Shown: piece by piece, positions 1 through 64,000 of the stretch
How the letters are laid out: each line of letters opens with the position of its first letter
How positions within the stretch are numbered: position 1 is the stretch's first letter
DNA from: Diacronema lutheri
Lineage: Eukaryota > Haptophyta > Pavlovophyceae > Pavlovales > Pavlovaceae
Direction of reading: 5' to 3'
Assembly (NCBI GenBank): GCA_019448385.1
Contig: JAGTXO010000011.1
Location: 62,001 to 126,000, forward strand
Length of the DNA: 64,000 nt
The notes under the pieces: model-generated
The model's input: the letters and a program-made list of their open reading frames with translations, nothing else
What the model was told of the DNA's origin: nothing
Database searches by the model: none
Translations under genes and position numbers: made by a program

Positions 1-2356
1 GCACGGCGCCGTGCAGGCGCGACGCCGGGTGCGAGAGCTCAAGCCGCGCGCCCTTGGCCTTGAGCAGCGCGGCGACGGCCGCCTGCTTGCGGTCGACGGC
101 GACCTCGAGCGGCGTCGAGCTCCACCGATCGCGCTGCTCCATGTCCGCGCCGAGCTCGATCAGCAGCGCCGCCGCCTGCACATGCCCGACGGCTGCGGCG
201 ACGTGGAGCGCGCTGCGACCGTCGTACGTGCCCACGTTCGGGTCGAGCCCGCGCTCGATGAGTGTGCGGATGGTGTCAAGGTCGCCAGCGGGCACGGCGG
301 CGGCAATCTGCGCGACGCGCTCCTCGTTGCGCTCGGTGATCACCAGCCGGATCGACTCGCGCAGCCGCTCAAAGTCCTCCTGCTCGTCGCGGTCGCGGCT
401 GCCATCGGCGAGCGCTGCAGCCGCGGTGGCATGGTCCTGCCCGCTCTTGTCGAGCCCGTACTTGCGCAGGATCGTGCGCACGACCGTGTCGACCTGCTCG
501 GGGTACGAGAGCGCGATCTCCTCAAACGATGCAGTCGTCACGTACACGAGCGTCACCTCGCTGCGCGCGCTCGCCGCGAGCGTGTACGGCTGCGCGATGC
601 TGAGGAAGAAGGCCACTTCGCCGACGATCTGCCCGGGGCCGAGGTCGGCGCGCACGTCCGGGAAGCTCTGCTTGTCGCGGCCGGTCACGCAGAGGATGCC
701 GTCAACGCACCAGCTGAGCTCGAGCGCGCCGTCGCCGCGGCGAAAGAGCGCCTGCCGCGGCGGCAAGAAGCGTTCGCGCAGCTGGAGCGCGAGCGCGTTA
801 AGAAACTGCGGCACGCAGCCGAAGAAGGCCCACGTCGCGCCTATCTCGCGTCGGTACTGCTCGGTCGCCACCTCGGTCTGCAGCGTGCGCGGCATTTGCG
901 CGAAGATGCGGTCGGTCGACGACGACTGCTTTGAGTGCTGGAAGCGGTAGTGCTCGCTCACCTTGGCCGCAAGCGCGGGCGGCAGCTTGCGCTCGGTTGC
1001 AAAGCCGTCGCACGCCTTGAGCAGCGCCTTGAAGTTGACCGTATTCTCGTCGGTGCGCACGAGGTAGTGGAAGAGCGTGCCGAGCACGTATGCGTAGAAG
1101 ATGGTGTGCAGCAATGTCACGACCGTCGCGAGGATGATCTCGATCTCGCGCGTGAGCGTCAGGTCGGAGTAGCCAAGCCCACACAGCCCGGCGTACGACA
1201 TGAAGAGCGCGAACAGGTCTGCGCGCGCGGGGGCGGCGCGCGAGCGCGGCGGCGGAGCAAGCCGTGCAAGGACGTCGGGCAGTGGATGCGGCGAGAGGGG
1301 CGCGTCAGACAAGCAAGCTGCGCGCATGGCGCGCTTTGCCCGCGCGCGGAGCAGGGCGTAGGGTGAGGGTCCGAACCAGTGGAGCGCGCGCGGAGAGACG
1401 CACCGCGCGCCGCGCGCGCCGCGCGCACATCGCTGCGCGAGCGTAATCTCGTTTGCGTCGAGCAATGGGTTGCCTGTAACGAGCTCAAACTGCGCGGGCC
1501 AGGAGGGCAGCTGCACCTCATCTGAGTCCCAGATGTGCCAGCCGTCCGCCACGAGCAGCCACGCGCACGCCACCCAATGCGGCACGAAGAAGAGGATGAG
1601 CGAAAACTTGGACACGGCGAGCAGCCGCACGTTGGACGTGAGATCATTGTTCACCGCCTTGAGAAAGGCGAGCAGGTCGACGATGCGCAGGCAGCGCACG
1701 AGCTGCGCCGCGATGAAGACATCCACGCGGTGCGTCTGCGCAAACGCCGCCCAGCCGACGTAGTGCGCGACGATGGCGGCGACCTCGCGTGCGAATCGAA
1801 AACGCCGCTCGGCGTCCTTCCGGCCGTCGCCATTGCCGTCCTCGTCGTGCGGCGCGAGCCTGCCCGCGAGGCCAGCGGTCGCAGCGTCGGCGCTGTGAGA
1901 TGGTCGCGACGCGTCGAGACAAAACGCGACCGCGCCCCACGCGTCGACGAGCACGTCGACCGCAAGCGCGCCGGCCGAGGCGACAAAGATCTCGGGGAAT
2001 GCGACGCGCAGCGGGATGACGATAAGCTCGTACGTGAGCGCGGGCGTGCGCAGGAGCGTGGCATGGCGGCGGAGGCGCGCGCCAAGCGTAGCGGGCGTGG
2101 TTGTCGCCACCTCCTCGCCTTGCGCGCCGCGCGCCTCGTGTGCCTCGCGCACGTAGACGGTCGGCCACGTGACACGCTGCGCGGCCGCGCGATGCCGCTT
2201 GCCATCGCGCAGGATGCCTGTGATCGTCGCGGCGCGCTTGGCTCGGCGCGTGCCGAGGGCGCGCACGGTCTCATACGCGCCGAGGAGCGCGCGTCGCGCG
2301 CGCGTCGCCGCGCCGCTTGATCCTGTCGCGACGACGTGGATGTCGTTTTGCGACAT
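1..2356 (-). CDS. Tandem two-module CNG-like channel, copy A (5' part only)
   Basis: Start codon at 2356; exon 1 is 2356-1429, intron 1 is 1428-1219 (GTGCGC...GCGCAG), and exon 2 runs from 1218 off the left edge. The visible part encodes the N-terminus, S1-S5, the pore (filter GLGYSD), S6, the C-linker, the cyclic-nucleotide-binding fold and the first ankyrin repeats of a voltage/CNG-type channel. It is a duplicate of copy B about 12,135 bp to the right: exon lengths are equal, and exon 2 shows no difference over its visible 1218 bp. Exon 1 carries scattered substitutions. In this copy intron 1 is 210 bp with no in-frame stop, so an unspliced reading frame also stays open. Whether the 3' half is present cannot be seen. 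It could also be an allele placed in tandem by the assembler. Confidence 0.8.
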   Translation of the reverse strand, partial: MSQNDIHVVATGSSGAATRARRALLGAYETVRALGTRRAKRAATITGILRDGKRHRAAAQRVTWPTVYVREAHEARGAQGEEVATTTPATLGARLRRHATLLRTPALTYELIVIPLRVAFPEIFVASAGALAVDVLVDAWGAVAFCLDASRPSHSADAATAGLAGRLAPHDEDGNGDGRKDAERRFRFAREVAAIVAHYVGWAAFAQTHRVDVFIAAQLVRCLRIVDLLAFLKAVNNDLTSNVRLLAVSKFSLILFFVPHWVACAWLLVADGWHIWDSDEVQLPSWPAQFELVTGNPLLDANEITLAQRCARGARGARCVSPRALHWFGPSPYALLRARAKRAMRAACLSDAPLSPHPLPDVLARLAPPPRSRAAPARADLFALFMSYAGLCGLGYSDLTLTREIEIILATVVTLLHTIFYAYVLGTLFHYLVRTDENTVNFKALLKACDGFATERKLPPALAAKVSEHYRFQHSKQSSSTDRIFAQMPRTLQTEVATEQYRREIGATWAFFGCVPQFLNALALQLRERFLPPRQALFRRGDGALELSWCVDGILCVTGRDKQSFPDVRADLGPGQIVGEVAFFLSIAQPYTLAASARSEVTLVYVTTASFEEIALSYPEQVDTVVRTILRKYGLDKSGQDHATAAAALADGSRDRDEQEDFERLRESIRLVITERNEERVAQIAAAVPAGDLDTIRTLIERGLDPNVGTYDGRSALHVAAAVGHVQAAALLIELGADMEQRDRWSSTPLEVAVDRKQAAVAALLKAKGARLELSHPASRLHGAV

Positions 2357-2450
2357 AGCTGGATCACAGAGAATCAGAGGATTTCGTCGGGCACTCAGCA
2401 ATCAGTCGAAGCTATACATTTGCGAATATCCCCCTTTCTAACAATAGTAT

Positions 2451-2524
2451 TAACGGCGCTTACGTCAGGACAGCGGGGTCAGCACCAGCTGCGGGGGAAT
2501 CGAGAAGCCACCAATGTCGTCGAT
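2451..2524. repeat. Left terminal inverted repeat of the 2451-3782 element
   Basis: Matches the reverse complement of 3709-3782 with only a couple of differences, including GTCAGG versus ATCAGG near the tip. Confidence 0.85.
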
Positions 2525-2875
2525 GAAGTACGCGTGTAAGAGCCGAGTTGGCACCTTATCCAAACATTTTTAAATTTGTTGACATTGGGAGTGCGTATGC
2601 GGACGCTGAGGTCTTTGGCGGGAGCATGCCGACTGGCGGGAACATTTGAAATTCTCGGCGAGCACCCCTGTCTGCGCGTGCCGCTGCTGCACCGTGTGCG
2701 GGGAGCGACGTGCCACGCGGCTCTGCGCACGTACAATTGCATCGTTTATTCGATGTCCAAGGCGGCCGGCCTGCGCGACCCGCGGCCCGCCTGCTGCGCG
2801 ACGATGCTGGGTGGGCAGCCGCGATCCGCGAGACTGCGACCCCATCAGGGTGCTTTTTGCCCTCTCCCCCCGTTG

Positions 2876-3497
2876 ATGAACCGCAGCGAATTCAAGAAGG
2901 AGTGCAAGTCCGACCGCGCTCTCAAGCCCTACTTGCCACCAGAGCGAGTAAGAGGAGAACGTCAAGGAGCTCGACAACGATCACAACCGAGTGGTCGGCG
3001 GCGCGCACGTGCCACGCTGGCCGAGCCCACCGGAGGGCACCGTGCCAGCGGCGGAGCAGAACGCGTACAACCGGCGCGTGTCTGCATTCGACATGAACGC
3101 GAAGAACAACCTAAAGGCGGAGCTGGACCACAAGGTGATCAAGCTGAGGGCGGAGTACGGCAACATGTCCGACAAGGCCATGGACGTATATACCGCTATC
3201 GTGAGAAGAGAGACGAGAGACCTAGAGGGCTACAGATGCAGTGGGGATGTCGACGAGCACCCAGTAGTTGTGGCGCGCACACACGATCTGATCGAGCGAT
3301 GTGAGCAGGTCGTCGAACGGGGGGCGGCAGGTCCATCGCACTCGTACGTGATGAGGAAGTTGACAAAGAATCTGGTCAAGGTAAGGGTTTGGTTTAGGTT
3401 TCTGGGTCTGCTCAGCATGACAAGCTGTCATGTTGCGCCCGAGCGGAGAGAGCCAACTCCGTCACAAACTTCCCAGGTCGAACTCGAGTTGTGTTAA
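2876..3497 (+). other. Coding-like segment inside the transposon, frame broken
   Basis: A start codon at 2876 opens a basic frame (MNRSEFKKECKSDRALKPY). After a GAGTAAGAGG stretch near 2948 the protein-like reading continues in another frame (ENVKELDNDHN..., then a helical segment with NAKNNLKAELDHKV and DKAMDVYTAIVRRETRDLEG) to a stop at 3495-3497. The switch could be a very short intron, a frameshift or chance. I recognise no family. Amino-acid composition (charged, helix-forming, few arginine/proline runs) differs from the noise frames around it, which suggests captured host coding sequence or a degenerate accessory protein. Confidence 0.3.
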
Positions 3498-3631
3498 AAT
3501 TAACACGTAGCCGACTGTACGTCGTTGGCTACGAGTCCGACGACGTACAGCCGGCTACTAAAACGCAACATGTACGGACTCGGGTCGTATACGGAACGGA
3601 CTTGCAGGGGTGAAAGGAGGGGAAAAGGGGA

Positions 3632-3649
3632 GGGGGGGGGGGGGGGGGG
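3632..3649. repeat. Poly-G tract (G18)
   Basis: Uninterrupted run of 18 G inside the 2451-3782 element, with further G runs just upstream. Confidence 0.95.
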
Positions 3650-3708
3650 AGCTAGCCTCTCAACGGACTCGGCCGGCCGGCCGCGAGAACGGCTGTGTAT
3701 TGGTACGG

Positions 3709-3782
3709 ATCGACGACATTGGTGGCTACTCGATTCCCCCGCAGCTGGTGCTGACCCCGCTGTCCTGATGTAAGCGCCGTTA
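3709..3782. repeat. Right terminal inverted repeat of the 2451-3782 element
   Basis: Reverse complement of 2451-2524; the same sequence recurs at 22382-22457 in the same orientation. Confidence 0.85.
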
Positions 3783-4056
3783 GTATTGGTACGGATACGA
3801 GATTCAACAAACATAAAAAAAAACCCGGGTTTTACGTCGCGACATGCGTCTGAATCTACGTGCCAATCACCTGGGGAGGCAGCGACGCGCCCGCGGCGAC
3901 GTTGAATGCGCACGATTCCGAAAAGTCAAAGTGATGCGTTAGCTCGCCGCTCTCGTATAGAAGATGACAGCACAGATTAAACTCGGATTGAACGTGGCTG
4001 GCTTCGGTGAATCGCCGTCGCGCCATTATCGGGCATTGCACCTGTCGTCCATGACA

Positions 4057-7000
4057 TCAATACATCACGCGCGATCGCGTGGTTGTCACGGCCTGGTCCG
4101 CAGTTGAGGCGCCAGCGTCGCTCGTAGCCAGGGCGGCCTGCGGCCGGCGAAAGGAGATCTCGGCGAGGCGGCTGATCGGGTTGCGCCGGATCTCGCGCTG
4201 CGCATCGTGGTGCGCGAGCAACGACGCGATCTGGCGCCGTGGCGCGCAGGGTCGAGGGAACGGCCGGGCGATCGAAGGCGAGCGCAGGTGTGAGCGATCG
4301 CCTCGGCACTGCGCTGCCTGCGGCGCCTGCAGAGCCATGCGCGAGGCGCGCGCGCGCGCGCGTACCCCTTTGCGAAGCTCGAGCATCGCCTCGCGCGCCA
4401 TGTCGTCCAAGCCGTCGAGCCAGCGCTCGACCATCGGCTCAATGTCGAGCGCCACGTGCTCGTGCTGCTGCCGCTGCCGCTCCGCAAAGTCGCGGATCTG
4501 CTCCCACAGCTCGGGCCGCTCGTCGGCGAGCACGACGCCATGCGCCTCCTCCGCCCGTGCCGCGTCGTCGATGGCCTCGCGCATCGAGCGCACGTCGGCG
4601 ATCTGCTCGTGAAGCCATTCGCACAGGATGCGCGCGTCGCGAAGCAACTGCTCCGTCTCTGCCATCTGCGCGGCCACCTCGGCGAGCCGCTTCTCCTCCT
4701 GCCCTGCGTTGCGGAACGGCTGCGCGGCCGTGCGGTTGGTGCGCGAGCCGAGCCCGCCGCGCCGGGAGCGGAGGAGCGTGCTGAGCACCTTGGTCTCGTC
4801 GTCCTTTTCCGTGCGCAGCGCGTCGTCGAGTGGCGTCGCGCCGTACACGTCCTCCGCGCTCAAGTTGACGCCCTCCTGCTCGAGCAGGAACTGCATAGCC
4901 GAGACGCGCTTGCACGACGCGGCGAGGTGCAGCGGCGTGCGCATGTAATCGTCCGCCACGTTCACCGAGCAGCGCGCGCGAACGAGGCGCGCGAGCTGCA
5001 CCATGTCGCCATCGAACACGGCATGGTTGAGGCTCATCGCCATGTCGAGCGAGCACAGCTCGCCGCCATGCTCGAGCAGCAGCTGCAGTACCGCGTCGTG
5101 CCGCGCGCGCACGCTCTCGTCGAGCGGGCTCACGCCGTGCGCGTCCTTGGCGTTGACCGACGCGCCGCCCTCAAGCAGCGTGCGCACGCTCTCTACGTGG
5201 CCCGACGCGGCGGCGACGTGCAGCGCCGTGCGCTCCTCGAACGGCGTCGCCGCATTCAAGTCGCAGCCGTGCTCTGCGAGCGTGCGCAGCCGCGCGGCGC
5301 CGTCCGCCTCTGCGGCGGCAGCGCACAGCTCGGCCGACATGTCCGCCGGCCCGCGCATCCCTCCCACTTTGGCGAGCAGCGCGGCGGCGGTCGCCTGGCC
5401 GGCGCGCAGCGCGGCAACGAGCGGCGTCGCGCCGTGCGCATCGACCACATTCACGTCCGCGCGACTTGCGACGAGGAGCTCGATCACGCTGACGCTGCCC
5501 GAGCACGCGGCAAGGTGAAGCGCGCTGCGGCCGTTCGCATCGACCGCGTGCACGTCGCTCGCCGGCCCGTTGAGGAGCGCGCGCACCTTGCCCACTTCGC
5601 CCTTGACGCAGGCAAAGCAAAGGCGCATGTGCAGCAGCTCGGCGCGACGCCGCTTGGCGGATGAGAGGATCTGCGCGGCGGGCGGGCGGGTGTGCGTTCG
5701 CATCACGAGCAGAGAAGACGAAGGACGGAGGAAGAAGGGCTGAGCACAGGGGGCGGCGGGGACGCATGCACGCTGCACGCTGTAGACCGTGCAGTAGCGA
5801 ACGCACCACTTGCAGCCGAGAAGCACTATCGGCGGCGAGGGCGCTTGTTGCGGACGCTGCCGCAGACCCCAACGCACTGCCGCCGGCCAGCTCGGAGTCG
5901 GCGTCCATCCGCGAGCGACCTGACATCACCGAGCCGCCTGCCGAGTTCGAGCGCGAAGACTTGAGGTTTGAGCGAGAGGTCACTGCGTGCAAACGAAAAC
6001 GCGCCCCGATGACGCATAGCAACGCGCAGCGCATTGCGCACAGGAGGTGAGAGTGCGCGCGCATCGCATCGCATGCATGCTCGCAATATGCACGGAGATG
6101 CTGGTGCCGCACAAACGGCGCGTTTGCGAGGACGATCGATCAGCGCGCACCTTCGTGCTGATGGATGGCGTTCTCCATCACGATGTCGTGCATGCCAGGA
6201 AAGGTCTTAAGCAAGTCAACGTACCCCGCCGACAGGAGCACAAACATGCGCGTCTCCACGTCCGGTGCTGCGCGCGCGTTGTGCACGTGCCGAACCTGGA
6301 GCGCGCCGGTTCGCGGTGGGACTCGTGAGCGCGCGAGACTGGGCGCGTGCGAATGCGCGCGCATTGGGCAGTGCCTCGCACGCGCTGAGACGCAGCGTGC
6401 CCCAATTGCAGCTGCGCCCCCACCTGAAAGACGAACGGCACGTCGCCGAGCGTTTCGCCAAAGCTGCGCGTTTCGGTGATCGATGCCTCCTCGCCTGGCT
6501 GGTGATCGTCGTACAGCTCGATCACGCCGGATGCGACGAAGATGAGCTCCTTGCACGCCTCAGCCGTGCGGAAGATGACCGACTCGGCCTCGGGCGTGCG
6601 CTCTTGCAGCAGCGACGACAGCCGGTCAACGAAGCCGGCCGAGCAGCCGCGCAAGATGCGCGCCGCCTCGATGACGGCGCGGTTGGTGTGCTTGCTCACC
6701 TCGATCTGCACCTCCATCGGCAGCCCGCGGTAGATCACGTCGGCGGGCACCGCCGAGAGCGACGTCGACTTGAAGCGCTGCTGGAAGAAGCGCGTGAGCC
6801 GCTGCTTGAGCTCCTTCGGCACACGGATATGCCGCACGTAGCCCTGCACGAGCTCGAGCTGCGCGCGCTTGGCGATGATCTCGTCGTCCTGCTTCATCAC
6901 GAGCGACGACAGATTGCCAACGATGACTGCGTACACCTGCAGCGCGCACGAGACAGCGGAAGGCAGCGAGCGACACGCGTCAGCGCACACCGTGCGCGTC

Positions 7001-10000
7001 ACGAGACGAACGGACGGCTCTCGCACAGTACGCTCGTCACCACGAGCACGCAGCCGCGCGTGCGACCATGTGCGGTTGTGAGCGTAGCACGTGCAGCGCT
7101 GGCACAGGCGCGCAGACGAGCGCACGCACCGTCATCGACACGAGCATGATGAAGATCTGGAGCGCAAACTCAGCGATGTTGGACGGCGGCATCCCGCCGA
7201 CCGTCGTCACCAGGCTGACCGTCTGGAAGTAGCTCACGAGGTCTGGGCGCGCGCAAGGATAAGCGAGCGTGCGCAGTGCGCCGCGCGTGAGCAATGCCGT
7301 GCGTAACCGGTGATGCACGCACGGCTGCGCGGTCGGCGCGCGCAGACGGTCGCGCACAGTGGTCGAGGACAATTGTCTCTGCCTGCCGAGAGTCGAGCCG
7401 TCTCGCATTGACCTCCATCCGCCTGATCTCGTACAGCTCGGCCCACGTCTCGTACGTCAAATCGCGCACGAACTCTGCGTATCCGAACAGATCCATCACC
7501 GTGGCGAGCAGGTGCAGCGTGAGCAAGAAGATGAACATGGTCGAAAGCATGCCAGAGAAAAGGTCCTCGTCGTCGATCGACGCAAGCCACTCGCGGTAGC
7601 GGCGGTAGCAGTATCGCGCGTTGAGAACGCGCGGCAGCCGGCTGGCGTAGAACTGCATCGGCGTCACGCCCACGGTCATGAGCACCAGGTTGAGCGGGAA
7701 GGCGGCGAGCATGTCCATCACGCAGTTGCCCGCGAGGTAGGCTTTGCGGCACGCGTGAGGATCGGTGACCTCGACCGACTTTTCGTTGACAAAAGAGACG
7801 AAGAAGGAGCCGGCAATGCGAACGACGTATAAGGCGTCAAAGGCGATCCGAGCGGCCTGCAGCCAGAGCATGGTCTCCGTTTGGCGGATGAAGACAAGCT
7901 CGAGCGGCAACAGGAGCACGTCCATGCTCACCATGAGCAAAAAGCATGCGTGCGCCGCACGATAGCCGCGCGACTTCACAGACGCGATGTACCACGGCTT
8001 CGTCGACGCCCCGAGCAGCCCGGCATCACGCGCGGCATCGTCTTGGCGCGCGAGCGCTGATGCATCGCCAACACCCTTCCATGCGTTATTCGCGATGCCC
8101 GCTGTGACTGCATCGCGGAGCGCGCGCTCGACTGACAGCCACGTGACCGGCTCGCGCGACAAGAGCGAACGACGTGCCATGCGCCGCTCCTGGTCGTCCT
8201 CGCCGTCGATTGCGAGCTCGAGCTCGAGACGCGAGGCAAACACATCAGCGAGCATGTGCGCCGTCGCGTCCGGAGGCACAACGACGGCCTGCGCGATGAT
8301 CGCGAGCAGCGCTCCCGCACGCACGGCCTCGCCGCGCAAAAGCCGGCCAGAGTCGAGGCGTACCGCCAGCCGGTCAGCAATGCCCGTCAGCGCCTCAGCT
8401 GACCAGAGGCTCGCGTCGAGCGCCTCGAGCAACGAGGCCACGCGCTCCGTGGTAAGCAGCCGCGCGCCGTCTGGGGCCGAAGCGCCAGTCGCCTCATCAG
8501 CAGCGGGCGACGGCTCGACGACGCCATCCTTGGAGAGCCCGTTGTGCGTCCCGGGCGGGTTCTTGAGGTGCAGGTTGAGAGCAGGCATCGCTGGCGAGCC
8601 TTGCGCAGCTCCTGCCGCGCTGTGCGCCGCTGCACTCGCCTCCTCCTCCTCCGCGTCTGCCGTCGTCGAGAGGATCCACGCGGCGACCGCCGGGAAGAAG
8701 TGCGCCTCGCTTAGCAGCGCGCGCTTGGCGCGCCTTGCCAGCCGCGCAGCATCTTCGCCGCCTCCGAGCGCGACGCGAGCGTGCTGCGCAGGCATCGCGG
8801 GCGAAGCGACAGCTGGCGGCGCATGTGGCTGCTGGCTGCGTCCCACAGTCGGACTCGCACTTGTCGAGAGGCTGCAGGAGCGATGCGCGTGCGGATTGCC
8901 CATTGGAGAGCTGGCCTCGACGGACGGCTCGATCGAGGGCGTGCGTGACGTTACCGCCAGATCACGCGAGACGTCGGCCGAGCGTGGACGAGGCGCGGAG
9001 GCGGGTTTCTCGCTCGTGTTCAGCGAACCAGCTGAGTGTCGGCCGCGGCGCGAGCGACGGTTGGCGAGGTGGCCCGAGCTCGCGTCGAGTGCGCGTGTGG
9101 AGATCGCCGCCAAGCTACCAACGAGGCGTTGCGACATGCTGACCGCCAAAGTGCCCTCGCACGTGCCAGTCGTCGTCTCGAACAACGGCGGCGCATCTTC
9201 GGCGTCCGCGGTGGCCGTGGCTGCAACTCCGCCAACGGCTTGGCAAGCCTCGCGTTCGTCGCTGCTTTCGGCATTCGCGCTTGGCCGCGACCGCTCGGAC
9301 GTCGACCGCGCGCCTGAAGCATGCTTGTCCTTGCGAGCCCGCGTATGCCAGGTGCGCCGCTCTGCCTGGCGCTCGGCGCCCTCGCCCTCGCGATCCGCGA
9401 GCGGCGCGCCAAGTGCGATCGCCGCGTGGTGCAAGTGCTCGTACAGCGCGGCGATCTGCTGCGAGCCGCTCTCGCCCAGCTGCAACCGCAGCCGGCGCAC
9501 GTCACTCAGCCGCACCTGCGCAGGCGTGTCCTCGCGCGCAGGCCGCTTTTCATTGCCCGCAAATGCGCCGGAGCTAGCCGCGTCAAAGTCGAAGACGGCG
9601 AGCAGCTGGTGGAACACGACCGCCGTGCGCTGCACAGCGGTGCGCACGCGCTTCTCCGCTGCATTGGCTGCAGCCGCCGCCTCGGCTTCGCGCTGCTGGG
9701 CAGACGCGACGATCGTCGGGATCGGCGATGCGCGCGGCTGGTGGGAGAAGCGAGCAAGACGAGTCGGAACGGAAGGCAGCACGAGGGTGTCCGAAGCGCG
9801 TCTGTGTGAAGTCAACGACAAGCGGCGGCGCATCAAGTGCGACGGCGACGACGCCGGCGGTAATGCTTCAGGCTCGCTGCCCATCGCAGGAGCGTCGAGA
9901 ATGCGGACCGATGCGCGCGGCCAGCTGCGCAGCGACTGCGAAGCGCTGATCGCGACAGTGCTCGACTGCACGGACCGTGGGCGAATACACTCTGTCGAGG

Positions 10001-13000
10001 GTGCTGCTGCAAGCCCTCGAAGCGACGTGTCCCGAGAGAAGGCCGAAAGCTCGGTGTCGCCGCTGCGCACGAGCGAGCGCACAAAGGTGCGGCTGGTAAA
10101 GAAGATGGAGAACCCGAGCTGCGAGACGAACACGGGCGCAGTGGTTGGCAGCATAAAGTCGTTGGATGGTGCGGCGTTCATTTGTGATGCGCGCGCGTCC
10201 GCCTCGCTTGGCGGCGTGCGTCGAGGCATCTCTGCGCTAGCCGCGCCGACAACCTTGTTGTTGCGCTTGAGCAGGCTCCTGCGGCGTGCCTCCATCGCAC
10301 GCGTGCGCGAGTCGAGCGGGTTGCTCGCGCGCCGGGCGAGTAGGCCGAGCTCAAAGAGCGCCTCCGCGTCAACTGTGCGGGCGGTACGTTGCGGTAGTGC
10401 TGCTGCGCCGTCCGCTGCTGCGCTTGATGCGCTTGCGTGCGACTTGTGCGCATGCACGCTGCCAGACACTTCCCGCGAGTGCACGCCACTGCCCAAAGCG
10501 CGGCGCTGCCAGCGGGAAGCGCGCTCGAGATCAGTTTGGCCTGCGCCTTCGACGTCCTGGTCATCGTTGCCAAGCTGCGGCTGCATATCGATGCGCATGC
10601 CCATACCGTGCGGGCCAGTCGGCGTCGTGCCGAGCGTGTGCGCGAGCTGCGCGTAGATCTCGTCAAGCGTGCGCTCGGCGTCGTCTGGCGCAAAGCCGAG
10701 GTCGCCCACGAGGAGAGCAAGCATGGCGGCGTGCTCGTCGTCGCGCCGGCGCTGCTCGGCGTCGAGCGGGCGCTGGTCGCCTGAGGTTGCGCTCTTGTCG
10801 TCGTTGAGATTCGCGTCCGCCGTGGACTGTGCGGCCGCCGCGGCGAGCCGCTCGCCAAAGAGGCGCTTGAGCAGCAGCAGGCCCTCCTCCGCGCTCGGCA
10901 GCTGCAGCGTGACGCGCGTGAAGCGCCGTGCCGCAAGCGCCGCGTGCTTCTCGCTCTCCTCGTCGGAAGCGGTCGCCTCGCCAGATGGCGTCACGGTGCC
11001 GCGCGCATCCGAGTCGGAGCCGTCTGATGAGCACTGCGAGCTGATGTCCGAGTCCGTCTCGTCGTCATCCGCGCCGTACGAGTCGATCCACCGGTCCGCC
11101 ACACCGCGCTGCAGCGTGCGTGCGAGCGCCGCGCGCTCGCGCACGACGCGGTCTAGCATCGTCGCGGACTCCTTGAGCGCAATCTCCAACTCACGATGGA
11201 TGCGCATCTTGTGCGCGAGCGCGTCCTTGCGCGCCTGCATGCGCCTGCGGACCTCGGCCATAACGGCGTACATATCGAGCGAGCGCGCATTGGCAAGGCG
11301 CAAGCTCAGCTCGGCCGACTGCGCGAGTTGTGCCGGCAGATTGGCGCCGTTGTGTGTGAGAAGCGCGGCAAGCTCGGGCGTCGTCTCGAGCGCATCGACG
11401 AGCGGCGTGCGGCCCCACCGGTCGGCCATCTCGACGTCCATCAGCGCAGCGACGAGCAAGAAGACGGTCGAGATCGAGCCGGACACGGCGGCGTAGTGCA
11501 GGCCCGTGCGCCCGTCGTAGTGCGGCATCGCCACGCACCTGCATATGGCGCGAGCATCGCCGTGCGGACAAGGGGTGTCAGGGCAGAAGAGCACGGCGCG
11601 ACAATCGCGGCCAGCGCGGCCAGGGCGTGAGACGAGCGCGGCACAAGGGGCTCGCGCAGCATCGACGGCGGCACATGAGGAGCTGACAGCAAAGGGGCTC
11701 ATGACACGGCGCACGAGGTGGAAGCGCGCGCGCAGAAGGCCAAGGGGTGCGCTGTGGCCGCGCTGCCGCATGGCGCGACGCACGCGTCGACGATCGTGAC
11801 GCCCATGTCGAGCATGAACTGCACGCTGTCAACGTCGGCGCGCTTGGCCGCGGCGCGGATCAGCGGCGCGAGCCGCCGCTTGTCAGGCCGCGCCGACGAG
11901 CGCATGAGCAGCTGGATGACGAGCGTGCTATGCGCATCGATCGCGTCGTCGAGCGGCGTGCGGCCCCACCGGTCCTGCGCATTCACCTCGGCGAGCGAGG
12001 AGATGAGCAGCTTCGCGACGAGGTCGTTGCCAGCGGCGGCGGAGATATGCAGCGCCGACCGCCGGTCGTGGTCGACGGCGCTCACCGGGATCCCGAGCGA
12101 GAGGAGCAGCGCGATCTCGTCCATGTCACCGCGCCGCACGGCGCCGTGCAGGCGCGACGCCGGGTGCGAGAGCTCAAGCCGCGCGCCCTTGGCCTTGAGC
12201 AGCGCGGCGACGGCCGCCTGCTTGCGGTCGACGGCGACCTCGAGCGGCGTCGAGCTCCACCGATCGCGCTGCTCCATGTCCGCGCCGAGCTCGATCAGCA
12301 GCGCCGCCGCCTGCACATGCCCGACGGCTGCGGCGACGTGGAGCGCGCTGCGACCGTCGTACGTGCCCACGTTCGGGTCGAGCCCGCGCTCGATGAGTGT
12401 GCGGATGGTGTCAAGGTCGCCAGCGGGCACGGCGGCGGCAATCTGCGCGACGCGCTCCTCGTTGCGCTCGGTGATCACCAGCCGGATCGACTCGCGCAGC
12501 CGCTCAAAGTCCTCCTGCTCGTCGCGGTCGCGGCTGCCATCGGCGAGCGCTGCAGCCGCGGTGGCATGGTCCTGCCCGCTCTTGTCGAGCCCGTACTTGC
12601 GCAGGATCGTGCGCACGACCGTGTCGACCTGCTCGGGGTACGAGAGCGCGATCTCCTCAAACGATGCAGTCGTCACGTACACGAGCGTCACCTCGCTGCG
12701 CGCGCTCGCCGCGAGCGTGTACGGCTGCGCGATGCTGAGGAAGAAGGCCACTTCGCCGACGATCTGCCCGGGGCCGAGGTCGGCGCGCACGTCCGGGAAG
12801 CTCTGCTTGTCGCGGCCGGTCACGCAGAGGATGCCGTCAACGCACCAGCTGAGCTCGAGCGCGCCGTCGCCGCGGCGAAAGAGCGCCTGCCGCGGCGGCA
12901 AGAAGCGTTCGCGCAGCTGGAGCGCGAGCGCGTTAAGAAACTGCGGCACGCAGCCGAAGAAGGCCCACGTCGCGCCTATCTCGCGTCGGTACTGCTCGGT

Positions 13001-14492
13001 CGCCACCTCGGTCTGCAGCGTGCGCGGCATTTGCGCGAAGATGCGGTCGGTCGACGACGACTGCTTTGAGTGCTGGAAGCGGTAGTGCTCGCTCACCTTG
13101 GCCGCAAGCGCGGGCGGCAGCTTGCGCTCGGTTGCAAAGCCGTCGCACGCCTTGAGCAGCGCCTTGAAGTTGACCGTATTCTCGTCGGTGCGCACGAGGT
13201 AGTGGAAGAGCGTGCCGAGCACGTATGCGTAGAAGATGGTGTGCAGCAATGTCACGACCGTCGCGAGGATGATCTCGATCTCGCGCGTGAGCGTCAGGTC
13301 GGAGTAGCCAAGCCCACACAGCCCGGCGTACGACATGAAGAGCGCGAACAGGTCTGCGCGCGCGGGGGCGGCGCGCGAGCGCGGCGGCGGAGCAAGCCGT
13401 GCAAGGACGTCGGGCAGTGGATGCGGCGACAGGGGCGCGTCAGACAAGCAAGCTGCGCGCATGACGCGCTTTGCACGCGCGCGGAAAAGGCAGGGAGGGA
13501 GAGGGTCCGACCCAGTGGAGCGCGCGCGGAGAGACGCACCGCGCGCCGCGCGCGCCGCGCGCACATCGCTGCGCAAGCGTGATCTCGTTTGCGTCGAGCA
13601 ATGGGTTGCCCGTAACGAGCTCAAACTGCGCGGGCCACGAGGGAAGCTGCACCTCTTTTGAGTCCCAGATGTGCCAGCCGTCCGCCACGAGCAGCCACGC
13701 GCACGCCACCCAATGCGGCACGAAGAAGAGGATGAGCGAAAACTTGGACACGGCGAGCAGCCGCACGTTGGACGTGAGATCATTGTTCACCGCCTTGAGG
13801 AAGGCGAGCAGGTCGACGATGCGCAGGCAGCGCACGAGCTGCGCCGCGATGAAGACATCCACGCGGTGCGTCTGCGCAAACGCCGCCCAGCCGACGTAGT
13901 GCGCGACGATGGCGGCGACCTCGCGTGCGAATCGAAAACGCCGCTCGGCGTCCTTCCGGCCGTCGCCATTGCCGTGCTCGTCGTGCGGCGCGAGCCTGCC
14001 CGCGGGGCCAGCGGTCGCAGCGTCGGCGCTGCGAGATGGTCGCGACGCGTCGAGACAAAACGCGACCGCGTCCCACGCGTCGACGAGCACGTCGACCGCA
14101 AGCGCGCCGGCCGAGGCGACAAAGATCTCGGGGAATGCGACGCGCAGCGGGATGACGACGAGCTCGTACGTGAGCGCGGGCGTGCGCAGGAGCGTGGCAT
14201 GGCGGCGGAGGCGCGCGCCAAGCGTAGCGGGCGTGGTTGCCTCCACCTCCTCGCCTTGCGCGCCGCGCGCCTCGTGTGCCTCGCGCACGTAGACGGTCGG
14301 CCACGTGACACGCTGCGCGGCCGCGCGATGCCGCTTGCCATCGCGCAGGATGCCCGCGACCGTCGCGGCGCGCTTGGCTCGGCGCGCGCCGAGCGCGCGC
14401 ACGGTGTCGTACGCGTTTAGGAGCGCGCGCCGCGCGCGCGTCGCCGCGCCGCTTGAGCCTGTCGCGACGACGTGTATTTCGTTTTGCGACAT
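4057..14492 (-). CDS. Giant tandem two-module CNG-like cation channel with ankyrin repeats, copy B
   Basis: Nine exons: 14492-13565, 13353-11784, 11538-7358, 7242-7130, 6936-6424, 6295-6151, 5982-5810, 5670-4366, 4230-4057. Phases agree at all eight introns, giving about 3033 aa. Module 1: S1-S5 about residues 105-275, pore 310-330 with filter GLGYSD, S6 335-360, C-linker, cyclic-nucleotide-binding fold 440-560, ankyrin repeats 610 to about 870. A long Ser/Ala-rich disordered linker follows. Module 2: S1-S5 about 1960-2220, pore with TTVGGMPPS (G2242-P2246), S6 with YAVIVGNLSSLV as in animal CNG channels, C-linker, nucleotide-binding fold, then ankyrin repeats and a helical tail. Both modules carry an intron at the same place and phase, inside the Tyr codon before the pore, which supports internal duplication. 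Membrane protein, probably a cation channel. The 4.2-kb exon 3 might hide further introns. Confidence 0.85.
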
Positions 14493-15068
14493 CACCGTGG
14501 ATAGCTCGCGCGAGTATGAGAAGTTTGTCTACTATCCAGTCGTCATTTCGACTTTTCCCTCTCGCACATCACTTTCTATATACTAACGACGCTTTCCGAC
14601 GGGTCAACAGATGGGGTCAGGAAGTGCGCAGCGAGGCGCCAGGCGGAGCAGGCCCAAAGGCCCACACGCGCCTAGCCACCGCGCGCCGCCGCCCGCGCGC
14701 CGCCGCACCGGTGGCCGCCGTCAATCACACCACCGGCCGACGCGCACGCGCACGCCGAGGCCCGAAGATCGTCGGCGACGACCGCCACCCCCGAGCCGCC
14801 GCCTGCCACGTCGCCAAGCCGCCCGCCGCCGCTGCAGAGCGCGACGCCCGCCGCCAGCGAGCCGCCGCCCTCCCCGCCGCGTCGCAGCCCCCTGCCGCCG
14901 CCGCGAAGCGCACCGCCACCCGCCGCCAGCGTGGCAAGCGCCGCGATGCTGGCCGCGTGGCCGCGCACGCGCGCCCCGCCACCCCCACTTTCTATATACT
15001 AACGACGCTTACAGGCGCGAGCGAAAGGGCGCACGCAACAGATATATAGCTAGCCATGGGTCCTTTTA

Positions 15069-15188
15069 ATACTAACGACGCTTACAGGCGGGTCAGCAGG
15101 AGGGGCGCGCACGGGGCCGAGGCTGGACATACTAACGACGCTTACAGGCGGGTCAGCAGGAGGGGCGCGCACGGGGCCGAGGCTGGAC
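15069..15188. repeat. 60-bp tandem repeat, two copies
   Basis: 15069-15128 and 15129-15188 are identical except near the last base. Each contains the transposon-end motif ATACTAACGACGCTTACAGG followed by a GGGTCAGCAGGAGGGGCGCG stretch. Confidence 0.9.
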
Positions 15189-15492
15189 AAACGGAGCGAG
15201 CGAAAGGGCGCACGCAACATCAGGCCGAAATCAGGGCGTCGACCCTGTGCACGCCGGCAGCGGGAACGGCCGGGACGGCAAGGACGTGGCAGGACGCGTC
15301 ATGGGCGGACACCCACACACGCCTAGCCACCCCTCGCCGGCCCCCGCCGGCCGCCGGGTCCTTTTAATACTAACGGGGGTCCTTTGAATTCGAGCAATCG
15401 AGTTGCCTAAACTTGGCGCCTAGCGCGCGAGGCCGCACGCGCCGCGCAGCGAGCTTTCCCTTCTACCGCACACCTACCCTTCCCCTCCCCCT

Positions 15493-15515
15493 CCCCCCCC
15501 CCCCCCCCCCCCCCC
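15493..15515. repeat. Poly-C tract (C23)
   Basis: 23 consecutive C directly abutting the left end of the large transposon. Confidence 0.95.
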
Positions 15516-18500
15516 GGGGCGGACGGGGGTGACTTTACGAAGTTTTCGACAGCCCCCACAACTCTAACCTATGTTCGAATACGCCCCCCATATGACGTGG
15601 GGTAGATATACTAACGACGTGCGCGCTTTGCATGGGGCTCGGAAGCGCCCACGCTCTCGCCCTCAAAGTTCGTCTCGCCATCCCCGTCGCCATCGCCTGG
15701 GATTTGGCTCTCGCCCTCGCCAATCCCGCGTGCGAGCGCAGCTTTGATGTCGACTTTGAGCTTGAGGAGGGGCAGCCCTTGTTTGACCTTCAGAGCCTTC
15801 GCCAGGACGCGCGCGTCGTCTTTGTTGAGCGCATTGACGAAGCTCTCCCCCTGGGACTTGGCCGCAGCCACCAGAGGATCCACGATGTGCCCCTCAGGGA
15901 ATGAAGGAGGCGGCGCGTGCTGGCAAGCGCGAGCGCCGTGGAAGGCGGCGAAGGGGAGCGAGTGAGCGCTCGGCAAAATGCCAACGCAATGTTGCGGACC
16001 TGCGCAGAGCGCCACGCGGGCCCACAGGCAGCCACATCAGCACGCTCGCGCGGAGCGCGGTGTACGCGCCGCGAAGAAGAGGTAGCGTCGAGGGTTCGGC
16101 AGCGGTGCAGGCGCACCCGATGAAGCACGTGCGTTTGCCGCGTCAAAAGGAGCTGCCGAGGACCACGGCTGGGCCACGAAGGCGGGCACGGCAGGCTGCG
16201 CGCTGGCGAAGTGTGCGCCTAACAGGGTAATTTGAATTCGCGCGGGGAATATGGGGAGGGAGCGGAGGGTCGGAGAGTGAGACGCTGCAACGCTGTGCAT
16301 GCGGCGGCAGCAGCGCAGCCGCGCGAAAGGAGGCGCAGCCGACAGCGCACCGGCAGGTGAGGCTCGCACGGGTTGCGCGAGCGCGCGTGCGGCGTTGAGC
16401 TGGACGAGCCCCGCCTCGTACGCAGTGGCTGCTTGGCGCAATGCCTCTTCTTCGTCTGAGCGTGCATGTGAACGCGCAGGGCGACAAATAAGAAACGGTC
16501 GCGTTGTGGCATGCGGCGGCAGAGGGACGGGAGACGGGAGAGGGAGCACGCTCGTAGGTCGCGCGAGCGCGCAGGCGCGCGCCGTACTTTCGGCCGACAG
16601 GGCGGCTGCCTCACCAGACGATGCCCGCCGCATGCAATCATCCACGGTCGCCGCCGCGTGTCGTTGCCCAGCTCTGCGCGAGATGTCCTCGAAGGCCTTG
16701 AGTGTCGGCGTCCGGAGCACGCGCTCATCGGCCGACGTTTGCACGCCGGGCGTGAAGCTGTTTTGCACCAGGCTCTTGTACACAGCTTGTGCCGCCGAGA
16801 AGACATTGTCGCCCGACGTCTTTCCGCCCTGTGCCACGGCCATCGCGAGGCACCTCCCTGCGAGCGCACGCTCGGATGGCGAGAGGTGCTGCAAGGCCAT
16901 GCCCCTGGTCTGAAAGCAGTGCGTCGGAGTTGCCTTCTTCGACAAACTCTGCTTGAGGTCGGTCCGCTGTGCGGTGGATCGCGGACGAGGCGGCGACGGC
17001 GGCGGCGGCTGGGAGGGCGCGGCGTGGGCTGCTGCGGAGGCGTCGCCCGACACGAGCTGGCGCGGCTGCTCCTGCTGGCAGTGCTGGTGCTGCAACGGCC
17101 GCTGCGAAGGTGCGGGCTGCGGTGAGCGCTGCATCGCAGGTGAAGCAGGCAGAGTCCTCGCCGACTGTTGCATCCGCGGCTGCTGCGGCTGCTGCGTTTG
17201 TCGCCGCAGCTGTGCGGACTGCAGCGGCGGTGGCGGCGATGGCGGTGGCGGACATGGTGGCGATGGTTGCCTTGGCAGTTGCAGCCTCGATGGCGAAAGA
17301 GTCGGCTGCGAGGTGAATGCTGCGAGCGCGTCGCCAGCTGCGGACGAGCCGTCTGCCCATGCGAGGCGGGGCAGCTGCTGCTGCTGCGGCCGCGGCGGCG
17401 GCGGCAGTGGCAGCGTCGGCGGCGGCGATGGCCAGTGCTCGAGCTGCGTTTGCGGCGAGCTCGCGCGCCCTGTAAGCGAGAGCGCTAAGGCTGCCCTCTG
17501 CTCGGGCGACAGCGACCGCGGCACGCGCGTCTGAACCAAACTCGGCGACAAAGGCGGCGGCTGCCGCGGGGGCGACGGAACGGATCGTGAGGCGCGTTCT
17601 GCTGCCAGCGCGCTCACGAGCTGCGCGTACTCCTCTTGCGCCTTCTCAATGTCAGGCTCGTAGGCCCAGCCCATCGGCTCGTAGAGAGCGTGCTTCGAGC
17701 CGATGCCGCCGGTCGGATTGTCGAAGAAGGACTTGCGCAGCATGGCAAATGTCTCGCCGAGGCTGCGCTCCGAGAGCAGAGCAGGTGTAAGCCAGAATGG
17801 CTCACCGTCGGCGTTCGTAGATCGGCCGAATGCGTCGCGCATCTCCGCAGCGCGCGCATGCCCCACGAGCCGGAAAAAGATGCGGCACTGCAGCACGTTC
17901 CTGTCCACCGTCGAGACACCTTCCACGAGCGGATTGAGGAGCGAGTTCAGATCCTCGACAAGCGAATCCCCTCGCATGGCCACAAATTTGCGCAGCGTGC
18001 TGTTATGGTACACGCGCCCGGCCTGCAGGTACATCTCGTCGAGAGGAAGCGGGTCGTTCAAGCAGCCGTTAGCCACGTGGACTCCGACCAAGTCGATCAC
18101 CTCGCCGGTGCCCGCAACACGCTCGCCAGTCCTGCTCGCTAGGCGCATCGGCGACTGTGTCGGGCTCGACCGCGCAAACGCTTCCCACTTCTCCTTGACC
18201 TCAGTCAGTCGCGCGAGCGCAATCTCGGGTGCAGGTGTCGTCGATCGAATCGCGCCATCTGCCTTGTACCGAGCGAGGTCTTCGCGCACGCGCGCGAGCG
18301 CCGCTTGTGCAGTGAGCGACTTGTTTTGCGCCTGCAGATAGGACGCAACCGCGCGGATGTCCTCCTCGACCGGCTGAAGGAGTGCACTGGACAAATTGCG
18401 CTTGAGCTCGGTCGCAAAGGCCTGGCTGGAGGCCTTGCACGTGTCGCCGATACGCTTGAGCGCGTGGAAGTGGTCGAGATACGGGCGGCGGGAGATGGTC

Positions 18501-21500
18501 GGGAAGAGGTTGACGAGCACATGCTTGGAGAGCATCTCAGGCCTGCACTTGCCGCAGCAGGTGTCTGTGTACCACGCGACGACGCCTGACAAAGTCCCCA
18601 TGCGCTCAAACCGCGCGCGCAGCCGGAGCAGCGCGGGGAGGAGATGCTTGTCAAAGCTCTCCGACGCGGTGACTCCCCACCAGAGCGTCTCCCCGCGTGC
18701 TCCCTGGATGATGACCAGCACCTTGCCATCACCAGTAGACCTGATTGCAAGGGAGCGCGTGCCATCCGAGCGGATGATTCTCCCGGGCGAAGACTGGAGC
18801 AAGCGCTCGAGCAGAAAGGGCTCGAGGATAGCGCCAATGTGGCAAAAGATCGTGCGAATGTTGTCAGCAGAGGGCACGAGCAGCGAGTTGAACACGTTAA
18901 GGAAGGCAAATGGCGGCCAATCAGCGACGCGAGCAGCTGGCTCCGTCTCTTGCTCGCGCTGCGCATCGCCCCAGTACGAGTGGAGAGTCTGCTGCGCACG
19001 CGCGCGACTTGAATGCCCCTGCTCCTCGACGAAGCGAGCGTAGGCATCGTGCATGCGCGATTGGTTCAGAAGGTCCGGAGCGGCAATCTGCTCGGCGAGC
19101 TTGGCCATCGGGATAGTCGAGATGAAGATGTGCTGCGCAAGTGACCACGTCATGGCTCCGACTTTCATGAGCACAAGGTCTGCATACTTGGTGCGCACAG
19201 ACACGGGCAAGTACTCCGGGTCAGCGATGAGCGTGCTTATCGCCGTGGTCTTGCTGCAGCCCTTGCAGAAGATGGTCTCGCTCATGACGCAGATAACGCC
19301 AGCGAGGTCGTAGGCATAGCGAATTGGCGCCCATCCGGCGCGGCAGATGAGGTTGTTGCTCTTGCACTTGGGGCACGGGCAGATGATGCGAGTAGGGTCG
19401 TCGTTGACGCGAAAGCGCGGGTCGGCGGATAGCTCCCGTCGAATAAGGAGGTGTGGCGCGACCACCGCAACCTTTGGACGCATCACAAACGCACCGCGCG
19501 CTGCGAGCATCGATGCAGCGTCCCACTGCCCACTAGGCGGCTTGCAATGCCTCGCCATGAGCGCAGAGCCGGGCGGCTCATAGAAGGGCGCACAAGGTAG
19601 GCGCTCCTCGAGGAGCTGCATCACCTCAGCGCCGCAAAGCGCCACGCCGCCGCGCGTGAGGACAAGCATTCCTCGGGCGGCAGAGTCGCTCAGCTCGATG
19701 CGTGGCATGCTGCCGCCGAGCGAGCGAATGAGGGCGCGGACTACACCGTCGCCCAGTCGCCGCTCGTCCTCATGCGAAAGCAGCGGGCGCGCGGCAGCTG
19801 CAGGCGCAGCAGCGCTGGCAGCAGCGTGCTCAGAGCGCATCGCACCTGCTGCGCCCGAGGGGCTGACACCTACCGCCCCGACGCATGTGCTCCGTGAGCG
19901 AGAGGCACGATGCAAGCCGAGAGTCGGGAGCGGCGGCGCTTCCACACCTCGCAGCGAGCCGCTGCAACTCGCATCTGCAAAGCGACCGCCAAGGCTGCTC
20001 GCGCGCGCAGACTGTGGGGCAGGGCTCGCGACAAGAAGAGGGGCCGAGCTGGGCACAGACTGTGCCGAGTCGGTCGCGCCGAGCAGAGCGTCGAGCGCGG
20101 CGCCCGGCTCGCGGCCGCCGAGCGCGCCGACGCACGCGCCGCCAGCGCGCCCGCCGTCGCGCCCGCTCGCGCCAAGCGCGCCTCCGTACACGCCGCCGCC
20201 GGGCCAGGCGCCGGGCTCGCCATCGCGCTGCTGCGACGCAGCAGATTCTGCGCGCTGCAGCGGCGGCGCGCCAAGCGGCAAGCCTTGCAAGCAAGCCGCC
20301 GCGAGGAGCGACGGACACGTCTGGCACGCCTGCGCCTCCGCATGTTGCCTCTCGGACGCAATTGGGTGCGCGCAGCCGGCGCCGCGGGCGCACGAGCCGC
20401 GGTCACCGTCATCGGCGAGAGGCAGGAGCAGCCGGTGCGACGGTGGCTGCGGATGCTGCGCGTGCGTCGTGTGCACGGTGTGCGACGGCGTCTCGTGCTG
20501 CTGCGTGGCGCTTGGCGGTACGCGTGCCGGAGATGTGAGATCCACGACGACGACATCGCCGACATGCGGGGCCGTCGACAACGAGCACGGCGTGCAAACG
20601 GCAGGAGTGTCTCCACTCGGCGGCGGGACGGCGGCGCGCAGCGTGCTGCCTAAAGGCATGCCTAGCGCAAGCGGCGAGGGCATCGCACGCCGCGGCGGAG
20701 TGACAAGCGCGCTCGTTTGCTGCTGCTGCGCCGCTGCCGCTTGCCGCTGCTGCGCCGCTGCCGCTTGCCGCTCGAGTGCCGCCTGTCTGCTCCGCTCCAA
20801 GCGCTCGCGCTGCTCGGCGGAGAGCGGCGGCGGCTGAAGCGGCGCAGTGATGAAGCTGCGCGATGACTGCGTCTGCGCTTGCGCTTGCGCCTGCGCTTGC
20901 GGCACGGCACGCGCTGGTTGCGGTGACGGAGCGGGGGGCGCCGGCGCCCGCGATGCGCACGCGGCCACTCCGCGAGGTTGGCCGTAGGGTTTAAGGTTGA
21001 ATGGATAGACGAGCTCGTGTTTCGCCGAGCTATCGCCTCGCTTCACACGTGCCCGCCGCTTATCCTCATCATCGAGCGATTTGAATGACACGCGCTTGAC
21101 GACGCTCTCGAGCCAAGCGGCCGGGTCGGGCGCGCCGTCGACGCAGCACGACGCGACATGGAAGTGCATGTGAAGCTTGGTAGCGTGGTTGACGTAGCAG
21201 AGGAGGTATGCGCAACTTGCGTCGGCTGGCATCCAAAGTCCGCAGACGAAGCAGCGTGCCACGTCCTTGCGCGTGTTCGCCGGCTGGATCTGCGCGCGCA
21301 AGGCGGCGAGCAAACAAGAAAGCAGGCGATTGCAAGCAGGCACATGCGGGCACCGATGGCGAGCGCGCGCGAAGCTCAGGCAGATCCCCTCGTGCGGCGC
21401 TCGCGGTCGGCGCGCGCGCACGGCGAAGACGCGGATGCCCCTGCGCTGAAGTGCGGCGCCATCGGCGAGCGTCGGCGCGAGGTGCGCGTTATTCGCGAGG

Positions 21501-21755
21501 TGCTGCGCGTAGTCCATCGGCGAGCGCGCGACCGCCGTATCGCCGCGCTCCCGACCGCACGCGCCCGGGCCGCACGGATGCGGGCCCGCCAGGACGGGCT
21601 GCGTGTGGTTGTGGAGGAAAGCGAACGACCCCACTCGGGGGCTCCAACGGACATGCGTAGAAATCGATTGGAGGATCGGAGGTCATTTGCCGGGCAAATA
21701 AGGAGGTTTGAAGGTCATTTGCCGGACAAATTGAATAGTAAAGTCACCCCCCCCC

Positions 21756-21757
<2 letters not shown>
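15516..21757. mobile_element. Large DNA transposon, about 6.2 kb
   Basis: Left end GGGGCGGACGGGGGTGACTT (to 15538) and right end from 21738 (GTAAAGTCACCCCCCCC...GG) form a short inverted repeat sharing GGGGGTGACTTTAC. Both ends abut poly-C (C23 at left, C40 at right). The interior carries one large minus-strand gene whose translation combines Cys-rich zinc ribbons with a DDE-like core. Exact ends and target duplication cannot be fixed because the flanks are homopolymer. Confidence 0.65.
15611..21517 (-). CDS. Zinc-ribbon / DDE-like transposase of the large element
   Basis: First in-frame ATG is 21517. A likely intron 21421-21290 (GTGCGC...GCGCAG, 132 bp) joins RGIRVFA to IQPANTRKDVARCFVCGLW. 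The frame then stays open to about 16600. Visible in order: an N-terminal CxxC/HxHxxxCC-like zinc motif, a Ser/Pro/Gln-rich linker, a zinc ribbon (CPCPKCKSNN ... FCKGCSK), then an RNase H-like core with SDGTRSLAIR and WYTDTCCGKC, a conserved region HFHALKRIGDTCK, and a Pro/Gln-rich tail. The Cys ribbon followed by a D-x-CC core recalls the DUF6729-containing transposase-like proteins of animals and algae; that assignment is from memory of motif layout. Near the 3' end further introns are likely (donor near 16590, acceptor near 16464). A final exon about 15900-15611 is inferred only from its open, protein-like frame. Confidence 0.6.

Positions 21758-21797
<40 letters not shown>
21758..21797. 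repeat. Poly-C tract (C40)
   Basis: About 40 uninterrupted C at the right end of the large transposon. Confidence 0.9.
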
Positions 21798-21860
21798 TTC
21801 GCTCGATGCACAATCCGACAGTTAAGTTGCGAGCGTGTGCTTGTGCGCACAATTAATATA

Positions 21861-22457
21861 CTAACGGCGCTTACGTCAGGACAGCGGGGTCAGCACCAGC
21901 TGCACAATTAATATAAATTATCGCGACGGCTGCGTCCTCGCACTCTGGCGACCGCGCTCCGCGCGCTTCGCCGCCCCTGCCCATCGACTGCGCCGGCATC
22001 ACGAAACACACACATTTCGCCGCCGTCGATGGGTTTGGGAGCGGCGGGGCGCGCGGGCGCGGCTGCACGGGCGGCGGCGGCGTAGTGTGCTCGGGGTTGT
22101 GCTGCGCTCCGCCGGTGGGGTTGGGCGCCCTCGGTGGCGTGGCGCCCGGCAACGGCCGGGAAGTCTTCGCGGCACCGGTGGTGCGCGCAGGGGCGGCGTC
22201 GCGTCGTGCGGCCGACCGGGCGGCGGAAGCGGGCGCTGACACGTGCGGTGACCTGGGCGGCGTGTGTCGCCTGCACGCGGGCGGCGGCACGCGACCGGCA
22301 GCGCGCGGCGGTTAGGCACGTGCGGGCCCTTTGGGCCCGTCGGGCCTCGCTGCCCGCTCGCTGGTGACCGGGATGCGCGGGGATCGACGACATTGGTGGC
22401 TACTCGATTCCCCCGCAGCTGGTGCTGACCCCGCTGTCCTGACGTAAGCGCCGTTAG
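21861..22457. mobile_element. Short non-autonomous transposon (597 bp) of the 2451-3782 family
   Basis: Starts CTAACGGCGCTTACGTCAGG and ends with its reverse complement. The left copy of the inverted repeat is only about 43 bp (21861-21903), whereas the right one (22382-22457) has the full 76 bp. Flanks read TATA on both sides, so a TA or TATA duplication fits. The interior (21930-22330) is GC-rich; about 110 bp of it (21946-22060) is related to 44691-44820. Confidence 0.75.
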
Positions 22458-22518
22458 TATATAAATAATTTACCTCAATATGGAAAAGATGTTGCCCTCG
22501 CCAATTGGGGGGGTGAGG

Positions 22519-22521
<3 letters not shown>

Positions 22522-22550
<29 letters not shown>
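22522..22550. repeat. Poly-G tract (G29)
   Basis: About 29 uninterrupted G, flanked by further G-rich sequence up to about 22570, between the short transposon and the channel fragment. Confidence 0.9.
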
Positions 22551-22574
22551 ATGGGGGGGGCGGGGAGGGGTTTC

Positions 22575-23560
22575 ACGTCGACGGGATGCGTGACAAGGAG
22601 CTCGATCACGCTGACGCTGCCCGAGCACGCAGCAAGATCCCCCGGAGTGCACTGCGGCCATTTGCATCGACCGCGTGCACGTCGCTCGCCGGCCCGCTGA
22701 GGAGCGCGCGCACCTTGCCCACTTCGCACTTGACGCAGGCAAAGCAGAGGCGCATGTGCAGCAGCTCGGCGCGACGCCGCTTGGCGGATGAGAGGATCTG
22801 CGCGGCGGGCGGGCGGGTGTGCGTTCGCATCACGAGCAGAGAAGACGAAGGACGGAGTACGAAGGGCTGAGCACAGGGGGCGGCGGGGACGCATGCACGC
22901 TGTAGACGCAAGGGGCCGCAAGCAGCGTGCAGCAGCAAACGCACCACTTGCAGCCGAGAAGCACTATCGGCGGCGAGGGCGCTTGTTGCGGACGCTGCCG
23001 CAGACCCCAACGCACTGCCGCCGGCCAGCTCGGAGTCAGCGTCCATCCGCGAGCGACCTGACATCACCGAGCCGCCTGCCGAGTTCGAGCGCAAGGACTT
23101 TGAGTTTGAGCGAGACGTCACTGCGTGCAAACGAAAACGCGCCCCCGATGACGCACAGCAACACGCAGCGCATTGCGCACAGGAGGTGAGAGTGCGCGCG
23201 CATCGCATCGCATGTATGCTCGCAATATGCACGGAGATGCTGGTGCCGCACATCGAGCAGTGCGCAGGTGCCGAACGGCGCGTTTGCGAGGACGATCGAT
23301 CAGCGTGCACTTGCATGCTGATGGATGGCGTTCTCCATCACGATGTCGTGCATGCCAGGGAAGCTCCCGTCGACAGGAGCACAAATATGCGCGTCTCCAC
23401 GTCCGGTGCTGCGCGCGCGTTGTGCACGTGCCGAACCTGGAGCACGCCGGTTCGCGGTGGGACACGTGAGCGCGCGAGGCCGTGGGCGCGTGCGACTGCG
23501 CGCGCATTGGGCAGTGCCTCGCACGCGCTGCGACGCAGCATGTCGCAAGCGTAGACACGG
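22575..23560 (-). pseudogene. Fragment C of the tandem channel gene
   Basis: Collinear with about 5470-6460 of copy B: the first part of the ankyrin exon 8 (22586-22795), intron 7, the Ser-rich linker exon 7 (about 22950-23122), intron 6, and part of nucleotide-binding-fold exon 6 (about 23300-23440). Damage is visible: the exon 8 equivalent is altered after CACGCAGCAAGATC, exon 6 has lost the segment between CCAGG and CGACAGGAGC, and there is a 20-bp insertion in the intron 6 equivalent. Nothing upstream or downstream restores a gene, so this is a decayed third copy. Confidence 0.85.
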
Positions 23561-23741
23561 ACTTCTGCGTCGGCTGCTCTTGCGGCCCTCCACGGCAGCT
23601 GGCGCGAATGAACGCGCAACGCCGCCTGTTTGCAACTTTGGAGGTGGCAGAACGCTGCGCGAATGCGTGTATTGGCGTGCCCTCGAGCGTGCTAGGAGCT
23701 GTCATTGCTTGCGACGCGTTCGCTCCAGGTTTCAAGAGCCT

Positions 23742-24641
23742 TCAGCGCAAGTTCTTGAACTCTTGCAGCAGCTCCAGGCAGTACGGATCAAATTCGGCGA
23801 CAAAGTGGTGCCAGCCGACGACGCGCAGCCCGTGTTCGGCCACAAACGTGTCGCATGACCAGCCGGCGCGCGTCTCCATGTCCTGCACGCTCAGCCCATC
23901 GACGCCGCCCGGAGCCGCCGCGCCGCGCGCAAAGCGCTGCTCGCCCGAGCGCTGCTCCATCAGCAGGAAAAAGTAGCGGTGCGCGCCGGTGTTGGCGGGC
24001 GGAAAGGCGCCTACGTACGGCCGCAGCGTCGTGCCGCTCACCAGCTCGTTCCCAGGTATGTTCACCACCAGCCAGTGCACCCACGAGCGCGACGACGGCT
24101 CGGCGGGCGAGGGCGCGTCCGCATCGACGAGCGCGAGCGCATAATACTTGAGCTGCTCGTCGGGCGCGGCGGCGAGCGGGTCGTTGTCTGCCGCGCCCGC
24201 CGCCGCGGGCTCCCAATACACTTTTGGCGCGTCGCGCACCTGCGTCGGCGTCACCTTGATGCCCACCTGCCGGAGGAGGCCGGCGCCCTCGGTCGGCGTA
24301 TCACCGAACGAGCGGATGTCCTTCATGTTCATGCTGCTGCGCACCCACGCGGGGTAGCGCACCTCGAGTGGCACCGATTCGTCGAAGCGCGAGCCGATCA
24401 CGTCGGGCACGAGCCGAGACGACTCTTGCGTCTCATCAGGCCCCACCTTCGGGGCAAACGCCTCCTCCAAAAACTTGAAGACGGCGACGGGCCGCGCGCG
24501 TGCAGGCGCGCGCATAGCTCTTACAGCAGAAGCGAGGCGCGCCACACCGCCATGAGGCGGTGCTGTCGGCCGCGAGCCCGTCGCGCCCGCCACGAGCAGC
24601 GCGAGCAACGCCGCGCTCCGCAAGAATGTGCGCCGCACCAT
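23742..24641 (-). CDS. Secreted/ER phosphatidylethanolamine-binding protein (PEBP)
   Basis: Single-exon 299-aa protein. Residues 1-23 (MVRRTFLRSAALLALLVAGA...) look like a signal peptide. The PEBP fold fills about residues 105-295: VDADAP followed by WVHWLVVNIPG (the family DPDAPS...HWLV.NI block) and GAHRYFFLLMEQ (the GxHRYxF block). Together these line the anion-binding pocket. PEBPs act in signalling or lipid binding (for example FT/TFL1 and RKIP relatives). The extended N-terminus and the small inserts are typical of algal members. Its 3' end abuts the decayed channel fragment; no promoter element is obvious upstream apart from an AT-rich patch (24642-24662). Confidence 0.85.
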   Translation of the reverse strand: MVRRTFLRSAALLALLVAGATGSRPTAPPHGGVARLASAVRAMRAPARARPVAVFKFLEEAFAPKVGPDETQESSRLVPDVIGSRFDESVPLEVRYPAWVRSSMNMKDIRSFGDTPTEGAGLLRQVGIKVTPTQVRDAPKVYWEPAAAGAADNDPLAAAPDEQLKYYALALVDADAPSPAEPSSRSWVHWLVVNIPGNELVSGTTLRPYVGAFPPANTGAHRYFFLLMEQRSGEQRFARGAAAPGGVDGLSVQDMETRAGWSCDTFVAEHGLRVVGWHHFVAEFDPYCLELLQEFKNLR

Positions 24642-24879
24642 CGTAATTATTTGACGGTCACAGTCACAAGACGAGTGTCGACTGAGGGAGCCAAGTCAGA
24701 GGATCGAGCAACGTCGCTGCAGTTGGCGAACGTGCGGTCCCCGCAGGTCAGGAGAGCGCGGCCACCAGCAATACATCCGGCCGAGCATGGAGACCCCCCC
24801 CCCCTCCCCCCGGGCACCGCCTAGCCGCGCTCCTCGCGCGCAGGCGCGCGACCAGCCGCCAGGGTTTGCGCGCGCTCGC

Positions 24880-25353
24880 CTAGCCGGAGAAGAACCCGCC
24901 CGTTGGTGTCCTTTTGGACAGGCCGGTCGGGTGCGGGTCGCGGTACGGCAGGACCGAGATGCCGGTCGTGTCCCACGACGGCTTGGAATTGTACGTCTCC
25001 TCGCTGTGCAGATCGTGCACGCGCTGCATGTGAACCTTGTGCGTGCGGATCTCATCCTCGAGCTGCGCGATCGTGTCCTGCTTATGTTTGATCGTCTCGA
25101 GTAGCTCGATCTGCTTGCCCATGTAAAAATTCGTCCTGTCCACCGGCTGGGGCTTGGCCATGATGCCGAGCCGCACAGCCTCCGTCTCGAGCTGCGCCTT
25201 GCGCTTGAGCTCAGAGGCCTGACGGCGCGCCGCGCGGGGCCGATGCACGCGTGCCGCTCGCGCCACGCTCAGGCGCGGGCTTGCACGGCGCCGGTGGGGA
25301 GCCGCCTCCCCGAGACGTACCCAGCGGTCGAGGGTCCCCTCCTGGTACGCCAT
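24880..25353 (-). CDS. Small coiled-coil protein of unknown function (123 aa)
   Basis: Exon 1 is 25353-25321 (11 codons, MAYQEGTLDRW), intron 25320-25219 (GTACGT...CGTCAG, 102 bp), exon 2 25218-24880. Phase 0 on both sides. The protein starts with a basic helix (ASELKRKAQLETEAVRLG), has a central coiled coil (KQIELLETIKHKQDTIAQLE...) and ends in a Trp/Pro/Gly tail (SWDTTGISVLPYRDPHP). Size, helix plus WDTTG-type tail and basic charge are reminiscent of small axonemal microtubule-inner proteins, but I recognise no named family. It is head-to-head with the cold-shock gene, 113 bp apart. Confidence 0.7.
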   Translation of the reverse strand: MAYQEGTLDRWVRLGEAAPHRRRASPRLSVARAARVHRPRAARRQASELKRKAQLETEAVRLGIMAKPQPVDRTNFYMGKQIELLETIKHKQDTIAQLEDEIRTHKVHMQRVHDLHSEETYNSKPSWDTTGISVLPYRDPHPTGLSKRTPTGGFFSG

Positions 25354-25466
25354 GATTGTGTAACGACCGGACACACCTCGCCAGAGGCGCGTGACCGGGG
25401 TTTTATCCGGACTCAAAGACGAGCCCGAGCGAATTCGCAGCCCCGTCGCCGCCTTCTCCAGCCACC
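25354..25466. promoter_or_regulatory. Shared divergent promoter region (113 bp)
   Basis: Only 113 bp separate the two start codons of the coiled-coil gene and the cold-shock gene. No TATA box is evident; position alone supports this call. Confidence 0.5.
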
Positions 25467-25996
25467 ATGCGCTTGTCCCTCCTCGCCGGCCTGAGCATGG
25501 CCATGCGCCAGGGCCCGATCGCGCCGCGCGTCTTCACGCGCCCGTTGAGCGCGCCGAGCACGCGCATCTTCCTCTCCGACGCGCCGCGCTCGTCCACCGG
25601 CGCGGCGACTGACCGCAAGGCCGGCGCAGTGAAGTGGTTCAACACGCAGAAGGGCTTTGGCTTCATCACGCCCGCTGATGGCTCGGCCGACGTGTTCGTG
25701 CACCAGACGGCAATCTACGCGCCCGGCTTCCGCAGCCTCGCGGAGGGCGAGGCCGTCGAGTACGAGGTGCGGGGACGCGCGACGCGCGCGCCAACGCGCG
25801 TCGCGCGCGGCTTGCTCGGTTGGCCGCCGCTCACGTCGTGTGCCCCGCCATGCGCCTTCCGCCTCGCGCGCGGCGCACCGCGCAGATTGAGACGAGCTCG
25901 GACGGGCGTATCCGGGCACTCTCGGTCACCGGCCCGAACGGCGACTACGTCCGCGGCGCGCCGCGCGACCCCTACTTCCCGGACGACCAGCAGTGA
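25467..25996 (+). CDS. Organelle-targeted cold-shock domain protein
   Basis: Exon 1 25467-25766, intron 25767-25885 (GTGCGG...CGCGCAG, 119 bp), exon 2 25886-25996; 136 aa. The cold-shock domain (about residues 52-120) has RNP1-type KGFGFITP and RNP2-type VFVHQ motifs preceded by GAVKWFN, so it should bind single-stranded RNA or DNA. The first 45 residues ([20 protein letters not shown]...) are basic, Ser/Arg-rich and lack acids, as expected for a mitochondrial or plastid targeting peptide. The tail ends [10 protein letters not shown]. The second exon completes the last beta strands ([19 protein letters not shown]), confirming the splice. Confidence 0.88.
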
Positions 25997-26929
25997 GCGT
26001 CGTCACGCACGAGTCTCCTCCGGGCTTCCAGAAGATTTTGCGTGGGCGCGCGCGCGCGGCTTAGGCGCGAGCGCGAGCCGCGCATTTCGGGCTGTGGCCG
26101 GCCGCGCACAGCCGGCTACGGGCCGTCCTGAATTCCTCGCCGGCTCTTCCGCACACGCGAGTGTCTGCGGCAAGGCGGGTGTGATTGCCGTTTGCGCCGC
26201 GGCCGACAGATCTTTGGCCCTCCATCTTGTGCATATCGCAGTCCCGCGGCCCACCACACCTCTACCCACACAGCGCACACGGCACGTCTCTTGAGAAGGG
26301 AGAATAATTATGATGTCATCGGACCTCTGAAGGCACGATGTCTCATGTCGGGCGCGAATTTGTTCGGCTGCGCTCGCCGCAGAAGCACGAGCCGCAGGCA
26401 GTCCCGCACGTCCATGCCGTTGAAAATTGCTGCGCTCGCGTGCACGCCTATAGCCTGCGCGAGTGAGAAGAGGTTCTAGTGCCGGGGCCAGGGGCCGAGG
26501 GGCATCCGGAACGGGTGTGTCGTACGACGCCGACGATGACGGCGACTCGAGCAGCGGCGGCGGTGGCAGCGGCGGCAGCGGCGCCGGCGGCGATGGCGCC
26601 GGCGTCGGTGACGATGACGACCCCAGCGTGCGCCGTGTGAGGCGCCGGTGGGTCAGCTAAGGCGGCCGAGCGGCGCCGCACGCCGGCCCTGGGGGAGGAG
26701 AGGTGCGCGCGCGCCTGCCCTTTTCAACGGCTCGGAGCGACGACGCCGCTCCGATGGCGAGGCGATCGGCGGAGCAGGCTTGGAGGCGTGCCGCACATGC
26801 AGAGGCCAGGAGGCGTGCGGCAACTCGGCAACTCCCGCCGCCCTCGCGCCAATGTCCGGCGGCGGCGGGCGGTGCGCTGGCGTGGCTGGCGGTCTCATTG
26901 GCGGCGTCGTGCCCGCCAGCCTCGCGCTC
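25997..26929. other. Intergenic, no firm gene
   Basis: Contains a short AT-richer patch (about 26285-26325) and a plus-strand Asp/Ser/Gly low-complexity frame (26463-26660) which I do not believe is a gene. Nothing else is recognisable. Confidence 0.5.
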
Positions 26930-27142
26930 GGGTCGAAGTAAGTGTTCGGGCGGCGTGGCAGGCGGTGGCTCGCTGTTGACGGGCGGCGAAGCGCTCGTTG
27001 GCGGCGTCGAGCTGCACGGCGTCGAGCTGCGCCAATGCCCGGAGGCGTCGAGCTGCACGGCAGCGTGGAGCTCGACGCCGCCGACGAGCACGTCGTCGCC
27101 GAGGCGTCGCCTGCCACGCCGCCCGAACACTTACTTCGACCC
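26930..27142. repeat. Long foldback (inverted) repeat
   Basis: 26930-26964 and 27108-27142 are perfect 35-bp inverted copies (GGGTCGAAGTAAGTGTTCGG...). Inside them a second inverted pair (GGCGGCGTCGAGCTGCAC-type near 26998, GTGGAGCTCGACGCCGCC near 27067) extends the stem, leaving a short loop. Candidate miniature element or hairpin RNA source. Confidence 0.8.
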
Positions 27143-27177
27143 AAGCGCCAGGCCCGCACCCAGCTCCAAAGCCCGAG

Positions 27178-27219
<42 letters not shown>

Positions 27220-27225
27220 GGGGGG
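27178..27225. repeat. C40-G8 homopolymer junction
   Basis: About 40 C followed directly by about 8 G, between the foldback repeat and the 3' end of the PDAP1-like gene. Confidence 0.9.
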
Positions 27226-27409
27226 CCTCCCCCTCTCCCCCCTCTCCCCAGCCAGGCGGCGCCGCGCGGCTTGTCGTCGCCGCAGAACGCGCGTAAGCGC
27301 GACGATGCCCCGCCATAGGCGCAACGTGGGGCGCGCGGACTTTTTTTGTACAGTCCTCAGTCACCTTCCCGGCTTCCCCCCTCAGCCCACGCGCGCGCCG
27401 CCGCCGCCG

Positions 27410-27642
27410 CTACTTGACCTTGGCGAGCGGATATTCCTCATGGGAAACGCCCGCTCCCGGCGCGTACCGATCGTAGCCCTCGGCGGCGATGCGCGCGGCG
27501 GCCTGCGCGGCGCGCTTCTCGCGCACGAGCCGCAGCTTCTCCATATCCGCGGCGATCTGCTCCGGGTCAGGCTTGGCTCGCTGCGCCTCGAGCTGCTCGC
27601 GCTCCTTGCGCGTGAGCTGGCGCGGAGGCGGCGCGGACGGGC

Positions 27643-27673
<31 letters not shown>

Positions 27674-28098
27674 GTCGTCGTCATCATCGTCGTCGTCGCT
27701 ACCGCTCGGCGGCATGTCGCCAGGCTGCACCTTCTTCTCCTTGCCCTTGGCTGCGCGAGCGCGCGCGAGCGCGCACGCGCATGGCGCGGCACCGCCTGAG
27801 GGCATGCTCCGCTCGCCACGCGCGCCCGAGGGGAAGAAGCGGCCCCATTGACGTGCGCGCCGTTGTGTGTGCGCGCGCGCGCACGCTTTAGCTGCAGCTT
27901 GCCCTCCTCTTCCTCGTCCGACGAGTTTGGTGGCATCTCGCCGACAGTCGAGCTCTGCGCGGCCATCTTGTTGCCGCCCCGCGCCGGCCGATCGTCGTCG
28001 TCGTCGCTCTCCTCATCATCCTTGCCGCGGTTCTCGCGCTCGAGCGCCTCGGCGCTCGTAAACTGCTTCCGCCCGCCCTTCTTGCCGCCCTTCGCCAT
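27410..28098 (-). CDS. PDAP1: PDAP1 / HASPP28-like acidic phosphoprotein
   Basis: Exon 1 28098-27885, intron 27884-27751 (GTGCGC...GCGCAG, 134 bp), exon 2 27750-27410; 184 aa. The N-terminus MAKGGKKGGRKQFTSAEALE matches the family start MPKGG(R/K)KGG...QYTS. The C-terminal half has LTRKEREQLEAQRAKPDPEQ and MEKLRLVREKRAAQAAARI, the conserved PDAP1 helix. Between them lie poly-Asp tracts and MPPSGSDD/MPPNSSDEE repeats rich in CK2-type sites. The family (28-kDa heat- and acid-stable phosphoprotein) is cytosolic/nuclear and its biochemical role is poorly known. Head-to-head with the gene at 28259. Confidence 0.8.
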
Positions 28099-28258
28099 CG
28101 CCCCGCGCAGCGCGCACGACGGCTCCCCCTCCCCACTCGCGCGTCCGGAGACGGCGTATCCGGCAGCCGGAAGTTGCGCGATTTTAAAAACCCTTTTTTG
28201 AGTTTCCTGGGGTGGTTCGAGTGCCGGGTACGGGCCTCTCGTGGGAGGCGCGCGCGCG
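28099..28258. promoter_or_regulatory. Divergent promoter region (160 bp)
   Basis: Between opposing start codons at 28098 and 28259. Contains GCGCGATTTTAAAAACCC (about 28177-28194), the only AT-rich patch, followed by TTTTTTGAG. Confidence 0.45.
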
Positions 28259-29890
28259 ATGAAGCTGGGCAAGCGGCTCGGCGAGCTGCGTGACACGCTG
28301 AGCGACCGGCTCGGCATCGCGAAAAAGCGGACGAGCCCGCGCAAGGGGCGCGCCACGCCGCGCAAAGTCACGTTTGGCGCCGTCAAGGTGACCGAGTTTG
28401 AACGGCTGCTGTGCGGAGGCGGAGGCGTACCCGACGGGGACGTGGTCAGCCTCGGTGCGTGGCGCGCCCAGCTCGCGTGGCGCGCGCGTCGGCGTGGGCC
28501 AGCGCATCGGCCCTCGCATCGGCCGCCCGTGGCCACGCGCTGGTCGTCCGTGCGCCGCTGCAACACACGCCGCCACGTGCGTCGATCGCGCCGGCGTTGC
28601 CCTCTCGCGCGCGCTCCCTCACGCCGCGGCGCGGCGGCGTGCCCGCAGGCCTGGGCCGCGAGGTGCGCTCGTACGAAACCGCGCCGCGCGATCGCCCGCG
28701 CACCGCCGACAAGGACACGTACTGCGTGCGCGGCTGCCTGGACGTGCGGAAGCGCGCGCAACTCCTGTGTGAGTGGATGCGCAAGCGGGACTACCTCACG
28801 CAGCTGCGGTGCGCCGCGCAGCGGGTGCGCGGGTGGGTGGTGCGCAGGCGTACGGTGGAGACGGGCCTGCGCGCCGCGCACACCACATCGCCCAGCGGCG
28901 CGCTCTGCCCCACACGGCATGGAGGAAGGAAGGAGACTAAGCAGAGAGAGAAGTGGAGCGATTTCTCAGAGAGAAGGGGAGGGATTTCCCCGGCTCGTCG
29001 GCTGCGTTCACACCGCGTGCACGCGCGCGCACCCGCCGCGCTCGCCGCTCTCTGCCTACACCCGTCCGCCTACGCCTCGCGCGCGCGGTGGGACCCACCC
29101 ATCCCCCCCCCCACCCCCCACCCCCCCCCCCCCCCCCACAAACCCAATTTCAAAATCCCCGCGCAGAAAACTGGTCAAGCCGCAGCTTCTGCGCGTGCAG
29201 CGCGGGCGCGAGGCGTCCAACGCCGTCCCCGCGCACTGTCGCGACATGCCCACTTCGCTCGCAGAGGCCGTCGCCGTCGCGCGCGCGGACGAGGCCGCCG
29301 CCGTGCGCGCGCTGCTGCACGCCGCAGCGCGCGCCGCGGCGGCCTCGCCGCCGGACGCGGCGAACGCGGAGGGCGACGGTGGCGAGGCAGAGGGTGGCGC
29401 ACGCGCACGCCGCCGCTCGCCGCTCGTGCCGCAAAGGCATTTGACCCGCCAGCCCATCCGCTCGCCCAAACGCGCGCGCACGGCGCACGGCGACGCGGCT
29501 GCTGACGGTGAGAGCGGGCACGCGCTGCCAGACGAGGAGGAGGAGGTGAAGGAGGGCGAGGAGGAGGAGGCGGACGACGCCGACGGCGTCGAGAACGAGC
29601 CGGAGGCCGAGCCCGCGGCGCCGGCCGCAGGCACGCTGACGGCGGTCGCGCACGCGCGCACGGGTACGGCCAGCGCCGCGCGCGCGCACGAGCGGGCCGC
29701 GCGGCTGACCGCGGCGAGCGGAGGCGCGGTGGTCGCGAGTGGGCTGCAGCTGTGGGGCTCGCGGGTTGTTGGCCAGCGCTTTGTGCCGGCCGCCGCGAAC
29801 GGTGGCGGCGCGACGGCGGCTGGCCGCGCTGACGCCGGCGGCGGCGCGCTCCGCGACATCTCGCGCTGGCTCGTGTGGCGCGACTTTTGA
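28259..29890 (+). CDS. Basic/acidic protein with KVTFGAVKV motif, function unknown
   Basis: Exons 28259-28454, 28649-28808, 29167-29890; introns of 194 bp (GTGCGT...CCGCAG) and 358 bp (GTGCGC...GCGCAG) agree in phase; 359 aa. The N-terminus is strongly basic (MKLGKRLGELRDTLSDRLGI...) with KVTFGAVKVTEFERLL followed by SLGLG. This resembles the V-x-F-x-x-V-x-V-R-x-Y/F motif that recurs in hypothetical proteins of diatoms and haptophytes. The third exon is Ala-rich, then Glu/Asp-rich, and ends ISRWLVWRDF. The second intron contains a C17 run, and its donor is the least certain part. No catalytic motif is seen. Confidence 0.6.
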   Translation: MKLGKRLGELRDTLSDRLGIAKKRTSPRKGRATPRKVTFGAVKVTEFERLLCGGGGVPDGDVVSLGAWRAQLAWRARRRGPAHRPSHRPPVATRWSSVRRCNTRRHVRRSRRRCPLARAPSRRGAAACPQAWAARCARTKPRRAIARAPPTRTRTACAAAWTCGSARNSCVSGCASGTTSRSCGAPRSGCAGGWCAGVRWRRACAPRTPHRPAARSAPHGMEEGRRLSRERSGAISQREGEGFPRLVGCVHTACTRAHPPRSPLSAYTRPPTPRARGGTHPSPPPPPTPPPPPTNPISKSPRRKLVKPQLLRVQRGREASNAVPAHCRDMPTSLAEAVAVARADEAAAVRALLHAAARAAAASPPDAANAEGDGGEAEGGARARRRSPLVPQRHLTRQPIRSPKRARTAHGDAAADGESGHALPDEEEEVKEGEEEEADDADGVENEPEAEPAAPAAGTLTAVAHARTGTASAARAHERAARLTAASGGAVVASGLQLWGSRVVGQRFVPAAANGGGATAAGRADAGGGALRDISRWLVWRDF

Positions 29891-29964
29891 CGGCGCCAGT
29901 TGGCGCGCCGCGACATCTCGCGCTGGCTCGTGTGGCGCGACTTTTGACGGCGCCAGTTGGCGCG
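29851..29964. repeat. 57-bp tandem duplication across a stop codon
   Basis: 29851-29907 and 29908-29964 are identical. Each unit contains the last codons (RDISRWLVWRDF) and the TGA of the upstream gene. The unit is 19 codons, so the second copy is in the same frame. Confidence 0.95.
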
Positions 29965-30171
29965 CCGGGCGAGCGCACGTGCCGCGTGCGTTCTCGCTCG
30001 TGCACTCGGTTTTCTGACGAGCTGGAGTCGAGGCGGGCGGCATGTGGAGCATGTCACTGGCATTGTTACTGAGCCGGGAGCGCGATGGGCGGAGTTTCGG
30101 GTTTCCCACTATCTGCATAGTACTCTCTTTTAAGCTTTTAACGACTTCAACGACTTCCGCCCCGACGCGTC

Positions 30172-30554
30172 ATGCACGTCGAGCGCCACGACGACTACGA
30201 GGACGCCCCCGTGTTCGCCGACGTGGGCGAGGCGGTCGAGCTGGCGACGCAGCGCTCGGCCACGTCGCTCGTCAGCGGTCGCGTGCAGGCCGACTTTTTC
30301 GACGAGGCGCTCCACACGGTCGACGTGCTCGGTGAGGTGAACTCGGCGCTTCAGGCGGCGAGCGAGCCGCAGATGCGCGCGACGACGTACGCGGAGGAGG
30401 CGCTCCTCGGCCGGGTGGAGGATCAGCAGGGCTTCTTCTCGCCCGTCGTGCGCGGCGACTCGTCCGCCTCGTCCGTCTACCCGGAGGAGCTGGCTGGCAG
30501 GATGGCCGTCGTCGCCGGGCCGGACGGCGAGCTCATGGCGCGCGGCCGCGAGCT

Positions 30555-30585
<31 letters not shown>

Positions 30586-33500
30586 AGCGGCGGCGGCGAG
30601 GCGGGCGGCGCTACCGCCGACGGTGGCATGGACGGTGCCGTGTCCGACGCCGCCGCCGCCGCCGACGCCGCCGACGCCGACGCCGACGCCGCCGCCGACG
30701 CCACCGACGCCGCCGCCGCCGCCGACGGCGGCGCGCCGCTCACCGCGCGCGACCTCGCGCGCGCGAGCGCCGCGGCGCGCGCCGACCAGATGCGCCCGCT
30801 GCTACCGTCCGCGACGGCGGTCGGCGCCGCGGCGGCGAAGACGGTGCGCGGCAGCGCGTCGCCCGCCGGCCCGCGCGGCCCCGGCGCGCGCGCGCGCTGC
30901 GCCATGTGCGCGCGCGCGGCAGCGCGCGCGGCGGGCGCGGCGGCGCAGCGCGCGGCGCGCGAGGTGGCGCTGCTCGCGTGCCTGATGCTGCCGCACGTGC
31001 TCGCCGTGTACGGGCACGGTGACGTTGGCGCGTGGGAGCTCTGGCTGCTCCGACCGCTCTACGCCCTTGCCGCGGCGAGAGTGCTCGCCGCTCTGGTCTT
31101 CGCGCTCGCGAGCGCGCCGCGCGTCACCGACGCGACGCCCGCGCAGTTCACGCTCGTTGTGAACGCGTACGGCGGCTGGCCGGCAATCATCCTCGTGTGG
31201 ATGCTGCTCAGCTACTTCGGCGGCGCGCTCCGCCGTGCGCCCGACTGGGCCGCGTGGACTGCGCTGGACGCACAGTTCGACTACTTGTTCGGCGTGCGCA
31301 TTTGGCTCTTCGCGATCGCCGCGTCGCGCGGCCTGCTCGAGCTCTACCTGTGCGGTAGGCGCTCGATGTCGCGCGCGCGCGCTGCGGCGCGATGCGCGGC
31401 CGCGGCGTCGACTCGAATCGCGCGCGGCGTTGCGCGCGGCACGCGCGGCCTGCGCGGACGGCACCGCCCCATGAAACACGCGAGCACGTGTTTCATGGGC
31501 GGCACCGCCCCATGAAACACGCAAGCACGTGTTTCATGGGCGGTGCCGCCCATGAAACACGCGAGCACGTGCGCGGCTTTCGGACCTGCATCGCACGCCC
31601 GAGGCGCGCGTGCGGCGCTTTGCGCACCGCGCGCGCTCACGCGCCACCCCTTCCGGCACGCGCCGCGCGCCGCCGCCGCGCCCGCCGCTGACGCGCGCCG
31701 CGCGTGCTTCCGCTCGGCCCGCGCGCGCCGGAACGTCGCAGGCATGTTCTCGCGGTTGCAGTCGTCGCACTTCACCGAGCGGATCTCGTCCGCGCTGCTC
31801 GCGCTCAAGGTCTTCCGCCTCCTCTTCGCCGCGAGCCGCGCGTCCGTGCGCCGCGCGCGCGCGCGGCGCGCCCAGGGCTGGCACCCGACCGCCGCGCCCG
31901 GCGGCGCGCCCGGCACGCCGGGCCGCGGCGGCGGCGGCGCCGGCCGGTACGAGCATGGCGGCGGTGGCGGCAAGCTCTCGTCGAGCCGCCAGCCGGCGCA
32001 GCCGCCGGACCCGTCCGATGGGCCAACGAGTCCGGCGGCGCGACTTGACGCGCAGCTCTTCGGCGCCGCCAGCGCCGACGGCGCGCGGGACGGGCGCGGC
32101 GATGGCGGCGGCAATGGCGGCGGCGAGATGGAGATGGAGATGGACGACGGGTTGGCGCTGCTGCGCGACGCGATGCAAAACGGCTCGGGCTTCGTCTCGT
32201 CGCTCGCGCAGGCGCGGCACATTGGCGCGCAGTCCTTTCGCGCGTTGCACGCGGAGCTCGCTCGTGTTGCTCCCGAGCTGCAGCACGTGCCGTCGCAGTC
32301 GCAGCTGTCGGCGCAGCTGTCGGCGCCGCCGCCAGCGCCGCCGCCGCCGCCGTCGCAACCGCCCGCCAACGTCGGTGGCGTGGCGCAGCCGCAGCCGCCG
32401 TCAGCCGTCGCGCCCGGTGGAACGACCGGTGTAACGACCGGTGTAACGGCGCTACCGCCCAGCGCGCCGAGCGCGTCGCCAGCGTTGCCCGTCATCGTGG
32501 GCGCGCTGAAAGGCGTCCCGCCGCCCATTCCGGAGGGCGATGAGGGCGGCGGCGGTGCCAGCTGCGACGGCGCGCCCGGCGCGGCCGCCACCGCCGCCAA
32601 GCCCGGCGTCAATGGCGTTGGCGGCGGGCTGGCCGGCGGTGGCGGAGGCGGAGGCGGTGGCGGGGGTGTATGCGGGGGCTTGAGTGCGGGCGGCAGCAGC
32701 GTGGGCGCGCGTTCGACGGCGCCGCACGCGCCGGCGCTGCCCATGCAGGCTTCGCGCACAAACGTGGGAGCACAGCAGCCCGCCGTGATCCCACGCGAGT
32801 GGTTGCTGCGTGTCGTCGCGTCCGCCGCGAGCGCGCAGGGCGCGCGCGTGCGCGGCGCGCTCTGCGCCAAGATGCTGCAGCTCTTTCAGACCGAGTCGGT
32901 CACGGAGGCGGACTACGTCGCCGCGACCGAGCGAGCGTGTGCGTGCTGCGCGGGGCGCCGGCCTGATTCGGCGGCGCGCGCGCGCTCGGACGCCGCGGGG
33001 GCCGCCGATTGCCAACCCCTTCGCCCCCTTGCGCGCGCGCTGGGCCCCCTTACGCGCGCTTGCAGACAAGGAGCAACGATTCATCGGTGCGTCCGTCGAC
33101 TCCTATGACTCACTGCACGCGCACGTCAACTCGTTCATTGTCGCGTCGTGGGCAGTGGTGTGCGGCATCGCCGGCGTCTTCCTTGTCGATTGGGGTGTGG
33201 ACTTGCAGCAATGGGTGATGCCCTTCTCGTCCACGGTGCTCTCCGCAGCCCTCGTCTGCGGCTGGCTGCCGTACGAGACCATCTCGGGCATCCTGTGCGC
33301 GCGCGCGTCACGCCGGACGGCGCTGCGCGCGGCAGGCGGCGGGCGGCGACCTGCGGCCGCGCGTGCTCCGGCCCAGCGCGCGCCCACGGCGTCGGCGCGC
33401 CCCTCGCGCGCCCACGCGCAGGTACGTGCTCGTCGTGCGCCCGTACGACATTGGCGACCGCATCATGATCATCGACCCTGGCCGGCCGAGCGGCGGGACA

Positions 33501-34164
33501 GAAGGCCTGATTGTCTCCGAGATCCACCTGACGTCAACGCGCGTCATCCACTGGAATGGAGAGCAGCAGACGATCATGAACCACATCACGCGCAGGCTCG
33601 TCGTGATCAACATGAACCGATCGGGCCCCTGCCTCATCACACACCGCATCGAGCTGCCCGCCCACGTGCCCGGCGCCAAGATCTCCGAGATCGTCGACGC
33701 AGTGCGCGTCTACGTTGAGGCGCGCTCGCAGGTGCGCCGCCGCGGGCGCGCGCACCGCGGCGCGGCGCCGCTGCCGCGCGCGTGTCGAGCGGCGGCTTTT
33801 CGCCAAACGCTTTTTTTTATTCCTCCTCCCTTCCCCCCTCCTTCCTATTTTTGGCGCGCAGGACTGGGTGGGCGTTGCATCGGCAAACCTCGAGTCCACG
33901 CAGTACTCGCGCGGCCTCGTCGTGCTCGAGATCTACGTCAAGTCGGCGCACAAGCGGTGCGACGAGGGGCCCATCTACGCAGCCAAGACGAGTCTGCTGC
34001 TCTTCGTCCACTCCTACCTGCAGGCCGCGGGCATCGAGTTTGCGCGGCCGGTACAGCCCGTGCGGCACATTTTTGGCGCGAACGGCGGCATCGACGCCGC
34101 GGCGCTGCGCGCGCTCGGCGTGACGGCGTGTGCGAGCAAAGCAGGCAGCGTGTATGGAGGCTGA
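30172..34164 (+). CDS. MscS-like mechanosensitive channel
   Basis: Exons 30172-31354, 31742-32938, 33066-33294, 33422-33731, 33862-34164; all phases agree; 1073 aa. After an Ala/Gly/Asp-rich cytosolic N-terminus come four hydrophobic helices (about residues 260-390). These are followed by a long Gly/Pro-rich loop, then two more helices (AHVNSFIVASWAVVCGIAGV and WVMPFSSTVLSAALVCG). The MscS signature beta domain follows: YVLVVRPYDIGDRIMIID, then EIHLTSTRVIHWNGEQ and YWNH-like IMNHITRRLVVINM. Layout with six helices and a big cytosolic loop matches plant MSL10-type and fungal Msy proteins, which release ions on membrane tension. Upstream 30105-30171 holds a small AT-rich patch with CTTTTAAGCTTTTAACGAC. 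Intron 1 is enlarged by hairpin repeats. Confidence 0.88.
31461..31570. repeat. Array of short hairpins inside an intron
   Basis: Two and a half copies of a palindrome with arms CCCATGAAACACG / CGTGTTTCATGGG and a loop of about 5-6 bp. They are separated by GCGGCACCGC-type spacers which themselves pair (GGCACCGCC/GGCGGTGCC). Lies in intron 1 of the MscS-like gene. Confidence 0.9.
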
Positions 34165-34482
34165 GGCCTGTTCTTTCCAACTTTTTGAACGGCGCGAGCG
34201 CTGATGCCCGCCCCCTGAACGGACATGACCGGACCTGACCTGACCAACCGCCTTGCGCGCCGCCCGATGGGCGGCGATGCCAGCCCGAACCGCCTGCGCG
34301 AGCGCGGTCGTACGCCGCACGCGGGGCGCCGCCGAGGGTGCGCACTGCACTGCGTCCAGCGGCGCGGCCGCGCCCGCGCCGGGCGCTGGCGCGCGCCGAG
34401 CCTGTGGCTTGGCCCCATGCGCACGTTGCGCGCGCTTGCGCGCGCGCGCGCTGCTCGCGCCCCTGCGCGCCTCTGCGCGCGC

Positions 34483-35454
34483 TCAGAGCATGCCGCCGGC
34501 CGCGGTCGTGCTCTCGCTTGCGAAGAGCTGCAGGTCGAGCAGCACCTGCCGCTCGGCGCCCTGGAGGCCGGCATCGTGCGTGAAGACGGCGGGCAGGTCC
34601 TCGAGCTGGCTGGCGATCTCGTTGACCGAGAAGAACAAGGCGGCGATGAGCAGCGAGGCGCACGGCGACACCCACGGCGTCGCGAACGTGCCCGCGGAGA
34701 TGACGACAGGGACGGTGAAGCAGAAGCCGAACGTCCACGCCGTCGCAAGCTCGGACACGCTCGCAGGCAGCGGCATCTTCTTCGTGGACATGACCTCGTT
34801 GTACGCGGCGACCATCTCGGAGACGGACGCATTGACCTGCGCGCAGAGCGCCGCGTCGAAGCGGCCCGCCTCGCGCTGCATCGCGATCAGCTTGGAGACG
34901 AGCTTGACGGCAAAGAGCGTCGGCGTCGGCTTGTGCGCGCCGCCGACGACGAGCATGTCCTCGACGGTCATCAGGTGCGGGTCCTTGACGACCGGCTCGC
35001 CCTTGACCGCGTGGTTGAGGCAGCGCACGGAGAAGCCGAGCAGCCGCGCGAGCTCCGAGCGGAACGTGTACACGCCCTTCTTCTCATGCTCGGCGCCGGC
35101 CGAGATGGTGAGCGCCTCAGTCACGTGCGACGCGGTGATCGCGATGGCGGTTGCGGCCGAGTAGAAGCGGGAGAGCGCGGCCTTGGCGACCGAGAACTGG
35201 TACATCGCGTGCGCGAGGCGCAGCACCAGGAAGAGCCCGAGCACGATCGCGAGCACGGTGTGCACGAGCTCGGTCACCGTCGACCCGCTGAGCGCAGCTC
35301 CGTCGGCAAACAGCGCGTCAAACACGACACCGATCACGGCGGAGATGACGGCGAGTGTGAAGACGTACAACGCCGTCTTCACGGGCGACGGCACCTTCCC
35401 TGCGCACATCGGCGGCTCCGGCCGGCCCGTCTCGAGCAGCTCCATCTCCGCCAT
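34483..35454 (-). CDS. Bestrophin-like anion channel
   Basis: Single exon, start ATG 35454, 323 aa. Hydrophobic segments at about residues 25-50, 60-88 and two closely spaced ones at about 235-290. The second segment runs into LVLRLAHAMYQFSVAKAALSRF, at the position of the bestrophin FR..xAY.RW.EgR block. The last pair (VPVVISAGTFATPWVSPCAS then ALFFSVNEIASQLEDLPAV) matches the C-terminal P..I..E-x-P block. Bestrophins conduct Cl-/HCO3-; in algae some sit in thylakoids and feed CO2 concentration. Identity with animal bestrophins is weak, so the call rests on topology and these blocks. No clear plastid leader is present. Confidence 0.55.
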   Translation of the reverse strand: MAEMELLETGRPEPPMCAGKVPSPVKTALYVFTLAVISAVIGVVFDALFADGAALSGSTVTELVHTVLAIVLGLFLVLRLAHAMYQFSVAKAALSRFYSAATAIAITASHVTEALTISAGAEHEKKGVYTFRSELARLLGFSVRCLNHAVKGEPVVKDPHLMTVEDMLVVGGAHKPTPTLFAVKLVSKLIAMQREAGRFDAALCAQVNASVSEMVAAYNEVMSTKKMPLPASVSELATAWTFGFCFTVPVVISAGTFATPWVSPCASLLIAALFFSVNEIASQLEDLPAVFTHDAGLQGAERQVLLDLQLFASESTTAAGGML

Positions 35455-35838
35455 TTGCGCCGCACTCGTGTGTCGGCCACCGCGCAGCTCTGAGCTCGGG
35501 CAGGCCGGCCCGGGACAGAGGGAATAATAAAAGGGGATTTTCGACTTTTCGGCGGGCGATGGCCGCGGGGCCGTCCCCACTGGCCCACTCCCGCGCATAC
35601 TTTTCGGCGGGCGACGGCTGAGCGGCGAGCGCCGGGGCCGTCCACACTCCCCGGTCCCCACTCCCCACGTCGTGGCGGATTTCTTTTCCGGGCCCTGGCC
35701 ACGAAGGACCCGCGGAGCGCGGGCAGGCGCAAAAAACGACGGACGTAGGCGTTGCGCGGGAAGAGCAACGCCGTCACTGTCACGGGCAAGTGGCAAGGTG
35801 CGCACGTCGGGAGGCGCGCAAATGCGGGCCGCAGCAGC
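35455..35838. other. Intergenic / 5' region, no gene seen
   Basis: Upstream of the bestrophin-like start there is GGGAATAATAAAAGGGG (about 35519-35536). Two imperfect repeats of TTTTCGGCGGGCGA occur near 35546 and 35600. The rest is GC-rich without features. Confidence 0.5.
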
Positions 35839-36651
35839 TCATGCGACCGATGGCAGGCGCGCGTCGGGCACAGCGGGCGCGGCGGCGAAGAGGCCCGCGC
35901 CGCCACTCGCACTGCCGCCGCCGCCGACGCCGCCCGGCAGCAAGCTCGCCTGCCTGAGCGCGCGCGCGCCGTTCGGCGCGCCGACTGCGGCGAGCTCGAG
36001 GCCCGGCTCGGCGCTGGCATTGCGCCGACGCGGACGCGCGGATTCGACGGCGGGGAGGAGCGCGAGGCGCAGGTCTGACGCGAGGCGCATCGCGAGCAAG
36101 AAAGTATCGAGCTGGGAGTCCTTCTTGCCCGCGCCCGAGTCGCGCACACGCGCGCAGACGCCGAGCAGCGTCGCGATGGCGTTAGCGAGCATGGCGGGCG
36201 CGTCGATCGCCTCGGCACGCGCAGGCTCGGCGTGCGCGAGCGCGAGCAGTTCGCGCCGCGCGAGCGGCTCGGCGTCGAGCACGCCAAGCAGCTGCGCCGC
36301 GGCGCCGATGACCTCGGCCGCGCGGCGCGAGAAGCTGAGGACGAGCGCAATGTCGACGAGGGCGAGGCGTAGCTCGGCGGGCGAGGACGAGCCGGCGAGG
36401 CGCGCGCCCGCCGCCTTGCCCTGCTCGAGGGCGCGCACGAAGCGCGCCTCCTCCGAGCCGTCGTTTTCCAACAGCTCGTTCTGCACGAGCCGCCGCCGCT
36501 GCCGCGCGTCCGACGCGAGGCGATCGGCATGCAATTGCGCCTCACGCAACCCATGCGCGTTGATGACCGCAAAGCGCGCCGCGGCGGCGCGCCCCGGCAA
36601 AGATAGGCCGGTCCTTTGGGGGGGGTGCTGTGTCGCGGGTGCGCGCGACAT
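35839..36651 (-). CDS. Hypothetical helical protein (270 aa)
   Basis: Single uninterrupted frame from ATG 36651. After a short Pro-rich start, residues 25-200 read as amphipathic helices rich in Ala, Leu, Arg and Glu (for example LREAQLHADRLASDARQRRR and ELRLALVDIALVLSFSRRAA), followed by a Gly-rich stretch. No signal peptide, transmembrane segment or catalytic motif. The stop lies about 385 bp upstream of the bestrophin-like start on the same strand. I do not recognise a family. The opposite-strand frame of similar length looks like noise. Confidence 0.5.
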   Translation of the reverse strand: MSRAPATQHPPQRTGLSLPGRAAAARFAVINAHGLREAQLHADRLASDARQRRRLVQNELLENDGSEEARFVRALEQGKAAGARLAGSSSPAELRLALVDIALVLSFSRRAAEVIGAAAQLLGVLDAEPLARRELLALAHAEPARAEAIDAPAMLANAIATLLGVCARVRDSGAGKKDSQLDTFLLAMRLASDLRLALLPAVESARPRRRNASAEPGLELAAVGAPNGARALRQASLLPGGVGGGGSASGGAGLFAAAPAVPDARLPSVA

Positions 36652-36897
36652 TTCGTTTCAGGTGGTCGAGCGGGACGGGCTGCAGACAAGGAAGAAACTT
36701 TAAGGGGATTCCTCATTCCTTGATTTTTTTAGGGTTCGGTAACGGGGCACGAGCCGCTGGGCGCGTCAGCACTCAACATTCCACAAGGTCGACGCCAGCC
36801 GCTGCGTCCACGCCGCGCGGCACGTCCTCTCCCCCACCCTCACCGAATAATCTACTCATAAAGCCCTTAAAAAAAATAGCTCGATTCTTGTTTCTCC

Positions 36898-37224
36898 TTA
36901 CATCGGCGGCATGCGGTCGTGCTGCACGCGCTGCATGCGGTCGTGCATCGGCGGCAGCATGGACGGCGCAGCTTGCGACGCGACGGCGACAGGCGCCATG
37001 GGCGAGGGCTTCGTCGGCTGAATCGGCTGCATCGGCTGCATCATCGGCATGGACGGCTGCATAGGCGCCATCACTTGCTGCAGCATCTGCTGCAGCTGCT
37101 GCAGCTGCATCCACTGCTGCTGCAGCTGCTGCGGTGGCGGCTGCTGCAGCAGTTGCTGTTGTGGCGGCTGCTGAAGCAGCAGCGGCTGCAGCTGTTGCGG
37201 CTGCTGCTCCTGCAGCTGCAGCAG

Positions 37225-37273
<49 letters not shown>

Positions 37274-37352
37274 ATTTGCTGCAGGACCTGCTGCAACTGC
37301 TGCAGCTGCATCCACTGCTGCTGCAACTGCTGCGGTGGCGGCTGCTGCATCC

Positions 37353-37408
<56 letters not shown>

Positions 37409-39225
37409 GGCTGCTGCTGCTGCTGCTGCATTTGCTGCAGCATCTGCTGCAGCTGCTGCAGCTGCATCCACTGCTGCTGCAGCTGCTGCTGTGGCTGCAG
37501 CAGTTGCTGTGGCAGCTGCTGCGGCTGCGCCTGCGGCTGCAGCGGATGCTGCGGCTGCGGCTGTTGCTGTGGCGGCGGCGGCCGAGGCTGAGGCGGCGTG
37601 GGCAGTGGCGTCGGTAGCCGCGGCGTCATCGACCAGACCGACGCGTCGCTTGGGCTGCGTCTGCCGCCGCCCGCGCGCGACGCTCGTCGCTTGACGGGCG
37701 GGCAGGGGGCGAGCAATGCCCCCGCCGAGCACTCGCTGTCGACCGGCGGGCTCGGCGCGAGGCGGCGAAAGAAGGGGGCCAGACGCGCGCGCTTGGCGCC
37801 GACCTTGCCGCCAGCGCCCTTGCCGCGCTTGGCGAGCGCGCCCGTCGCGCCGTCGGCACGCGCACCGGGCGAGGCGGCGTCGTCACGCGACGCGGGCGCG
37901 CTGCTCGCGCGCTCCGCTTCGGCGCCGCTCGTTTCGGCAAACTGCGCGCCCCGGACGGGAGCGGCGCGGCCTTCGGGCTGGTTGACGAGCATAGCCGACA
38001 GGATCAGCTGTAACGGCTGCTCAGCGACGGACGGCGGCGGGGGCGAGGCGGCGAAGTGCAGCGGCGAAGCCGACGGCGGCCACCGCGCGGCCGGTTGGCA
38101 GAGCGCGGCCGGCGGTGGGGGCGAGGCGGCGAAGTGCAGCGGCGAAGCCGACGGCGTCCACCGCGCGGCCGGTTGGCAGAGCGCGGCCGGCGGTGGGGGC
38201 GAGGCGGCAAAGTGCAGCGGCGAAGCCGACGGCGTCCACCGCGCGGCCGGTTGGCAGAGCGCGGCCGGCGGTGGGGGCGAGGCGGCGAAGTGCAGCGGCG
38301 AAGCCGACGACGGCCACCGCGCGGCCGGTTGGCAGCGATCGGCAGGCGAGCTGGCGCTGCGCGTGGGCGGCAAGTCGGCAAACCAATGCGACAGCGCCGC
38401 CGGACTGCGCGCGCGCATCGGCTGCGCCGGCTGCTGCGCCGGCCAGTGCTCGAAGGACTGCCTCGCCGGCGGCGGCGTGACGGCGTAAGGCGGTGGCGGG
38501 ATCGCCGACTGTGCGAGCTGCGCAGGGTGCACCTGTGCGAGCGACGGCCCGAGCGGGGCGGACGCAACCGGTGGCGCCAGCTGCGGCGCCGGTGGCCATA
38601 GCGCAGCCGGCCAAGGCGCGCGCGCGCCGGCCTGCTGTTGCGCGGGCGAGCAGACGGGCGCCGGCTGCGCCCATTTCGACGCGCCGCCAAAGAGCTCCTC
38701 GGCGTGGCGCTGCTGGTGCGCGGCGAGCTCGGTCACGTCCGTGAAGCGCCGGCCGCATCCACCAAAGATGCACGTAAAGACGATCGTGCGCGCCGGCCGG
38801 TCGTCGCCCGCCGGCGCGCTCGCCGCGGCGACGGGCGCGCGTGTGCGCACCGGCCCGAGCTCTTCGGCCGGCGCGGGCCGTTCGACCGTCGCCCTGTCGG
38901 CCTCGTCATGCGCAGGCGCGAGTGCATGCGCGGCCACCAACGGCGCGCCGTTGCTCGCGCCGCCCGGTGCGCCGCCGACGCCGGCCTCGCCGTGCCGCCT
39001 GCAGGGGAGCGCGCCGACGCTCTCCGCCACGAGCCGGCCGTCGCCGTTGTCGTCTGCCAACGCGTCCACGCCAACGTCGCTCGGCGCGCCAATCGAGTCG
39101 CGCGTCGCATCGCCGCGCGCAGCGCGCGCCCACGCCTGGCCGCACGCGCACGCCTGGCCGCACGCGGCGCTGCGCGCCGCGTTCGCCGGCGGCGCGCCGC
39201 AAGGCGATGTTGGAACGCGTACCAT
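36898..39225 (-). CDS. C2H2 zinc-finger protein with Pro-rich repeats and polyglutamine tail
   Basis: Single-exon 775-aa frame. One C2H2 finger of the pattern CIFGGCGRRFTDVTELAAHQ followed by QRH lies near residues 150-175. Downstream is a Pro/Ala/Gln-rich region with about four copies of a 26-residue unit (CQPAARWTPSASPLHFAASP...), then a basic patch (KRGKGAGGKVGAKRARL) that could be a nuclear signal. The tail is dominated by long Gln runs interrupted by MQLQQLQQ repeats. A single finger plus a glutamine-rich activation-type tail suggests a nucleic-acid-binding regulator; targets unknown. The TAA stop is followed by an AT-rich stretch (36840-36897). Confidence 0.7.
37080..37500. repeat. CTG/CAG microsatellite (polyglutamine coding)
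   Basis: Several long CTG runs on the plus strand, the longest about 37219-37273 and 37347-37410, within the coding region of the zinc-finger gene. Confidence 0.9.
38029..38340. repeat. 78-bp in-frame tandem repeat, about four units
   Basis: Near-identical 78-bp units beginning around GCGGCGAAGTGCAGCGGCGA; units differ at a few codons only. 78 bp is 26 codons, so copy-number change keeps the frame. Confidence 0.9.
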
Positions 39226-39338
39226 TTTCGGTCCCGCTTGACCTGCACTCTCGCGTCACACGGCCAATTGCGAGCCACGACGAGGCGATTCGAACGGGCT
39301 CCGATTGGCCAGTTCACTCACGATTGGCTTCAGCATAG

Positions 39339-39347
39339 CGTTCCGCC
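39339..39347. repeat. Left 9-bp target-site duplication (CGTTCCGCC)
   Basis: Identical to 43767-43775; flanks the Mutator-like element. Confidence 0.9.
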
Positions 39348-39763
39348 CGGGCAAATTGTATTGCGGACTCCGGAATTCAGGTTGCGGCAGAACTCCGGAG
39401 CCGAAGCCAGCGGATTTCCTTCGGGGCCGAACGCCGGCACGAGAGCCGCGCCGGCATCGCGGCTCCTTCGCGGCAGGAGTTCGCCAGCGCGCCCGCTCCT
39501 CGACGTGCGCGTGCAGCCGGACATGCCGCGAGTGCTCCCAGGCGCCGCTCGCACGCCCACGCCCGGCCTCGCGACCTCACTGATGCTTTGCGACCTCCGA
39601 CGCGCCGCACGCGCGCCGCACGCACGCCGTACGCGCGCGCCGCAGCCTTTTGAACGGCGCGGCGCACCTCGCTCTCGCTCCCGACGGCGACGAGCCGATG
39701 GGCGCCAGCGAGTCCGCTCCTATGTCGAGCGTGCCGCTCGATGAGCCACTCGATGCCGACACC
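39348..39763. repeat. Left terminal inverted repeat of the MULE
   Basis: Near-perfect reverse complement of 43351-43766; contains the transposase start codon region. Confidence 0.9.
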
Positions 39764-42700
39764 GGTCAAGACCTCGACTCGCATAAGTCGACGCCTCCGG
39801 GCTCGCCGCTCAGCCCGCCAAGCGTAGCGCCAAGCGTAGCGATGCCGCCCACGCCGCCGGAGTTTCTCTACGTGGCAGCGCCTCCTCCCGATCGCGAGAT
39901 GCGCAGCGGGTGGTCGCCTCGTGCTCTCTTCGACTCGACCGACGAAGTGGCTCCCATCGCATTTCGCGACAGCTACGGCGAGGACTTGGACTGCTACGGC
40001 GGGCCGGGCGGGCCGAACGTTGAGGACGACGGCGAAGACGACGGCGGCGGGCGCGTCGGCGGCCGCAACGAGCAAGACGGTATGAGGCTGCGCGCACCAC
40101 CGTCGCGCCTGCCGGGCAGCTTCGGCACGCGGCCTGCTTGCGCGGAGGCCGGCGAGCAGATCAACGCGCCATCCCGCGCGCCATCCAACTCGGCAGCGGC
40201 CCCGCCTTCGGTTTCGGGCTTGGAGGCGCCGCGCGCGTCGACCGATGCGAATTTGCGCGCTGCCGGCGTTGGCGTGTCGCCGTCCGAGTTGCCACCCGAG
40301 GGGACTAACGAGCCTCAAGACACTCGCCGCAGTCTCCAGGCGATCGCGAACGACACCAGCAGGTGGCGCAGCGAGTGGACGTCGATCGAGGACACGGCGT
40401 GGTATGAGGTGCCGCAAGGGCCTTTCCTCGATCGCAAGAGCGCGGCCGACAGCCTGCACGCTCACTTCAAGCTGGCGGGCTACAGCACCTACCTCTCGAG
40501 CTCGCAACCTGCGATTGCAACGAGGGGCGCGCGCGTGGGCGTCTACTGCTGCTATAACGCGTCGAAGCGCGAGTCGCGGAGCTCCGGCGTGCGCTTGTCC
40601 AAGCCTAAGGTCGTGATTACGGAGGAGACGAAGTGCGACATGTTCCTTATGCTCGAGGAGTCCCTCAACGGCTGGGTCATTAAGCACGGCAGGCTCGACC
40701 ACAACCCAAAGCACCCTGTCAACGCGCCACCGCCGCTGACGGACGCCGACAAGAAGTGCACATAAACCAAGAACCGCAAGATTTCGGACCAGCTTCTGGA
40801 TACGGTGACGCCCGCCGTCCACCGCCTCGCCAAGACGGTCTCGGCCATCCACGCGCACCTCGAGACCGAGGCCAAGGAGAAGGGCATCACCGTCACGTTC
40901 ACGTATCAAGACACGGCCAACACATTTGCCGTCACGCACGCGGAGCGCTTGCACGACTGCACCGGCATGATGAGCCTCCTCAATGAGCGCCTGGCACAGG
41001 GTCTCTTCAAGTCAGAGGAGATCGACGCGGACGGCCGGCTCCAGAACGTCTTTTTTGAGATGGTGCGCTTGCCGCGCGCGCGCGCGCGCTATGAATTGTT
41101 GCCAATCCTCTGACAGATCCCCGTTTATGCTCCTCCGCACACCCTTGCAACTGCTTCCTTTGTGCGCAGCAAGGGGGCTTTAAGGCGTACGCGCGCAACG
41201 AGAACCGGAACGTGATCATGTTTGACCTCACGTTTGGCACGAACCGGCACGGCATGAAGCTCGGCTTCTTTGCCACAGTTGGATACAACGGCGAGACGAT
41301 CATCCTCGCCTGCGTCATCCTCATGTACGAGTCGAAGGCCTCGTTCGAGTGGGCGTTTGCTAAATTTCTCGAGTGCTTCAAGATGCCGCCGGCCGTCATC
41401 GTCACTGACGGTGATGTGGGCCTCATCGGCGCGTGCGCGAGCAAGCTGCCGACTACCCGCCGCCTCGCGTGCGTTTGGCACCTCAGCCTCAACTTCACTG
41501 CGCACATTCGGCCGATCCTCTGCTTTGACTGGAGCGTATGGCGCACCGCGCTGAACGCGTGGTGGCGCCTCGCAAAGCAGTCGGACAAGAGCGCCAGGCA
41601 CACCTTCGACCACGACTTCCAGAAGATCGTCGACGTCGTCGCGGCGCTTAAGCCTGTGGGCTCCGACGCGCGCGCGCACGCCAAGCACGCGTCCGCGCTC
41701 AAGTGGCTCGACGGCCTTCGCAGCGTCAAGGACACCTGGGCCGCGTGCTACACGTGGTCAATTTCTACGCTCGGCGTGCATTCGACTCAGGTATCTCGCG
41801 CGCCGCCCGACTGTCCGGCGTGCGCAAAGCCGCGTTGCGCAAATGCGCACAACGTATGTCCTGTCCTTTGCTGCGCCGCTCCTCCGCCGCGCGCGCCACC
41901 GCTTCTTCTCGCGCAGCGCTCGGAATCAATGCATGCGGCGGTCAAACGGCATGTCGTCCACAACATGCTGCTCGTCGACCTAATCAACGCGCTCGACCTG
42001 TACAAGTCGTGCAGCGGCGTCCAGGCGGAGATGCGCAGAGAGGCGACGATGCTCAAGCAGGCCTTCCACGCGGCGCAGGAGATGCCGTCCGTGCGCACGC
42101 TCATCGAGACCAACATCATTTCGCCGCACGCGGTCATGCTCGTCAAAGCGCAGGCGGCGCAGGCTCAGCAGTACAGCTGCATGCTGTTGGAGACGCGAAA
42201 CGGCGAGGAGGTCTTTGCGGTTAAGCGCGTGCCCGCACCGGCCAGCTCGGCGGGCGGGGGCAGCTCGGCGGGCGGGGGCAGCTCGGGCTTAGGCAGCATG
42301 GCGGGTGATCGCTGCGGTGTGCCCGCAGAAGCCGCAGCCACGGCGGGCGCGGCGGGCGAGGGCGTGACGGGCGAGGGCGAGGTGGGCGCGGCGGGCGAGG
42401 GCGCGGCGGGCACGGCGGGCACGGCGGGCGCGGCAGGAGCGGAGGGGGCTGAGGGTGGCGAGGACTACGATACGCTCGGACTGGAGAGCTTTGCGGACAG
42501 CGGCACGCTCGCCGTCTCGCTGGCACGTGACCTCGAGCGAGAGATGCAGGGAGCGCCGCCGATGACCGAGGGGACCAACATTCGCTCGTGTGACCTCAAC
42601 ATTTTGTCGGACCCGCTCGAGCGCCGCACTACGACCCTGACGAGCTGCTCGTGCCAGTTCCACACGTCGTATGGGTACGCTGTGGCTGCTTGACCCATAC

Positions 42701-43309
42701 GACGTGTCCGCCGCGCCCTCGCCCGCCGCGTACCCTTTCCACACGTCGTATGGGTACGATATCTAATTGCGGCGCAGCGCGCGCCCACCCCACCCGTCCG
42801 CAACGCACGGTGCGCCGACGGTGCGCAGGGTTCCTTGCCGGCACATGCTCGCCGTACGTCTGAAGTTTTCACTCGACAACCGTCGGGTGGACGACTTCTC
42901 GCAGAACGACTTCTCTTCGGGCTGGCTTCGGCGTGAGGACGATTGGGTCGATGAACGTGTCATTGACCTCCGATGCCGTCGCGAGCCGGACGCTGGCAGC
43001 AGCAGCGCGGCACCGCGCACACAGGCGGAGCGCGAGCAGGACATTATGAGCATCGTGCGCACTTTCGCAAAGCTCGCCGCGCAAAGCGAGACCGAGACTA
43101 CCAAATTTATCGCCGCCGTCCGTGCTCACACTGCCGAGCGCACCGGCGTCAAGACGCCCAATCCGCGCAAGCGCCGCGCGGCTGGCGCCGATGAGGGCAT
43201 CCCGCACGTCGAGGAGCTCACCCGACGCGCTGCCGGGCGGCCGCAGACTAAGCGTAAGCCTAACACAGGTGCCGCACCCAAGCAGAAGGCGAGCACTCGC
43301 AAGGGCTGA
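39698..43309 (+). pseudogene. MULE transposase (FAR1-like), one in-frame stop
   Basis: Exons 39698-41062, 41170-41790, 41917-42674, 42829-43309 by splice signals and phase. The N-terminal part has a FAR1/WRKY-GCM1-like region (FLDRKSAADSLHAHFKLAGY ... GVYCCYNASKRES). The MULE catalytic core follows: VIMFDLTFGTN, WAFAKFLECF, VIVTDGDVG and CVWHL (the CxxH). Then comes TQRSESMHAAVK. The SWIM zinc finger is split by the last intron (CSCQFH...VPCRHM). The basic tail ends KQKASTRKG. A TAA at 40763-40765 (about codon 356) interrupts an otherwise continuous frame with coherent protein on both sides. It either inactivates this copy or is bypassed by splicing I cannot see. Confidence 0.85.
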
Positions 43310-43350
43310 GGGGGCAGCGGTGAGTAGTTCAAAGCTCAGGGGGCCGAGGG

Positions 43351-43766
43351 GGTGTCGGCATCGAGCGGCTCATCGAGCGGCACGCTCGACATAGGAGCGG
43401 ACTCGCTGGCGCCCATCGGCTCGTCGCCGTCGGGAGCGAGAGCGAGGTGCGCCGCGCCGTTCAAAAGGCTGCGGCGCGCGCGTGCGGCGTGCGTGCGGCG
43501 CACGTGCGGCGCGTCGGAGGTCGCAAAGCATCAGTGAGGTCGCGAGGCCGGGCGTGGGCGTGCGAGCGGCGCCTGGGAGCACTCGCGGCATGTCCGGCTG
43601 CACGCGCACGTCGAGGAGCGGGCGCGCTGGCGAACTCCTGCCGCGAAGGAGCCGCGATGCCGGCGCGGCTCTCGTGCCGGCGTTCGGCCCCGAAGGAAAT
43701 CCGCTGGCTTCGGCTCCGGAGTTCTGCCGCAACCTGAATTCCGGAGTCCGCAATACAATTTGCCCG
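43351..43766. repeat. Right terminal inverted repeat of the MULE
   Basis: Reverse complement of 39348-39763. Confidence 0.9.
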
Positions 43767-43775
43767 CGTTCCGCC
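43767..43775. repeat. Right 9-bp target-site duplication (CGTTCCGCC)
   Basis: Identical to 39339-39347. Confidence 0.9.
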
Positions 43776-45545
43776 GGAGTGATCACCAATTGATGGTGCT
43801 CTCGGTTTGAGACTGCTCGTTTGAGCTCGACTTGCGCGAGACTGGCGGAGCAAGGGCAGCGGCTGGCGGCGCCGCTGGCGGATCCGTGGGACACGTTGAT
43901 GCGTGATGGTGTCGCTATCGCAATTTGCCAGGCGAGTGCACGCCACCGAGCTGCTCAACGCGCGCGCGCGCGCGTGCGCGCTCGCATAGGCGTCGTGGCG
44001 ACGTGCTGCTCGTCAAGACCGGCGCGGCTGCGGCGCACGGTGACGCACCAACAGTTGGCCTGCTGCGGACCAAGTGGCGCTTGCACGGGCGCGCAGTGCG
44101 AGCACCTGGTGCCGGCGGATGGGGCGAGCTTCACGCGTGGGGGCGCTGCGCTCGGCAAGGGGCGGCTGACAACGCACGGGCGGCCGGCGTACATGTGCGC
44201 GCCACTGTTTCGACGAGCAGTGCTGGCGCACGCGCGTGCGCGGCGCGATGCCTTTGCCATCGTCGAGGCGCAAGCTGGTGCGAGGGGTGCGCGCATGTCT
44301 TCCGGCCGGCCCGCCAATCGAAGGCGCGCCGCTTCGCTCCGCATGCGGCTCTGCCGCGCGGCCGCCAAGCCGCTGCGCGAGGTTCGCGCGGCGCTCGACG
44401 ATGTCGCAATGCAGCGTTGTGGTCGTTGCGGCTGGGCACACGGCAAGCGCAGCCCGGCAGAGCGTCTTCGTCCGAGCTGAGCGCGTCGCCCCTGACAATG
44501 CCAAGGCGAGCGCCGACGTGTGGAGCCGCGCCTGCCGACCGCATTCGATGCGTGCGCGCTTGACTGCGAATGGAAGGCGGGCTTGCACTTGGCGCGCACG
44601 TCTTGGGGCCGCACGCCAGATGGACGCACGCCTATGGATTCTCTTTGGCAAAGCACCCCAACACCTTGGAACCACTGGCATTTGCGCGCTCTGGTGGCCG
44701 CGCTCCGCGCGCCCCGCCGCCCCTGCCCATCGACTGTGCCGGCACCACGAACAACGTACTCTTCGCCCCGGTCGATGGGTTTTGGGGCGGCGAGGCGCGC
44801 GCGCGCGGCTCGGGCGCCCTCGGTGGCGCGCTCGTCGGCCGGCGCTCTGCTTCTTTCAAGACCCTCAAGACCCTCAAGTTCCTCGCTCACGGCCCGCTCG
44901 ACGGGCGGCTGCGTCCGCGCGTTGCGCTTTCGTTTGTTCGTGGGATGAGGGGACCATGCGGGCCGCACTGGCGCCTTCTAACACCAAACCCGCGGCTTCG
45001 CATAGTGAGATGCCCTCCTCAATCGTCCCCAGTCTCGCGCTTCAGGCTACCTCTCCTTTGTCTGCTCCCGCCCCTGCCTTTGCAAGCGGATCGGTGGGCT
45101 CTGCGGGGGGCGGCCGCGATGCGCATTGCTCCGCACGCGCCGCACGCGCCGCGGTGTCCTTCGGTGGGTGGGCGCCGCGCTCCGCCCCTGTGGTCGGGCA
45201 CGCTCGTTGGCGTGGCGCCCGGAGGCGCCGGGCCGGGCGGTGGCGGCGGGCCGCGCGGTGGCGTGGCGGGCCGCGCCGTGCTGGCTAAGGGCGGCGGTGC
45301 ACCCGACGGCGACGACTGGCTGCTGGGCGGCATCCGGCGTCCGTCGCTTCGCGACCTCAACGTGCGCCTTCTGGCGTGGGGTGGATAGGCGCGGCGGGGG
45401 TTGGCACGCCCCCGCCGCGTCCTTGCCGTCCCGGCCGTCCCCGCTGCCGGCGTGCACAGGGTCGACGCCCTGACTTCGGCCCGACGTTGCGCGCTCTCCG
45501 CTCGCTCCGTTTGTCCCCCCCTGCTGACCCGCCTGTAAGCGTCGT
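43776..45545. other. Repeat-derived mosaic, no intact gene
   Basis: About 44691-44820 is related (roughly 85 % by eye) to the interior of the short transposon at 21946-22060. About 45400-45540 is the inverted counterpart of 15128-15300 and ends in GCTGACCCGCCTGTAAGCGT, a transposon end. A plus-strand frame (about 43821-44480) includes DTLMRDGVAIAICQAS, then Cys-rich sequence and the block YMCAPLFRRAVLAHARARRD. It looks like a broken coding region but I recognise no family. Confidence 0.5.
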
Positions 45546-45717
45546 GTCGCGTCCGAGGCGCTCAATGTGGACAGCGCGCCGTCCAACCAATAGAACCGTT
45601 GCCTGCGGGCAGGCACGCGCAGCGTGACGGTGCTCACGTTTTCGTCTCGGCTGGCGCCTCGGCCCGCTTCGAAGGGGCGCGCTGACACCAAGTAGGGACA
45701 GCGGCGGCGGGGCGTTA

Positions 45718-45736
45718 CCCCCCCCCCCCCCCCCCC
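45718..45736. repeat. Poly-C tract (C19)
   Basis: 19 uninterrupted C, followed by C/T-rich sequence to about 45775. Confidence 0.9.
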
Positions 45737-45784
45737 TCCCCTCCCCACCCACCCCCACCCCCTTCCCCCCACCCAACGGATCTA

Positions 45785-46165
45785 TCAAGAGCTTCTTTTG
45801 CGGTTATTGTCCGGACGGGCGATGAGAGCCCGCAGGGCCGCGCTCACGCGCGCGTGCTCAGCGCAACGTGGCGTCAAACGCATCGCACGCTGGTCGCGCT
45901 TAGCCCCAACAAGGGCTGGGCGGAGGAGGCGGCGAGCGGACGAGCTGAAACCGCGCGCGCGTGCGCGCGCGCGCGCCGCGCATGCTGCCACGTCGCGCCG
46001 CGCGCCGGGGCTGTGCGCGCCGCGTGCCGAAGCGGCAACTGGGCGGCGCAACGGCGTGCTTAACTGGCTCGCCGTCAGCAGCTCGACTCTGGCGATGAGT
46101 GGCGGCAGGAGCGGGTCGGCTGCGGGGACGCTCGCATCGTTGACGTAGGCGCTGCGAAAGAGCAT
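45785..46165 (-). other. Doubtful ORF (127 aa)
   Basis: Start ATG 46165. The first 45 codons (MLFRSAYVNDASVPAADPLL...IARVELLTASQLS) have protein-like composition; the rest is Arg/Ala noise that may hide an intron (CCGCCCAG acceptor near 45912). No homology recognised. Confidence 0.2.
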
Positions 46166-46854
46166 GCTCAGGGCGTGCGCGGTGCGCCGAGTCGAGGCGG
46201 GCACGGGACGCGTGCGCCGCGCGGCGTGGCGTCGCACGCGCGACGCAAGCGCGGGGCTGTGGCGACGCGCGAGACGGCCGTGACGCGTCGGTCGACGCGC
46301 GGCACGCGCCGAGCGGCTCGGACGTCCATTCCTCGTCGCTCAGCGCGCGCCCTCCCCTCCTCCGAGTGCGCAGCCCACAATCCTACATTGCCGGCTGGAA
46401 TGGTCTCGCCAGCGACCGTTTCACGTTGAACGCATCCTTACACAAGGGGCAGTTCGATATCCTATGACCACATCGGGAGGAATCGATATTGCTGTGTCGA
46501 AAACTACAAGACAACGCCCGCGCTCCCTAACAAGGTGCGCAATATTTGGTTCCATAAATTTAAACCTACGCCGTCGGCGTGAGGTGCACACACCCAGGAG
46601 GATGTTCGGCGGCTGGGGCCGCGCCGGGTTGCGCGTCCCCGCGGCGTGCGCGTCGCGCGTCACGCGCCCCAGTCCGCGGTCGATGGGATGTGCCACGCAT
46701 GTCGTACCGCACGGCACATCGCAAAGGTGCGTCCCGGCGCGTGCGGCGTCCGGCCGCGTCGAACAGTGCGCACGCGGACAATGCGAATGCCGGCGAAGCG
46801 CACGCGTATGTACGGCGTGCGTAAAGTGGGCACGAGGGCGACACGTTTCACGGT
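46166..46854. other. Intergenic, AT-richer island
   Basis: 46370-46575 is clearly less GC-rich than anything nearby (for example GCAATATTTGGTTCCATAAA). No gene is supported. Confidence 0.5.
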
Positions 46855-46972
46855 GCGCAAGATCAAATTCGTGTTGATTAAGGCGCCGGCGCGGCGGACG
46901 TGCCGATCGCCGCGCTCGGCATCACCATCGTCGTCCAGTGCACAGGCAAGCACAACGACGTGGCCCCACCCT
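46855..46972 (+). pseudogene. Broken duplicate of part of the GAPDH gene
   Basis: The stretch from GCGCAAGATCAAATTC to AAGCACAACGACGTGG repeats 47269-47371 of the intact gene with substitutions and small indels (GTGTTGATTAAGGCGCCGGC versus TTGCAGATCAAAGCCCCGGC). It encodes the same ADVPIAALGITIV..CTGKHNDVA segment only in part. Nothing before or after continues the homology; about 72 bp separate it from the real start codon. Confidence 0.85.
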
Positions 46973-47043
46973 TCCTCCCTGCCCCGTTTTTCAAAACAGG
47001 CGCGAGACGCTTCCGACGTACCTTCGGGCCTCAAGTGTCGCCG

Positions 47044-48084
47044 ATGGCCAACTCAACCCCCGAGCGCGTCTTGATCAATGGGTACGGCCGGATCGGCCGG
47101 CTGTGCCTCCGCGCGATCCTCGGCACGCCGGAGGTCGAGGTCGTCGCCATCAACGAGATCGCCGCGGACATCGCCACCTCGGCGTACATCACCGAGTACG
47201 ACACGCATCACGGCAAGTTCTTGCCCGGCAAGATCTCGCACGAGGGCGACACGCTCGACTTTGACGGGCGCAAGATCAAATTCTTGCAGATCAAAGCCCC
47301 GGCGGACGTGCCGATCGCCGCGCTCGGCATCACCATCGTCATCGAGTGCACGGGCAAGCACAACGACGTGGCTAAGCTCCAGCCCTTCCTCGACAGTGGC
47401 GCGAAGCGTGTCGTCGTCTCCGCGCCGGTCAAGGCGCCGGGCGTGCCCAACATCGTCTTGGGCGTCAACGAGCAGACGTATCAGCCGAGCGTGCACCGCA
47501 TCCTCACGGCCGCGTCGTGCACGACCAACTGCATCGCACCCGTCATCAAGCTGCTGCACGACAAGGTCGGCGTGAAGCACGGCAGCATCACGACGATCCA
47601 CTGCCTCACCAACACGCAGTCCGTCCTCGACGCGCCGTGGTGTGCGGAGAAGGAGCCACGGCGCGCGCGCGGCTCGGTCAACAACTTCTACCCGACCACC
47701 ACCGGCTCAGCCAAGGCCGTCACCGAGGTGATCCCCGAGCTGACGGGCAAGCTCAACGGCCACGCGGTGCGCGTGCCGCTCGCAACGTCGTCGCTCACCG
47801 ACATCACGCTCGAGATGGCGCGCGAGGTGACGGCCGAGGGCATCAACCAGCTCTTCCGCGAGGCGGCGAGCGCCGGGCCGATGCAGGGCATCCTCGGCAT
47901 CGAGGCCAAGAAGCTGACCGCCGCCGACTACTGCAACGACGCGCGCTCGACGATCGTCGACGAGGCGTCGACGATCGTGATGGGCGGCACGCAGGTCAAG
48001 GTCCTTGCGTGGTACGACAACGAGTGGGGCTACTCGTGCCGCCTCGCCGAGCTCGCGCGCATGGTCGCTCGCATGGGCGCGTGA
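47044..48084 (+). CDS. Glyceraldehyde-3-phosphate dehydrogenase, ArsJ-associated type
   Basis: Intronless, 346 aa. Rossmann start VLINGYGRIGRLCLRA, active-site ASCTTNC with the catalytic Cys near residue 160, catalytic His in ITTIHCLTNTQ, and the C-terminal WYDNEWGYS. Several blocks differ from glycolytic GAPDH: NTQSVLDAP followed by RRARGSVNNFYPTTTGSAKA instead of WRGGR...IIPSSTGAAKA, and KLNGHAVRVPL instead of LTGMAFRVPT. MQGILGIEAKKL and DEASTIVMGGTQVKV also differ. From memory these are the features of the bacterial ArsJ-associated GAPDH, which makes 1-arseno-3-phosphoglycerate for export by ArsJ. No leader is seen, so it is probably cytosolic. No ArsJ-type permease lies in this window. 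General GAPDH identity is certain; the subfamily call is about 0.7. Confidence 0.93.
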   Translation: MANSTPERVLINGYGRIGRLCLRAILGTPEVEVVAINEIAADIATSAYITEYDTHHGKFLPGKISHEGDTLDFDGRKIKFLQIKAPADVPIAALGITIVIECTGKHNDVAKLQPFLDSGAKRVVVSAPVKAPGVPNIVLGVNEQTYQPSVHRILTAASCTTNCIAPVIKLLHDKVGVKHGSITTIHCLTNTQSVLDAPWCAEKEPRRARGSVNNFYPTTTGSAKAVTEVIPELTGKLNGHAVRVPLATSSLTDITLEMAREVTAEGINQLFREAASAGPMQGILGIEAKKLTAADYCNDARSTIVDEASTIVMGGTQVKVLAWYDNEWGYSCRLAELARMVARMGA

Positions 48085-48288
48085 GGCGCGTCGCGCGCAC
48101 ACGCGCGACGTGCACGCTACTGCGCGCAGGCCACCGGCCACCGCGCTGGCATGTGATCTCAGCACTCGCCCTGCCGAATCCCTTGGCGTTGATGCGCGCC
48201 ACGCAGCGCCTCGTCTTCGTCTCCGCCTGCCCCGCTGTGAACACTCGGGTGAAAACTGAGAAGTGAACGTCCCCGGCCGTCCCGGTTC

Positions 48289-49599
48289 ATGGCGGGCGCG
48301 GGCCGGATCGTCGCGGCCGCGGCGGGCTGCTTGGTGATGAGCCTGGCGTGCGCGTGGGTGGTCGCGATCATGTCGCTCGACCCGCTCGCGCGGCAGCAGC
48401 TCTTCGCCGGCCGGGCCGACGCGGCCATAAATGCGTGGTCGGCGTACGGCGACGCGCGCGCCGTATTCCGGCAGGTCTTTGCGTCGACCGACGTCGCGGC
48501 GGAGCGCGACAAGCGCGTTGGTCTGGACGAGCCGCCCGACGGCGCGCTTGTGCCCGTGCCAGGGCGCGCGCACGCGCCCAAGTCGTGGGGCATCGACCGG
48601 ATCAACCAGTTCGCGCTCCCGCTCGACGGCAGGTATGCGCCCGCCTTTGAGGGCAGCGGCGTGCACGTCTTCGTCCTCGACACGGGCGTGCTCGCGAGCC
48701 ACGCGGAATTTGAAGACCGGATCGGCGTCGGTGCCAATTGCGTCGACCGCGCCGGCTGCGACGCCGCGCTGCCGACCACCGACCGGCAGGGACACGGCAC
48801 ACACGTCGCGTGCACGGTCGCGAGCGACGATTATGGCGTCGCGCACCGCGTGACGATTCACCCGGTGAAAGTGCTCGACGACAGCGGGCAGGGCGGCGTG
48901 ATGAGCGTTGTGAACGGGCTGCGCTGGGTTGCGCTCGCCGTCCAGGCCAGCGCGCTGCACGGCCGCAGCGTCGCGGTGCTGAGCCTCGGCGCGCCGCGCG
49001 ACGAGTTCCTCAACCGCGCCGCCGAGGCGCTCGTCGAGTCGGGCGTGCCCGTCGTCGTCGCCGCGGGAAACAACGCGGCGGATGCATGCGACTTCTCCCC
49101 CGCCTCGGCGCGCGGCGTGATTACCGTCGGCGCGACCGACGCGCGCGACCGGCTGCCCGCCTTTTCAAACTTCGGCGGATGCGTCGACCTGCTCGCGCCC
49201 GGCGCGGCGATCAGCAGCTGCGACATTGCGCACATGACCGCGGCGGTCTCCAAGTCGGGTACGTCGATGGCCGCGCCGCACGTCGCCGGCGTCGTCGCGC
49301 AGATCCTGCAGCGCGCGATCCAGCGCAACGAGCGACTGACGCCGGCGCAGGTGCGCGAGCAGCTGCTCGCGCAGGCGACGGCGGGCGCGGCGCAGCTCGG
49401 TCCGGGGCAGGGTGGTACGGTCCGGCTTATCCTCGCGGTGCCCGGCGCGGCCGAGGGCGACCCTAGCTCGAGCGCGGCCACCGTGATGGTCCTCGTCGCC
49501 CTCGGCTGCGGCATGTGCGCGCTGCTCGCGCGGCGCGGCGGCGCGGCGCGAAAATGGGGCGTGACGGGCATGTTTGATGGGGGTGGGGCAATGGTATGA
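48289..49599 (+). CDS. Membrane-anchored subtilisin-like serine protease (S8, proteinase K type)
   Basis: Single exon, 436 aa. N-terminal hydrophobic segment (residues 8-29) acts as signal anchor or signal peptide, then a short propeptide-like region. The catalytic domain has D131 (VFVLDTGV), H169 (GHGTHVA), N261 (VVAAGNN) and S326 (SGTSMAAPHVAG); all four required residues are present. A second hydrophobic helix (about 396-413) near the C-terminus suggests a type I or double-anchored protein. The propeptide (about 40-95) is shorter than in fungal proteinase K and weakly conserved. Four cysteines in the domain could form disulphides. Acts in the secretory pathway or outside the cell; substrate unknown. 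Confidence 0.9.
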   Translation: MAGAGRIVAAAAGCLVMSLACAWVVAIMSLDPLARQQLFAGRADAAINAWSAYGDARAVFRQVFASTDVAAERDKRVGLDEPPDGALVPVPGRAHAPKSWGIDRINQFALPLDGRYAPAFEGSGVHVFVLDTGVLASHAEFEDRIGVGANCVDRAGCDAALPTTDRQGHGTHVACTVASDDYGVAHRVTIHPVKVLDDSGQGGVMSVVNGLRWVALAVQASALHGRSVAVLSLGAPRDEFLNRAAEALVESGVPVVVAAGNNAADACDFSPASARGVITVGATDARDRLPAFSNFGGCVDLLAPGAAISSCDIAHMTAAVSKSGTSMAAPHVAGVVAQILQRAIQRNERLTPAQVREQLLAQATAGAAQLGPGQGGTVRLILAVPGAAEGDPSSSAATVMVLVALGCGMCALLARRGGAARKWGVTGMFDGGGAMV

Positions 49600-49735
49600 A
49601 GTGGCTTCGGAAGTCGAGGCCCAAGGACGGGGACCTCTGTCAGCTCCCTCCGAGTCTGCCGCAGAGTCTGGTCGTCACCCTCGGCCTCGTGCGGGCGTGC
49701 CGACGTGGCCGTGATGCGAGGGCCCGGCCAGGCGG

Positions 49736-50017
49736 TCAGTCGGCGGGCTTGCGGTTGGGATCACGCTTGCCCGGGAAATCGGGGATCGCGCGGTTCTCCC
49801 ACGCGTCAATGTTGATCTTCCCTTGCAGGATCGCAAGCTCCTGCTCGATGTCAAACTTGGTGCGCTTGATCGTGCCCTTTTGGCTCAGCTGGCGCTCGTC
49901 CTTGAGGCTCTGCTTGCCGCGCAAGATCTCGGACAGCCAGACAGAGCCGAGGCCCATGAAGGTGAGGAAGGGCAGCCCGACGAAGAGGAAGGACGGCTTG
50001 CGCGAGGCCTTCTGCAT
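49736..50017 (-). CDS. COX16: COX16 cytochrome c oxidase assembly factor
   Basis: 93 aa from ATG 50017: MQKASRKPSFLFVGLPFLTF. One transmembrane helix (about residues 10-28, GLPFLTFMGLGSVWLSEIL), then a charged helix (LRGKQSLKDERQLSQK) and the C-terminal block FDIEQELAILQGKINIDAWE followed by NRAIP. This is the order seen in COX16: G.P...... GG...L.E......D..........K..LE.E...L.....D.W.N..I.RP. COX16 is an inner-membrane protein that helps insert copper into COX2 of complex IV. The frame extends upstream to about 50182 but that part is Arg/Ala noise, and the family starts just before the helix; a splice acceptor at the ATG (GATGCAG) is an alternative. Confidence 0.8.
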   Translation of the reverse strand: MQKASRKPSFLFVGLPFLTFMGLGSVWLSEILRGKQSLKDERQLSQKGTIKRTKFDIEQELAILQGKINIDAWENRAIPDFPGKRDPNRKPAD

Positions 50018-50568
50018 CAGCACAGCATCCGCCCGCCGGCGACGGCGCACCGCCACAGAAGCGCGTACGATGGCCGCGCTCGCGATGGCTGCTCTCGACG
50101 CAGGGCCTCGCTCTCGTCCGGCCTGCTGTGCGCGTCGAACGCGCGCGCGCTCTTCAAGACGGCGCGCCTGATCCTCACGCACGCCTCGGCATTCGGTATC
50201 GCGTCATGCCTCGTCGACACGCCTACGCGCGCCGCGTCCACCATGGAGTACGCGTGGCGATCGCTGTGCAGCTGACCGTCATCCTGCGCATCATCGGCGC
50301 GAACGCGCACCTCGGCCGGTCGTACCTGCCGCGGAGCGACCCCGCGCGCTGTGTCACGTGCACGGGACCGAGCTCCTCGAACTTCACGCCGCTGCGCTGT
50401 CCGGCGCACGCCGGTGGCTCTTCGAGTGTTGGTCGGCTCTCACGCGCGCGCTCATCGCGGCCAGCGCCAAGGGCGTCAAGCCGCTGCTGCCGCACGGCGA
50501 GCGCTTTGGGCACGCCTCGCCATCACGCAACTCCTCTACGAGCGCGCGCGCATCCGCGCTGGCCGAGG
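50018..50568. other. Intergenic between COX16 start and LIG4 stop; possible small gene
   Basis: Several short plus-strand frames with partly protein-like composition occur: ALFKTARLILTHASAFGIAS near 50150, and ARRWLFECWSALTRALIAAS near 50410. They could be exons of a small gene, but I cannot join them with consistent splice phases. Confidence 0.3.
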
Positions 50569-53500
50569 CTAGGGCGCGACGAGGTGTGGCGTCTCGTCGG
50601 CCCAGCCGCCATCGCGTCGGCACGCGTCCACCCATGCGGCCTGTACGTACACGATGGCGTGCACGAGCGCGCCCGTGCCATGCAGCACTGTGAACTGCGC
50701 GCGCAGCTCGCGCGCGGCGCGCGCTGCTGCCGCCGCGTCGTCGGGCAGCACGACGGTCGTGACGATATCGCACACGTCGCGCACGACGGTCGCGCCGAGC
50801 AGCCGCAACTCGACGGCTGCGCAGCCCAGACAGCCGCGCAGCGGGTGCTCCGCGCCCGGCACGCCGCGGCCAAACTCGGCCGGCACGAGCGCGACGCACA
50901 GCCGCGGGTGGCGCAGCGCGCCGTGCGGCGGCGGGTCGAGGCGGAGCAAGCCGGCGTCGTCGAGCAACGCGTCGCGCATCGCCGCGCGCACGGCAACGGC
51001 CGGCGCGAGCGCATCGCGCGCGCCCGCCTCCGCCCGCTCCGCGCCGGCGCGCGCGGTGCGCTGCTGCCGCACGAGCGCCATCGCCGCGCGTAGCTCGGTC
51101 GCGGTCGCTGGCTGCGCGTAACGGTCGCCCCACTCGTCCATCAGCTGCTCGCGAGCGGCGGCGGTTCGGTCGGACATGTGCAGCGCATGGCGCGGCTCGA
51201 TGGGCACGAGCTCGCCCGCCTCGCCGCACGCTTCGAGCCAGTCCGACGTGACGATGTCGAGCCGTTCGAACGACGGCGCGCCCGCGCCGGTCGCGCGCGC
51301 CTTGCCGCCGCCTGCACCGCGCGCCTTTGGCGAGCCGTTGAGCGCGCCGCCGTCAGCGGCGCCGCCGGCGGCGCCGCTCGGTCCGTCGGCGCGCGCGGCC
51401 GCGAACGCGCGCGCGGCGCGCACGAGCAGCACGGCGGTCTGGTCGAGCGCGCGCCGTTGCGCGAGCATCGAGCGGCGCGCGCCGTCGTCGCCGAGGAGCA
51501 CGAGCTCCGCGTCGACGATGACGAGCTCGGTGCGCGCGCCGACGTTGACTGAGAGGCGCGCGCCCAGCTGCGCGGCGAGGAGGAAGAGACGCTCGCGCGT
51601 GTCCGCGGCGGTGAGCACCACGAGCTCGCGCCCGCCGAAGAGGTCGGCCTTGACGGTGAGATTGTCGTGCACGTACGATGCGGGCAGCTTGCCGCCGAGC
51701 ACGATGGGCGCGGCCTTGCGCCGTTTGGCCGCCGGCTGCGCGTCGGCGCCGAGCGCGTCGGTGCCGCCCTCCGCATCGGCATCCCCGGCCTCGCCGCGCG
51801 CGCCGCCAGCGTTGCTCAGCGTGCGGCCGGTGCGGCAGAGCTCGTCGTGCAGCGCCGCGACCTCGTCCATCGTCGCCGCGTCGTCCGGACCCTTTCCGTA
51901 CCGGACGCGCTGCACGCGCGGGAAGCGCAGGCAGAGGCCCGCACGCCACACCTTGACGTCCGAGCGCACGAGCTCGAACGCCTTGAGCTCGACCACGAGC
52001 GAGTGCGCGGGCGGGTACCTGCGCGCCGCGGCGGCACGGCGGGCGAGCGGGCGCGGCAGCGCGCGCGCGCTGAGCTGCGGCGCGCAGCATGGCCGACGCG
52101 GCCGGCGCGGCGCGCGGCCAGGCGCGCGCTGACCAAACGTCCGGCCTGTCATCCGCCTTTGACGGCTTCCAGCCGCACAAATGCGGCGGTGGCTCGGTCC
52201 ACTTGACGGCGTGCGGGTCGAGCAGTGCGCGCATCTTGGTCAGGTCCTCCTCGCCGTAGCCCGTGCCCACCTGCCGCAGCGCGCGGGCGCGGGTGGGCGC
52301 GCGACTGTGCGCTTCGTGCGCCGCGCCGCGCACACTCGCTGCTGCCGCGGTCACCGGCGCGCAGCCTCGCCTTTCCCCGCCCCCCCCCCCCCCCCTTTCA
52401 CCCTACGGCGCTTGCGCTTGCGTGCCTTTGCAAACGTGAAAATGGGCGGGTGCTCGGTGCGCGATGCGACGGCCGTTTCGAGCGGCGCACGCAGCCCGAG
52501 CAGGAAGTGCGAGACGCCGTTCGACTTCCAGTGCCGCCCAGCCGCCGCGGTGCCGTAGTAGCCGCCCACAATCAGCACGTCCAGAGTCCGGAACGCGCCG
52601 GCGACATAGTCCGGCTTGATCTTGAGCCAGCCGCGCGAGTCGGGCTCATACTTGGAGTCAAGCGGCTTGAGCATGAGGCCCTCGCGCCCCAAGCCCATCG
52701 CCTCGTTGAGGCGCTCGGCGATCCGGGCGGCGACACCGCCGCCCGCGCCGCCGACGCCGCTCGCGCCGCCGCTGCCACCTGCCGCGCCGCCGCCGCCGCG
52801 CGTCGCGCGCAAGATCGTTTCACCCTCGACGGTCTCGAAGCGGTGGGGCACGCACACGACCGACTGTGCGAGGAGCGCGCGCCTCTCCGCGAGCGGTCTG
52901 GCCAGGAGGCTCCGTCCGTTCAGCAAGAGGAGGTCAAACGCGTACAGCGCGTGGTGCAGATGCGCGCCTTGTGCTGTAGAGCGTTGGCGGTTGTGCCCAA
53001 ATTCAAGATGGCGGCCCTTCTCCTCGTCCCACACCTGAGCGGCGCGCGGGAGAAGAACGAGTTGCGCGGCGGGGGTGCGGCGCACGCTTGCGCGCTCACG
53101 CGACGGCGCGTCGGCGCGGGCGAACGAGCGGGCGCTCGCCGCGCGCAGAGGCGGCGCCATGCTGCGCGAGCGATGGGCGAGCATGGAAGAACGCCGCGCT
53201 TGGGACGGTGCTGGCCCTCTGCTTTGCCCCTGCCCCACCCTCTGGCTGGCCAGGCAAAGTGCCCGCTTCCCTCGTTTTCTTCCATCTCGCCGCGCTTCGC
53301 CGACCGGCCAAATGGCGCGGCGTCGCGACGGCGCGCGCCGCTGGCTCTCTGCTCGCCGCCTCCTCTTGCCGTCCGCCATCGCCGCTCCGCACCGCAGCCA
53401 GCGCAGGGGCTGACAAGGAAGAAAGGGAGGAAAGCTGAGCAGACGGCGCGCGCCGCCGGCGTTCTGCTCAGCCCCTGCGCTGGCTGCGGTGCGGTGCGTG

Positions 53501-54716
53501 CGGCCGCGCGCACACCATCATCTCGCCATCAACGATGGCGGACGTGACGGACGGCGCGAGCGCGGCGCGCACGATCGCGCCCATGCTGGGCGCGTAAATT
53601 GCGCTCGCGTCCTTACGCCTGCGCGTCCAAAACTCGACGCGTGCGGGCGAGCGCTCAAAGTGAACCATCACCCGCTCGCCGTCGAGCTTGTCCTCCACGA
53701 TGAAGTCGGCGGAGGCGAGCTTGCGCGCCGCTTTCTCGATCGTGCAGCCGAGCGCGAGCATGGCGCAAGCGGGCGTGAACACCTGCGTACACCGCACGCG
53801 GCGCAGGTGCGTGCACGCGCGAACGCGAACGCGCAAGCGAGACAGAGGCGCAAAGCGGGGCGCGCGAGCCGCGGCCAGGCTGAGCGCTCGCGGCGCATTG
53901 TAGCCAACGTTTCGTTGGCTTCACGCCGCGCGCGCGCGCCCGCGTCCGACGGCGTGCCTGCAGCTCTGCGCCCGTCGGCACGAAGCCCGGCGCCGCGCAC
54001 TTGCGCGACACGTCGACCAGGCTCGCAGACTGACCGAAGAGCTCGCCAGCGGAGGGGTGGTAGGCGGCAAGGATGGTGTCCGTCTTGCAGCCCAGCTTGA
54101 GGTTCTTCAGAAGGATCCGGATCAGCCACTTGTGCTCGCGATAGTCGAGCGCGCGGAAGAGCGGTGTGAGGATCGTATCGCCCGCACCCTTTGCGCCCAC
54201 GCGCGCGGCGGAGAAGGCGTCGAGGCGTGCGTTGAGCTCGCGCACGCTGAGGCCAGCCGAGTGCGCGTGGCGCTCTTGTAACAGCCGCGAGAAGACGTCA
54301 GCGATGTCGCCACGCAGCGGCACGGTGCCGCCAGCGGCCGCGTGCTGCGGCCGCGCGTGCCACTCGCGCATCGCCTGCTTCGTCGACTCGCCGCATTGCA
54401 GCGCGGTGATGTACAGCTCGGTGAACACCTTATCCTGCAGCTTGTACGCGCGTGCTTTGTCCTCCTCTGGAATGAGCAGACGCAAAAAGTCGTGCAGGTC
54501 CGCGTGCGGCGCGCCCGCCTTTGCGCCGACCTCGCGGATCTCGCGGAAGAGCGCGCGAACCGTCTCCTGCTTCGAGACGCGCTGCTGACGGCCGCGAGCG
54601 GCGTGTCCGCCCCCACCAGAGAGCGGCGCGGTCTGGCTCGACAAGTCCTCGATCCGTCGCAGCCAATCGCACAGCCGGCTGAATTTGTAGAGCGCTGACA
54701 CCTCGCCGCTTGCCAT
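50569..54716 (-). CDS. LIG4: DNA ligase IV
   Basis: Exons 54716-53958, 53782-53516, 53034-52426, 52270-52134, 52018-50569; 1073 aa with consistent phases. Introns 1 and 3 start GC (CAG|GCACGC and AAG|GCACGC); introns 2 and 4 start GT. The N-terminal ligase domain has [20 protein letters not shown] and [16 protein letters not shown]. The adenylation motif EDKLDGER places the AMP-accepting lysine at about K285. Further nucleotidyltransferase motifs are [22 protein letters not shown] and WLKIKPDY. The OB-fold includes [16 protein letters not shown]-type regions follow ([20 protein letters not shown] and a degenerate second one, with [20 protein letters not shown] between them), matching LIG4 rather than LIG1/LIG3. 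It seals double-strand breaks in non-homologous end joining with XRCC4. Confidence 0.93.
53391..53494. repeat. Inverted repeat inside LIG4 intron 2
   Basis: About 25-bp arms (CCGCAGCCAGCGCAGGGGCT near 53393 and AGCCCCTGCGCTGGCTGCGG near 53470) with a spacer of about 55 bp. The intron (53515-53035, 481 bp) is the longest in the window. Confidence 0.85.
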
Positions 54717-54808
54717 TTTTCTCGTTGATTCTCTTAAGACGTATTCTACTCTTTGTATTCTCTTTTGGCGCCCACGGGCCAAAAGGGGACACGCCCTCGC
54801 AGACCAGC
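54717..54808. promoter_or_regulatory. Divergent promoter between LIG4 and CBP20 (92 bp)
   Basis: 92 bp separate the two start codons. The segment is unusually T-rich on the plus strand (TTCTCGTTGATTCTCTTAAG, CTACTCTTTGTATTCTCTTT), in contrast to its surroundings. Confidence 0.5.
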
Positions 54809-55474
54809 ATGGCGCACCTCTTCCGCGACACGAGCGTGAACTCGCTCTACCGCGACCGCAAGTACCGCGGCGATTGGAATGCGGCGCTGGAGGAGTCGCG
54901 GACCGTGTATGTGGGTAACTTATCCTTCTTCACAAGCGAGGAGCAGATCCACGACCTCTTCTCACGCGCCGGCGAGCCGAGCCGGATCATCATGGGCCTC
55001 GACCGCGTGCAGCGCACGCCGTGCGGCTTCTGCTTTGTGGAGTACCGCAAGCGGCCGAACACAGAGAACTGCGTCAAGTACGTGAATGGGTGCAAGCTCG
55101 ATGAGCGCGTCATCCGCGTCGATTGGGACGGCGGCTTTGAGGAGGGCCGTCAGTTTGGGCGCGGCCGGTCGGGCGGGCAGGTGCGCGACGAGTGGCGGCC
55201 GGACTATGACCCGGCGCGCGGCGGCTGGGGCCGGCAGGTGCAGCAGAACATCGAGGAGGAGGACGTACCGCCCGCACCCGCTGATGCCGCCGACCGCTCC
55301 GACGGTCAACCCGGCGGCAAGCGCCGGCGCGGCGTGGCGGACGGTGCCGAAGCGTCCGCGCCGCGCGCCAGCGGCGTTGTGGCGGCAGCGGGTGGCGCGG
55401 CGGATGCGGGGCACCCCGTCGCAAACCCGCGCTTCCGCGAGTCGCGGACCGCGGACGACGACGACGACAACTGA
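54809..55474 (+). CDS. NCBP2: Nuclear cap-binding protein subunit 2 (CBP20)
   Basis: Single exon, 221 aa. The RRM (about residues 30-110) has RNP2 [16 protein letters not shown] and RNP1 [11 protein letters not shown]. The flanking cap-binding signature is complete: YRDRKYRGD before the RRM, and [20 protein letters not shown] then [15 protein letters not shown] after it. These correspond to the residues that stack and clamp the m7G cap. CBP20 binds the 5' cap with CBP80 in the nucleus and links transcription, splicing and export. The C-terminal 70 residues are Ala/Asp-rich and not conserved. Head-to-head with LIG4. Confidence 0.97.
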
Positions 55475-55737
55475 ATTGGACTTTTGAAGAATGAAGACTT
55501 TTTGTTTTCCCACCGCCGCTCCTCGCTCGCCCGCCGCTCGATCCGATCTGCGTGCCTACGCTCGCTCGCTCGCTCGCTCGCGCCTGTCGAGCGCACACGC
55601 CGCCGCCGTCCATTTCGCGGCTGCGGGCCGGCCGCTCGCTGTGCCGACTTCCTGCTCCCCGGGCGTCCAGCACCGCGCGCTCGGCCGGCGATGGGTTGTG
55701 GCCGCGTCGCCGCCCAGCCCACCGCCCAGCCCGCCGC

Positions 55738-57481
55738 TCAGACGGCGGACTCAGGCATCGAGTACTGGCGGCGCTGCCAGACGTAGCGCGCAATGGACGC
55801 GGCGATCACGCAGAGCATGAGCAGCATGATGATGAAGGAGGCGACGAGCACCTTGAAGCCGAAGGAGTCGACGAAGCGGTACATGCCCTTCGAGCCGAGG
55901 CCGAGCCCATCGAGCAGGTGCGCGTTTGAGAAGAAGTCCGAAAACGCCTCGCACGAGTTGCAGCCGAGCTTGAGCATCGAGAAGGCGATCTTCATCTTGT
56001 AGTCCTGGTGACGGCCGTAGTTGAGCTCGTCGTTCGCGCAGTACGCCGCCGCCGCCTTGGCCGCGTTGCAGCACTGCCGGCTGCACACGTCGGCGTGCGA
56101 CTCGCCGTTGCCGCACGCCTGCTCGAAGCGCGGCAGCGGGCCGGACGGTGGCACTGTCGGGTTGAGGCACTGCACGGCGCCGGCCTGCTGCGTGGCGAGC
56201 GGGATCTCGTTCTGCTTGCAGTGCTGCCATGGCTGGCCCACGTCGCACTGCTCGAAGCGCACCTCCATGTCCGTCGTGTAGCACCACGGCATCGCCTCGC
56301 CGTCCGGGTTGCGGCAGTGATTGTGCCCGCCGAGGCCCGCGTCGGGGTAGTTGAGGTGCGTGCGCGTGTGCTGCTGCGGGAACTGCGCGTCCCACGCCTG
56401 GCACTCCTTGCCCGACTTTGTGCGGTTCTTGGTGCCGCGGTAATCCTTGCCGTCCGCCTCGCCGAAGCACTCAGTCGCACGATGGAAGCAGTCGTCGCCG
56501 TCAAAGCCGCACGCCGCCACGTTGCACTCGCTGCGCGCCGCCGGGCGGAGGCGAAGAGGCGCGGCGCGGCGGCGGGCCGGGCGGGCCGGGACGAGCCGGA
56601 GGTGAAGGCAAGCGGCGCGCGCGCGATCGGGCGCGAGGCGCGTGGGCGCGCGCGCGCTCGCTCGGCTCGCGCGCGCGCGCGCGCGCGCGCGTAGCGCACC
56701 TGTCGCACTCGCCGTCGTTGATGTACTCGGGCAGGCAGCCCGTGTTGCAGCCCGAGTTCTCCGAGCAGTCGCCGCCATCCCAGTTGCACGCCTCGACAAA
56801 GCACGCCTCGTCACAGTACTCGTCGCCCACCCAGCCCTCGTCGCAGCCGGGCGCGCAGTTCTGCTCCTCGCAATCGCCTCCGTCGTCGTAGCACGCCGAC
56901 ACCTTGCACGCCTGCGCTCGCGGCGCGCGCGCGCGGACGAGCGCGTGAGGTGACGTGCGCCGAGCGCGCAGGGAACGGCGCGCGGCGAGAAGGGCGCGCG
57001 GCGTCGCGCGCGCCTGCTGGCAGACGCCGTCAGCGATCATGTCCTGCTTGCAGCCCGGCGCGCACTCCTCCTCGATCACGCCCGCGGACGACGCGTCGTA
57101 GACGCCGATCATGTACTCCGACTCGTCGTACCCGTACACGGAGATGTGCAGGATGCACGGTTCGTACTGGCAGAACTCGACGGCGTCGCGCTTGATCACC
57201 TGCTCCTCCGCGCCGACGTCGTCCATCACCCACGTCGCCGTCAGGTCGTCCGGCTCTGGCGCGGTGAACGAGAGGTAGGCGTCGGGGTCGCCGTAGCTCG
57301 GGATCAGCTTCACCTTGATCGCGTTCGACTTTGAGGGGATGGTGACGCTGTAGTACTGAAAGCTGTCCTCATTGACGAGCGCAGAGCGCATCACGCCCAT
57401 CTCGAGGTGCTGCTCGCCACTCTCCTGCCCAGCCGCCAGGCCGAGGCCCAGCGCGCATACCGCAGCCAGCATTCGGGCCAT
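55738..57481 (-). CDS. Type I membrane protein with Lin-12/Notch repeats and a kringle domain
   Basis: Exons 57481-57014, 56911-56700, 56530-55738; 490 aa. Intron 1 starts GC (CAG|GCGCGC), intron 2 starts GT. Order: signal peptide (1-18), a PPC-like beta domain with [12 protein letters not shown], then three Lin-12/Notch repeats with full Cys and Asp spacing. One of these is [17 protein letters not shown], and each splice junction falls inside a repeat and restores it. A kringle follows ([12 protein letters not shown]...[12 protein letters not shown]...[16 protein letters not shown]). A Cys-rich segment and one transmembrane helix ([20 protein letters not shown]) end in a short cytosolic tail. 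These extracellular modules are Ca2+-binding or protein-binding in animals; here a surface receptor or adhesion role is inference. Confidence 0.88.
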
Positions 57482-57622
57482 GGTGGGTCGGGCGTTGGCT
57501 TCTCCCCAGTGTGAAGGTGCGCCGGCAAACGGCCCGGTCCGGAGACGGCTCGCACGTGCGAGCCCAGTGCACTGGGCCTTTTAAAGAGAAAATATTATCA
57601 TACGCTTTTCAGTGAAAGCACG
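57482..57622. promoter_or_regulatory. Divergent promoter region (141 bp)
   Basis: Between the LNR/kringle start (57481) and the ATG at 57623. Contains CCTTTTAAAGAGAAAATATT (57577-57596), a clear AT-rich patch and TATA-like candidate. Confidence 0.45.
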
Positions 57623-58400
57623 ATGGAGGAGATCGACCCGGAGTTCTTCGCGGCGCTGGCCGGCGACAGCGCGCACCCGCACTCATCGGCCATCCCTGCC
57701 GTTCTAGCCGGCGCTTTGGTCGCGGTTGACCGGCGGCTGCCCGTTCCGCGTCGGTGACCAAGTGATCGACGAGGTCCTCGACACGGGCCTGGTCACGTCG
57801 CTTTGCTCGAGCGACGAAAGCTACCGCGGCCCTGGCGGGCACACGAGGGTGCGCTTTGACAATTCTTCACATGGCGAACGCTGGCGCACGTGGGGTCATC
57901 TCTCGCGTGCGTCTCGCCCTCCCGAACCCGCTCTCAAACTTTCCGCCAAGCGCAAGTCCGCGATGATCGATTTTTTCGCTCCTCGCCCGCTGTGCGCGGC
58001 GAGCGGCGCAGACGGCGGCTACAGCGGCGGTGTCGGAATTGACTCATTGTCAACGGGCCAGTCTTTGCGCGCGGACCCCGTGACGGGCGAGCTGTTCTGC
58101 GTGGCCTGCTGCTGCAAGGTCACCAATGCAGCGCACCTGGTCTCGCAGCACATACGCACGCAGAAGCACAGGTCAACACTGATCAACTTCACCCAGCGCA
58201 AGAAGGGAGAGCGCATATGCCCCGCATATCTTGCGCATATTTCGAGCCTGTGCAAGATATGCGATCCCGCGACGGCCCAATTTTCGCATACCATATTCCC
58301 CTTTTTTCAGCCTATATCTCAGTTTGGGCAAGCAAAGGGGCAGGGAAACGGGTCCGCTTGGGCACGCGAGGGCGCGGGCGCTTCCGTGTCGGCCATCTCG
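57623..58400 (+). pseudogene. Zinc-finger ORF with PIP-box-like motif, apparently frameshifted
   Basis: ATG 57623 opens MEEIDPEFFAALAGDSAHPH, which stops at 57752-57754. A second frame, closed by a stop at 57705-57707 and open after it, carries the coherent part: FRVGDQVIDEVLDTGLVTSL, GHTRVRFDNSSHGERWRTWG, then KSAMIDFFAP (K-x-x-M-x-x-F-F, like a PCNA-interacting box). It then has a C2H2-type finger, CVACCCKVTNAAHLVSQHIR followed by TQKH. No GT-AG or GC-AG intron I can find joins the two frames in phase. It is therefore either a decayed or transposon-derived gene, or one with an unusual splice. Its tail overlaps the end of the glycosyltransferase gene on the other strand. Confidence 0.45.
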
Positions 58401-58409
58401 TGCGCACTG

Positions 58410-60569
58410 TCAGTTGGCCTTGCCCCTTCCCAAGTCGGGCAGCCCGGCGGCGCCCGCAGCTCGCCGGTGGCGTGCGCGCGCGCATCGCACCCGCGCGAGT
58501 GCCGCGCGCGCGAGCGCCGCGCACGCGACCGCCCAGCAGAGCGCGCCGAGCGCGGCCGCGCCGGGCGCCGCGCGTGCGCTCGCGAGCGCGTCACACGGCG
58601 CGTAGCGCGCGGCGCGCGCGCCGGCGGCGAGCCAGCCCAACGGCGGCAGCGCTACGAGCGCGGGCGGTGAGAAGCCGCGCGGGAAGTCGGTAGGCGCCAT
58701 CAGCATCAGCGATCGGTTGCCGCCTTGTGTCGCGCCGTCTCCGCCCGCCGCCGGCGCGCGCGCGCGCAGCGATGGCGTGTGCACCTCGAGGCCTGCGAGT
58801 TGCGTCGGATGGAGTAACGCTCCGCCTGCCGCCGGCACGCCGCGCGCCTCAGCGTCCGCGCGTCGCGCCGCGAGCGCGTGCGTCGGCCGCCGTCGGCCCG
58901 CGACGCTCGGCTCGACGGTGCCCACCCACAGCCCAACGACGCGCGCGTCCGCGCCCGGCGCCCAGCGCGCCGTCGCAACCGTTCGGCCGTCCACGTCGAG
59001 CAGCAGCTCGCCCGCGCGCGCGTGCGCGGCGTACGCATGCCAGCCGCCATCCGCCGCGACGGCGAACGCGCGCGGGCGCACGCCGGCGCACGCGAGCGGC
59101 GCGGCGCGCAGCGCGGCGCCGCGCGCGCGCAGCACGGGCTCGAGCAGCTCGACGGCCGTGCCGGCCCCGAGCTGCTCGGCCGGCGCGCGCGCCTCGAGCC
59201 GCTCGAGCGAAGCGGTCAGCTCGCCGCCTCCCGCGAGCACGAGCGACCAGAGCACGCGCGCGCCGCCGCTTGCCTCACCGCCGCCGCTGCCACCACCGCC
59301 GCCGCCACCACCGCCGCCGCCGTGCTGCTCGCCGCCGGCGGCGGACGCGGCGGCCCACCAGGAGATGGAAAAATCCGCCTGCCACTCGCCGCCCACCGCC
59401 GCGAAGCCCTCGAGCCCGCGCGCCCAGCTGAGCACGCGCGCGCCGCCCGCGCGCGCGTCCGCGTACGGCGCGAAGTCGGCGCTGTCGGACGCGTTCGCAA
59501 CGCTCGTGTCCTCCTCACCAGCGGGCGCGCAGCCGCGCGCGAAGAAGGCGACGTGCGCGCACCCCGCCGGCGCCGTGTCGCGCGCAAAGCACGCGCGCGT
59601 CCTCGCGTCCGTGCGCCCGCCGGGCCCAAAGGCGAAACGGTCGATCAGTGGCCATGCGTGCAGCGGCTCACGACGGAGCCCTTGCGCGCCGTCGAGTCGC
59701 GGGTCGCGGCGCGGCGCGCAGCCGCACGAGCCGGGCTCGCCGCCCGCCGCACCGCGCTCGTCGCCACGCTCAGCGCCGCGCTCGCCACCCGCCACGCGCC
59801 GCGCGAGCGCCGCGCGCAGGCGGCAGTTGAGCGCGCTGGGCACGGCCGCGACGAAGGCGGGCGACCAGAGAGACAGGACGTACGGGCGGGCGGCCTGCGC
59901 CCAGAGGTGGGTGGCGTAGTTGGGGCCAAAGTCGTACTCGCGGTACAGCAGCAGCCGGCGCAGCGCCGCATCGTCCCACAGCGGCCAGAAGAAGGCGTCG
60001 GCGTCAAGCCGCCTCACCTCCGTTGGGTGCGCGAGCGCGAGCCGCATCGGCAGCGCGACTGAGTGCTCGGCCCAGAGCGCGCCGTCAAAGGTGCGGTACG
60101 CATCGAGCCAGCGCGCGAGGAATGGCGCGCCTGCTGGCGCGACGATCACCGCGTTGCACAGCCCGTGCTCGCCCGCGCGCCCTTCCTTGCCGAGCGCGGG
60201 CAGCGCGGCCGCGAGGAGGTCGTCAAACGAACGGAGGGCGATGACGTCCATGTCGAGGTAGATGCCGCCTTCGCGCAGGAGCGCGCGCAGCCGCACCACG
60301 TCCGCGCGATGCGCCGCGTGCGTGAGCGGCCGGCCGAACACCTCCGTCGGCAGCGGCACGCGCCGGAGGTCGAGCAGCGGCGCCGCGCGCGCCCACCACT
60401 CGCCGCGCGGGACGTGGTGATGGTGGAAGGCGATCGTGTCGGGCCGAATGTGGACGGACGCGGCGACTACCGCCAGGTAGTGCTCATACCCAAAGTGCAC
60501 GTCCGCCGCCGACGTCGCCAGCCCGTGCACAAAGTGCACGACCCGTGGGATCGCGCCATCCACCGCCAT
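58410..60569 (-). CDS. GT32-type glycosyltransferase with C-terminal second domain
   Basis: Single exon. I chose ATG 60569 ([16 protein letters not shown]), because the family begins with IPKxIHxxW-like sequence; 719 aa. The Gly_transf_sug core lies at about residues 5-260: [20 protein letters not shown] followed by MDVI, containing the D-x-D metal/nucleotide-sugar motif, then [20 protein letters not shown]. Residues about 290-600 contain a Cys-rich linker and a beta-rich region ([38 protein letters not shown]) resembling a concanavalin/LamG-type fold. The C-terminus has a hydrophobic segment ([20 protein letters not shown]). No N-terminal signal anchor is present with this start; an upstream start at a longer frame is Arg-rich and unlikely. 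Probably a Golgi sugar transferase. Confidence 0.8.
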
Positions 60570-60659
60570 CGCCCCCGGCGGCGGCCGGGCGACGGCGACT
60601 TGCTTTGCCGATCTGCGCGGCGAGCAGGGCGGGAGAGCGCCGGACGCCTTGGCGGCGCG
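60570..60659. promoter_or_regulatory. Divergent promoter region (90 bp)
   Basis: Between the glycosyltransferase start (60569) and the ARL8 start (60660). GC-rich without TATA-like sequence. Confidence 0.4.
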
Positions 60660-61598
60660 ATGCTCTTCTCGCTCATCGAGAGCCTGCTCGAATGGCTGCG
60701 CAGGTGCGCCGCGCGCGGCAGCGCGCTCGTGGCGCGCGGGGCAGCCGATCACCCGCAGCGCGCACGCGCGCGGCGCGCGTGCGGCGCGCGCGGCGCCGCG
60801 AGCGCCGCGCGCGTGCTCACGCGCGCGCGCGCGCGGCCGCGCCGCGCGTGCGCAGCCTCTTCTTCAAGCAGGAGATGGAGCTGACGCTCGTCGGCCTGCA
60901 AAATTCGGGCAAGACCACCCTAGTCAACGTCATCGCGGTGCGGCGCGCCGCGCACCGCCGCGCCGCCCGAGCGCGCGCAGCCGCGCGCATCTCGCTTGAC
61001 CGCAGCTCGCTTACGCGGTGCGCGGTGCGGCGCGGCGCGCGTGCGTAGACGGGTGCGTTCTCGGAGGACATGATCCCCACCGTCGGCTTCAACATGCGCA
61101 AGGTCACCAAGGGCAAGGTGCGCCGCCCGCTGCGCTCAGCGCCGCGCGCCCGCGCGCGCCGCGCGCCGCGCCGCGCGTGCGTCGCCCTCGCCGACGGCTG
61201 GCGCGCGCCGCGCCCTCGTGCTCGGCGCGCAGGTGACGATCAAATTGTGGGATCTGGGTGGGCAGCCGCGCTTCCGCTCCATGTGGGAGCGCTACTGCCG
61301 CGGCGTGAACGCGATTGTGTACGTCGTCGACGCGGCGGACGCGGACAACGTGCCCGTCGCGCGCGGCGAGCTGCACGACCTGCTCGCCAAGCCGGCGCTC
61401 GCGTCGATCCCGCTGCTCGTGCTCGGCAACAAGAACGACCTCCCCGGCGCGCTCTCCGCCGACGAGCTGATCGAGCAGCTCGCGCTGCGCGACGTGTCCG
61501 GGCGCGAGGTCTGCTGCTATTCGATCTCAGCCAAAAACCACGTCAATATTGACTTGACGATTGAGTGGCTCATCAAGTACTCGCGCGCCGCGCGGTGA
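60660..61598 (+). CDS. ARL8: ARL8 small GTPase
   Basis: Exons 60660-60703, 60856-60937, 61049-61117, 61233-61598; introns of 152, 111 and 115 bp, all GTGCG...AG, phases consistent; 186 aa, exactly the length of animal ARL8. Hydrophobic amphipathic N-terminus [14 protein letters not shown] without a Gly2 myristoylation site, as in ARL8. P-loop GLQNSGKTT, switch [20 protein letters not shown], switch [23 protein letters not shown]4 LGNKNDLP, G5 SISAKN. ARL8 drives lysosome/endosome movement on microtubules and axon-type transport. The family-diagnostic block [20 protein letters not shown] is nearly identical to animal ARL8. Confidence 0.97.
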
Positions 61599-61862
61599 GG
61601 CGGGCAGGAGGGGAGGGAGGAGCGCTCGTTGCGACGGCGGCGCGCTCGCCGGCAGCCCCAGTCGTCGGGGGCATCGCCCAGTCAGCAGCACTGACTCGCG
61701 GAAGACGTGCACGACCATTTGAGTGCGCGAGCGGTGCGACGAGCCGACGACGCAACATACATTGCACCTCGGCGTGAGTGCCGTCGCGTCGGTCGCGAGC
61801 CGCAAAGGCCGCCCGCCGCGCCATTCACGCCGAAGGCGTGAGCGGTGAGCTAAATATTATTT

Positions 61863-62693
61863 CTACTCGCGCGTGCACGGGCCGAACGGGCCGGCGCAGA
61901 ATTTGACAAACCAGGACGGCGAGCGCGGCTGCACCCACACGCGCTCAGACGCGGGCAGCACGAGCCCCGCGATCCACTGCACGCGCTCCGGTGGCGCGCC
62001 GGGCCACGTCACGTTGCTCACCGCCCATGGCCAGTGCGTGCGCGGCGCGGCGCGCATCTGCGGCGGGAAGTCGGGGCCGTGTGCGATGGGGTGCGTCACA
62101 TTCGCCTCGTGCTTGAGCCAGCACTCGTGCCGCGAGTGGTTGTGCGGCGTGTACGAGAAGCAGCGCTCCTCCGGGCAATAGACAAATGCGTTGCACAGCT
62201 GCGAGCTGTGGCCGCAGCGCGCGACCTGCGGACGGCCCGCGCCAGCGGACGTGCGCCAGTACGGCTTGCCCTGCGCGCTGGGCTGCGCGCACATCAGCCG
62301 GTGCGCCGCGCACGCGCGGCAGCACTCGACCTCGTCGGCGACGTGGAACGTGAGCCCCCACACGAACGCGGCGTCGCCCGAGATGTCGAAGCCGCGCCGG
62401 CCGTGGCAACTCAGCCCGCCGTCGAGCGCGGCGCGCGCATCGAGCTCGCGCTCAAACGCGCCGGCCACGTCGACCAGCGGCGCGGTGGCGTCGTGCGGCG
62501 CGGCGTCGCCGGCCGGTGGTAATCGCGCCGCCGCGCCCGCTTCGGGTGCAGCGGGCGCAAGCACGGCGGGCAGCGGCGCGTCGCCGAGCTGCACGCTGGC
62601 TGACGTGCGTAGCCGCGTCGCGCCGAAGAGCAGGCCCACCGCCATCGCCGACGTGACGAGGACGATCCGCCTGTCCGTTGATCTCGACGCCAT
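61863..62693 (-). CDS. Type II membrane protein with PAN/apple-like Cys domain
   Basis: Single exon, 276 aa. Short cytosolic N-terminus (MASRSTDRR), one transmembrane segment (IVLVTSAMAVGLLFGATRL, residues 10-28), an Ala/Pro-rich stem, then a Cys-rich lumenal domain. This has FDISGDAAFVWGL, VECCRACAAH, LCNAFVYCPEERCFSYTPHN and ECWLKHEANVTHP. The CC-x-x-C...C-x-A-F-x-[WY]-C...C-W-L-K order is that of PAN/apple-like domains found in many algal secreted and Golgi proteins, often next to glycosyltransferase domains. Here no catalytic domain follows. Protein or carbohydrate binding is inferred. Start codon is 39 bp from the divergent neighbour. Confidence 0.75.
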   Translation of the reverse strand: MASRSTDRRIVLVTSAMAVGLLFGATRLRTSASVQLGDAPLPAVLAPAAPEAGAAARLPPAGDAAPHDATAPLVDVAGAFERELDARAALDGGLSCHGRRGFDISGDAAFVWGLTFHVADEVECCRACAAHRLMCAQPSAQGKPYWRTSAGAGRPQVARCGHSSQLCNAFVYCPEERCFSYTPHNHSRHECWLKHEANVTHPIAHGPDFPPQMRAAPRTHWPWAVSNVTWPGAPPERVQWIAGLVLPASERVWVQPRSPSWFVKFCAGPFGPCTRE

Positions 62694-62732
62694 GCTGACT
62701 CCCCAAGTGGCCGTTTCCCCACGGCGGGGGCG
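62694..62732. promoter_or_regulatory. Ultra-short divergent spacer (39 bp)
   Basis: Only 39 bp lie between opposing ATGs (62693 minus, 62733 plus). Transcripts must overlap in their 5' ends, or one start codon is further downstream. Confidence 0.5.
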
Positions 62733-64000
62733 ATGGTGCGCCATTTTGGCACCTCGCGCCGCGCGGCGGCGCGGGCGGCGGCGGCGACGGCGGAGGTATT
62801 TGAGGAGCCAAGCGGCGAGCCGATCCGGAGATATCGCTACGTTGTGCACGTTCGCGAGCACACGCTCATCGTGCCGATGGTCTCGACCGCGACTGTCGCC
62901 GCGCTCATCGACGAAGTGGCTGAGCGCGCCTCGCGCCGCCAGCTCGCGAGCTCGGCGGTAGTGGACGTGCAGGTGCGCACGGAGGCGGGCACGGGGTTCC
63001 TCGAGCCGTCGGATTGCCTCGAAGACGTCGTCACCGAGCAGGACGAGCTCGTCGCCGTCCTCGAGGGCAGCTACCCCGTGCGGGTGGGCTCGATGATCCC
63101 GACCGCGGCCGAGGTCCTCGGCCGCGCGGGCGCGGCGCAGACGGCAGAGGCGCGCGGAGAGGCAAGCGGCGGCAGACAACGCGCCGACACTGCCACGCCG
63201 CTGCCCGACGCGTGGAGTGCCGCCATCGTCACGATCGACCTCGTCGGCGCCGAGCGTTCGCCGCGCTTGGCCGCGCCGGACGGCGGCCCGAACGAGTCGA
63301 TGCGCGAGCTGCCGAGCGGCGTGGCGCTGCTCTCGCCTACCGCGGGTGGTGGCGGTGGCGGTGGCAGGAAGCCCAGCTTGAGCTCTTCGCAAAAGCGCTT
63401 GGGCCTTCCGTCCTCCGAGCCCGTCGCCACCGAGCACGTCGGCCCGCCGCTCAATCTCGCTGGCAAGCAACGCGCCTACCTCACCGGCCTGCTCGCCGAG
63501 ATGCACCGCCACGACGCGGCGGGCGTGCCGCTGTACAAGCAGGTGCGCGCCGTCGCCACCGCCGCCGCCGACGCAGCCGCCGCGCCCGCCTCGCGCCGCG
63601 CGCGCGCGCGCGCGCAGGAGCGGCCGCGCGCGACACGCGCGCGCACCCCGCGCCGCGCGCCCCACGCCGCGCTCGCCCACAGCGGCTCCTCGACGCGTTG
63701 CAGTCGCGCTCGATGCACGACTCGTCGTCCGAGCGGCCGCTCCTCCAGCCCGCACTCGGCAGGCGCGCGCTCCGCGCGCAGCTCGACGACACGATGGCCG
63801 CCGCCGCGGCTGGCGACGGCTTGCACGCCTCGATGAGCGCCTCGCTGCCGCCCATCCGCACAGCGGCGAGCGACCGTCCGCTCGTCGCGGCCAGATCGGC
63901 GTCAACTCTCGGCGTGAGCGAGCTTGACGGCGACGGCATGCACGCCGGGCTCGAGCGCGCGCGCGCGCGCTCGGCGCACGCGCTCGGCGCCCTGTCGTAC
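62733..64000 (+). CDS. Unknown protein, 5' part (runs off window)
   Basis: Exon 1 62733-63542, intron 63543-63682 (GTGCGC...CCACAG, 140 bp), exon 2 63683 to beyond 64000; 376 residues visible. Residues 20-110 form a compact beta-rich region (RRYRYVVHVREHTLIVPMVS, ALIDEVAERASRR, VVDVQVRTEAGTGFLEPSDC, LEDVVTEQDELVAVLEGSYP). This reads like a ubiquitin-like or KIF1-binding-type beta-grasp fold, though I cannot name a family. A Gly/Ser-rich linker follows, then LAGKQRAYLTGLLAEMHRHD and RLLDALQSRSMHDSSSERPL. No membrane segment. Its function is unknown and the C-terminus is not in view. Confidence 0.65.

Follow-up and report, generated by a model that had tools for sequence, protein, structure and literature searches.

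Predicted two-module CNBD channels with ankyrin repeats behind each module form a gene family in the haptophyte Diacronema lutheri

Does a single gene of Diacronema lutheri encode two ion channel modules in one chain, and what kind of channel would such chains form? The question is raised by a locus in the window, i.e., the whole stretch of 64,000 nucleotides that was analyzed (contig JAGTXO010000011.1, positions 62,001 to 126,000). A first-pass annotation had described one polypeptide of about 3033 aa with two complete CNG-type modules, each followed by ankyrin repeats, and had suggested that this could be an undescribed architecture. The last suggestion went too far, as two-repeat CNBD channels have been known since 2020, when they were published for dinoflagellates, oomycetes, and chlorarachniophytes (PMC7576140). 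This was the only directly relevant study found on haptophyte tandem or ankyrin CNBD channels, and haptophytes are not among the hosts named in its available text; the available text of PMC12223298 describes other channels. In this literature, no published report was found of an occurrence in haptophytes, of one ankyrin block per module, or of unlike filters in the two modules.

The gene was modeled with eight exons on the minus strand, and its features are listed below in window positions.

4057..14492, minus: whole two-module gene; 8 exons, GT...AG introns, 3,079-aa ORF plus stop, no internal stop (predicted splice model)
13565..14492, minus: exon 1; start codon and N-terminus, then module 1 from S1 to S5, of which S1-S3 are putative (unrecognizable by profile)
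13354..13564, minus: intron 1, of phase 1, preceding the pore of module 1 (splice model)
11784..13353, minus: exon 2; module 1 from the pore through S6 and C-linker to the CNBD, plus the larger part of ankyrin block 1
13298..13315, minus: module 1 selectivity-filter position, GLGYSD (translation and SKOR/GORK alignment)
12643..12907, minus: module 1 CNBD (PF00027); its phosphate-binding cassette has QPYT, like that of SKOR
11322..12454, minus: ankyrin block 1, split by intron 2 (Pfam Ank models; coordinates from the splice model)
11539..11783, minus: intron 2; length 245 bases, with a stop codon in frame near 11699
7358..11538, minus: exon 3; last part of ankyrin block 1, the long linker, and module 2 from S1 to S5
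8187..11156, minus: linker between the modules, about 990 aa; looks coding, under relaxed purifying selection (dN/dS, codon-position GC, colinear similarity to C38)
7243..7357, minus: intron 3, of phase 1, preceding the pore of module 2 (splice model)
7130..7242, minus: exon 4 (splice model)
7184..7207, minus: selectivity-filter position of module 2, TTVGGMPP, which lacks GYG (translation and alignment)
6424..6936, minus: exon 5 (splice model)
6151..6295, minus: exon 6 (splice model)
6254..6591, minus: module 2 CNBD in exons 5 and 6, split by intron 5 (PF00027 match to spliced module 2, E 1.8e-6)
5807..5982, minus: exon 7 (splice model)
4057..5670, minus: exon 8 (splice model)
4657..5547, minus: ankyrin block 2 (Pfam Ank models on window 4057-5925; coordinates from the splice model)
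1..2356, minus: second tandem copy, 5' part; 98.3% identical over 2,357 bases

All splice junctions of this gene are predictions from genomic sequence, and all seven predicted introns are of the GT...AG type. For D. lutheri, three RNA-seq libraries have been published (PMC8379373). The in-frame stop that the first-pass annotation had placed in intron 2 is present, and a diverged fourth copy (L028) likewise carries a stop ahead of the same acceptor. As far as the genomic sequence goes, one two-module polypeptide is supported, slightly longer than first annotated and, as had been proposed, with ankyrin repeats behind each module.

Three copies lie in tandem, and the window gene is copy 1; copy 2 starts at window position 2356 and copy 3 lies beyond the window. 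Copies 1 and 2 are identical throughout exons 2-8, and the third has its own ATG and an 8-bp deletion in exon 8 that alters its 3' end. A polyprotein of at least four repeats encoded by the array was ruled out, as copies 1 and 2 each possess their own ATG and stop. CNGK of sperm resembles the algal gene in carrying several CNBD channel repeats in a single chain. However, it has four of them (PMC7576140, as available), compared to two here between the start at 14492 and the stop at 4057, and the next unit of the algal array has its own start and stop.

The two modules are not equally well preserved. Module 2, when spliced, matches Ion_trans with an E value of 8.9e-10 over profile positions 5-235 of 241, in addition to cNMP_binding (Pfam), has a strongly conserved C-linker, and finds its nearest PDB relatives in KCNH, GORK, and HCN. 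Module 1 matches cNMP_binding (E 2e-8), and its family profile is recognized from S4 on, with plant SKOR/GORK as nearest PDB relatives (SKOR, E 1.1e-45, profile against PDB). With a cutoff of E<=1, Pfam gave no Ion_trans match to module 1 after splicing, and an S1-S4 profile from seven loci gave zero matches to PDB chains at E<=10; between the profiles of modules 1 and 2, the S1-S2 similarity was only borderline (P 0.048). Consequently, of the two complete modules originally annotated, module 2 stands, while module 1 is seen from S4 to the CNBD only. As S1-S3 are unrecognizable, module 1 may lack a working voltage sensor. From its pore to the ankyrin repeats, module 1 evolves with a dN/dS of 0.10, determined against a diverged copy at C37:403k because the tandem copies are too similar for this purpose. 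Single-sequence structure prediction of exon 2 alone was unusable (mean pLDDT 39.5, pTM 0.23). The CNG-type label could not be upheld, since the nearest relatives lie elsewhere and neither module carries an arginine at the usual phosphate-binding position; CNG chains (CNGA/CNGB) do occur in the PDB match lists, but other channels match better.

Plant SKOR, GORK, and AKT1 show the same succession of channel, C-linker, CNBD homology domain, and ankyrin repeats, and the sequence QPYTV is common to SKOR and module 1. Unlike the predicted algal chain, SKOR and GORK have one module per chain, four chains per channel, and a TVGYG filter. Plant SKOR, GORK, and AKT channels also end in a C-terminal KHA domain. 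No KHA model was found in the window pieces including the C-terminus (Pfam, E<=0.1) or in three paralogue frames (E<=0.01), among which that of L018 holds the C-terminal ankyrin block.

The window gene belongs to a family. In the genome, 18 loci with module 1 and 18 with module 2 were identified, and 17 same-strand pairs have module 1 upstream of module 2. The unpaired module 1 locus is a copy without module 2 in the sequence examined, and the unpaired module 2 is cut by a contig end. The module 2 of C5 (L025) was placed by a weak match (25% identity, 3.4e-12). A match to either module was absent from L027 and, among the matches listed, from L029-L032, and tblastn revealed no viral relatives (65 and 20 pattern matches, 0 confirmed). 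A single frame from module 1 to module 2 is open in 10 of the 14 two-module loci outside the array, and the 3,012-aa frame of L018 includes both modules and both ankyrin blocks. The long frames of L013, L018, and L023 appear to cross in-frame introns; an open frame alone is therefore weaker evidence in this GC-rich genome. Apparently single-module CNBD channels, of which short stretches were read, also exist in the genome.

In the phylogenetic tree, all module 1 sequences fall on one side of a branch and all module 2 sequences likewise (support 100/99 and 100/100), and the branching of one module tree is mirrored in the other, with 9 of 12 clades in common. The tree excludes the module 2 of L025 (330 of 476 positions recovered), the single-module row C82a, locus L039, the fourth copy L028, which is without module 2, and the second and third tandem copies. 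A common ancestor that already had two modules is the most likely source of the two-module loci, of which there are at least 17. By description, the channels of dinoflagellates, oomycetes, and chlorarachniophytes are alike in having two 6TM-C-linker-CNBD repeats per chain, with repeats 1 and 2 in separate, mirrored clades and a low inter-repeat identity (PMC7576140, as available). In D. lutheri, the cross-module BLAST identity of the channel/CNBD part is 20-29%, i.e., within the limit of <=30% applied to two-repeat channels, and profile homology between the modules extends across S5-CNBD (E 6.9e-33). The word “ankyrin” is absent from the main text of the 2020 study, as far as it is available (PMC7576140).

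How the ancestral pair arose is a separate matter. The first-pass annotation had argued for an internal duplication from the intron shared by both modules ahead of the pore. This intron was rejected as evidence, as it is rare: among the 14 other two-module loci, it occurs in one module 1 (C38) and in three module 2 sequences (C38, C47b, C83), confined to one subclade per module tree. In the module 2 of C71, an insert at this site is perhaps an in-frame intron, so that the pre-pore intron may be older. A fusion that joined two distinct CNBD channel genes, compatible with a two-module channel, is an origin that we place a little short of even chances. Modules 1 and 2 have different nearest PDB families, and their grouping as sisters received a support of 74/42 only, with module 1 plus plant channels (p-AU 0.374) and module 2 plus plant channels (p-AU 0.373) equally acceptable. 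The tree thus neither shows nor rejects modules 1 and 2 as sisters. On the other hand, it does group them weakly, and an ankyrin block at the same place in both modules is most simply explained by duplication.

The modules also differ in their filters. Module 1 retains a G-[Y/F] filter of the pattern xxG[YF][GASP] in 15 of 15 sequences, whereas G-[Y/F] is missing from module 2 in all 16; the TVGYG of plant channels is found in neither. The loss of G-Y/F-G is not peculiar to module 2, since three (C30, C102, C9) of the five channels with apparently a single module that were compared do not have it either. The module 2 filter of the window gene, TTVGGMPP, may resemble CNG filters. Deviations from TVGY/FG are described as rare, with metazoan CNG channels as the one exceptional clade (PMC7576140, as available), whereas every module 2 read in D. 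lutheri is without this motif. The position of the canonical phosphate-binding arginine, where the alignment is uncertain, is occupied by Q in all 15 module 1 sequences and by H (14 of 16), Y (1 of 16), or Q (1 of 16) in module 2; there, in the same uncertain alignment, R or K stands one place earlier in 16 of 16. In GORK, F467, located at the place of the QPYT tyrosine, is said to block nucleotide access (PMC12742848, as available). Nucleotide binding by the module 1 CNBD homology domain is unlikely.

We consider it likely that one chain carries two CNBD-channel modules in series and that two such chains form one pseudotetrameric cation channel of C2 symmetry. A single transcript would then encode a SKOR/GORK-like pore with C-linker, CNBD homology domain, and ankyrin block, a probably flexible linker of roughly 990 aa, and a full 6TM channel with the same three elements. 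The dimer would be the obvious assembly, in line with the pairing first proposed, and modules 1 and 2 would alternate around the pore. With a G-Y/F-type filter from module 1 and a motif-less filter from module 2, this pore would be expected to differ from a standard K+ pore. The missing motif could also mean that module 2 is a non-conducting regulatory half at the side of the same polypeptide, with the pore formed by four module 1 copies or with partner subunits, for which the apparently single-module channels are candidates. This is unlikely, as module 2 is the better preserved 6TM unit and its C-linker is strongly conserved. In tetrameric relatives, the C-linker serves assembly.

A long linker with little conservation (dN/dS 0.46 for residues 961-1620, against a diverged copy) would also suit two adjacent single-module genes, with one transcript ending and the next starting within exon 3, but this is very improbable given that exon 3 stays open in one frame, free of stops, between the end of ankyrin block 1 and the pore of module 2, that the frame is kept in the diverged copy and shared by the modules at most other two-module loci, and that module order and module trees agree across the family. 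The linker looks coding: its codon-position GC is 0.72/0.58/0.78 compared to flat values of 0.70/0.71/0.70 in introns, and it shows colinear similarity to C38.

For the channel of two double chains, a two-fold assembly is most likely by analogy to GORK, which changes between four-fold and two-fold symmetry via its ankyrin domain, ankyrin dimers lowering C4 to C2; a similar reduction is stated for SKOR and AKT1 (PMC12742848, as available). Gating would respond to voltage, mainly via module 2, and to contacts of the ankyrin blocks as in GORK; regulation is probably exerted through these contacts, not by cyclic nucleotides. Evenly balanced, in our estimate, is the broader proposal that haptophyte double channels, with at least 17 loci in a 43-Mb genome, build two-fold symmetry into the chain as an obligate ring of modules 1-2-1-2 with ankyrin-set gating and unusual selectivity. 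Each chain would bring two unlike filters, one GYG-like and the other non-GYG, as well as two ankyrin blocks, making the channel a permanently symmetry-broken relative of GORK/SKOR. If true, tandem CNBD channels would be extended from SAR to haptophytes, and a covalently fixed two-fold symmetry, in which the halves differ in their filters, would provide a natural test of the role of symmetry. That a compact alga has a family of this size points to an important and as yet unexplored role in its electrical or osmotic physiology.

The window gene lies on the minus strand between 14492 and 4057 and is predicted to encode a channel protein with two modules (m1 and m2), each with a cyclic nucleotide-binding domain (CNBD) and an ankyrin block.

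Predicted exons of the two-module channel gene (splice model)
14492-13565, minus strand, exon 1
13353-11784, minus strand, exon 2
11538-7358, minus strand, exon 3
7242-7130, minus strand, exon 4
6936-6424, minus strand, exon 5
6295-6151, minus strand, exon 6
5982-5807, minus strand, exon 7
5670-4057, minus strand, exon 8

In this model, all seven introns are GT...AG introns, six of them with a GTGCG donor, and the predicted exons join without interruption into an ORF of 3,079 aa plus stop codon. The single reading frame proposed by the first-pass annotation is thereby upheld; the length given there was about 3,033 aa. Ankyrin repeats behind each module were likewise confirmed, as Pfam ankyrin models match downstream of both. 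For spliced module 2, Pfam identified Ion_trans (E 8.9e-10, profile positions 5-235 of 241) and cNMP_binding (E 1.8e-6); in spliced module 1, searched from about residue 101 on, cNMP_binding was detected (E 2e-8) and Ion_trans was not. Hydropathy exceeded the chosen cut-off, which stretches inside soluble domains also pass, at S2, S4, S5, pore and S6 of module 1 and at S1, S2, S3, S5 and S6 of module 2. The match of the m1 profile to PDB starts at S4, and an m1 S1-S4 profile from seven loci found no PDB match at E<=10; aligned to m2 S1-S2, it gave a weak alignment (P 0.048). Of the complete S1-S6 sets claimed for both modules, therefore, only that of module 2 is supported.

Starting in ankyrin block 1, exon 3 stays open in a single frame as far as the module 2 pore. 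The GC content of the linker between the modules shows a coding pattern over the three codon positions (0.716/0.579/0.781), while that of the introns is flat (0.704/0.714/0.698), and when the linker was resampled 300 times with a first-order Markov model, every resampling contained at least five stops. Between the window gene and a diverged copy on the same contig (C37:403k), 788 positions align in one frame without a stop, with dN/dS values of 0.39 for exon 1, 0.10 for the pore-to-ankyrin stretch of module 1 and 0.46 for the part of the linker that was compared (residues 961-1620). The linker is also matched in four colinear stretches by C38, the nearest other two-module gene.

Three tandem copies, the window gene being the first, share 99.0-99.6% identity over approximately 10.5 kb. 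Exons 2-8 of copies 1 and 2 are identical and their exons 1 differ at 30 sites; between copies 3 and 1 there are likewise 30 differing sites in exon 1, plus three in exon 3 and 48 in exons 4-8, eight of the latter representing one deletion. Such a patchwork points to gene conversion or to a duplication in the very recent past. The DNA similarity ends at the start codon (window 2356 and 14492), and the upstream region of copy 1 therefore differs from those of copies 2 and 3. Upstream of the start codon, positions 14580-15188 contain ATACTAACGACGCTT units, which may serve as a promoter element or constitute a repeat; the 11-mer ACTAACGACGC occurs four times in the window (expected 0.02), always within this region and twice in identical 60-bp repeats. 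A 968-bp fragment at 22571-23539 shares 89.9% identity, on the same strand, with 5470-6396 (the exons 6-8 region including introns) and is apparently a decayed piece of the window gene. A 1,881-aa open frame (16037-21682, minus strand) with a Cys-rich CPKCKSNN...FCKGC stretch gives the impression of a possible mobile-element or nucleic-acid-binding protein.

Queried with a single protein per module, the D. lutheri genome yielded at least 18 m1 and at least 18 m2 loci once the matches were grouped, both counts being lower bounds. In seventeen cases an m1 is paired with an m2 in the same order on one strand; these include the three tandem copies and C5, whose m2 was counted on a weak match (25% identity). 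For the unpaired m2 (C26), the contig ends at 61,996, which is 1.5 kb away. The unpaired m1 (C37:403k) belongs to the fourth, diverged copy on C37 (G000:C37:394501-410000; L034, L028), which is 96.8% identical in m1 from pore to ankyrin block 1 and showed no recognisable m2 in the surrounding sequence examined, with a single match near the C-terminus about 5 kb past the last linker match. On C26 (L033, G000:C26:57001-61996), the m2 frame shifts between S5 and pore relative to the paralogue L017, whose sequence it otherwise follows, reflecting an assembly error or a pseudogene. In a survey of open frames of at least 250 aa at 20 loci (L013-L032), one frame joins the m1 channel/CNBD part to the m2 channel part, 849-1,293 aa apart, in 10 of the 14 two-module loci L013-L026; at L018 on C71, a 3,012-aa frame spans the two modules together with their ankyrin blocks. 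Some of these frames apparently cross in-frame introns (inserts in L013, L018 and L023), the genome being GC-rich. The channel repertoire of the 43-Mb genome is large (122 Ion_trans matches, counted exon by exon, and 115 cNMP_binding matches), and several other frames carry two neighbouring CNBDs, for example C82:653573/653939 and C86:949963/950329.

A tree of 312 columns and 37 rows (15 m1, 15 m2, four apparently single-module D. lutheri channels, SKOR, GORK and KCNH5) placed all m1 rows on one side of a branch (support 100/99) and likewise all m2 rows (100/100). For the 14 loci with both modules, rooted with KCNH5, the two module trees share 9 of 12 clades, one of which comprises all loci except L024. 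The simplest reading of these phylogenies is a single two-module ancestor whose modules were passed on together. Profile comparison aligns the two modules over S5-CNBD (E 6.9e-33). A sister relationship of the modules received support of 74/42, and neither m1 with the plant channels nor m2 with them was rejected (p-AU 0.374 and 0.373). Best PDB matches of the module profiles were the plant channels SKOR (1.1e-45) and GORK (3.3e-43), then AKT1 (5e-32), for m1, and KCNH5 (5e-35), KCNH1 (2e-34) and GORK (5e-33), then KCNH2 and HCN1, for m2.

The intron preceding each pore had been taken as a sign of internal duplication, which its shared position does not show. This phase 1 intron, within a Tyr codon, interrupts both modules of the window gene and of C38, and m2 of C47b and C83; these four loci form one subclade within each module clade. 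Judged by BLAST continuity at the 14 other two-module loci, the site is uninterrupted in 13 of the m1 modules and in 10 of the m2 modules, with m2 breaks in C38, C47b and C83 (C5 not assessable). In C47b, m1 carries a different intron, after GYS, about 18 residues further on. Late gain or copying between modules looks simpler than one ancestral intron with many losses, though such losses are conceivable. Against late gain, C71 m2 bears a 33-residue insert immediately following this Tyr; its borders are unclear, and it may be an in-frame intron.

At the filter position, G-[Y/F] is kept in all 15 m1 sequences (GYA, GYG, GFG, GYP, GYS; the following residue was not recovered in L026) and absent from all 16 m2 sequences read (12 full alignment rows, L017, L033 and, from exons, L020 and L026). 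The window m2 has TTVGGMPP, and others have, for example, SALGVAQLP, SGLGINHLP or TTMGTDQLP. Since G-Y/F-G is also absent in three of five apparently single-module channels of this genome (C30, C102, C9), motif loss is not special to m2; special to the two-module genes is the fixed pairing of an m2 without the motif with an m1 keeping G-[Y/F]. According to Pozdnyakov et al., deviations from TVGY/FG are rare, metazoan CNG channels being the single exceptional clade (PMC7576140).

CNBDs that bind nucleotides carry a phosphate-binding Arg. At its place, m1 has Q-P-[Y/H]-[S/T] in 15 of 15 sequences, resembling QPYT of SKOR and QPFT of GORK; in m2, 14 of 16 rows show H there, and the residue one place earlier is R or K in every row. 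By alignment count, F467 of GORK corresponds to the F in QPFT; m1 sequences carry Y at this position, apart from one with H. The GORK study states that this bulky residue likely blocks nucleotide access (PMC12742848). From these motifs, gating by cyclic nucleotides therefore appears unlikely in the case of m1, and for m2 it is doubtful.

The architecture had been considered potentially undescribed. Two-repeat tandem CNBD channels are already known (PMC7576140); in the open-access literature, none was found reported from haptophytes, with an ankyrin block behind each module or with GYG missing throughout one half. In GORK, ankyrin contacts lower the symmetry of the tetramer from four-fold to two-fold and keep the channel in an autoinhibited state; the same source describes a similar loss of symmetry in SKOR and AKT1 (PMC12742848). 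With two unlike modules per chain, each followed by an ankyrin block, a GORK-like two-fold arrangement would be built in: two chains would place m1-m2-m1-m2 round the pore, with two unlike pairs of filters. The product may be a cation channel that is poorly K+-selective or non-selective, would sense voltage mainly via m2 and might be regulated by ankyrin contacts or partners.
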